NCBI GenBank assembly: GCA_030432715.1
Contig: JAUIML010000009.1
Coordinates: 1-33,800, forward strand
Reading direction: 5' to 3'
Length of the DNA stretch: 33,800 nt
Source: Acidimicrobiia bacterium
GTDB lineage: Bacteria; Actinomycetota; Acidimicrobiia; Acidimicrobiales; Aldehydirespiratoraceae
Of the stretch, positions 1-33,800 are shown piece after piece. Position 1 is the stretch's first letter; each line of letters begins with the position of its first letter. The translations under genes and the position numbers were made by a program. The notes under the pieces were generated by a model. The model saw nothing but the letters and a program-made list of their open reading frames with translations. It had not been told where the DNA came from and ran no database searches.

Positions 1-376
1 CGAGCGATTCCCTGATGCGGTAGGGGGTGACCTCGAGGATCTTGGCGTTGCGATGGGTCGAGTCGGTCAGGAACCCGGCCTGACTCCCGGTGAAGCTGTC
101 GCTCTCGATGCCCTTGTCGTGCAGGGCCATCGAGACGAGGGCGCACGCCTTGCGTTCGCCGCCGGTGATGAGCATGTCCATCTCGCGACCGGGCTTCGTC
201 ACCGAGACCTGGTCGGCGAGACGCAGCAGCTCATCGGTCTCCTTGCCCATCGCCGAGACGACGAGTACCACCTGATCGCCGCGCCTTCGGCAACGGGCCA
301 CATGGTCGGCGACCTCTCGGATCCGGTCGGGATCACCCACGGAGGTACCGCCGAACTTCTGCACATACAGGGCCAC
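1..376 (-). CDS. lysC: Aspartate kinase, N-terminal part (cut by window edge)
   Basis: The enzyme phosphorylates aspartate, the first step toward lysine, threonine, methionine and diaminopimelate. Only the first 125 codons are present; the rest lies beyond the left edge. Reading the minus strand from a GTG at 376 gives MALYVQKFGGTSVGD, the invariant aspartokinase N-terminus with the KFGGTSVGD nucleotide-binding motif at about residues 7-15. It is followed by VVLVVSAMGKETDELL and an ITGGER segment typical of the amino-acid-kinase fold. The GTG is chosen because the family begins only a few residues before KFGGTS. The gene follows the DUF4031 gene by 29 bp on the same strand, so the two may be co-transcribed. 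The regulatory ACT domains cannot be assessed here. Confidence 0.95.
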   Translation of the reverse strand, partial: MALYVQKFGGTSVGDPDRIREVADHVARCRRRGDQVVLVVSAMGKETDELLRLADQVSVTKPGREMDMLITGGERKACALVSMALHDKGIESDSFTGSQAGFLTDSTHRNAKILEVTPYRIRESL

Positions 377-405
377 GGGAAAAGGCTACCGGCCCCGTGG
401 GGCAC

Positions 406-918
406 TCAAGCCGGATGGAAGAGCTCGACGCTCCACCATCCGTCGGCCCGCGGTCCGGTGGCGAACGGCGCCGCCGGGTCGGGCACCGGCACCGACGGCG
501 GAAGATCGCAGAGCAGCACCCGATGTCGGAGATCGACGAACAGACCCACGTGGGCATCGGTCGGGTCGAGGCGCAGGGCCCGAGCCCGCTCGATCAGGTC
601 GTGGGGCGCACCCGAGGCGGCCACACCCGGCGGCCAGTCACCCAGGCGACGCCACGCCGGCTTGTCGTGGCGGTTGCGGAGCCCCGCGTCGCGGAGCCGT
701 CGGACGAGGTCGCGGCTGTCGACGAGCTCGGCGCCATGGTCGATGGCCCGCTCCCGGTCGACCTCGTCGATGTCGTAGTGGTCACCCTGGAACCCCAGCC
801 GACGCTTGCCGATGCCCCGCGCGAACTCGTGCAACTCGTCGTAGGAACGGTCGCTCACCAGGTGAGCCCACCGCAGACCCCGCCATTCCCATCGCGCATC
901 GTCCACCAGCACGGCCAC
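406..918 (-). CDS. DUF4031 domain protein
   Basis: A 170-residue protein of unknown function. The N-terminus MAVLVDDARWEWRGLRWAHLVSD, followed by SYDELHEFARGIG and DHYDI, matches what I recall of the actinobacterial DUF4031 family: a short beta-rich start, a WxHLVSD motif, an SYDELH helix and a later LVRRLRDAGLR segment at about residues 71-82. No signal peptide or membrane segment is visible. It lies 29 bp upstream of lysC on the same strand and is divergent from the RsbW-like gene, with 64 bp between their starts. The ATG at 918 gives the usual family start. The domain is assigned from memory of the motif pattern; no enzymatic role can be inferred. Confidence 0.75.
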   Translation of the reverse strand: MAVLVDDARWEWRGLRWAHLVSDRSYDELHEFARGIGKRRLGFQGDHYDIDEVDRERAIDHGAELVDSRDLVRRLRDAGLRNRHDKPAWRRLGDWPPGVAASGAPHDLIERARALRLDPTDAHVGLFVDLRHRVLLCDLPPSVPVPDPAAPFATGPRADGWWSVELFHPA

Positions 919-982
919 GACGTCGACGCTATCCGCGCCGTCGCGGTCGGTACGGCGTGGCGCGGCGTGACAGACTCACGCA

Positions 983-1375
983 GTGAGTTCGACCGACGCG
1001 AGCGAGATCCTGCTGCGAGTGCCGGCTCGGGCTCCCTACGCCCGCATCGTGAGGGTCGGCGCGGCGGCGCTCGCCCTCCGCCAGGGCATGGGCTTCGGCG
1101 AGATCGACGATCTCCGACTGGCGATCGACGAGGCGATGATCGTGCTGCTCGACGGTCTCGACGACGAGCACGACGCCGACATCGACGTCGTCTTCCGCCT
1201 CACGGACGGTCAGTTCGAGCTCGAGGCGACCCGCGGCGAGGGCTGGGCGGTGGGAGAGGCGGCCGTCCATCGCTTCGACACGATCGCGAGCGGCCTGGTC
1301 GACGACTACGACATCGACCCCGACCACGGCTGGGTTCGCTTGCGCAAGTCACCGGCCGACGTCGACCACGCCTGA
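983..1375 (+). CDS. Anti-sigma-factor-like ATPase-fold protein (RsbW/UsfX type)
   Basis: A 130-residue protein. The segment IDDLRLAIDEAMIVLLDGL at about residues 40-58 corresponds to the N-box helix of RsbW-type anti-sigma kinases (HATPase fold), and closely resembles the DLRLAVDE segment of Mycobacterium UsfX. The N-terminal LLRVPARAPYARIVRVGAAALA matches the first strand and helix of the fold. The usual N-box asparagine is not visible and no clear glycine-rich G-box lid can be recognised, so kinase activity is doubtful. The start is a GTG. No sigma factor or anti-anti-sigma gene is adjacent, so its partner is not in the window. Its stop is 3 bp from the dut stop (convergent). The family call is reasonably sure; the binding partner is unknown. 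Confidence 0.65.
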   Translation: MSSTDASEILLRVPARAPYARIVRVGAAALALRQGMGFGEIDDLRLAIDEAMIVLLDGLDDEHDADIDVVFRLTDGQFELEATRGEGWAVGEAAVHRFDTIASGLVDDYDIDPDHGWVRLRKSPADVDHA

Positions 1376-1378
1376 GGC

Positions 1379-1819
1379 TCAGCGACCGCTCGACCCGAAA
1401 CCGGTGTCGCCTCGCTCCGTCTCGTCGAGCACATCGACTTCCAGGAAACGGACCGGCGCCACCGCCTGCACGACGAGCTGGGCGATGCGCTCCCCGCGAA
1501 CGATCTCGAACGGCGCGACCGGATCGAGGTTGATCAGGCAGACCTTGAGTTCCCCGCGGTAGCCGCTGTCGACCAGGCCCGGGGTGTTGAGCACCGTCAC
1601 ACCGTGTGTGAACGCCAGCCCACTCCGGGGTTGCACGAACCCGGCGTAGCCGGGAGGCAGGGCGATGGCGATCCCCGTCGGCACCAGGGCGCGACCACCA
1701 GCCGGTGGAAGCGTCAGGCTCTCACGGGCAACGAGGTCGACACCGGCGTCGCCGTCCTTGGCGTAGGCGGGAAGCGGCAGGTCGGGGTCGAGGCGGAGGA
1801 CGGGCAGATCGATCACCAT
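1379..1819 (-). CDS. dut: Deoxyuridine 5'-triphosphate nucleotidohydrolase (dUTPase)
   Basis: Hydrolyses dUTP to dUMP and pyrophosphate, keeping uracil out of DNA and supplying dUMP for dTMP synthesis. All five trimeric dUTPase motifs are present in 146 residues: [12 protein letters not shown] (19-29), PRSGLA (64-69), [13 protein letters not shown] (78-90, catalytic Asp about 84), RIAQLVV (111-117) and the C-terminal [11 protein letters not shown] (136-146). The length is typical of bacterial homotrimeric enzymes. The ATG at 1819 is divergent from orn with a 32-bp gap that must carry both promoters or ribosome-binding sites. Nothing unusual was seen. Confidence 0.97.
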
Positions 1820-1851
1820 CCGACCCTACCCAGCCCGTCTACCCTGGCCCG

Positions 1852-2400
1852 ATGCTCGCCTGGATGGACCTCGAGATGACGGGGCTCGACCCCGCTCGCC
1901 ACACGATCGTCGAGATCGCCACCCTGCTGACCGACGACGAGCTCGAGATCGTCGCCGAGGGCCCCGACCTCATCGTGCACGCCACTCCCGCCCAGCTGGC
2001 GGAGATGGACGACTTCGTGACGAAGATGCACACCCGCAGCGGGCTGCTCGACGAGATCACCGCGTCGACCGTCAGCCTCGAGGAGGCCGCCGCCCAGACC
2101 CTGGCCTTCCTGCGCGACCACATCCCGGCGGAACGGAAGGTTCCCCTCTGCGGCAACTCGATCGGCACCGACCGCCGCTTCCTGGCCACACAGATGCCCG
2201 AGATCGAGGAGTTCCTCCACTATCGGAGCATCGACGTGTCGACCCTGAAAGAGCTCGCCCGCCGCTGGCATCCCGAGGCCTTCGCCGCGGCGCCGAAGAA
2301 GGCGGCCGGCCATCGCGCCCTCGACGACATCCGCGAGAGCCTCGATGAACTCCGTCACTATCGCTCGTCGCTTTTCGTCAGTCCGCCTTCACCCCAATAG
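1852..2400 (+). CDS. orn: Oligoribonuclease (DEDDh exonuclease)
   Basis: Degrades 2-5-mer RNAs, including pGpG, to mononucleotides in the cytoplasm. The protein is 182 residues. MLAWMDLEMTGLD supplies the first acidic pair (D6, E8), GNSIGTDRRFL supplies D107, and GHRALDD supplies the catalytic His154 and the last Asp. The ATG at 1852 is chosen because the family starts immediately before the WxDLExTGLD motif; the open frame extends further upstream but would overlap dut in antisense. It is divergent from dut and is followed 9 bp later by the metallo-hydrolase gene. Confidence 0.97.
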   Translation: MLAWMDLEMTGLDPARHTIVEIATLLTDDELEIVAEGPDLIVHATPAQLAEMDDFVTKMHTRSGLLDEITASTVSLEEAAAQTLAFLRDHIPAERKVPLCGNSIGTDRRFLATQMPEIEEFLHYRSIDVSTLKELARRWHPEAFAAAPKKAAGHRALDDIRESLDELRHYRSSLFVSPPSPQ

Positions 2401-2409
2401 GGTGCCCGG

Positions 2410-3489
2410 GTGTCCGAACCCGTCTACTCGAAGCAGGAACAGGAGCCGGCCTCCGACGAGGTGACCGAGGTGGCGCCGGGCGTCCTGCGCATGCAGCTCC
2501 CCATCTCGATGCCGGGGCTCGGCCATGTCAACACCTACGCCCTCGAGGACGAGCGGGGGTTCGCCCTGGTCGACCCCGGGCTCCCCGGTCCCGAGTCGTG
2601 GATGGCGCTCATGGCGCGACTGGAGACGGCCGGCATCCCGCTCGAGCGGGTGCACACGACGATCGTCACCCACTCGCATCCCGACCACTTCGGGGGCGCC
2701 GACCAGCTCAACGAAGAAGCGGGCGCCGAAGTGCTGACCCACGAGTCGTTCCGCTCACTCGTGGCCCAGGCCAACGACGACATCGACATGGACCTCCTCG
2801 ACGCCGACGAGGACGAGCTCGTGGAGCTCTGGAAAAAGCGCTTCGCCGATTTCGAACCCACACCCTGGGGCACCACCCGTGAGCCTCCGCCCGATGAGGC
2901 GATCCGACGATGGATCGTCATGGGCGACGGCGGCAACCGACGATTCCGCGGTCCCGAGCCGACGATCCGGGTGGCCGACGACGAGGTGATCCGACTGGCC
3001 CGTCGCGACTGGTTCGCCGTCCACACCCCCGGCCACACCACCGACCATCTCTGCCTCTACGACCCCGAGGAGGGTGTGCTGCTCGCCGGCGACCACGTCC
3101 TGCCCACGATCACACCGCACATCGCCGGCTCCACCGAGGTCGACGATCCGCTGGCGACCTTCTTCGCCTCGCTCGACAAGGTGGCGGCACTCGAGGGACT
3201 CACGTGCGCCCTCCCCGCCCACGGACACCCGTTCGAGGACCTCGCCGGCCGGTGCTCGCACATCCGCGAGCATCACGACGACCGCCTGCAACTGCTCCGC
3301 GACGCCGCGGCATCCCATGTCGACGCCCCGGTGCAGGCGTGGATGAAGGTGCTCTTCAAGGAACGCTCGTGGGGCGAGATGGCCGCCAGCGAGACCTACG
3401 CCCACCTCGAACATCTCCGCGTGACCGGCGAGGCGTCGGCCCGTCGGGACGACGACGGCCTGCTCCGCTTCAGCCTCGGCCACTCATAG
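2410..3489 (+). CDS. Metallo-beta-lactamase-fold hydrolase
   Basis: A 359-residue cytosolic MBL-fold enzyme. The binuclear zinc motif THSHPDHFGGA carries H88, H90, D92 and H93. VHTPGHTTDHLCLYD, LLAGDHVLP and PAHGHPFEDL supply the further metal-binding His/Asp residues. The substrate is not determinable; the architecture (HxHxDH, an AGDH segment and a C-terminal helical domain of about 90 residues that looks like a winged-helix lid) resembles the glyoxalase II/LACTB2-like branch. The start is a GTG 9 bp after orn, so the two may be co-transcribed. The last six bases overlap the end of the convergent thioesterase gene. Confidence 0.85.
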   Translation: MSEPVYSKQEQEPASDEVTEVAPGVLRMQLPISMPGLGHVNTYALEDERGFALVDPGLPGPESWMALMARLETAGIPLERVHTTIVTHSHPDHFGGADQLNEEAGAEVLTHESFRSLVAQANDDIDMDLLDADEDELVELWKKRFADFEPTPWGTTREPPPDEAIRRWIVMGDGGNRRFRGPEPTIRVADDEVIRLARRDWFAVHTPGHTTDHLCLYDPEEGVLLAGDHVLPTITPHIAGSTEVDDPLATFFASLDKVAALEGLTCALPAHGHPFEDLAGRCSHIREHHDDRLQLLRDAAASHVDAPVQAWMKVLFKERSWGEMAASETYAHLEHLRVTGEASARRDDDGLLRFSLGHS

Positions 3490-4230
3490 GGGCCGGACCC
3501 GGGCGACGCTGCCCGCCACGCCGTCCGTCGTGAGCCAGGTGTCGATCCCGCCATCGGCCCGTCGCCACTTCAACCGGACGTCGGTGTCGGGCTCCACCCC
3601 CGGACCGTGCTCGAGTTCGGCCCGCACCGGGAACTTCCGCCGGCCCGACCGCTCGAGCGCTTCCTCGACCGCCATCCACTGGGCCGCGTTGTTGACGTGC
3701 CCGAGCACGTCGAGATCACCGAATCGCACCGGCCATTCCTCGTCGACCACATCGTCGGGCCAGGCCGACGGCAGTGTCGTGCGGGCCGAGATCTGGCGAT
3801 CGCCGGCCGTCTCACCCCAGATGTCGAAGAAGTCGGGCGGAAGCTTCGCCGGTCGTCCGGTTTCGCCGTCGACATAGACCCACACGGTGCAGCCCTCGAC
3901 GTGGGCGCCTCGATCACCACGGAGTTCGGTCCGTCGCTCGGCCCACCGACCTCCGTAGCCGCTGCACCAGGTCGCGATGTCGAGCCACTCCTCGAAGCGC
4001 GGCGGCTGACGGATCTCGAGCATCGTGCGGCGCACGACCCAGTTCATCGGGTTGGACAGCTTCGAGTCGGCGGAATCGTCGCGAGCGACATCCTGGAGGT
4101 GGCGCACCAGCGCATCCAGACGGCAGCGACTCGTGGGGTCGACATCGGCCAGACGGACGCGTCGACCCGAACGGAACACCCGGCCCGAGGTCGGCTGCGG
4201 CGTGATCTCTGCAGCACCCGGTTCGGCCAT
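3484..4230 (-). CDS. Acyl-ACP thioesterase-like double hot-dog protein
   Basis: A 248-residue protein with two hot-dog halves. The first half has VRLADVDPTSRCRLDALVRHLQDVARDDS (starting about residue 25), the typical opening of FatA/FatB-like actinobacterial acyl-ACP thioesterases; WAERRTELRG and VYVDGETGRPAKLP are also family-like. The second half has RFGDLDVLGHVNNAAQ, the classical hot-dog motif with the HVNN turn. Likely role: releasing fatty acids from acyl carrier protein or a related thioester. The ATG at 4230 (MAEPGAAEI) is preferred to starts further upstream because those would run through the promoter of the divergent whiB7 leader. The gene overlaps the convergent MBL gene by 6 bp. 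Substrate chain length cannot be inferred. Confidence 0.8.
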   Translation of the reverse strand: MAEPGAAEITPQPTSGRVFRSGRRVRLADVDPTSRCRLDALVRHLQDVARDDSADSKLSNPMNWVVRRTMLEIRQPPRFEEWLDIATWCSGYGGRWAERRTELRGDRGAHVEGCTVWVYVDGETGRPAKLPPDFFDIWGETAGDRQISARTTLPSAWPDDVVDEEWPVRFGDLDVLGHVNNAAQWMAVEEALERSGRRKFPVRAELEHGPGVEPDTDVRLKWRRADGGIDTWLTTDGVAGSVARVRPL

Positions 4231-4277
4231 GATCGGCACCGTAGCGGCCCGCCCCAGCGGCGAACCCGAGCAGTTCG

Positions 4278-4318
4278 AAATTAATTCGGTTGACGGATCC
4301 GTGATCGTTCGCGACGGT
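4278..4318 (+). promoter_or_regulatory. Predicted promoter of the whiB7-type gene (AT-rich block plus -35)
   Basis: An isolated AT-only block AAATTAATT (4278-4286) stands out in very GC-rich DNA. It is separated by exactly 3 bp (CGG) from TTGACG (4290-4295), a near-consensus -35. Seventeen bases later comes GACGGT (4313-4318), a weak -10 with the conserved A and T. Known WhiB7-activated promoters carry an AT-rich patch 3 bp upstream of the -35, which the AT-hook contacts, so this arrangement suggests autoregulation. A transcription start near 4325 is inferred, giving a leader of about 350 nt. Confidence 0.65.
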
Positions 4319-4357
4319 GTCACCTGCCGGAGGGACCGGTCGCGACCAGGAGTCGAC

Positions 4358-4513
4358 ATGAACTCGATCATGTGCAACGAGCATCAGAACGGCCTCAACG
4401 CCGCCGCTCGTGCGCGCGTGGACGTGCATGCAGCCCTGGCCATTTCGACCTCGTGGACGTTTGCCACGAAGCCGTATGGCGACCAGCGGCCCTCCGGAGC
4501 CTCTCCCGGGTGA
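4358..4513 (+). CDS. Upstream ORF (leader peptide) of the whiB7-type gene, 51 aa
   Basis: A 51-codon ORF, MNSIMCNEHQNGLNAAARAR... ending in RPSGASPG, with a strong AGGAG (4348-4352) 5 nt before its ATG. Its TGA (4511-4513) falls inside the first strand of the inner stem of the hairpin at 4501-4540, and an intrinsic terminator follows 37 bp later. This is the organisation described for whiB7/wblC leaders, where translation of the uORF couples ribosome stress to read-through into the regulator gene. The peptide resembles no family I know, and its sequence may matter less than ribosome position. It probably acts in cis. Confidence 0.6.
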   Translation: MNSIMCNEHQNGLNAAARARVDVHAALAISTSWTFATKPYGDQRPSGASPG

Positions 4514-4540
4514 CACCAACGTCACCCGAAGACGGGAGAG
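4501..4540 (+). promoter_or_regulatory. Nested RNA hairpin spanning the uORF stop codon
   Basis: CTCTCCC (4501-4507) pairs with GGGAGAG (4534-4540), and inside it GGGTGAC (4508-4514) pairs with GTCACCC (4521-4527) around the loop ACCAAC, leaving a 6-nt bulge (GAAGAC). The uORF stop TGA lies within the inner 5' strand, so a terminating ribosome would melt the structure. This makes it a candidate switch element governing the terminator just downstream. The base pairing is read directly; the regulatory role is inferred. Confidence 0.6.
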
Positions 4541-4550
4541 AAGCACTGAG

Positions 4551-4576
4551 GCCGCCGGTACACCCGGCGGCTTTTC
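4551..4576 (+). terminator. Intrinsic terminator in the whiB7 leader (attenuator)
   Basis: GCCGCCGG (4551-4558) pairs perfectly with CCGGCGGC (4564-4571) around the loop TACAC and is followed by TTTTC and, a little later, a second TTTT. It sits about 100 nt before the whiB7 start codon and after the uORF, so it would terminate transcripts early unless read through. A GCCGCCG inside the uORF (4400-4406) could pair with the 3' strand of the stem as an antiterminator; that alternative is speculative. Confidence 0.7.
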
Positions 4577-4678
4577 TGCTTTTCGGCCCCGCACCCGCCA
4601 CGACACACCAGATCCACACCGAACACCGACACACCGACACACCGCAAGAAACAACCCACCAGGGAAGGAGACGAGGTC

Positions 4679-5050
4679 ATGGGACTCCTCGTCGACAAAC
4701 AACTCAGCAACGACCAGCCGGCCGACGGGGACCAGGCGTGGGAGGACCGGGCGGCCTGCCGCTCGGTCGCCAACGCCGCCGAGCTCTTCTTCAGCGAGGA
4801 CATCGGCGAGATCGCGTCGGCCAAGCGCGTCTGCGCCGAGTGCCCGGTGCTCGCGCCGTGCCTCGAGGGAGCGCTCCAACGGCGGGAGCCCTGGGGCGTC
4901 TGGGGCGGACAGCTGTTCATGAACGGCAAGATGCTCACGGTCAAACGGCGCCGTGGCCGGCCGCCCAAGGTGGCCCGCCCCGAGGACCAGATGCCGGTCA
5001 TCCCGGTGCCGGCCCACCTCGTGGACCAGGCCCAACGGCTGACGGCCTGA
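4679..5050 (+). CDS. whiB7: WhiB7-type transcriptional regulator (WhiB domain plus AT-hook)
   Basis: A 123-residue iron-sulphur transcription factor. Four cysteines of the WhiB [4Fe-4S] site are visible: C27 (AACRS), C52 and C55 (RVCAEC) and C61 (APCLEG). They are followed by PWGVWGG (72-77), the sigma-A-contacting turn, and then a basic AT-hook RRRGRPPK (90-97). An AT-hook after the GVWGG turn is the hallmark of WhiB7/WblC, the activator of intrinsic antibiotic resistance regulons. The ATG is preceded by a strong AGGGAAGGAG ribosome-binding site. The leader carries a WhiB7-like promoter, a uORF and an attenuator (4278-4576). The C-terminus (about 26 residues after the hook) is family-variable. 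No resistance genes are adjacent, so targets lie elsewhere. The WhiB family is certain; WhiB7 orthology is likely. Confidence 0.9.
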   Translation: MGLLVDKQLSNDQPADGDQAWEDRAACRSVANAAELFFSEDIGEIASAKRVCAECPVLAPCLEGALQRREPWGVWGGQLFMNGKMLTVKRRRGRPPKVARPEDQMPVIPVPAHLVDQAQRLTA

Positions 5051-5125
5051 CCCCCTCCCTTCGGTGACCTCCCCGGGTCCGGGCAACGGAGTACGCGAGC
5101 CCCGGCCCTGTCACCGAACGCCACG

Positions 5126-5166
5126 CCCGAGGCGTGACAGGTGTCAGACACCTGTCACGCCTCGGG
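5126..5166. repeat. 20-bp perfect inverted repeat with 1-nt centre
   Basis: The left arm at 5126-5145 and its exact reverse complement at 5147-5166 flank a single A; the core reads GTGTCAGACAC. It lies in the 223-bp gap between whiB7 and the tlpA-like gene. A second, longer-range pair (TTCGGTGAC at 5060-5068 with GTCACCGAA at 5110-5118) lies just before it, so the whole 3' flank of whiB7 is foldable. There is no T-tract on either side. It could be a terminator without a U-run, a dyad operator or a REP-like dispersed element; no second copy was seen in this window. Confidence 0.8.
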
Positions 5167-5273
5167 AACGCGTGGTGGCCGGGCGACGTTGGGAAGACTG
5201 ACGGCGGCGGGCGGGTTTCCCCGCCGACCGCTGCCGACCTGCAGGGTGCAGGTACCGTTTCCCCGGAGTCTCC

Positions 5274-5768
5274 ATGTCGTCCCGCCTCGCCACCGCCCTT
5301 CTCGCCGTGACCCTGCTGGCCACCGCATGCGGCGACGACGGCGACACGACCACCGCCACTGCCGACTCGGTGCGCGGCCTCGACTACGCCACCTTCGACG
5401 GTGGCTCGGCCAGCTTCGACGACCGCATCGGTACCCCCATGGTCGTCAACTTCTTCGCCGAATGGTGCGTGAACTGCATCACGGAGATGCCCGAGTTCGA
5501 GGCCGTCTCGCAGGATCTCGCCGGTCGGGTCGACTTCATCGGGATCTCGATCGATCGCGGACCGGCCGAGGCCCTCGCCCTCGTCGAAGCCACCGGTGTC
5601 ACCTACGACGTCGGTTGGGATCCGAGTGAGGACCTCTACGCCCACTTCGCGGGCCTCTCGATGCCGACCACCGCCTTCGTCGACGAGACCGGACGCATCA
5701 CGCGCGTGTGGTCGGGGGTGCTCGACGCAGAGTCGCTCCGGGAGAAGATCGACGAGGAGATCCTCTGA
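5274..5768 (+). CDS. TlpA/ResA-like thioredoxin-fold lipoprotein
   Basis: A 164-residue thiol-disulphide oxidoreductase anchored outside the cytoplasmic membrane. The N-terminus is a lipoprotein signal ending LLATACGDD (C19 lipidated), followed by a Thr/Asp-rich linker. The thioredoxin core has VVNFFAEWCVNCITEMPEF with the redox CxxC at C65/C68, GISIDRG, and the cis-Pro segment SMPTTAFVDETGRI. Its stop overlaps the start of the ccdA-like gene (TGATG), so they are translationally coupled: CcdA would supply electrons across the membrane and this protein would use them, for example to reduce apocytochrome c or the CuA site of the caa3 oxidase encoded in the same window. That link is inference. 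Confidence 0.9.
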   Translation: MSSRLATALLAVTLLATACGDDGDTTTATADSVRGLDYATFDGGSASFDDRIGTPMVVNFFAEWCVNCITEMPEFEAVSQDLAGRVDFIGISIDRGPAEALALVEATGVTYDVGWDPSEDLYAHFAGLSMPTTAFVDETGRITRVWSGVLDAESLREKIDEEIL

Positions 5769-6886
5769 TGGGTGAGTTCGCCTGGCCGTTCGGCCTCGGG
5801 ATCTTCGCGGCGTTCAACCCGTGCGGGTTCGCCATGCTCCCGGCCTACCTCTCGTACTTTCTCGGGATCGAGAGCAAGGAGTCCGATCCCCGTCGGCTCA
5901 CCACGGTCGCCCGGGGCCTGGTGGTCGGACTGGTGATGACGATGGGGTTCATCGCCGTGTTCGGCACCTTCGGCATCCTCTTCGCGACGGTGATCAATCA
6001 GGGCGACGTGCTCGAGTTCGTGCCCTACGTCATCATCGCGATCGGCGTTCTGCTCATCCCGTTGGGCATCTCGATGCTCCTCGGCCGCGAACTCGTCCTG
6101 CGTCTTCCGAAGATGAACAAGGGCACCGGCAGTCGCGACCTGGGCTCCGTCTTCATGTTCGGGGTCAGCTACGCCGTGGTCTCGCTCTCGTGCACCGTGG
6201 GCATCTTCATCTCCGGGGTCAGCAACTCCTTCTCGGCCGACGGCATCGCCCGCGGTACGGGCAACTTCCTCGCCTACGGCATCGGCATGGGCGTGGTCGT
6301 GACGTTCCTCACCATGAGTCTCGCCCTGGCGAAGAGCAACGTGGCCACGAGCATGCGCCGCCTGCTCCCCTACATCACCCGCCTGTCGGGGGTGCTGCTG
6401 GTGATCGCGGGCATCTACATGATCGACTACGGCATCTGGGACTACCGGGTCGTCGTCAGCAACGACTTCGATGCCGGCAACCTCCTGGTCGACCCGTTCC
6501 TCGAGTTCCAGGAGGCGACGACCGCCTGGATCCAGGAGACCACCACCGAGCGGATCGGGCTCCTCTCACTGTTCGGGATCATCGGCGCACTCGTCGTGGG
6601 GTGGCGGGACGACCTCGACGATGCCATCGCCCGGGCCTCGGTCACGATCGCCTACCTCGCGTCCTACGTGTTCGTCGAGATCTACAACGAGGGCGAATTC
6701 GTCGTCCTCCCGGTCCTGCGCTTCGTGGCCGGGTGGCCCGACCGGATCGCCAACTGGTTCACCGATCCGCTCCGCGGCGGCGTGCCGCTCGAGATCGTCT
6801 TCCTGGGATTGGTCGCCTGGATCGTGTGGCGCCGCGTGGATCGGTATCGTCCGCAGCATGCTGCGCGACTTGCTCGCACGTCCTGA
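5768..6886 (+). CDS. ccdA: CcdA-like transmembrane thiol-redox protein with C-terminal extension
   Basis: A DsbD/CcdA-type membrane electron carrier. FNPCGFAMLPAY (C19) in TM1 and SLSCTVGIF (C142) in TM4 are the two conserved redox cysteines. About six TM segments fill residues 1-225. CcdA proteins are usually about 230-250 residues; this one is 372, and residues about 235-372 add a loop rich in Thr/Glu followed by several hydrophobic segments (LLSLFGIIGALVVGW, VTIAYLASYVFVEIY, IVFLGLVAWIVW) that do not look like CcdA. The ATG at 5768 is fixed by the overlap with the preceding tlpA-like stop. Its 3' end overlaps the PGA-hydrolase gene by 29 bp. The role of the extension is unknown. Confidence 0.85.
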   Translation: MGEFAWPFGLGIFAAFNPCGFAMLPAYLSYFLGIESKESDPRRLTTVARGLVVGLVMTMGFIAVFGTFGILFATVINQGDVLEFVPYVIIAIGVLLIPLGISMLLGRELVLRLPKMNKGTGSRDLGSVFMFGVSYAVVSLSCTVGIFISGVSNSFSADGIARGTGNFLAYGIGMGVVVTFLTMSLALAKSNVATSMRRLLPYITRLSGVLLVIAGIYMIDYGIWDYRVVVSNDFDAGNLLVDPFLEFQEATTAWIQETTTERIGLLSLFGIIGALVVGWRDDLDDAIARASVTIAYLASYVFVEIYNEGEFVVLPVLRFVAGWPDRIANWFTDPLRGGVPLEIVFLGLVAWIVWRRVDRYRPQHAARLARTS

Positions 6887-7472
6887 GGTCACCGAGGTCT
6901 GCGAGCTCCGCAGTACCTTCGGCGTCATGGCGTTCCACGGGGGCAACCTCGAGCGCTGTACCGACGTGATCGCCACCGAGGTCGCGGCCCGTACCGACGC
7001 ATCGCTCTACACGGTCGTGCAGGCCCCTCCACTGCGTCAACACATCCCCTCGACCGCGTTCGATCCCGATCACTCGGAGGCCCTCGCCGGATTCGTCGGC
7101 CATGTCGACATCGTGATCGCCATCCACGGCTACGGGCGTCAGGATCGCTTCTGGGACCTGCTGCTCGGCGGCCGCAATCGGGCGTTGGCCACCCATGTGG
7201 GCGACCATCTCCGCGGCGGCATCGACGAGCGATTCGGCATCGTCGACCGGCTCGACGACATCCCGAAGGGGCTCCGCGGCCAACATCCGGCCAACCCCGT
7301 CAACCTGCCGTCACAGGCCGGCGTGCAGATCGAGCTCCCGCCCACCAGCCGCTGGAACCGCGACGAGGCGGAGTGGTCGGATTGGCTCGGCACCGGGCGA
7401 GCCCCGCAGGTGGAACAACTGATCGACGTGCTCAGCGCGGCCGTCGATTCGTGGTCACCGGCCGCGCCCTGA
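6858..7472 (+). CDS. Poly-gamma-glutamate hydrolase family protein (Gamma_PGA_hydro)
   Basis: A 204-residue protein of the PghP/YmaC-like zinc hydrolase family, many members of which occur in phages. FGVMAFHGGNLERCTDVIATEVA (from about residue 21) contains the family HGGxxE metal motif. HVDIVIAIHGYG (about 83-94) gives a second His, and GRNRALATHVGDHL resembles the third conserved block. No signal peptide is visible, so the product appears cytoplasmic. The ATG at 6858 is the first that preserves the family N-terminus; it overlaps the end of ccdA by 29 bp. The substrate could be gamma-glutamyl chains or another amide. The stop directly abuts the convergent pdxH stop. Confidence 0.75.
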   Translation: MLRDLLARPEVTEVCELRSTFGVMAFHGGNLERCTDVIATEVAARTDASLYTVVQAPPLRQHIPSTAFDPDHSEALAGFVGHVDIVIAIHGYGRQDRFWDLLLGGRNRALATHVGDHLRGGIDERFGIVDRLDDIPKGLRGQHPANPVNLPSQAGVQIELPPTSRWNRDEAEWSDWLGTGRAPQVEQLIDVLSAAVDSWSPAAP

Positions 7473-7481
7473 TCAGGGCGC
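7464..7481. terminator. Palindrome across abutting convergent stop codons
   Basis: GCGCCCTGATCAGGGCGC is an 18-bp perfect palindrome centred on the two abutting stop codons (TGA at 7470-7472 on plus and TGA on minus, 7475-7473). It can fold as a 7-bp stem with a GATC loop on either strand. No T-run follows, so bidirectional termination is only a suggestion. Confidence 0.4.
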
Positions 7482-8105
7482 CAGCCGCTCCACGACCCAG
7501 TCGTCGCCCGCACGGCGGTAGCGGAGCCGGTCGTGGAGCCGGTTGGGACGGCCCTGCCAGAACTCCACCGATCGCGGCCGCACGAGATAGCCACCCCAGT
7601 GAGGCGGGCGAGGCACCCCGTCGGGGAAGCGCCGGTCGAACTCGGCCCACCGGGCATCGAGCTCGGCCCGCGACGCGATCACCTCGGACTGTGCGCTGGC
7701 CCACGCCCCGATCTGGGCGCCACGGGGCCGATCGGCGAAGTAGCCGTCGGATTCCGCGTCGGAGAGCTGCTCGACATCGCCCACGACCCGGATCTGGCGA
7801 GCGACCTCTCGCCAGACGAAGGTGAGCGCCGCCCTCGGGTTCTCGGCCAGCTCCAGGCCCTTGGCCGAATGCCGGTTGGTGAAGACGACGAATCCGCGAT
7901 CGTCGGCCCCCTTGACCAGCACGACCCGCGAGGCCGGCCAGCCGTCGGCACCGGCGGTGGAGAGGGTCGCGAAGTTGGCGTCGAAGGGTTCGGTCTCGAC
8001 CCAAGCTGCGAACCACTCGGTGAACTGCTCGAGCGGAGTGGGCGCGAGATCGGACTCGTCGAGCCCCTCCGACTCGTAGTGTTCGCGCATCGCCGCGAGG
8101 TCCAT
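7473..8105 (-). CDS. pdxH: Pyridoxamine/pyridoxine 5'-phosphate oxidase
   Basis: FMN-dependent oxidation of PNP/PMP to pyridoxal 5'-phosphate, the final step of vitamin B6 synthesis or salvage. The 210 residues show the whole family pattern: PLEQFTEWFAAWVE, ATLSTAGADGWPASRVVLVKGAD, GFVVFTNRHSAKGLEL (FMN phosphate-binding region), ARQIRVVGDVEQL, the SDGYFADRPRGAQIGAWASAQS block and the C-terminal WGGYLVRPRSVEFWQGRPNRLHDRLRYRR, which carries the substrate-binding RLHDR. The ATG at 8105 is divergent from crcB with a 22-bp gap. No anomalies were seen. Confidence 0.96.
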   Translation of the reverse strand: MDLAAMREHYESEGLDESDLAPTPLEQFTEWFAAWVETEPFDANFATLSTAGADGWPASRVVLVKGADDRGFVVFTNRHSAKGLELAENPRAALTFVWREVARQIRVVGDVEQLSDAESDGYFADRPRGAQIGAWASAQSEVIASRAELDARWAEFDRRFPDGVPRPPHWGGYLVRPRSVEFWQGRPNRLHDRLRYRRAGDDWVVERLAP

Positions 8106-8127
8106 CAGACCAGCCTACGGTGCTCCT

Positions 8128-8487
8128 GTGGAGCGTCGAGCCTTGATCGTCGTCGCCGTCGGGGGTGTCGCGGGGGCACTGCTGCGGTGGGTGATCGGTG
8201 AAATCATCACCGACACGGCCATGGCGCTGCTGGTGGTCAACACCGTGGGAACCGGCCTGCTGGGCGCGGTGACCCGGGGGGCATTGCGAGGTTCGTCGGT
8301 CCGGCGATTGCTGGTCGGGGTCGGGTTCTGTGGTGGCCTCACGACCTTCTCGACGTTCGCGGTGGAGGTCGCCGTCCGCCTCGACGCCGGGCGACCGGTC
8401 GACGGTCTCGGCCTGATGCTGCTCTCACTCCTCCTGGGGGTGTTCGCCTTCGGGGCGGGCACCGCCACCGGGCGGCCTGTCCGATGA
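8128..8487 (+). CDS. crcB: Fluoride channel/exporter CrcB (Fluc), first copy
   Basis: A 119-residue, four-TM fluoride channel subunit. GGVAGALLRWVIGE (12-25) is the Fluc N-terminal GxxGAxxRW motif, VNTVGTGLLGAV carries the pore Asn, and GFCGGLTTFSTFAVEV contains the TTFSTF Na-binding/phenylalanine-box segment. The start is a GTG at 8128. Its stop overlaps the start of the second copy (ATGA), an arrangement typical of paired Fluc genes whose products may form a heterodimer. No fluoride riboswitch fits in the 22-bp gap upstream. Confidence 0.93.
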   Translation: MERRALIVVAVGGVAGALLRWVIGEIITDTAMALLVVNTVGTGLLGAVTRGALRGSSVRRLLVGVGFCGGLTTFSTFAVEVAVRLDAGRPVDGLGLMLLSLLLGVFAFGAGTATGRPVR

Positions 8488-8804
8488 CCGCCATCGGCTT
8501 CGTCGTGGCCGCGGCGCTCGGTGGGGTCATCCGGTGGCGGACCGCCTCGGCGTTGGGTTGGATCGACGGCACGCTGGCCGTCAACCTCGTCGGCTCCTTC
8601 GTACTCGGGCTGCTGATGGGCCAGGGCGATGCCACCACCACGGTGGTCGGTGTCGCCGGGCTGGGGACGCTCACGACCTGGTCGACATTCATCGCCGAGG
8701 TCGTCACGGAAGCCGCCGCCGACCGGAAGCGGGCGGTCTTCTACTTCACGGCGTCGCTGGTCGGCGGCGTGGCCGCCGCCTGGTTGGGCCTTCAGCTCGG
8801 CTGA
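8484..8804 (+). CDS. crcB: Fluoride channel/exporter CrcB (Fluc), second copy
   Basis: A 106-residue, four-TM Fluc homologue. FVVAAALGGVIRWRTAS holds the N-terminal motif without the alanine seen in copy one, VNLVGSFVLGLLMG holds the pore Asn segment, and GLGTLTTWSTFIAEV is the TTFSTF block with the first Phe replaced by Trp. That residue lines the phenylalanine box, so the two subunits differ at the pore; this fits a heteromeric pair rather than a redundant duplicate. Translation is coupled to copy one by a 4-bp overlap, and the 3' end overlaps the convergent methyltransferase gene by 13 bp. Confidence 0.92.
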   Translation: MTAIGFVVAAALGGVIRWRTASALGWIDGTLAVNLVGSFVLGLLMGQGDATTTVVGVAGLGTLTTWSTFIAEVVTEAAADRKRAVFYFTASLVGGVAAAWLGLQLG

Positions 8805-9436
8805 GGGGCCCGCCGGGCCACACACCAGGTGCCGGAACCGGCCCGTGACGCCTCGGCGACCCACTGGCCGGGTAGCGCCTCGACCACGGCCTCGGCCGAC
8901 AGATGGATCGGCGTGGCTTCACCGACGGTGTTGACCCACACGATCGCGCCGGCGTCGGCCAGTACCCGATCGACCTCGGCGGGGAACAGGAGCATGTTGA
9001 GCAGCACCAGCACGTCGACCGAGTCGTCGGCGAGGGGGAGACGGCTCGCATCGGCCCGAGTCCACGGGGCCAGCCCGGCCGGGGCCTGGGCCAACATCCC
9101 GGCCGACAGGTCGACGGCGGCATGCACCGGCCGGAAACGACTGATCACCTTCGTGCCGATACCCGTTCCCGCGCCGAGCTCGACCAGGACTCCGTCGGGG
9201 AGGTCGACCCGCTCGAACACGTCCTCGAGGGCGACGAGCCGCTCCGGGACATCGTGGGCATGCCAACCGTCGGCCATCGAATCGAAGAGCGCCTGCACCG
9301 CCGCCGCCTGCTCGCCGCCGAATTCGGCCCCCCTCGCCATCTCGTTGGTCACCACCCGCATGGGGTGGTCGTGGTGGGCCGGCTCGAGGTGTTCGAGTGG
9401 GCGCACGGGATCGAGGTGGTGCACCGTGCCCGGCAT
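8792..9436 (-). CDS. Class I SAM-dependent methyltransferase
   Basis: A 214-residue Rossmann-fold methyltransferase. GVLVELGAGTGIGTKVI (82-98) is SAM motif I, AAVDLSAGMLAQAP (106-119) is motif II with the acidic ribose-binding residue, and RADASRLPLADDSVDVLVLLNMLLF (127-151) contains motifs III/IV. Substrate unknown; the DLSxxML pattern resembles UbiE/biotin-type small-molecule methyltransferases. The ATG at 9436 follows the serS stop by 2 bp, so it is the last gene of a serS-linked transcript. Alternative in-frame starts at internal Met residues (for example M26) cannot be excluded. Confidence 0.85.
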   Translation of the reverse strand: MPGTVHHLDPVRPLEHLEPAHHDHPMRVVTNEMARGAEFGGEQAAAVQALFDSMADGWHAHDVPERLVALEDVFERVDLPDGVLVELGAGTGIGTKVISRFRPVHAAVDLSAGMLAQAPAGLAPWTRADASRLPLADDSVDVLVLLNMLLFPAEVDRVLADAGAIVWVNTVGEATPIHLSAEAVVEALPGQWVAEASRAGSGTWCVARRAPQPS

Positions 9437-9438
9437 GT

Positions 9439-10728
9439 TCAGGCGGGGGCCGGAATCTCGGTCATGCCGCCCAGATACGGCAGCAGGACCTCGGGCATCC
9501 GCACCGACCCGTCGGCCTGCCGGTACGTCTCGATGATGGCCGCCCACACCCGCGGCACGGCGAGGCCGGAGCCGTTGAGGCTGTGGACGAACCGCGTGCC
9601 CTTCTCCCCCTCGGGCCGATAGCGGATGTTGGCCCGCCGAGCCTGGTAGTCGGTGCACCACGAGACGGACGACACCTCGAGCCATCGGTCGGCGCCGGGG
9701 GCGAAGACCTCGATGTCGAACGTGCGGGCACCGGCGCCGCTGATGTCGCCACAGGCGAGGTCGAGGACCCGGTGGGCGAGGCCCAGGTCGCTGATGGCCG
9801 ATTCGGCCCGACCGAGGATCTCCATGTGCATCTCCTGGGCCTGGTCGGGGGTGCAGAAGGCGTAGAGCTCGACCTTGTCGAACTCGTGCACCCGGAGGAG
9901 GCCCCGGGTGTCGCGCCCGGCCGACCCGGCCTCGCGCCGGAAGCACGACGTGTGGGCCATGAGACGCAGGGGAAGCTCGGCTTGGTCGAGGATCTCGCCC
10001 GCGACCATGGAGGTGAGGGGCACCTCGGCGGTGGGGATGGCCCACAGGTCGTCGCGCTCGAGATGGTAGGCATCGTCGGCGAACTTGGGGAGATGACCGG
10101 TGCCGATCATCGTCTCGGTCTTGACGACGGTCGGCGGCCTGACCTCTTCGAACGCATCGCGGTTGCGATCGAGCCCGTAGGCGATCAGGGCCCGGAGCAG
10201 ACGGGCGCCCGCCCCCCGGTACATGACGAACATCGAACCCGACATGCGCACGGCGCGATCCACATCGAGGATGCCGAGCGCCTCGGCGACCTCCCAGTGA
10301 GGGACCCGCTGATGGTCGGCGTAGCCGGCCGGGTCGAAGTTCTCGACCCGCAGCTCGAGGTTGTCGTCCTCGGTGAGACCGTCGGGGGCTTCGGGCGCAG
10401 GCATGTTCGCGACGTTGAGCAGCAGTGACCGGATGGTCGCGGCGAGGTCGTCGGCCTCGTCGCTGAGCGCCTTCTCGCGCTCGCCCAGGGCCCGGCTCTG
10501 GTCCTGGAGGGCGGCGGCATCATCGCCCCTGCCCTCCTTGTGGAGAAGCCCGACCTGTTTCGAGAGCTGTTTCACCTCGGCCCGGATGTCGTCACGCTCG
10601 GTACCGATCGCCCGAACCCGGGTGTCGAGCTCCACCACCTCGTCGATGGACGAGGTGTCATCCCCGCGACGCGCGATGGCGGCCTTGACCGCCTCCGGAT
10701 CGGTTCGGATGAGCTTGATGTCGAGCAT
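9439..10728 (-). CDS. serS: Seryl-tRNA synthetase
   Basis: Charges tRNA-Ser. The 429 residues comprise an N-terminal coiled-coil arm (MLDIKLIRTDPEAVKAAIARRGDD, then charged heptads to about residue 110) and a class II catalytic core. TSCFRREAGSAGRDTRGLLRVHEFDKVEL is motif 2, and LNGSGLAVPRVWAAIIETYRQADG near the C-terminus is motif 3. The ATG at 10728 (MLDIK) is chosen over an upstream in-frame start because bacterial SerRS begins exactly with MLDxxxLR. It lies 68 bp after ctaG, so it may have its own promoter or be read from the oxidase operon. Confidence 0.97.
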   Translation of the reverse strand: MLDIKLIRTDPEAVKAAIARRGDDTSSIDEVVELDTRVRAIGTERDDIRAEVKQLSKQVGLLHKEGRGDDAAALQDQSRALGEREKALSDEADDLAATIRSLLLNVANMPAPEAPDGLTEDDNLELRVENFDPAGYADHQRVPHWEVAEALGILDVDRAVRMSGSMFVMYRGAGARLLRALIAYGLDRNRDAFEEVRPPTVVKTETMIGTGHLPKFADDAYHLERDDLWAIPTAEVPLTSMVAGEILDQAELPLRLMAHTSCFRREAGSAGRDTRGLLRVHEFDKVELYAFCTPDQAQEMHMEILGRAESAISDLGLAHRVLDLACGDISGAGARTFDIEVFAPGADRWLEVSSVSWCTDYQARRANIRYRPEGEKGTRFVHSLNGSGLAVPRVWAAIIETYRQADGSVRMPEVLLPYLGGMTEIPAPA

Positions 10729-10796
10729 GTCGAAGACGGTACCCGTTCGCTGTGGCCCCACCCGGCACATTCTCCCGGGGGCTGGAGGCGACCCGG

Positions 10797-11705
10797 CTAG
10801 GTGGCCTCGATCTCGGACTCCCGCGGCGGCTCACCGGCCGCGTCGAACGCCTGCGCCACGTCGGAGTAGGTGAGCCGGCCACCTTCGCGGCGCCGGTCGA
10901 GGTCGCCCTGGCGGAGGCGAGCGGTGTGACGGAAGAACCGCAGGGCGATCATGCCCCAGAGGTAGAACCCGCCGACCACCTTCATGATCGCACCGGCGAG
11001 CTGCTGGTCGTCGGTGGGGTTGATGCCCCAGAGGTTCGTCTCCTTGTCGTAGGCCTCGTAGACGACGCCCTCGGCGAAGGTGAGCCACCCCGCCGGCACG
11101 GTGGGCACGATCGACATCAAGAAGAGATAGACGAGCTTGCCGGGCTCGCTCATCTGGACTTCCTTGAGCGGGCCGAGCACGGGGAACCACATCAGCAGCG
11201 CCGAGAAGAACACGGCGAGGTGGATCATGTAGTGGAACGCGCCGTTCTCCGAACTCGTGTTGACCACGGCGCCCCAGTGGGTCAGCACCTGGAGGATGTT
11301 GAAGATCACGCCGGCCACGATCGGCCTCGTGAGCACCCCCAGGATCTTGGACGTGATGCCGCCGTCGAGCACCAGGAGGCGGGCGAGCCACTCGGGCATC
11401 GCCAGGAGCAACAGCGGAGGCACGATGAACGCGATCAGCAGGTGCTGGAGCATGTGGACCGAGTAGAGGTACTCCTCGCCGATGTCGTGCATCGGATAGT
11501 CGGCCGCGATCCAGAGGAGGACGACGCCGGCGAGGAAGTAGCGCTTCTGGGCGGTGGTGACCACCGGCTCGCCCTCGGCGACCACCAGCGGACCGATGGC
11601 GCGCGTGGCGTAGACGCCGAGCCCGACGATGCCCGCGATCAGGAGCCAGACCTCCGGGTGGGCCTCGAAGGCCCAGGGACTCACGGCGAGGAGGTTCGCC
11701 GCCAT
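10797..11705 (-). CDS. ctaG: Cytochrome c oxidase assembly factor CtaG (caa3_CtaG family)
   Basis: A 302-residue, roughly seven-TM membrane protein of the caa3_CtaG family, implicated in copper delivery or assembly of caa3 oxidases. Conserved family signatures: DYPMHDIGEEYLYSVHMLQHLLIAFIVPPLLLLAMPEW (about 70-106) with paired His residues, LTHWGAV, and MIHLAVFFSALLMWFPVLGPL. The last 50 residues form a charged cytosolic tail (RLRQGDLDRRREGGRLTYSD). It follows the subunit IV stop by 4 bp and is the last gene of the oxidase operon. Confidence 0.9.
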   Translation of the reverse strand: MAANLLAVSPWAFEAHPEVWLLIAGIVGLGVYATRAIGPLVVAEGEPVVTTAQKRYFLAGVVLLWIAADYPMHDIGEEYLYSVHMLQHLLIAFIVPPLLLLAMPEWLARLLVLDGGITSKILGVLTRPIVAGVIFNILQVLTHWGAVVNTSSENGAFHYMIHLAVFFSALLMWFPVLGPLKEVQMSEPGKLVYLFLMSIVPTVPAGWLTFAEGVVYEAYDKETNLWGINPTDDQQLAGAIMKVVGGFYLWGMIALRFFRHTARLRQGDLDRRREGGRLTYSDVAQAFDAAGEPPRESEIEAT

Positions 11706-11709
11706 GTCA

Positions 11710-12045
11710 TCAGGCCCAGAACTCGAACGCGGCGAGGGCGATGACGTAGACGCCGGTCGCCAGGATCAGCCCGCCCACGAACAGCTGGCTGAAGATCTTG
11801 TTGTCGAAGCGCAGGTGCATGAACCAGGTCGCCACCAGATAGAACTTCACGACCATCAGGAACATGAGCGTGGCGATGGTGACCGAAGTGTTCTCGAAGA
11901 TCGGCAGGGCCGACTCGAAGTAGGTCAGGACCTCGATGCCGGTGAAGACGGCGAGGATCAGGGCGATCTTGATGTAGGCCCAGTCGGACGGATGCTCGTG
12001 GGCATCGTCGTGGTCGACGTGCGGCTCGGTGAGGGTCTCGCTCAT
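11710..12045 (-). CDS. ctaF: Cytochrome c oxidase subunit IV (COX4_pro type)
   Basis: A 111-residue small oxidase subunit with three TM helices: IKIALILAVFTGIEVLTYF, VTIATLMFLMVVKFYLVATWFMHLRFD and FVGGLILATGVYVIALAAFEF. The FYLVATWFMHLRFD block is the signature of bacterial CyoD/CtaF-like subunit IV. The N-terminal 20 residues contain HVDHDDAHEHPSD, a His/Asp cluster predicted to be cytoplasmic, which recurs in other subunits here. It follows ctaE by 15 bp and precedes ctaG by 4 bp. Confidence 0.9.
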   Translation of the reverse strand: MSETLTEPHVDHDDAHEHPSDWAYIKIALILAVFTGIEVLTYFESALPIFENTSVTIATLMFLMVVKFYLVATWFMHLRFDNKIFSQLFVGGLILATGVYVIALAAFEFWA

Positions 12046-12060
12046 GATCGGGTGCTCCGC

Positions 12061-12699
12061 TTACTCGACGGGGATCAGGTAGATGACGGTGAAGATGAAG
12101 ATCCACACCACATCCACGAAGTGCCAGTAGAGGCCGACGATCTCGACGGTCTCGGTGTTTTTCGGGGTCAGCTTCCCCTGTTTCGACGCCACGAACAGCG
12201 ACATGAGCATCACGATGCCGAGGCTCACGTGGACACCGTGGAAGCCGGTGAGGGTGAAGAAGGCCGAGCTGGCCGGGTTGTGGGTGAAACCGACGCCTTC
12301 CCGCAGGAAGCTCGTGAACTCGTAGACCTGACCGCCGATGAAGACACCGCCGAGCATGGCCGTGCTCAGGAGCCAGGCCCGGGTGGCCTGGTTGTCACCG
12401 CGAGTCAGCGCCGAAAGTGCGAGCACCATCGTGAGTGAGCTCATCAGCAGCACGAACGAACTCACCGACGTGAACGGGATGTCGAAGATGTCGGTGGGGA
12501 TCGTGGTGTTGTCGGGCCCCGGGCCACGGCGGGTCTTGTAGAGCAGGTAGGTCGAGATCAACCCGCCGAAGAGCAGACACTCGGAGCCGAGGAAGGCCCA
12601 CATCGCCAACTTGGTGTTGGAGATGCCGGTCGACGTGTGGTGCTCGTCGTGGCCATCGGCGGCGTGGGTGTCGGGACTGTCGATGGTCGCGGTCGCCAT
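12061..12699 (-). CDS. ctaE: Cytochrome c oxidase subunit III
   Basis: A 212-residue, five-TM subunit III. KLAMWAFLGSECLLFGGLISTYLLYKTR is the family TM1 with the conserved Glu, GDNQATRAWLLSTAMLGGVFIGGQVYEF follows, TLTGFHGVHVSLGIVMLM is the HGxHV motif, and VGLYWHFVDVVWIFIFTVIYL is the C-terminal WHFVDxVW signature. The ATG at 12699 (MATATID) is preferred to a GTG two codons upstream. AAGGAGG in the ctaD 3' end is well placed. The N-terminus carries a His/Asp-rich stretch (HAADGHDEHHTS). It lies 2 bp after the ctaD stop. Confidence 0.95.
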   Translation of the reverse strand: MATATIDSPDTHAADGHDEHHTSTGISNTKLAMWAFLGSECLLFGGLISTYLLYKTRRGPGPDNTTIPTDIFDIPFTSVSSFVLLMSSLTMVLALSALTRGDNQATRAWLLSTAMLGGVFIGGQVYEFTSFLREGVGFTHNPASSAFFTLTGFHGVHVSLGIVMLMSLFVASKQGKLTPKNTETVEIVGLYWHFVDVVWIFIFTVIYLIPVE

Positions 12700-12701
12700 G
12701 A

Positions 12702-14723
12702 TCACTCGCCTCCTTCGGCGCCGGCGGTGACCGGTTCGCTGTCGTCGGCGGCGTGATCGTCGCCACCATCGTCGTCATCGTCGTGATGATCGTCGTGACC
12801 GTGGCCGTGGTCGGCATCGGGGTCGTCGACGGGCTCGAGCGCCCACGAGTAGATGGCGAGACCGGTGAGGGCGCCGCCGACCACGGCGAGCCACAGGTTG
12901 AAGATCAGGCCGTAGCCGATCAGGGGCAGGCCCAGGGCGAGCACGAGCGGCCAGAACGACGGCGCCGGCAGGTGCACGCCGGTGGCGGACCCGTCCTGGG
13001 CGGCCTCCTCGATGGTGGCGATGCGCACGACCCGCTTGTTCTCGTCGTACCCGTACTTGCGGTGCCACCACTCGTCTTCGCTCTCCACGACCGGGATCGT
13101 GTCGAAGTTGTGCTCGGGGGTGGGCGACGGCAGCATCCACTCGAGGCTGCGGGCATCCCACGGGTCGGGGCCCGGGGCCGGCAGGTCGGCTGCATCGCGA
13201 CGCGACTTCCACACGTTGAAGAAGAAGATGAGCACGCCGAGGGCGATGATGAACGAGCCGATCGTGGCGACCAGGTTCCAGAACTCGAAGCCGTAGCCGG
13301 CGGCGTAGGTGTCGATCCGGCGGCTCATGCCCTGCAGGCCGACCACGTGCATCGGGCCGAACGTCAGGTTGAAGCCGACCAGGATCACCCAGAAGTGGAC
13401 CTTGCCCCAGAACTCGTTGAGGCAATGGCCGAAGATCTTGGGCCACCAGAAGTAGAGGCCGCCCATCAGACCGAGCACGCCGCCACCGAAGATCACATAG
13501 TGGAAGTGGGCGACGATGTAGTAGGTGTCGGTCTGCTGGCTGTCGGCGGGAGCCAAGGAGTGGGTGACACCCGACAGGCCGCCGATGGTGAACATCGCAA
13601 CGGTGCCCACGGCGAAGAGCATCGCGGTGGTGAACCGCAACTTGCCACCCCACATCGTGGCCAACCAGTTGAGGATCTTCACGCCGGTCGGCACCGCGAT
13701 GAACATGGTCGACAGCGAGAACGCGGCGACCGAGAACGGCCCGATGCCCGACACGAACATGTGGTGGGCCCACACGCCCCAGCCCATGAACCCGATGGCG
13801 ATGCCGGAGAACACCATGAACGAGTAGCCGAAGATCGGCTTGCGGCTGAACGTCGGGATGATCTCGGAGATGATGCCGAAGCTCGGCAGGATGATGATGT
13901 ACACCTCCGGATGTCCGAAGATCCAGAAGAGGTGTTGCCAGAGCAATGGGTCGCCGCCGGTCTCCGGATTGAAGAACTGGGCGTCGAAGAGCCGGTCGAA
14001 CATCAGCAGGAACAGGGCGACCGTGATCACCGGCAGGGCGAACAGCAGCAGGAACTGCGTGACGAGCAGCATCCAGGTGAGCACGGGCATGCGGAACAGG
14101 GTCATGCCCGGCGCCCGCATGTTGAGCACGGTCACGATCAGGTTCGCAGCCGAGATCAGCGACGCGACACCCGCGATCTGCAGACCGATCACGTAGAAGT
14201 CGACGCCATGGCTGGGCGAGAACGCCAGCCCGCTGTTGGGTGAATAGCAGAACCAACCGCAGTCGGCGCCACCTCCGCCGACGATCCACGAGGTGTTGAG
14301 GAAGACCGCGCCCGAGATCCAGATCCAGAACGAAAGCGCGTTGAGACGGGGGAACGCCACGTCTCGCGCGCCGATCTGGAGCGGAATGAGGTAGTTCGCG
14401 AAGGCGGCGGCCAGCGGCATGATGAAGAGGAACACCATCGTGACGCCGTGCATCGTGAAGACCTGGTTGTACACCTCGGCCGAAAGGATCTGTCCGTCGG
14501 GTGCGGCCAACTGCAGACGGATGAGCAGCGCCTCGATGCCACCGACCACGAAGAAGAACATCGCGGCGACGCCGTACATGATGCCGATCTTCTTGTGATC
14601 GACGGTGCTGAGCCAGTCACGCCAGCCGTTGCCGCCCTTGGGGCGGGTGAGCGCGCCGAGCGGGCGTTCGACCGTCGCGGCTTCGCCCGATGTCAGGGCG
14701 AGGGGTTCTTCGGTGATCGCCAT
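12702..14723 (-). CDS. ctaD: Cytochrome c oxidase subunit I (A1-type haem-copper oxidase)
   Basis: The catalytic subunit: reduces O2 to water at the haem a3-CuB centre and pumps protons. All ligands are present in 673 residues: H92 (haem a, TMHGV), H271/E273/Y275 (GHPEVY; CuB His, proton-channel Glu and cross-linked Tyr), H320-H321 (AHHMF, CuB), H406 (haem a3) and H408 (haem a) in VAHFHYV. GHPEVY marks it as A1 type. Twelve core TM helices are followed by two more (FWPLVLALGLPLIGYGLIF, LAVVGGALTGLAIYSWAL) and a C-terminal tail of about 40 residues with runs of His and Asp. The ATG at 14723, one base after the ctaC stop, is preferred to the upstream in-frame start. The two extra TMs plus tail are an extension on the usual CtaD. 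Confidence 0.97.
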   Translation of the reverse strand: MAITEEPLALTSGEAATVERPLGALTRPKGGNGWRDWLSTVDHKKIGIMYGVAAMFFFVVGGIEALLIRLQLAAPDGQILSAEVYNQVFTMHGVTMVFLFIMPLAAAFANYLIPLQIGARDVAFPRLNALSFWIWISGAVFLNTSWIVGGGGADCGWFCYSPNSGLAFSPSHGVDFYVIGLQIAGVASLISAANLIVTVLNMRAPGMTLFRMPVLTWMLLVTQFLLLFALPVITVALFLLMFDRLFDAQFFNPETGGDPLLWQHLFWIFGHPEVYIIILPSFGIISEIIPTFSRKPIFGYSFMVFSGIAIGFMGWGVWAHHMFVSGIGPFSVAAFSLSTMFIAVPTGVKILNWLATMWGGKLRFTTAMLFAVGTVAMFTIGGLSGVTHSLAPADSQQTDTYYIVAHFHYVIFGGGVLGLMGGLYFWWPKIFGHCLNEFWGKVHFWVILVGFNLTFGPMHVVGLQGMSRRIDTYAAGYGFEFWNLVATIGSFIIALGVLIFFFNVWKSRRDAADLPAPGPDPWDARSLEWMLPSPTPEHNFDTIPVVESEDEWWHRKYGYDENKRVVRIATIEEAAQDGSATGVHLPAPSFWPLVLALGLPLIGYGLIFNLWLAVVGGALTGLAIYSWALEPVDDPDADHGHGHDDHHDDDDDGGDDHAADDSEPVTAGAEGGE

Positions 14724-14724
14724 C

Positions 14725-16020
14725 TCACTCCACCTCCGTGGCCGCGATGCGTTCATCGGACGGGCGGGGGCCCAGTGTCTCGAGGAAATCGATCACGTCA
14801 CTGATCTGTCGTTCGGTCAGGTTTCGGTTGGGCATGCCACGGGGCAGCTCGCCGTCGGCAAGGTCGTTCGCGAAGTTGGCTTTCACGTCGTTCGGATTGC
14901 GAATCCATGCGGCGAGATCGTCGCGGTTGAAGGTGCCGTCGTCGTTGTAGAGATCGAAGATGGCGCCGGCGAACGTGGTGTTGTTCGCGAAGTGGGTGAG
15001 GTTCGGGGCCGAGCCCGACACGACCTCTGCCCCGTCGTAGTCGAGGTCGTTGAGCCCGTCGACCAGATGGCAGGACGCGCACTGGGCGACGAAGGTGTCG
15101 AGGCCACGGAGGACGCCACTGGCATCCTCGGAGACGGTGGCGGGTTCGCCGGCCCGGTACGACGCGACATAGGGCTGGAGCTCTTCGCCGAACGTGGCCG
15201 GCGACATCTGCATGTCGATCCACTGCTGGAAGTCGGCTTCGTCCATCGCGATCGCCTGCATGCGCATGCGGCTGTGGGACAGGCCACAGAACTCGGTGCA
15301 CTGCCCGAAGTAGACGCCGGGGTCGTCGGCTTCGATCTTCCAGGGCGAGAACCGGCCCGGCACGGCGTCGCGCTTGCCGTTGAGACGGGGGATCCAGTGC
15401 GAGTGGATCACGTCTCGCGACGTGACCACGAGGTCGACCTCGACCCCGGTGGGGATGGCGAACTGTCCGGAGGTGACGATGTCGGCCGGCGGCAGGTCGC
15501 GCGGGTCTTCGAGCATCGATGCATCCAGATCGAACTCGTCGAGGTAGTAGCGGTACTCCCACCACCACTGCTGGCCGACGACCACGATGGTCGGGTCCCA
15601 CATGCGGGCCTCACCGTCGACCTCGATCTCGATGGCGGCGGCTTCGTCCTTGTTGATCGAGATGTGGGTGACGATCGTGAGGACCGCGATGATCACCATG
15701 ATCACGGCCGGCACGATGGTCCAGGTGATCTCGAGCGTGTTGTTGTGGGAGACCTGCTCGGGGAACTCGTCGTCGCCCTCGTAGGTGGGCACACGGTTCT
15801 TGAGGGCGAGCCACAGCACGGCGCCGCAGATCAGCACCAGGACGAGCCCGGCCACGATGAAGACCGGGAGGACCAGTCCGTAGATCTCGTCGGCCGTGCC
15901 GCTCTCGGGCTTCAGGGTGTCGAGTTCGGCGTCGCTCGCGCAACCGGCCAGCGTGAGGCCCAGAAGGGCGACGACACCTGCGCCGGGGATACGGCGCCAG
16001 AAGTTGGACTTGTCACTCAC
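14725..16020 (-). CDS. ctaC: Cytochrome c oxidase subunit II with fused cytochrome c (caa3 type)
   Basis: Accepts electrons at the CuA centre and passes them to subunit I. The 431-residue lipoprotein has a lipobox LAGC (C27), two TM hairpin helices (about 47-73 and 98-121), and a cupredoxin domain with VIHSHW (H206/H208) and GQCTEFCGLSHSRM, giving the CuA ligands C241, E243, C245, H249 and M252. A C-terminal cytochrome c domain follows: CASCH (314-318) and a likely axial Met in RGMPN (M396). The fusion means no separate cytochrome c is needed. The GTG at 16020 overlaps the upstream gene's stop by 8 bp. No qcrCAB genes are in this locus. Confidence 0.96.
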   Translation of the reverse strand: MSDKSNFWRRIPGAGVVALLGLTLAGCASDAELDTLKPESGTADEIYGLVLPVFIVAGLVLVLICGAVLWLALKNRVPTYEGDDEFPEQVSHNNTLEITWTIVPAVIMVIIAVLTIVTHISINKDEAAAIEIEVDGEARMWDPTIVVVGQQWWWEYRYYLDEFDLDASMLEDPRDLPPADIVTSGQFAIPTGVEVDLVVTSRDVIHSHWIPRLNGKRDAVPGRFSPWKIEADDPGVYFGQCTEFCGLSHSRMRMQAIAMDEADFQQWIDMQMSPATFGEELQPYVASYRAGEPATVSEDASGVLRGLDTFVAQCASCHLVDGLNDLDYDGAEVVSGSAPNLTHFANNTTFAGAIFDLYNDDGTFNRDDLAAWIRNPNDVKANFANDLADGELPRGMPNRNLTERQISDVIDFLETLGPRPSDERIAATEVE

Positions 16021-16855
16021 TGTCAGTCTCTCCGTCTGAGTGGTCGCCATCGCTGCCTTCGTCGCTGTGTTCCGCGTCGTCGCTGTGTTCCGCGTCGTCG
16101 CCGTGCTCGGAGTGGTGCTCTTCGAACTCACGCTCACCGTCGACGGCGGCCCACACGCCACCGCCGAGCACCGCCACACCGACGACGAGGGCGCCGCCGG
16201 CGATCAGGTTGCGGTTGAACTTGCGGTCCGACGCCGCCAGGGTGCCGAGCCCGAGGATCAGCACCGCGACGACACCGGCGATCACGACGGCCCCGAGCTT
16301 CGTGGTGTTGAGGAGGATGCGGGAGACGGCCAGCACACCCAGCGCGACCGCCGCGGCCCCGGCCGCCGGGATCTCGATCGGTGCCATGATCCGGTTGCGC
16401 AGGGCCCGATTGGCTTCGGGGTCGCCGGTCGCCCGGTCGGCCCACGCGTCCATCATCCACTCGACCGCGACCGCACCCACGATCACCAGGCCGGTGATGA
16501 AGACCGCGGTGTTGAGCACGAGGCCGATGGCCATCGTGCCGACACCGAACGCACCGACGACCGGCCAGAAGCTGCTGGTGACGGGTGTGGTGGGGGCGAT
16601 GTCGTCGACACCCATGTAGTCGGCCTGGTCGGCCGGGTCGGCGTCGCGGAAGAAGATGAGGGTGAGGGCGATGCCGATGGCCGACACTCCCGTGCCCACG
16701 AGCAGGCCGTAGCCGAGGTGCTCGCCGACGCCGCCCTTCCACCCGAGTGACAGCGGACCCATGTGGTTGCCGCCGCTGGTGTAGCCGTAGAGGACACCGG
16801 CCGTCACCAAGGCGACGCCGATGCCGAAGAAGAACTTGAAGCCCGTTGTGAACAT
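16013..16855 (-). CDS. Multi-TM membrane protein of the oxidase locus, His/Asp/Ser-rich tail
   Basis: A 280-residue protein with about six or seven hydrophobic segments; I do not recognise it firmly. The first 130 residues (a TM pair, FFRDADPADQADYMG, then SFWPVVGAFGVGTMAIGLVLN and TM segments ending VEWMMDAW) recall the layout of actinobacterial cytochrome c oxidase subunit IV (PF12270), which would explain its place between subunit III and ctaC. Residues about 130-245 add further TM helices of unknown kind. The last 36 residues are almost entirely His, Asp, Glu and Ser, including a duplicated DDAEHS encoded by an 18-bp tandem repeat (16061-16096). It overlaps ctaC by 8 bp. Possible roles are oxidase accessory subunit or metal handling; both are guesses. 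Confidence 0.6.
   Translation of the reverse strand: MFTTGFKFFFGIGVALVTAGVLYGYTSGGNHMGPLSLGWKGGVGEHLGYGLLVGTGVSAIGIALTLIFFRDADPADQADYMGVDDIAPTTPVTSSFWPVVGAFGVGTMAIGLVLNTAVFITGLVIVGAVAVEWMMDAWADRATGDPEANRALRNRIMAPIEIPAAGAAAVALGVLAVSRILLNTTKLGAVVIAGVVAVLILGLGTLAASDRKFNRNLIAGGALVVGVAVLGGGVWAAVDGEREFEEHHSEHGDDAEHSDDAEHSDEGSDGDHSDGETDSE
16061..16096 (-). repeat. 18-bp tandem duplication encoding DDAEHS twice
   Basis: GTCGCTGTGTTCCGCGTC occurs at 16061-16078 and again, identically, at 16079-16096, followed by a diverged third start (GTCGCCGTG). It lies in the tail of the membrane protein gene and expands its acidic/His repeat in frame. Confidence 0.9.
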
Positions 16856-16862
16856 CTGATCC

Positions 16863-17453
16863 CTACTTCGTGACGAAGATGACGTACCAGGCGATCGCGT
16901 ACATGGCGACGACTGTGTTCCAGTAGAAAGCGGCCGCAGCGACTGCGTCGGCCTTGCGCGGACCGAACTGCCCGATGACGGCCCGCAGGAAGGTGAGCGT
17001 GACGAAGCCGACGGCCGCGATCATGAACACGACGAAGGTGCCGAGCACGAGGAAGAACATGAACTCCGAGTTCGAGCCGGAAAGGGCGAACCCGCTGTCG
17101 TTGATGATGAACCAGAGCTGGTTGAACACCGCGGCACCGAAAAGACCCGAGAGGACCAGGGCGACCAGGGCGTTGGTGCGATCACCCGCGTTGATCGCCT
17201 GCACCGCCCATTGCACGGTGAAGATCGAGAGAATGAGGGTGGCGAAGACGAACCCGGCCGGGCCGAGCTCGACCGCACCGTCGGCGAACCACTCGGCTCC
17301 GTCGGTGCGGGCCTGGGCCCGTTCGCTGATGTAGACGAGCACGACGCCCAGGAACGCCATGAACGAGGCAGCCGAGGCGAACATCGTGCCGACCAGGACC
17401 GTGCGGGGACGGGTGACCTCAGCCGCGGGGAGACCGGTGGTGGTGGCGGTCAT
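16863..17453 (-). CDS. Second haem-copper oxidase subunit III-like protein
   Basis: A 196-residue, five-TM protein of the subunit III superfamily: TVLVGTMFASAASFMAFLGVVLVYISERA (TM1), FVFATLILSIFTVQWAVQAI, TNALVALVLSGLFGAAVFNQLWFII, FFLVLGTFVVFMIAAVGFVTLTFLRAVIGQF and AFYWNTVVAMYAIAWYVIFVTK, the last resembling the YWHFVDVVW helix with His-Phe-Val-Asp replaced by N-T-V-V. TM1 lacks the usual conserved glutamate position (FLGSE becomes FASAA). It is therefore diverged, like the subunit I-like gene directly upstream. Its ATG abuts that gene's TAG (TAGATG), with GGAGGAG inside the upstream gene. The two probably form one complex. Confidence 0.8.
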   Translation of the reverse strand: MTATTTGLPAAEVTRPRTVLVGTMFASAASFMAFLGVVLVYISERAQARTDGAEWFADGAVELGPAGFVFATLILSIFTVQWAVQAINAGDRTNALVALVLSGLFGAAVFNQLWFIINDSGFALSGSNSEFMFFLVLGTFVVFMIAAVGFVTLTFLRAVIGQFGPRKADAVAAAAFYWNTVVAMYAIAWYVIFVTK

Positions 17454-19106
17454 CTAGGACTCCTCCCCTTCGTCGGACGACACATCGAGCAGGGGTGCCT
17501 CGGAGGTGACGAGCGCGGGCGGTTCCGCGAAGTTGCCGGGCGGGGGCGGGGTGGCGGTGGACCATTCGAGGGTCTGGCCGCCCCACGGGTCGTCGGCGGT
17601 GCCGGCGCCACCGGTACGCATGGCGTTGAGCAGCGTGGCCAGGGCACCGACCGCACCGAGCGCGATGACGATCATGCCCACGAGCGCCACGGTGTTGAGC
17701 ACGTCGCCGGCGTCTTCGGTGGGGGCGACGAGTGGGTTGTTGGCGGTCTCGAAGAATCCGTTGATGACCTGCGAGGCGCCGACGACGAGGCCGCCGAGCA
17801 CGACGAGCATGACGGCCCCGCGACCGGCCACGGGCGACAGTTCGTGACCGCACACCTTCGGACTCCAGAACCAGATGGCGCCGATGGCGGAGGCCACTGC
17901 GGCGAACAGCACGAGGCTCATGACCCCGGCGACGGTGACCCGATCGCCGAGTTCGAAGGGCTCGATGACACGGGCGACACCCGCAGCCGTGCCGGCCAGG
18001 AGGAGCAGCCCACCGCCGAGTGCGCCGAGGAGGTGCGCGGGCGGCACGCCCTGCACGCCGCGACCACGGACCAGGGAGTCGGCGGCGCCCCCGAGGGCAC
18101 CGAGCACCGGGAGGATGGCGGCGAGACCGAAGGCGATGAACACGAACTTCTCGTCGTAGCGCACCACGGCGTTGTTGGTCGGCTGGAAGAACGGCTGGGC
18201 CCAGGCCCCGACCGACAGGAGACCGAACACGCCGATCAGGCCCATCGAGAGTCCGTGGCGAGCCGCACGCACGCCCGCGGCGACGGGGACGATCGAGCCG
18301 AGCACACCGAGGACGGGGATGGCGAAGGCGTAGACCTGGGGCTGTTCGACCACCCAGGCGATCTGGGCGTAGGCCCCGAGATCTCCGCTGAGGTCGCCGC
18401 CGAAGCTGCCGGGACCGTTGTGGATGTCGACGTAGGCGATGAGCATGTTGGCCAGCAGCACCGGCAGCGTCAGGAGCCACACCGAGGTGGCGACGAGCAT
18501 CGACCAGGCGAACAGCGGCACTCGCAGCAGCGTCATGCCCTTCACCCGCATGGACACGACGGTGGTCGCGATGCAGATCGACGCGAGCAGCAGCGAGAGC
18601 ACGACCATGGCGAGACCGACGATCGACAGGGCGATCGCTTCCCGTTCCTCGTTGCTGACCCGGTCGACGGCGCCCCACCCACCGTTGGCGAGAACGGCGG
18701 CGATGGTGATGCCGGCGCCGATGATGAAGGCCCACACGGCGGCATGGGCCGCACGGGGGAAGGCGATGTTGGTCGAGCCGACCTGCATCGGCACGACGAC
18801 CGTGGCGATGCCGATGAACAGCGGCGCCGCCACCAGCAGGGCGAGACCGAGGCGGTAGAGGGCCCAGACCTGGAAGAAGGCGTTGTCGCCCCCGAAGAGG
18901 TCGGTCGACTCGCTGTCGACGCGTTCGAAGCCGAGCAGGACGCCCAGCACGACGGCACCGACGAGCAGCACCATGCCGGCCCGCAGCCAGAGACGCCCGA
19001 TGCTCTTGTGGTCGGTGGTGGTGAGGGCGTCGTAGAGCCCCGCCACGACAGGCGCGGGAACCGCCGAAGCGGTGTCGTTCGCCGGCGGTGATTCGGTCAT
19101 CGTCAT
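17454..19106 (-). CDS. Subunit I-like protein without metal ligands (degenerate CtaD paralogue)
   Basis: A 550-residue, roughly 12-TM protein clearly homologous to CtaD: TTDHKSIG against STVDHKKIG, PMQVGSTNIAFPR against PLQIGARDVAFPR, MRVKGMTLLRVP against MRAPGMTLFRMP, EQPQVYAFAIP against GHPEVYIIILP, IWFWSPKVCGHEL against LYFWWPKIFGHCL, and DDPWGGQTLEW against PDPWDARSLEW. Yet every ligand is lost: haem a His becomes Y84, CuB His becomes Q255 (with the channel Glu becoming Q257), the CuB His-His pair becomes Q304-P305, and the two His of the last motif become G394 and M396. Y259 is kept. It cannot bind haems or CuB in the usual way, so it is not an oxidase. The frame is intact and it heads the oxidase operon, so it is probably a functional structural or assembly partner. 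The ATG at 19106 is chosen; another lies two codons in. Confidence 0.85.
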   Translation of the reverse strand: MTMTESPPANDTASAVPAPVVAGLYDALTTTDHKSIGRLWLRAGMVLLVGAVVLGVLLGFERVDSESTDLFGGDNAFFQVWALYRLGLALLVAAPLFIGIATVVVPMQVGSTNIAFPRAAHAAVWAFIIGAGITIAAVLANGGWGAVDRVSNEEREAIALSIVGLAMVVLSLLLASICIATTVVSMRVKGMTLLRVPLFAWSMLVATSVWLLTLPVLLANMLIAYVDIHNGPGSFGGDLSGDLGAYAQIAWVVEQPQVYAFAIPVLGVLGSIVPVAAGVRAARHGLSMGLIGVFGLLSVGAWAQPFFQPTNNAVVRYDEKFVFIAFGLAAILPVLGALGGAADSLVRGRGVQGVPPAHLLGALGGGLLLLAGTAAGVARVIEPFELGDRVTVAGVMSLVLFAAVASAIGAIWFWSPKVCGHELSPVAGRGAVMLVVLGGLVVGASQVINGFFETANNPLVAPTEDAGDVLNTVALVGMIVIALGAVGALATLLNAMRTGGAGTADDPWGGQTLEWSTATPPPPGNFAEPPALVTSEAPLLDVSSDEGEES

Positions 19107-19308
19107 GGTGGCAGGTGTCCTCCGACAGTTGCACCGAGACAGCGGTGGCGCAGCTGTTGCTTCGTTCGTTGGCGCACCGCGGGCGAACCCGCGCATTGCG
19201 CGGCATCTCCCGAGGTGCAGTACCGAGACGGGAGCCTACAGCCCCGCGCGCACCGGGATGGAAACCGGGCGGCAGAGGATTTTCGACGGATTTTCTCCGT
19301 CGGCCTGC

Positions 19309-20205
19309 TCAGAAGCCGTTGCGAACGATCTCGTCGGCCGCCATCGCGCCGAACAGCAGGGTCACGTAGGTGATCGACCAACCGAACAGCCGCATGGCCA
19401 GGGCGGGCTCCGGACGACGGAAGACCTGCACGGCGAGGCCGGTGAAGACGGCACCGAGCAGCACCGCGGCGATGTAATAGGTGAGCCCCATGTCGGCGAC
19501 GGGGCCGAACAGCAGGGTGAGCGCCCAGAGCAGCACGGTGTAGGCCAGGATGCGCGTCGCGGTGGTGCGCAGCGACGCCACCGCCGGGAGCATGGGCACG
19601 TCGGCGGCCTGGTAGTCGTCCTTGTAGCGGATGGCGAGGGCCCAGAAGTGGGGCGGCGTCCAGTAGAAGATGATGGCGAAGAGCACCACCGGCGGCCAGT
19701 CGAGCTCGTTGGTGACCGATGACCACCCGACCAGCACCGGGACGGCACCGGCGGCGCCGCCGATGACGATGTTGCGGGTGGAGGTGCGCTTCAACCACAT
19801 CGTGTAGACGAAGACGTAGAAGAGGGTCGCCGACACGGCCAGCACGGCCGAGAGCAGGTTGACGAAGCCCCACAGCCAGGCGAACGCGGCGATCTCCACC
19901 GCAAAGGCGAAGACCAACGCCTCTCGCGGCGTGACCTCGCCTGCCGGAAGCGGGCGGTTCTTGGTTCGCTCCATCAGCCGATCGATGTCGCGATCGATGT
20001 ACATGTTGAACGCGTTCGCCCCGCCGGCGGCGAGGGTGCCGCCGATGACGGTTGCGGCCATGAGCCAGAGCGAGGGCACTCCGCCCTCGGCCACGATCAT
20101 GGTCGGCACCGTCGTGATCAGCAGGAGCTCGATGATCCGCGGCTTGGTCAGCGCGATGAACGCGAGCGCACGCGGACGCTGACGAGTGGGGACGGTGGCG
20201 GTCAC
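19309..20205 (-). CDS. ctaB: Protohaem IX farnesyltransferase (haem O synthase)
   Basis: Converts haem B to haem O, precursor of the haem A used by the oxidase encoded downstream. It is a 298-residue, nine-TM UbiA-family prenyltransferase: [27 protein letters not shown] is the NxxxDxxxDxxMxRTxxRP polyprenyl-diphosphate motif, and [30 protein letters not shown] and [28 protein letters not shown] are CtaB signatures. The GTG at 20205 ([23 protein letters not shown]) fits the family length; longer in-frame starts reach into the divergent ctaA. A 202-bp gap separates it from the subunit I-like gene, with a short hairpin (CGACGGA/TCCGTCG) just after its stop but no clear terminator. Confidence 0.95.
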
Positions 20206-20264
20206 GATCGAAAGGCTAACGGCCGAGGGGGCATCACCGCCCAACGGGGCCGTACGCTTTGCTC

Positions 20265-21164
20265 GTGAGTCCGGCGCGCTATCTCTCCCTGACCCGAGCG
20301 GCCCTGTGGTCGCTGACGATCATCGTGATCACCGGCGCGAGCGTCCGCCTGACCGGTTCCGGCCTCGGCTGCTCCGATTGGCCGAATTGCGAAGAGGACC
20401 AGCTGGTGTCCGACCTCGAGTACCACGGCATGATCGAGTTCGGGAACCGGATGTTCACGGGCGTGGTCGCGTTGGCCGTCATCGGTGCGGTGCTCGGGTC
20501 GCTGCTCCGGCGGCCGAAGCGGGCCGACCTGACCCGGCTGTCCTGGGGTCTCGTCGCCGGCGTCGTTGCCCAGATCGTGCTGGGTGGCCTCCTGGTCAAG
20601 ACCGAACTCGACCCCCGTTTCACCATGGGCCACTTCCTTCTGTCGATGGTGCTCCTCTGGAACGCCACCGTCCTGGTCCACCGCGCCGGCCTGCCCGACG
20701 AGCCGACCGACAGACCGACCGATGCCGACTCGGTTCGCCGAGTCACCCGCGTCGTGATGCTCATCGGCATCGTCGTGCTGGTCATGGGAACCATCGTCAC
20801 GGGGTCGGGCCCGCACTCGGGCAGCGACGAGGAGGAGGTGGCCGAGCGGCTGCCGTTCCTCGTGCGCGACGTGACCCGCATCCACAGCATCACCGCGTTG
20901 CTGCTGCTCGGTGCCGTCGTGTATGTCCTCTGGCTGGCCGACCAGCGCGGCCTCGTCGACGTTCGCCGTGCCGCCCTGCTCGTGACGGGCCTCGTGGTGG
21001 CCCAGGGAGTGATCGGCTACTGGCAGTACTTCACCGGCGTGCCGGTGCTGCTGGTCGGCATCCACGTGACCCTGGCGTCGATCGCCTGGATCAACATCGT
21101 CCGTCTCGACCTCGAGGCGAGCCTGATCGGGGCACCCGCTGCGGATCGGGTGTCGACCTCGTGA
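20265..21164 (+). CDS. ctaA: Haem A synthase (COX15/CtaA)
   Basis: Oxidises haem O to haem A in the membrane. It has 299 residues and about eight TM helices with an internal twofold pattern. [19 protein letters not shown] (cysteine pair in the extracytoplasmic loop), [39 protein letters not shown] and [13 protein letters not shown] carry the haem-binding and catalytic Glu/His positions. IEFGNR has Asn where Bacillus CtaA has His, which I recall as usual in actinobacterial homologues. The GTG at 20265 is chosen; a TTG two codons upstream is possible. It is divergent from ctaB with a 59-bp gap. The stop overlaps clpS (GTGA). Confidence 0.93.
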
Positions 21165-21448
21165 CTGCGCCGCTGATCGTCGAGGACCGCGAGACCGACT
21201 CGGTCGACGATCTCTCGCGACCGTGGAAGGTGCTCGTGTGGGACGACCCGATCAACCTGATGTCGTACGTGGCGTTCGTGTTCCGCAAGCTGTTCGGCTT
21301 CTCGGAGGAGAAGGCCCATCGGTTGATGATGGAGGTCCACACGGAAGGCAAGGCGGTGGTGAGCTCCGGGCCGAAGGAGAAGGCGGAGATGGACGTGTTC
21401 CGCCTCCACGAACACGGCCTCTGGGCGACCATGGAGCACGACTCGTGA
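21161..21448 (+). CDS. clpS: ATP-dependent Clp protease adaptor ClpS
   Basis: Delivers N-degron substrates to ClpAP/ClpCP. It is a 95-residue protein: [48 protein letters not shown] matches actinobacterial ClpS almost block for block, with the DDPxN substrate-pocket segment and the VHxEGKAVV Clp-binding strand. The GTG at 21161 overlaps the ctaA stop (GTGA). The C-terminal TMEHDS codons are the template of the 32-bp tandem repeat that follows. A DUF2017 gene follows, as in mycobacteria. Confidence 0.95.
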
Positions 21449-21549
21449 GTGCGACCGAAGACAGGGAGCACGACTCGTGAGTGCGACCGAAGACAGGGAG
21501 CACGACTCGTGAGTGCGACCGAAGACATGGAGCACGACTCGTGAGTGCG
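21434..21549 (+). repeat. 32-bp tandem repeat (3.6 copies) forming overlapping mini-ORFs
   Basis: Units start at 21434, 21466, 21498 and 21530 (the last is partial, 20 bp). Each begins GAGCACGACTCGTGAGTGCG; the full units differ only at position 21528 (T for G). The first unit is the end of clpS. Each TCGTGA is both a stop and, through GTGA, the GTG start of the next frame, which runs GTG AGT GCG ACC GAA GAC ... TCG TGA, giving an 11-residue product ([11 protein letters not shown]). The chain has three such mini-ORFs, then GTG AGT GCG GTA TGA, whose stop overlaps the DUF2017 ATG. A 32-bp period shifts the frame each turn. Confidence 0.95.
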
Positions 21550-21551
21550 GT

Positions 21552-22019
21552 ATGAGTCATCCGTCGTGGCCGTTCCTGGCGGCGGAGGAGGGGGTCGAGG
21601 TGAACCTCGGCGATCAGGAGCAGGAGGTGCTGGAGAACCTGCTCGTGGATCTTCGTCACCTCCTGATGTCCGATTCGCACGACTCGTTGCGTCGGTTGAA
21701 GCCGCCGGCTCACCCCGACAACGAGGAGGCCGAAGCCGCGTACCGGGAGATGGTCGACGACGACATGCTGCGGGCCCGGTTGGAGTTGCTCGACGTGGTC
21801 GAGGCCGGCATCGGTGGCGCGACCCTCGACGAAGGCGATGTCGCCGCGTGGATGCAGTGCCTCAACATGATGCGGCTGATCCTCGGGGAACGCCTCGAGC
21901 TCGACGGTGCCGATCTCGAGGCCCACGAACTCCCCGAAGGCCCGGCCACCTTCCTCTACGAGTGGACCGGCGAGCTGCTCGAGTTCCTCGTCCGGGCGGC
22001 GTCGGCTCCGTCCCGCTAG
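21552..22019 (+). CDS. DUF2017 family protein
   Basis: A 155-residue, largely helical cytosolic protein. EQEVLENLLVDLRHLLM (about 21-38), RLKPPAHPDNEEAEAAYREMVDDDML, EGDVAAWMQCLNMMRLILGERL and FLYEWTGELLEFLVRAA match what I recall of the DUF2017 family, which sits beside clpS in many actinobacteria. Function unknown, though conserved linkage suggests a role in ClpS/Clp proteolysis. The ATG at 21552 overlaps the last mini-ORF stop (ATGA). The stop codon overlaps that of the convergent PH-domain gene by two bases. Confidence 0.85.
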   Translation: MSHPSWPFLAAEEGVEVNLGDQEQEVLENLLVDLRHLLMSDSHDSLRRLKPPAHPDNEEAEAAYREMVDDDMLRARLELLDVVEAGIGGATLDEGDVAAWMQCLNMMRLILGERLELDGADLEAHELPEGPATFLYEWTGELLEFLVRAASAPSR

Positions 22020-23476
22020 GCCCGGAGCTCCCAGCGCGACGACGCAGCGGCGTTCGAGAGCTGCTCGGCCAGATCACGGCACCGTGATGCGGTGAGGTCG
22101 GGCACCGACACATGATTGCCCGGGCCGATGCCCGCGGTGCTCACGTCGAGGCTGCACACTCCGAGCCGGCGCTGGAAGAACGATGCCCGGGTCGTCACCG
22201 ACTGGATGTGGGAGAGCGGCACCTGGGTGAGGTGATGGTTGAGCACACCACGCCGCACCACGAGGCGCTGGTCGTCGATCGAGAGGCCGAGGCGGCCGAA
22301 CCGTTGACGGGCGTACCAGACGGCGGGCGGCCAGAAGACCAGGGCTGGGAGGAACGACGCGACCGGGTGGACGAACCAGAGGCCGATCGAGAGCGGGAGC
22401 AGAACGACGACGAACGCGATCGCGGAGCGGGCGAGCTGCCGGCGGACGGTCACGGCGCTCACCGGCTCGAGGGTGACGCCGAACGCCGGGTCGACGTCGA
22501 CCGAGCCCTGCACGATCTTCGCGACCTCGGCCGTCGAGACGGCCGGCGAGAGATGGACGATCGCGTTGTTCTGGCTCGACGCCTTGCCCGTCGCGGCGGA
22601 GAAGGCGACCTGGTGGAGCCCCATGCGACGCACGATCGGACCGGAGCTGACGGTGAGGGTCTGGATGCGTTCGGGTCGGACCTCGACCTGACGACGCGAC
22701 AACAGCCCCGCTTCGACCCGCAGCGACCGTGGGGACCGTTCGAGGCGGAAGCCGCCGTTGGTGAGTACCACCCCGAGGGTGCTGAACGTCGCCGCGAGGA
22801 CCATCACTCCGGCGACCACGAGGGCGGCCGGCACGGCGGCAACGAGCCCGGGACCCAGGGCGAGGATCGCGACGACGACTGCTCCGGCGACCGCGAACCC
22901 GGTGAGGCCCGGCACGACGGTGCCGAGGTTGTAGCGGATCAGCGCACCGGTCGAGGTCGTGTGCAGCACCACGGCGGGTGGTTCGGGAGGTGGCGCCAGC
23001 GAACTCGCGACCCCGTCGGCCATGGCGGGGACCTCACGCTGACGGGCGAGCGAGCGCAGTCGTTCGGTCAGGGCCGTGGCGTCGGGCTTGCCCAGATAGC
23101 GGATCTCGATGTCGCCGTCGGAGGAGGCCTCGGCGACCTCGACGACGGCGAGGCCCACCGCCCGGGCGATCACCGGTTCGGAGACCGAGACCTGCTGGAT
23201 GCGCGACAGGGCGATCGAGCGAGCCTGACGATTGAGCACACCGGAGCGGTAGTGGACGGCCTCGTCGGTCACGGCGTAGCCGGTCATGAACCATCCGAGC
23301 GCGCCGAACCCGACGGTGACACCGCCGGCCAGGACCGCCGCAGTGTCGAAACCGATACCACCGCCGCCGAAGGCGACGACGGCGATGAGTGGGAAGGCGT
23401 TGCCACTGATGAACGTGACGATCAACACGACGACGGTGAGTGGATGGGGCCGCCGCCAGTCGATGGGGTCGCTCAC
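22016..23476 (-). CDS. Multi-TM bacterial PH-domain protein (YdbT-like)
   Basis: A 486-residue membrane protein with repeated bPH2 (PF03703) domains. Each copy follows a TM pair: TGYAVTDEAVHYRSGVLNRQARSIALSRIQQVSVSEPVIARAVGLAVVEV, then VVLTNGGFRLERSPRSLRVEAGLLSRRQVEVRPERIQTLTVSSGPIVRRMGLHQVAF, then GLSIDDQRLVVRRGVLNHHLTQVPLSHIQSVTTRASFFQRRLGVCSLDV, each with the R-I/H-Q-S/T strand-turn. YdbS/YdbT pairs in Bacillus contribute to resistance to some antimicrobials, but the mechanism is unknown. The GTG at 23476 overlaps the ydbS-like stop (GTGA), so the two are coupled. Confidence 0.85.
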   Translation of the reverse strand: MSDPIDWRRPHPLTVVVLIVTFISGNAFPLIAVVAFGGGGIGFDTAAVLAGGVTVGFGALGWFMTGYAVTDEAVHYRSGVLNRQARSIALSRIQQVSVSEPVIARAVGLAVVEVAEASSDGDIEIRYLGKPDATALTERLRSLARQREVPAMADGVASSLAPPPEPPAVVLHTTSTGALIRYNLGTVVPGLTGFAVAGAVVVAILALGPGLVAAVPAALVVAGVMVLAATFSTLGVVLTNGGFRLERSPRSLRVEAGLLSRRQVEVRPERIQTLTVSSGPIVRRMGLHQVAFSAATGKASSQNNAIVHLSPAVSTAEVAKIVQGSVDVDPAFGVTLEPVSAVTVRRQLARSAIAFVVVLLPLSIGLWFVHPVASFLPALVFWPPAVWYARQRFGRLGLSIDDQRLVVRRGVLNHHLTQVPLSHIQSVTTRASFFQRRLGVCSLDVSTAGIGPGNHVSVPDLTASRCRDLAEQLSNAAASSRWELRA

Positions 23477-23934
23477 GCGCCGAGCTCCTCTCTGAGACGC
23501 TCGGCGGCTTCCGCTTCGAGATGGGGGATGACGAGATTGGGGGTGTGGGTGCCGGCCGTGTGGATCACGATGGAGCTGAGGCCGAGCCATCGGTCGATCG
23601 GTCCGGTGCGGGTCGTCAGCGTCTGGACGCGAGATCGCGGCACCACCTGGGTGGTGCGGATGATCACGCCACTGCGCCGTTCGACCCAGCGATCGTCGAC
23701 CCCCCAGCGCCAGCGGGCGTAGTCGAGATCGATCACCCACCAGCGCAGCCCGAGGAAGACGGCCACGACCACGATCGCCACGACGATGAGGATCGTCGAT
23801 TCGACGACGACCCCGAGCACGATCGCCGCAATGGCCACGATGCCGGCCTGAACGAGCGCCATGACCCGCCAGAAGGTCCGGATGCCCGGCGGGAGTGGGG
23901 TGGTGGCGATGCTCGGCCGCGGTTCCTCGGTCAC
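23473..23934 (-). CDS. Bacterial PH-domain membrane protein (YdbS-like)
   Basis: A 153-residue protein. Two TM helices (VMALVQAGIVAIAAIVLGVVV, ILIVVAIVVVAVFLGLRWWVI) are followed by one bPH2 domain, WRWGVDDRWVERRSGVIIRTTQVVPRSRVQTLTTRTGPIDRWLGLSSIVIHTAG. This is the short YdbS half of the paired YdbS-YdbT arrangement and overlaps the ydbT-like start by 4 bp. The ATG at 23934 follows degV by 36 bp on the same strand. Function is unknown beyond the family context. Confidence 0.85.
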   Translation of the reverse strand: MTEEPRPSIATTPLPPGIRTFWRVMALVQAGIVAIAAIVLGVVVESTILIVVAIVVVAVFLGLRWWVIDLDYARWRWGVDDRWVERRSGVIIRTTQVVPRSRVQTLTTRTGPIDRWLGLSSIVIHTAGTHTPNLVIPHLEAEAAERLREELGA

Positions 23935-23970
23935 CGGCCCAGTATCGACGAGTCGGGCGGCATCGCCGTG

Positions 23971-24807
23971 TCAGTCGCCGACGGGGTACCAGAATCCACC
24001 GGCCGTGCCGGGGCCGGTGTGGGCGGCGATCGAGGGGCCCACCCGGTAGCGCACGAGGTCGACGGGGATGTCGGCGTCGTGCAGGCGGGCTTCGATCCCG
24101 GCTGTGAAGATCTCGGTGGCCGGGTCGGCCAGCGAGACCCCGGCGCGTATCGGCACCCCGTCGGCGAGGAAGGGCGCCACCATGTGGTCGCAGAGTTCGT
24201 CGATCGAGTGACCCGTCGCGAGCACGTCGATCGCACCGCCGACGCCCCCGAGCACCATGACCCCGTCGTGGTCCTCCTCGAGATGGGGTGCGAGGCGTCC
24301 GCCACGTCGAGCGAAGTCGAGCGCCTGGATGATGAAGGTCGTCCCGACCAACGGCGCGGTCTGCTCGGCGCGGCGCGCCGCTTCCTCGGCCGAGGCACCG
24401 GCCGTGAGAGCCGCGGCGGCCTCCCACACGCAACAGGTCACCCCGAACGAGGCGGTGCCGGTGTCGACGAGGTGCACGGGCACGGGGGTGGACTGCGCGG
24501 CCAGACGGGCCGAGTTGAGGGTGCCCGAGTGCTCGGCGCCGACGTGGACCGACACGATCTCGGTGGCGCCGGCCGCGATGGCCGCGTCGTAGACGGCGTG
24601 GATCGCTCCCGGACTGGGTTGCGACGTCGCCACCTCGGGCAGCCGCTGGCCGGCGAAGGTCTGCCAGAAGCCGTCGGCGTCGATGTCGATGCCCTCGCGA
24701 TGATCCACGCCGTCGATCGTCACGATGACGGGCACCACCATCACGCCGAGTCGCGTCGCGAGCTCCGCCGGGATCTGCGAGGTCGAGTCGGTGACGAGGG
24801 CGATCAT
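23971..24807 (-). CDS. DegV family fatty-acid-binding protein
   Basis: A 278-residue DegV/FakB-type protein. IALVTDSTSQIPAELATRLGVMVVPVIVTIDG is the family start with the STS motif, PEVATSQPSPGAIHAVYDAA and VSVHVGAEHSGTLNSARLAA carry the carboxylate-contacting TSQPS and SGT residues, and HLVDTGTASFG follows. FakB proteins present fatty acids to the FakA kinase, which together with the PlsY acyltransferase encoded just upstream would feed phospholipid synthesis. No fakA gene is visible here. The ATG overlaps the plsY-like stop by 4 bp (ATGA). Confidence 0.9.
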   Translation of the reverse strand: MIALVTDSTSQIPAELATRLGVMVVPVIVTIDGVDHREGIDIDADGFWQTFAGQRLPEVATSQPSPGAIHAVYDAAIAAGATEIVSVHVGAEHSGTLNSARLAAQSTPVPVHLVDTGTASFGVTCCVWEAAAALTAGASAEEAARRAEQTAPLVGTTFIIQALDFARRGGRLAPHLEEDHDGVMVLGGVGGAIDVLATGHSIDELCDHMVAPFLADGVPIRAGVSLADPATEIFTAGIEARLHDADIPVDLVRYRVGPSIAAHTGPGTAGGFWYPVGD

Positions 24808-25430
24808 GGCGCCGCAGCCCGGTTGTACGCCTCGACCTTGTCGGCCTCCGCCGCGAAGCGCGCCGCGATCACCGCCGAACTGGCCAGCGCGGCGAGCGGC
24901 AACGCGGCGGTCGGCTCGATCCCGCCGGGCGTGCGGACGCCGCGACGCCACGAAAGGGTGGCGCACCCGACCCAGGTCGCGCTGGCGACGGCAGTAGCCA
25001 CGCGGGTCCGTTGCCGGAAGAACGGGAGGGCCGACGTGGCGACGGCGACGCCGATGTCGATCGGGAGATACGCGGGGAAGGTGCCCACGACCTGCCCGAT
25101 CGAGGTGGCGACACCCTTGCCGCCGCGGCGCCCGATGGGGAAGCAGTGGCCGACCACTGCCGCGGTGCCGGCCAGGTTGGCGCCCGCGGGACCACCGAGG
25201 CGGTGACCGATGCGGGCGGCCGCCGATCCCTTGCCGATGTCGAGGGCGGACACGGCGACACCCCACTTCCGGCCCAGGACGTGGCTCGCGTTCATCGCGC
25301 CGGGGTTCCCCGTGCCTTCACGCCGGAGGTCGGCCCCGCCCGCCGCCCGCGACGCGAGATCGGCGCCGGACAGGTTGCCGACGAGGTAGCCGGTCACCGC
25401 TGCGCCGACCCAACCGATGATGCGTCTCAC
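24804..25430 (-). CDS. plsY: Glycerol-3-phosphate acyltransferase PlsY-like
   Basis: A 208-residue, five-TM membrane acyltransferase that would move acyl groups from acyl-phosphate to glycerol 3-phosphate. The three PlsY motifs are present: GTGNPGAMNASHVLG (39-53), ALDIGKGSAAARIG (about 62-75) and VGHCFPIGRRGGKGVATSIG (92-111). The last 25 residues form a hydrophilic tail. It is coupled to a DegV/FakB-type gene by a 4-bp overlap, which is a sensible fatty-acid incorporation pair. Catalytic detail is conserved, but the family includes members of uncertain substrate. Confidence 0.87.
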   Translation of the reverse strand: MRRIIGWVGAAVTGYLVGNLSGADLASRAAGGADLRREGTGNPGAMNASHVLGRKWGVAVSALDIGKGSAAARIGHRLGGPAGANLAGTAAVVGHCFPIGRRGGKGVATSIGQVVGTFPAYLPIDIGVAVATSALPFFRQRTRVATAVASATWVGCATLSWRRGVRTPGGIEPTAALPLAALASSAVIAARFAAEADKVEAYNRAAAP

Positions 25431-25595
25431 CGCGACGACCGTAGCGAGAGCGACCGTCGGGAACAGTGCAGCTCGGCGAGCGTCATGCCGCGGAAACCGT
25501 GGTACGCCGGCCCCTATTCCGGAGGCCCGCCGGATTTGGTGCCGGGTCGCGAGATCGAACCCCTATCCTTGTGGCTCGGTCAGTTCGCTGACTGG

Positions 25596-25671
25596 GCCCC
25601 GTTCGTCCAGTGGCCTAGGACGCCGGCCTTTCACGCCGGTAACACGGGTTCGAATCCCGTACGGGGTGCCA
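25596..25671 (+). tRNA. tRNA-Glu (anticodon TTC)
   Basis: A full cloverleaf: acceptor GCCCCGT/ACGGGGT (with a G-U first pair), D-stem GTCC/GGAC, anticodon stem CCGGC/GCCGG with loop CTTTCAC (anticodon TTC), T-arm ACGGG TTCGAAT CCCGT, discriminator G and encoded CCA at 25669-25671. A TATCCT hexamer at 25564-25569 is a possible -10. It lies between the divergent plsY-like gene and the dioxygenase fusion gene. Confidence 0.97.
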
Positions 25672-25689
25672 GTGCGCCACCGGTTCGAA

Positions 25690-25717
25690 CCCGGATCCCC
25701 CTGTGGGAGGATCCGGG
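25690..25717 (+). terminator. GC-rich hairpin after tRNA-Glu
   Basis: CCCGGATCC (25690-25698) pairs with GGATCCGGG (25709-25717), and the CCC-TGT-GGG between them can extend the stem. It begins 19 bp after the tRNA. There is no U-run, so it may be a processing or termination structure. Just before it, CGGTTCGAACCCGG resembles a stray T-arm, possibly a remnant of a second tRNA. Confidence 0.4.
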
Positions 25718-25749
25718 GCACGAACCGCGTCCGACACTGTGAGGCAACG

Positions 25750-27051
25750 ATGCGCGTGAGCGACAGGGACCGCACCCACTGGCACGACCACGGTTGGGTC
25801 GTGTTTCGCGGCGCGCTCGGAGACGGCGAGGTGGCCGAGATCGACGGCGCCGCCCGGGAGGTCGAATCGTGGGCCGGCGAACCCGGTCTGGCCCACTTCG
25901 AGGAGACGGCCACCGGCACGCGGATCGCCCGATCGGAGGACTTCGATCCGCACCAGCCCGCGCTGCGTCGGCTCATGCGCGACAGCGTCATCACCGACAC
26001 GCTCACCGACCTGCTCGGCGAGCCGCCGGTGCTGTTCAAGGAGAAGATCAACTACAAGCACCCGGGTGGCGGCGGGTTCGCTCCCCACCAGGACATCACC
26101 GCGTACCCGCAGATCCGTTCGTGTGTGTCGGTGATGGTTCCCCTCGATCCCGCCACGCCGGACAACGGGTGCCTCTGGTTCAGCCGAGACCACCCGCGCC
26201 AGGTGTTGGCCCACCAGCGAGGCACGATCGACGCCGAATGGTGCCGCCGCGCAGAATGGGTCCCGGCCGTGGTGGAACCGGGCGATGTCGTCTTCTTCGA
26301 CGGCCTCGCACCGCACCGCAGCGACACCAACACCACCACGCGTGCTCGCCGGGCCCTGTACCTCACCTACAACCGTGCATCCGAGGGCGACCACCGCGAG
26401 GCCTACTACGCCGACAAGCGTCGCCGTCTCGACGACGCCGCCGGCATCGCCCCGTCGGGCAATCTGATGATCTCGCTCAACGACGACTTCCTCGGCAAGC
26501 CCGCCGCCCCACCTCGCGAGGAGACCCCCGTGCTCACCGTCCGATCGGTCATCGAGCTCCTGTGCTCACCGGCCGCCGACCATCTCTACGACGAGGTGGT
26601 GACCGAACGCGAGCACGCCCTCCAGTCAGCCGAACTCGCGATCGCCGACGGCCACCCGGCCGAGTTCGTCGCGGCGTGCCTGCTCCACGACATCGGCCAC
26701 CTGTTCGTCGACCGCGAAGACGATCGTCGACATCAGCAACTCGGCGCCGACCACCTCGCGGCTCTGTTCCCCGAGGGCGTGACCGCGCCCATCGCGTTGC
26801 ACGTCGACGCGAAGCGCCATCTGTGTGCGACCGAACCCGGCTACTTCGACACGCTCTCCGCGTCCTCCGTCGAGAGCCTCGCCCAGCAGGGAGGTCCGAT
26901 GACACCCGACGAGGTCGCCGCTTTCGACGCGCTTCCCCACGCGGCCGCAGCCATCGAACTGCGACGCATCGACGACCGAGCCAAGGTCGCCGGCCGGTCG
27001 ACCCGCGACGTGGACGACTTCGCCGACCTGCTCCACGAGGTCTGCCGATGA
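25750..27051 (+). CDS. Fused 2OG-Fe(II) dioxygenase / HD mixed-valent oxygenase (PhnY-PhnZ/TmpA-TmpB-like)
   Basis: One 433-residue cytosolic polypeptide with two oxygenase modules. Residues 1-250 are a PhyH-type dioxygenase: FAPHQDITAY gives H113 and D115, LAPHRSDTN gives distal H189, and an Arg in TTRARRALYL binds 2-oxoglutarate. Residues about 262-433 are an HD-fold module resembling PhnZ/TmpB: REHALQSAELA (H289), LLHDIGHLF (H313, D314, H317), RRHQQLGADHLAALF (H328), ALHVDAKRHLC (H351, K355), SLAQQGGPM and RRIDDRAKV (D408). In known pairs the first enzyme hydroxylates an aminoalkylphosphonate at C1 and the second cleaves the C-P bond, releasing phosphate. Here both steps would sit in one chain. 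The actual substrate is not determinable. The ATG at 25750 is chosen. It is convergent with btuD. Confidence 0.8.
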   Translation: MRVSDRDRTHWHDHGWVVFRGALGDGEVAEIDGAAREVESWAGEPGLAHFEETATGTRIARSEDFDPHQPALRRLMRDSVITDTLTDLLGEPPVLFKEKINYKHPGGGGFAPHQDITAYPQIRSCVSVMVPLDPATPDNGCLWFSRDHPRQVLAHQRGTIDAEWCRRAEWVPAVVEPGDVVFFDGLAPHRSDTNTTTRARRALYLTYNRASEGDHREAYYADKRRRLDDAAGIAPSGNLMISLNDDFLGKPAAPPREETPVLTVRSVIELLCSPAADHLYDEVVTEREHALQSAELAIADGHPAEFVAACLLHDIGHLFVDREDDRRHQQLGADHLAALFPEGVTAPIALHVDAKRHLCATEPGYFDTLSASSVESLAQQGGPMTPDEVAAFDALPHAAAAIELRRIDDRAKVAGRSTRDVDDFADLLHEVCR

Positions 27052-27067
27052 ACCGGCCAGCCCGGCC

Positions 27068-27838
27068 CTAGCCGTCGCGCCGGCGGGGCGCCGGGAGCAC
27101 CACGATCTCACCCCCGAGTCGTTCGATCACCAACGGAGTCGCGTAGATCTCCGACAGCACGTCGGCCCGGAGCACCTCGGCCGGCGAGCCGAGCGCGACC
27201 AGCCGCCCGTGGTGGATCAGCGCGAGACGGTCCGCGAACCGCGATGCGGTGGACAGATCGTGCATCGCCGCGACGACCGTCAGGTCCTCTTCTCGACGGA
27301 GACGGTCGACCAGCTCCAAGACGGCGTTCTGGTGCCCGAGGTCGAGCGCGCTGGTGGGTTCGTCCAGCAGGAGCACCGGCGCGTCCTGGACGAGGGCGCG
27401 AGCGACGGTCACCCGCTGCTGTTCTCCGCCCGAGAGTTCGGTCAGGGCCCGGGCGGCGAACTCGTCGAGGCGGAGCCGGGCGAGCACCGACGCGACGATC
27501 GCCCGGTCAGCCCTGGACTCGCGGTCGAACCAACCGAGATGGGCGGTGCGGCCGAGCAGGACGTACTCGGCGACCGTCATTCCCTCTGGCGCCACCGGCA
27601 GCTGGGGAACATAGGCGACATCCCGACGGGTGATCGGCTCGCCCACGCCACGCTGCGCGACACCGTCGTAGTCGTGGATGCCGGCGAGCGCACCCAGCAG
27701 GCTCGACTTGCCCGCGCCATTCGGGCCGATCAACCCGAGCCACTCCCCCGGCGCGACATCGACCGACACCGCATCGACCGCAATCCTCTCACCGAAGCGG
27801 ACCGTGACGTCACGACACCGCAGGGCGACGGCGTTCAT
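27068..27838 (-). CDS. btuD: Cobalamin-type ABC transporter ATPase (BtuD-like)
   Basis: A 256-residue FecE/BtuD-family ATPase that powers import by the neighbouring permease and binding protein. Walker A GPNGAGKSS (38-46), Q-loop VPQLP, signature LSGGEQQR (135-142), Walker B VLLLDEPTSALD (155-166) and a switch His in AAMHDLSTASR are all intact. The ATG overlaps the permease stop (ATGA). It is the last of three coupled genes downstream of a cobalamin riboswitch, which favours B12 or a cobinamide over iron-siderophore. The family alone would not decide that. Confidence 0.88.
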   Translation of the reverse strand: MNAVALRCRDVTVRFGERIAVDAVSVDVAPGEWLGLIGPNGAGKSSLLGALAGIHDYDGVAQRGVGEPITRRDVAYVPQLPVAPEGMTVAEYVLLGRTAHLGWFDRESRADRAIVASVLARLRLDEFAARALTELSGGEQQRVTVARALVQDAPVLLLDEPTSALDLGHQNAVLELVDRLRREEDLTVVAAMHDLSTASRFADRLALIHHGRLVALGSPAEVLRADVLSEIYATPLVIERLGGEIVVLPAPRRRDG

Positions 27839-28929
27839 GCCGCCACCGCCTTCCCCCGCCAGAGGATGAACGCGAAGAAGGGAGCGCCCACGAGGGCGGT
27901 GATGACCCCGACGGGGAGTTCGGCCGGGGAGAGCAGCGTTCGGGCGCCGACGTCGACGAAGCCGAGGAAGGCCGCGCCGAACAGCGCCGACAGCGGCACG
28001 ATCGCCCGATAGCTGCTGCCGACGAGCAGACGCACGATGTGGGGCACCACCAGACCCACGAAGGCAATGAGGCCGCTGACCGACACGGCCGCAGCGGTCA
28101 ACACCGATGCCGCGATGATGATCACGAGCCGGGCCCGGGCCGGGTCGAGTCCGAGGCTGGCGGCCTCGGCGTCACCGACCCGCATCACGTCGAGATGACG
28201 GCGGTGCAGGACGAGGAGCAGACCGCACACCACGAAGTAGGGGCCCAGGACCCAGACCTGCTCCCACCCGCTGGTGTTGAGCTGCCCGAAGAGCCACGAC
28301 AACACCTCGCGAGCGCGGGTGTCGCTCAACCGTTGGAGTGCGAAGGTCTGCGATGCCGAGAACAGCGCGGCCATCGCCACGCCGGCCAGCAGCAACGTGG
28401 CCGGCGATGACCCGGGCCCACGGGCGATCGCCGCCGACAGACTGACCGCGACCAACGCCCCGACGAACGCCGCGGCGGACACCGCATCGAACGGGCCCCA
28501 TCCCACGTCGAGGTCGAAACCGAGGGCCAGGACTGCACCGAAGCCGGCACCGGCCGACACCCCGAGCAGGTACGGGTCGGCGAGCGGGTTGCGGAACACT
28601 CCCTGATAGGCGGCCCCGGCCATGGCCAGCGAGCCACCCACGAGCATGCCGAGCACCATCCGGGGCATCCGGATCTCGAAGAGGATGCTCTCCTGCCGTT
28701 CGCTGAGGGTGCTCTCGACGCCGAGCATCGGCACCCGGTCCAAGATGGCGGACAGCACCCCACCGGCCGGAAGACCGGCCGCGCCCTGAGTGGCGCTGAA
28801 GACGGCCACCGCGGCCACCGCCGCGACGCCGATGGCCAACGCAGCCGCGGGGAGTCGAAAGGCCCGGCCGACCGCGAGGTCGGCGGCGGACTCCGGCTCG
28901 GCCGCGGCTGCGGAGGCAGAGGAGGCCAC
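27835..28929 (-). CDS. btuC: Cobalamin-type ABC transporter permease (BtuC/FecCD)
   Basis: A 364-residue inner-membrane permease of the FecCD family, about ten TM helices. ILFEIRMPRMVLGMLVGGSLAMAGAAYQGVFRNPLADPYLLGVSAGAGFGAVLAL is the classical RLPR...GAxxQxxxRNPLAxPxxLGxxxGA block, and VSGLIAFVGLVVPHIVRLLVG carries the GxIxFVGLxxPHxxR motif contacting the ATPase. The N-terminus has a 25-residue Ala/Glu-rich stretch. The GTG at 28929 shares one base with the btuF stop. Confidence 0.9.
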   Translation of the reverse strand: MASSASAAAAEPESAADLAVGRAFRLPAAALAIGVAAVAAVAVFSATQGAAGLPAGGVLSAILDRVPMLGVESTLSERQESILFEIRMPRMVLGMLVGGSLAMAGAAYQGVFRNPLADPYLLGVSAGAGFGAVLALGFDLDVGWGPFDAVSAAAFVGALVAVSLSAAIARGPGSSPATLLLAGVAMAALFSASQTFALQRLSDTRAREVLSWLFGQLNTSGWEQVWVLGPYFVVCGLLLVLHRRHLDVMRVGDAEAASLGLDPARARLVIIIAASVLTAAAVSVSGLIAFVGLVVPHIVRLLVGSSYRAIVPLSALFGAAFLGFVDVGARTLLSPAELPVGVITALVGAPFFAFILWRGKAVAA

Positions 28930-29882
28930 TACGAGACCGGTGCGGTGATTCCGGCGAGGGCGTCAGCGACGGCGGTGATGAACTCGGGCAGGCGGGGGCC
29001 CCAACGCGAGGCGATGTCGGCGTTGACCACCAGGACGTCACCGTTGGCCACCGCCGTGATCTCGCCCCACCCGGGCCGAGCGAGCACGTCATCGGCCGTG
29101 TAGCTCACCTGGTCGGTGATGACGATCAGTTCCGGGTCGGCCTCGACGATGTACTCCTCGGTGAGTTGGGGGAAGCCACTCCGGTCGGCATCGGCCGCGT
29201 CCGCGATGTTGATCGCGCCCAACTCGGCGTAGACGGCACCGACGAAGCCGAAGGAACTGGCCGAGTACAGGGAGTCGCCGAGCTCGTGGTAGATCCGGGC
29301 CGTCGTCCGTGGCGCATCGGCCAAGGCCTCGTCGATCTCGGCTCGAAGCGACGCAACGGCCGCAGCCGCCTCGTCGATCCGGCCGGTCGCCACACCGAGC
29401 TCGGCCATCGATGCGTAGCCGCTGTCGATGTCGACCGGGGCTGCGCTCACCAGAACCGGAATGTCGAGGGCGGTGAGGCCGGCGATCAATTCGTTGGCGT
29501 CGTTGACGATCACGACGAGATCCGGCTCGTACGCGGTGATGGCCTCCACGTTGGGGTCGAAGCCGGAGAGGTCGGTGACCGGTGCCTCCTCGGGATGGTA
29601 GGAGTAGGCGTCGACGGCCACGACCTGGGGGCCGGCACCGATGGCGAAGAGCACCTCGGTGGCCATCGGCGACAGCGACACGATGCGTTGGGGAGCGGAC
29701 TCGAGCGTCCACGTGCCGCCGGCGGACTCGATCGTGACGGGGAAGTCGCCCTCGACCACCCCGTCGTCGGTCGGCGCCGTCGTCGTCGCGTCGCGCTCGC
29801 CCGCGGTGTCGTCGTCGCCGCAGGCTGCGCCCAGGAAGGCGAGCGCGACGATGATCGCGGTCAGCAACGTTGGTCTGTGCAT
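28929..29882 (-). CDS. btuF: Cobalamin-type substrate-binding lipoprotein (BtuF-like)
   Basis: A 317-residue class III periplasmic-binding-type protein. The signal ends FLGAACGDDD (C21 lipidated) and a Thr/Asp linker follows. The domain starts with APQRIVSLSPMATEVLFAIGAGPQVVAVDAYSYHPEEA and contains ITAYEPDLVVIVNDANELIAGLTALDIPVLV and SRWGPRLPEFITAVADAL, as in BtuF/FhuD-like proteins. It is preceded by an AGGAG site and by the cobalamin riboswitch (29965-30100), and heads the btuFCD-type operon. The substrate assignment rests on the riboswitch. Confidence 0.87.
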   Translation of the reverse strand: MHRPTLLTAIIVALAFLGAACGDDDTAGERDATTTAPTDDGVVEGDFPVTIESAGGTWTLESAPQRIVSLSPMATEVLFAIGAGPQVVAVDAYSYHPEEAPVTDLSGFDPNVEAITAYEPDLVVIVNDANELIAGLTALDIPVLVSAAPVDIDSGYASMAELGVATGRIDEAAAAVASLRAEIDEALADAPRTTARIYHELGDSLYSASSFGFVGAVYAELGAINIADAADADRSGFPQLTEEYIVEADPELIVITDQVSYTADDVLARPGWGEITAVANGDVLVVNADIASRWGPRLPEFITAVADALAGITAPVS

Positions 29883-29964
29883 TGGTTCTCCTGTCGTCCG
29901 AGGGTCTGTGCCAGCTCGAACGGCAGGATCACTGCCGACCGGACCAACCCCATTCCTCGAGGGT

Positions 29965-30100
29965 CATGGTTCGCTTCGGCACGAAGTTCGACCGGACTCG
30001 TCGTCGCTGGCTCCGGAGAACCGTGGACGAACCACCGTTGCGGGACAGTGCCGGGATCTCACCGGACTTCGTCCTCGTACCGACTCGCAGTGTAAACCCG
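29965..30100 (-). ncRNA. Cobalamin riboswitch upstream of the btuFCD-like operon
   Basis: On the minus strand the conserved cobalamin riboswitch core is present: the CCGGTGAGATCCCGGCACTG segment at 30065-30046, continuing through TCCCGCAACGGTG to 30033, which matches the GGTG-aA-TCC-GG-xCTG-CCCGCAACgGT core. The B12-box-like GAGCCAG (30013-30007) and GACGACGAGTCC follow. An CTTCG-TGC-CGAAG hairpin (about 29986-29974) lies next, where the kissing-loop helix would be. It ends about 80 nt before the btuF ATG. A small CGGCAG/CTGCCG hairpin close to the start could sequester. It would repress the importer when B12 is sufficient. It begins directly after the stop of the upstream reductase gene. Confidence 0.85.
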
Positions 30101-30103
30101 GGT

Positions 30104-31111
30104 TCAGCCCGACGCGGATTCTCGTCGGACGACCAACTTCCCCGGCGGAGCCGTCGAGCCCAGCGACGCGATCACCCGGGGCACGTCGGACATGTCGGCG
30201 ATCTCCCCGATCGGGGTGGAGATCCGCCCCGCTTCGGCCAGGCGATGGAGGGCCGAGATGTGCTCGGCGTTCTCCTCCGCCGTGAACCCGGCCGCGAGCA
30301 CCCCGACCACCGAGTAGTTGCGCATCACCATGTCGACCGGGTCGGGATCGACCCACGACCCGCTGGCGAACCCCACCACCGCGAACCGTCCGTAGCGGGC
30401 CACGGCGCCCAGCGCGGCGTTGGCGATCGCGCCGCCTACCGGGTCGACCACGACGTCGAACCCTCGCCCCCCGGTGTGCTGATCGACGGCGTCGCGGATG
30501 GCCTCGGCATCCCGTTCGATCGCAGCCTCGGCCCCGAGCCCGACGCAGAAGGAACGCTTCGCCTCCGAACTCGCCACGGCCACCACCCGGGCGCCGAGCG
30601 CCGCGGCCAACGAGATCGCGGTGGCCCCGGAGCTCCCCGAACCGCCGAGCACGAGCACCGTCTCCCCCGGCTGCAGCGCCGCCCGCGTCACGAGCGTCGT
30701 GTAGGCCGTGCGATAGCCGATGTAGAAGCCAGCCGCCGCTTCGTCGGAAAGCGACTCGGGCGCGAGCGAGGCGTGCGCCTCGGTGACGTAGGTGTGCGTC
30801 GCGAAGCCGCCGGACCCGGCATGGAAGTGCGTCGGACCCAGCACCCGGTCGCCGACCGAGAACCGCGAGCCGGCCGGCGCGGCGACCACGACCCCACAGA
30901 CCTCCTGGCCCGGGGTGATCGGCGGTCGGCGCACCAGGGGGTACACGCCCTGCATCATGAGCGAGTCGGGCAGGCCCACCCCGGCGGCGAGCACCTCGAC
31001 GAGCAGGGCACCGTCGCCCGGCTCGTCCCACTGCCGCGGGGTCCAACGAAGCGCGTCGCCCGGCGCACCGAACGCATCGGCGATCCAGGCATGACCCTCG
31101 ACGAAGCTCAC
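30104..31111 (-). CDS. NADPH-dependent MDR-family reductase (quinone oxidoreductase-like)
   Basis: A 335-residue medium-chain dehydrogenase/reductase. The GroES-like N-terminal half has VEVLAAGVGLPDSLMMQGVYPLVRRPPITPGQEVCGVVV, the QOR-type start without structural-zinc cysteines. The Rossmann half has VLVLGGSGSSGATAISLAAALGARVVAVASS (NADPH-binding) and GFDVVVDPVGGAI. There are no catalytic-zinc ligands, so it is probably an enoyl or quinone reductase. It follows the MaoC-like gene by 13 bp, consistent with acyl-CoA metabolism, and immediately precedes the cobalamin riboswitch. Confidence 0.88.
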   Translation of the reverse strand: MSFVEGHAWIADAFGAPGDALRWTPRQWDEPGDGALLVEVLAAGVGLPDSLMMQGVYPLVRRPPITPGQEVCGVVVAAPAGSRFSVGDRVLGPTHFHAGSGGFATHTYVTEAHASLAPESLSDEAAAGFYIGYRTAYTTLVTRAALQPGETVLVLGGSGSSGATAISLAAALGARVVAVASSEAKRSFCVGLGAEAAIERDAEAIRDAVDQHTGGRGFDVVVDPVGGAIANAALGAVARYGRFAVVGFASGSWVDPDPVDMVMRNYSVVGVLAAGFTAEENAEHISALHRLAEAGRISTPIGEIADMSDVPRVIASLGSTAPPGKLVVRRESASG

Positions 31112-31124
31112 GGCATCCTCTTCC

Positions 31125-31859
31125 TCATTCGGCCCCGGCCGATGGCGATGCCAGCCGGACGATGGCCTCGTGTTCGATCACGGCAACCGGGCGGTGGCCG
31201 ACACTCACTCTGACATCGACGACGACCCGCTCACCCGACCGGGTGGTGAACCGGTCGAGCAACCACCCTTCGACCAGGGCGGTGTCGCCGGGCCGGGCGC
31301 CGCCGAGATGACGGATCGCGCTCCGGGTGTGGACCCACGCACCGTCCACCAGTTGGGCCGAGAAGAGGCGGTTGGACAGCGCCGGCCACACGACGGGATG
31401 GACGAGACCCGTTTCGGCGTAGAAGGGCAGGTCTTCTCCCGCCCGCGCCCCGTAGCCCGCCCAGCGATCGTCCAGCTCGACGACCAGCGGCTCCAGGCGC
31501 GCGCCGGTCGGTTCCCCCGGTGCCGGCCCCGCTCGCGCAACCTGGAGCACGGCGCAGGTCCCGGAGGCGTTGCGGGCCTCGACCGTCCACCCGTCGTCGG
31601 TCTCCTCCGGGAGGATCTCCACGGGTTCGTCGGCGAGGACCGGGGCCCGGAAGCGCACGTCGGCGGTTCCGCCGGTCACCCAGTCGGTGCCCCAGGCCTC
31701 GGCGACCGGCCGCGTGAGGTAGGCGTAGACGGTCGTCCCGGCGACCACGGCACCCGCGTAGCCGGCCGCCAGTCCACCGTCGCGGGTGTGCACGGGGTTG
31801 TCGGCGTGCTCGGGGAGGTTGACCGCTCGCACGGACCACGGGCGCAGTGGTGTCGACAT
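31125..31859 (-). CDS. Double hot-dog, MaoC/thioesterase-like protein
   Basis: A 244-residue protein that looks like two hot-dog halves. N-terminal: AAGYAGAVVAGTTVYAYLTRPVAEAWGTDWVTGGTADVRFRAPVLADEPVEI. C-terminal: WVHTRSAIRHLGGARPGDTALVEGWLLDRFTTRSGERVVVDVRVSVGHRPVAVIEHEAIVRL. Both are typical of the second part of MaoC-type dehydratases (substrate tunnel, then RDTAxVEG and ERVxV strands). A clear catalytic Asp-x-x-x-x-His pair could not be identified, so the enzymatic role is uncertain. The ATG at 31859 (MSTPLRPWS) is chosen; upstream in-frame starts run into the tRNA promoter region. It is the likely partner of the MDR reductase in acyl-chain metabolism. Confidence 0.7.
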   Translation of the reverse strand: MSTPLRPWSVRAVNLPEHADNPVHTRDGGLAAGYAGAVVAGTTVYAYLTRPVAEAWGTDWVTGGTADVRFRAPVLADEPVEILPEETDDGWTVEARNASGTCAVLQVARAGPAPGEPTGARLEPLVVELDDRWAGYGARAGEDLPFYAETGLVHPVVWPALSNRLFSAQLVDGAWVHTRSAIRHLGGARPGDTALVEGWLLDRFTTRSGERVVVDVRVSVGHRPVAVIEHEAIVRLASPSAGAE

Positions 31860-31895
31860 CGCCGACGAACCTAGACGAGCACCATCGTTACCGGG

Positions 31896-31924
31896 TTGTG
31901 ATCGCGGGGTTCGTGCCGTACCTT
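31896..31924 (+). promoter_or_regulatory. Predicted sigma-70-like promoter for the tRNA-Asp/tRNA-Phe unit
   Basis: TTGTGA (31896-31901) and TACCTT (31919-31924) are separated by 17 bp, and transcription would begin near 31931, about 57 nt before tRNA-Asp. A second TTGACT follows at 31925-31930 without a well-spaced -10. The fit to consensus is moderate. Confidence 0.5.
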
Positions 31925-31987
31925 TTGACTCTCTGCGGTGGCGCCTCGGCGGCACAGCAGAATCTTCGCCCGGTCCGCCGGGCGGGG

Positions 31988-32065
31988 GGTCCTGTAGATC
32001 AGTTTGGAGTGATCGCCACCCTGTCAAGGTGGAGGCCGCGGGTTCAAATCCCGTCAGGACCGCCA
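31988..32065 (+). tRNA. tRNA-Asp (anticodon GTC)
   Basis: Acceptor GGTCCTG/CAGGACC, D-stem GATC/GATC, anticodon stem CCACC/GGTGG around CTGTCAA (anticodon GTC), T-arm CGGG/CCCG with loop TTCAAAT, discriminator G and encoded CCA (32063-32065). Confidence 0.97.
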
Positions 32066-32067
32066 CA

Positions 32068-32092
32068 CGGCCACCCTCCGGGGTGGCCGTTT
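32068..32092 (+). terminator. Hairpin between tRNA-Asp and tRNA-Phe
   Basis: CGGCCACCC (32068-32076) pairs with GGGTGGCCG (32081-32089) around TCCG, followed by TTT. The stem is 9 bp and stable. It could terminate, or be a processing spacer if both tRNAs share a transcript. Confidence 0.5.
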
Positions 32093-32096
32093 GTGG

Positions 32097-32169
32097 GGTC
32101 GGGTAGCTCAGTTGGCAGAGCGACCGCCTGAAAAGCGGTAGGTCACCGGATCGACGCCGGTCCCGACCA
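32097..32169 (+). tRNA. tRNA-Phe (anticodon GAA)
   Basis: Acceptor GGTCGGG/CCCGACC, D-stem GCTC/GAGC, anticodon stem CCGCC/GGCGG-type around CTGAAAA (anticodon GAA), T-stem ACCGG/CCGGT. The T-loop reads ATCGACG, so the near-universal T54 is A. The discriminator is A; the next bases are CACCA rather than CCA, so CCA is not encoded at the usual place and must be added. Confidence 0.92.
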
Positions 32170-32177
32170 CACCACAA

Positions 32178-32226
32178 GGGCGGCCCGGCCGTGTCCCCCA
32201 GGGGACGACGCCGGGTCGTTCGTGTT
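32178..32226 (+). terminator. Nested hairpin after tRNA-Phe
   Basis: CCCGGC (32184-32189) pairs with GCCGGG (32210-32215); inside it GTCCC (32193-32197) pairs with GGGAC (32202-32206). It is followed by GTTCGTGTTTT. It lies between tRNA-Phe and the convergent oxidoreductase stop (32244) and may serve both strands. Confidence 0.5.
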
Positions 32227-32243
32227 TTGGTTCGGTGGGATGC

Positions 32244-33800
32244 TCAGCCGACGGCGAGGCCGGCGTGGAAGCCCTCGTGCATGGCGCCCTCGAGGTAGCC
32301 GACGCCCTTGCAGTCGCCCACGACGGTCGGTGCGAAGCCGGCCGACCGCAGCCGGTCGGCCACGCCTTCCTCGGCAACGAGGCCGGTGGCGATGACGACG
32401 GAGTCCACCTCGATCGTCGAGGCCACCCCATCGTCGTCGTCGCCCACCACATAGCTCACCGATCGCTCGTCGATGTGGCTGACGACGGCCCCCGTGACGA
32501 GCTGCGCCCCGTGGTCGCGGAGATCGGTGAGCACCCGCCAACGGCGGGGATGCGCCATCTCCGTCGCGAGCACCGGACCCTCCTCGAGCACCGTGACCTC
32601 ACGATCGCGGTCGACGAGGAACTCGGCCAGTTCGATGCCCACGAGCCCACCGCCGACGATGACCACCCGCTTGCCGATGGGCATGTAGTGCTCGGTCAGC
32701 TTGGCCAGCCGTCCGGGATCGTCGAGCAGCCCCACCCGGCGCCCGACGGTGGCGGCGATGCGCCCCGCGAGGGGCAGCTTCTTCAACGCCGAGCGCACGT
32801 CGCCCGACCCGGTCAGCATCGCTCGCAGGTCGTCGCCGTCGACGACGAGCCGACGGTCGGCCCCCGGAAGGGTCGACCGTTCCCGGGCGGCACCGGTCGC
32901 AACGATGAGTTCGTCGGGGGCCAGCTGCTTGATCAGTTCTGCGTCGGCCGGGGTGCCGGTGCGCACGTCGATGTCGAGCGCGTCCATCTGCCCGGTGAGC
33001 CAGTGCAACAGTCGCAGGTTGGGTTCGTAGACGAGCGCCGCGAAACGCAGCGCGCCGCCCAGATGGTCCGAGGCTTCCAGCAGGGTCACGTCGTGGCCCC
33101 GCCGGGCGGCCACCCGCGCGGCCTCCATGCCGGCGGGCCCGCCGCCGACCACCACGACCTTCCTCGCCGTCGAGGCCTTCGTGCGCTCGACCTCGCCGAG
33201 CTCGACCTCGTTGGCCAGGATCGGATTCACCGCACAGCGCACCCGCTGGTCGAAGAACGGTTGGGCCACACACGTGTAGCAGTTGATGCAGGGCCGGATG
33301 TCGGCCTCACGGTTCTCGGCCAGCTTCCGCGCCGTTTCCGGATCGGCGAGCATCTGGCGACCCATCGCGATCAGGTCGGCTTTGCCGTGGGCGATCATCT
33401 CCTCGCCGGTTTCGGGGCGGATGCGGCCGACACCGATGACCGGCACCGCGACCCGCTTCTTCAGCCGCCCTGAGAGGGCGGCGTGCTTGGCCTCGCGGTG
33501 CGGCAACGTCCCCTCGGTGAAGGCCGACGCCGAGGTCATGTCGCCGTACGCGCTCAGGTGGATGGCATCGGCCCCGGCCTCGACGGCGAGCTGGGCCGTG
33601 ACCTCGGTGTCCTCGAAGACGATCCCGTCGGGGGTCTGGTATTCGAGGGCATCGAGGCGACACCACACCGGGTAGTCGGCGCCCACCTCGGTCCTGACGG
33701 CGCGCAACACCTCGCACAGGAACCGCGACCGGTTCTCGACGCTCCCGCCGTACTCGTCGTCGCGCGTATTCCACTGCTTGGACAGGAAGCCCGAGAGCAG
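32244..33800 (-). CDS. Old-yellow-enzyme-type FMN/4Fe-4S/FAD oxidoreductase, 5' part outside window
   Basis: A 2,4-dienoyl-CoA reductase (FadH)-like enzyme; 518 codons are present and the N-terminus lies beyond the right edge. The first visible residues (LLSGFLSKQWNTRDDEYGGS, then VENRSRF) are the OYE TIM-barrel signature. VGRIRPETGEEMIAHGKADLIAMGRQMLADPE closes the FMN domain, RPCINCYTCVAQPFF followed by RVRCAVNP gives four iron-sulphur cysteines, VVVVGGGPAGMEAARVAARRGHDVTLLE binds FAD, and VVIVGGGLVGIELAEFL binds NAD(P)H. Likely substrates are unsaturated acyl-CoAs or other enoates. The stop at 32244 is convergent with the tRNA unit. Confidence 0.92.
   Translation of the reverse strand: MLSGFLSKQWNTRDDEYGGSVENRSRFLCEVLRAVRTEVGADYPVWCRLDALEYQTPDGIVFEDTEVTAQLAVEAGADAIHLSAYGDMTSASAFTEGTLPHREAKHAALSGRLKKRVAVPVIGVGRIRPETGEEMIAHGKADLIAMGRQMLADPETARKLAENREADIRPCINCYTCVAQPFFDQRVRCAVNPILANEVELGEVERTKASTARKVVVVGGGPAGMEAARVAARRGHDVTLLEASDHLGGALRFAALVYEPNLRLLHWLTGQMDALDIDVRTGTPADAELIKQLAPDELIVATGAARERSTLPGADRRLVVDGDDLRAMLTGSGDVRSALKKLPLAGRIAATVGRRVGLLDDPGRLAKLTEHYMPIGKRVVIVGGGLVGIELAEFLVDRDREVTVLEEGPVLATEMAHPRRWRVLTDLRDHGAQLVTGAVVSHIDERSVSYVVGDDDDGVASTIEVDSVVIATGLVAEEGVADRLRSAGFAPTVVGDCKGVGYLEGAMHEGFHAGLAVG

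Follow-up and report, generated by a model that had tools for sequence, protein, structure and literature searches.

A probable uORF-dependent transcription-attenuation leader of whiB7 in the class Acidimicrobiia

Introduction

Does the DNA in front of a WhiB7-like gene of an Acidimicrobiia bacterium control that gene through translation of a short upstream open reading frame (uORF)? For whiB7 and wblC such attenuation has been published: full translation of the uORF leads to the terminator and impaired translation leads to the antiterminator (PMC11550727, PMC13236596, PMC4128351). The locus considered here is positions 4278–4678 of a window, i.e. the whole analysed stretch of 33,800 nucleotides from contig JAUIML010000009.1 (assembly GCA_030432715.1), and all the features described below lie on its forward strand. 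No report of such a leader in Acidimicrobiia was found in the literature searched; the wblC leader of Streptomyces was reportedly described by Lee, Lee and Roe in 2022, and that study might include Acidimicrobiia. Here we surveyed the anatomy, conservation and predicted folding of this leader and its distribution in the class.

Materials and methods

The family set was drawn from 51 genomes; a close whiB7 orthologue was found in 28 of these, and the 27 with clean sequence were used. For the class, 54 non-redundant Acidimicrobiia leaders were aligned, and the covariance model R1 was built from them. RNAalifold returned a mixed structure on the family alignment, and the pairs of the named helices were counted instead. 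Ribosome-position folding, which is a computed quantity only, was done by folding only the RNA downstream of the ribosome.

Results

The regulator was considered first by its own sequence. The gene at 4679–5050 is preceded by a Shine-Dalgarno sequence (SD; AAGGAG, 4665–4670) and encodes 123 aa with an EPWGVWGG turn and the AT-hook RRRGRPPK. The solved chain closest to its product is 7kif, annotated as WhiB7 (E 9.7e-17), and a mycobacterial WhiB7 query found this product as its best match in the genome at E 2.1e-17, the next match being at 1.4e-9. A tree of 27 WhiB proteins groups it with Mycobacterium WhiB7 and Streptomyces WblC (support 100/97); 22 other WhiB rows are separate and one long-branch row also falls on the WhiB7/WblC side. 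The NCBIfam search of the regulator returned no WhiB7 match. Judged by its sequence, the gene is a genuine WhiB7 orthologue. The initial annotation had described the locus as the leader of a whiB7-type regulator in what looked like a deep-branching actinobacterium; the structure match, the genome search, the AT-hook and the tree bear out the first part, and the second agrees with the named relatives, which are Acidimicrobiales, isolate DHS20C19 being the closest.

A promoter, which had not been mentioned before, was found at 4290–4318 with the −35 element TTGACG (4290–4295), a spacing of 17 bp and the −10 element GACGGT (4313–4318). Its pattern TAATT-cgg-TTGAC-17 bp-nAnnnT is kept in 27/27 family orthologues, and the uORF starts 66–82 nt past the −35 in the family leaders. 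The E. coli-type promoter scan of the window leader detected nothing, though the comparative promoter is clear. Transcription would start near 4325, and just past this predicted start lies a hairpin, CCGG-AGGGA-CCGG (4327–4339), that has a counterpart at the corresponding place in most relatives. The AT-rich block TTAATT (4281–4286), 3 nt upstream of the −35, is a candidate WhiB7 autoregulatory site. A block of this kind stands at the same spacing in all family members with a correctly anchored −35, and L023 has TAATTCGGTTGAC. In Streptomyces, WblC binds GAAAWY, which precedes the −35 by 3 nt (PMC7157823); the AT-rich block of the window has equal spacing and is TTAATT, not an exact GAAAWY. 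This shared spacing suggests, by analogy, that the whiB7 of the window is autoregulated through the site beside its −35.

The uORF occupies 4358–4513 with 51 sense codons, ends in ...TKPYGDQRPSGASPG before the stop TGA at 4511–4513 and has the Shine-Dalgarno sequence AGGAG (4348–4352) 5 nt before its ATG. The initial annotation had read it in the same way and had placed the TGA within a nested hairpin at 4501–4540; both are present in the sequence. In 27/27 family orthologues a uORF of 46–55 codons is preceded by an SD of 4–6 nt, and the hairpin around the stop folds in 27/27 relatives despite changed sequences.

The terminator lies at 4548–4585. Its stem pairs GAGGCCGCCGG (4548–4558) with CCGGCGGCTTT (4564–4574) and is followed by TCTGCTTTT, the whole tail being TCTGCTTTTCG. 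It had been described as an 8-bp GC terminator about 100 nt before the regulator gene; the terminator and its distance stand, and the stem is larger than claimed, with 11 pairs of which 8 are G-C. The terminator ends 63–74 nt past the uORF stop in the family leaders, and stop hairpin and terminator occur together in 27/27. With the relatedness of the sequences ignored, 99.6% of the cells of the family terminator are paired, 14 cells are changed on both sides and 0/500 shuffles do as well; the terminator also covaries in the 54 class leaders, where 98.8% of cells are paired. The leader 4325–4680 folds at z −4.9 against dinucleotide shuffles (0/100). Upstream of the terminator, GAGAAGCA (4536–4543) is complementary to the downstream U-rich UGCUUUUC (4577–4584), and going by this complementarity the two can pair into an extended terminator, for which the stop hairpin would be a competitor through its 3′ arm.

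It may be asked whether the leader governs access to the whiB7 Shine-Dalgarno sequence and not transcription. In favour of such translation attenuation, the minimum free energy (MFE) structure of the leader does contain a few pairs between the 3′ end of the uORF and the region where whiB7 starts; the GC-rich stem before the gene, which is conserved, covaries and has a U-rich tail, argues against it. The spacer between terminator and gene (4587–4660) contains 38 C, 9 G and 1 T, and C exceeds G in 27/27 relatives. Being C-rich and G-poor, the spacer is unlikely to hide the whiB7 SD, and we regard this explanation as very improbable. The composition of the spacer is rut-like, and Rho might act there as a second barrier.

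Within the 3′ end of the uORF lies a segment, r2 (GCGGCC-C-UC, 4486–4494), which complements GAGGCCGC in the 5′ arm of the terminator (r3, 4548–4555) and had not been mentioned before. In the family, 92% of the r2 cells are paired with r3, and the variation is too little for strong covariation. In the 54 class leaders the antiterminator helix covaries, as both its paired cells and its score exceed those of all 500 shuffles when kinship is ignored; alignment columns 33 and 104, for example, hold G-C in 33 sequences, A-U in 10 and G-U in 2. The matched r2:r3 duplexes average −18.8 kcal/mol, versus −16.7 (sd 0.27) when the segments are permuted among species (p 5e-5). Folding of 4325–4680 and covariation across relatives had both been proposed as checks by the initial annotation; the leader is far stabler than its shuffles, and the terminator and antiterminator helices both covary.

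The choice between these helices was followed by the position of the ribosome. With the P-site at codons 1–37 of the window uORF the probability of the antiterminator is 0.88 before the terminator 3′ arm emerges, and with the ribosome from codon 40 on it is 0 and that of the terminator 0.98–1.0; the P-site codons of this run were counted from 4359 in place of 4358, by which the conclusion is unaffected. In the relatives, for which r2 was mis-set in L006 and L009 by a preceding GCGACC motif and from which the window values are separate, a ribosome at the stop gives antiterminator 0 and terminator 0.99–1.0, and early stalls or no ribosome give a median antiterminator of 0.85–0.88 before the 3′ arm emerges. 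The antiterminator is thus predicted by these models to exclude the terminator and to depend on translation of the uORF. At equilibrium and full length most of the relatives' leaders favour the terminator, also when a ribosome is stalled on them, so that the control must be kinetic.

These foldings also bear on a trp-type arrangement, in which the 5′ segment (4327–4344) would pair with the 3′ end of an untranslated uORF and cause termination, and read-through would come only from stalls at specific codons. The unmasked window leader does fold with this pairing together with the terminator, and matched duplexes of the 5′ segment with r2 are slightly better than permuted ones (p 0.01). However, this long-range pairing is not robust across relatives, and almost all of them are without it when untranslated (median probability 0.0003), the antiterminator being already favoured there at 0.85. 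The N-part of the uORF, moreover, contains no stretch of a single repeated amino acid, and its evolution is nearly neutral. A trp-like anti-antiterminator was set aside as strong in the window fold and unsupported in relatives, and we consider the trp-type arrangement improbable.

The uORF peptide was compared in the family, where its C-terminal consensus is [TA]KPYxxQRPSGxPPG. Median omega falls from about 0.83 in the N-part to 0.43 in the C-part. Such a conserved end could be an arrest or pausing peptide, with KPYxxQRPSGxPPG stalling the ribosome near the stop. The difference in omega, the Pro-Pro-Gly that most relatives have ahead of the stop and the tyrosine codon, which is TAT in 24/25 though TAC is preferred 36:5 in window genes, are in its favour. 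But these very nucleotides double as the antiterminator segment and as the stop hairpin's outer arm, which can account for the conserved codons, so that RNA pairing explains much of the lower omega. PPG is replaced by SPG, PSG or PCG in some members, the window among them, and other Acidimicrobiia families keep the RNA layout with different C-termini. A stalling peptide is for these reasons unlikely, if slightly less so than the trp-type arrangement. Alanine makes up 18% of the window uORF and on average 14% of the family uORFs, versus 33% in Mycobacteriaceae uORFs, and the Ala-rich composition of mycobacterial type was not found in the window. Since the uORF is not Ala-rich and its N-part is almost neutral, it is probably translation itself that is sensed; we infer that the leader probably responds to completed translation in general and not to any single amino acid or particular peptide.

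The R1 model was then used for the distribution of the leader. In this genome it gives one strong match (E 1e-15; next 0.004). In 296 class genomes 96 full-length matches were found (E<1e-5), and 92 of the 96 share the strand of a WhiB7 homologue and lie at most 700 nt upstream of it; as the 96 include the 54 training leaders, the count gauges specificity more than independent discovery. Two of the four exceptions are at or near contig ends, L178 stands before a divergent WhiB gene and L177 before a different gene. At 49 of the 141 WhiB7 homologues of the class there is no R1 match at E<1e-5; these genes either lack the leader or have one that has diverged or is cut off. Outside the class, R1 matches lie directly upstream of the WhiB7 genes of genomes G092, G060, G114 and G102. 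A comparison of 4227 Rfam models with the window left the leader unmatched, and only tRNAs match.

Intrinsic terminators are common, and the weak R1 matches in other genomes are mostly ordinary ones; the locus might in the same way be the terminator of a small unrelated transcript that lies near a chance ORF. That the complete unit is conserved at whiB7, both in the family and in the class, refutes this as a general account, and for the window it is hardly credible. The initial annotation had proposed that whiB7 attenuation would extend to this lineage and had named the lack of a conserved uORF or terminator in orthologues as evidence against it. Both are kept in 27/27, which does not refute the proposal, and together with the 92 of 96 class matches at WhiB7 homologues these data support extending the mechanism to Acidimicrobiia.

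Discussion

The segment 4278–4678 is very probably the uORF-dependent transcription-attenuation leader of an autoregulated whiB7. The anatomy, the conservation, the covariation of both helices, the predicted dependence on ribosome position and the association with whiB7 support this; termination, translation of the uORF, induction by ribosome inhibitors and autoregulation are what we infer from the sequence. Transcription would start near 4325 from the promoter that carries a WhiB7-type AT-rich site beside its −35. During normal translation the ribosome would reach the uORF stop, melt the stop hairpin and sit between the antiterminator halves, so that the GC-rich terminator (4548–4574) may form and transcription would end before whiB7. 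If antibiotics, tRNA shortage or failed initiation hold translation up before about codon 37, the 3′ end of the uORF would be free to capture the emerging terminator 5′ arm, with the stop hairpin folding within the loop, and the antiterminator so formed would allow RNA polymerase to read through into whiB7. WhiB7 may then amplify its own transcription.

The whiB7 leader of Mycobacterium is alike in its SD-preceded uORF, the stop in a hairpin and the WhiB7 gene downstream (PMC4128351, PMC13236596), and also in having a terminator whose 5′ arm complements the 3′ end of the uORF (GCGUCCGUGG / CCACGGAC). The peptides differ: mycobacterial uORFs are Ala-rich and end in KRRAAAAT..SVD, and the window belongs to the TKPYxxQRPSGxPPG type, in line with the earlier impression of an unfamiliar peptide. 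Putative Streptomyces loci hold a complementary segment, a hairpin and a GGGCCGCGGA..UCCGCGGCCC terminator in equal order, with differing sequences, and the R1 search at the whiB7 loci of Mycobacteriaceae and these putative Streptomyces loci detected no sequence similarity. As the leader has every feature that can be tested by sequence, it is classed with the published uORF-attenuated whiB7/wblC leaders.

In ABC-F resistance genes (tiaA, are5sc, vmlR) translation of a uORF likewise switches between terminator and antiterminator (PMC12421871). Their uORFs are very short, and a single group of drugs stalls the ribosome on the start codon, whereas here the uORF has 51 codons and a stall at any point before about codon 37 is predicted to be effective. 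The amino-acid attenuators trp and ilvB are alike in that ribosome position governs alternative terminator and antiterminator, and the leader differs from them by having no regulatory codon run and no robust pairing of regions 1 and 2.

The distribution indicates that uORF-dependent attenuation of whiB7 apparently predates the split of Acidimicrobiia from mycobacteria and Streptomyces. The RNA layout was kept while the peptide of the uORF and the sequences of the helices were replaced, which favours a general translation sensor over recognition of a peptide or drug. R1 can serve as a marker of whiB7 leaders in this class, which is for the most part uncultured, and the divergent natural leaders form a test set for what such uORFs sense.

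A possible second antiterminator segment is AAGCCG (4469–4474), made by the Lys-Pro codons and complementary to CGGCTT (4568–4573). AAGCC is invariant in the 27 family leaders, AAGC is within the class consensus, and the MFE structure of 4465–4578 pairs AAGCCG with the terminator 3′ arm. It is conceivable, if still doubtful, that the antiterminator has two parts, GCGGCC with the 5′ arm and AAGCCG with the 3′ arm, and that His CAT and Tyr TAT codons pace the ribosome; this would be, to our knowledge, an undescribed form of whiB7 attenuator and would explain the invariant Lys-Pro codons. In the aligned uORFs the histidine of codon column 9 is CAT in 24/24 relatives that have it (window genes use CAC 33:12) and the tyrosine described above stands in column 45, both U-ending codons being conserved against the codon preference of the window.

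Two minor observations concern the exceptional and weaker R1 matches. L177 (G509:C157:66618-66727) is a leader-like element (E 7.7e-8) with an in-frame ...STKPAYSRLAWLLQ before a stop and a terminator; the ORF that follows appears by eye to be SnoaL/NTF2-like, and the same kind of attenuator is perhaps used there on another gene. L178, L181 and L190 are weaker R1 matches before WhiB7-like genes of other Acidimicrobiia families, two of them of the GVWGGVIFWDG..RGRGRPS type, and their sequences suggest that there is a second lineage of WhiB7 and that its leader is similar.
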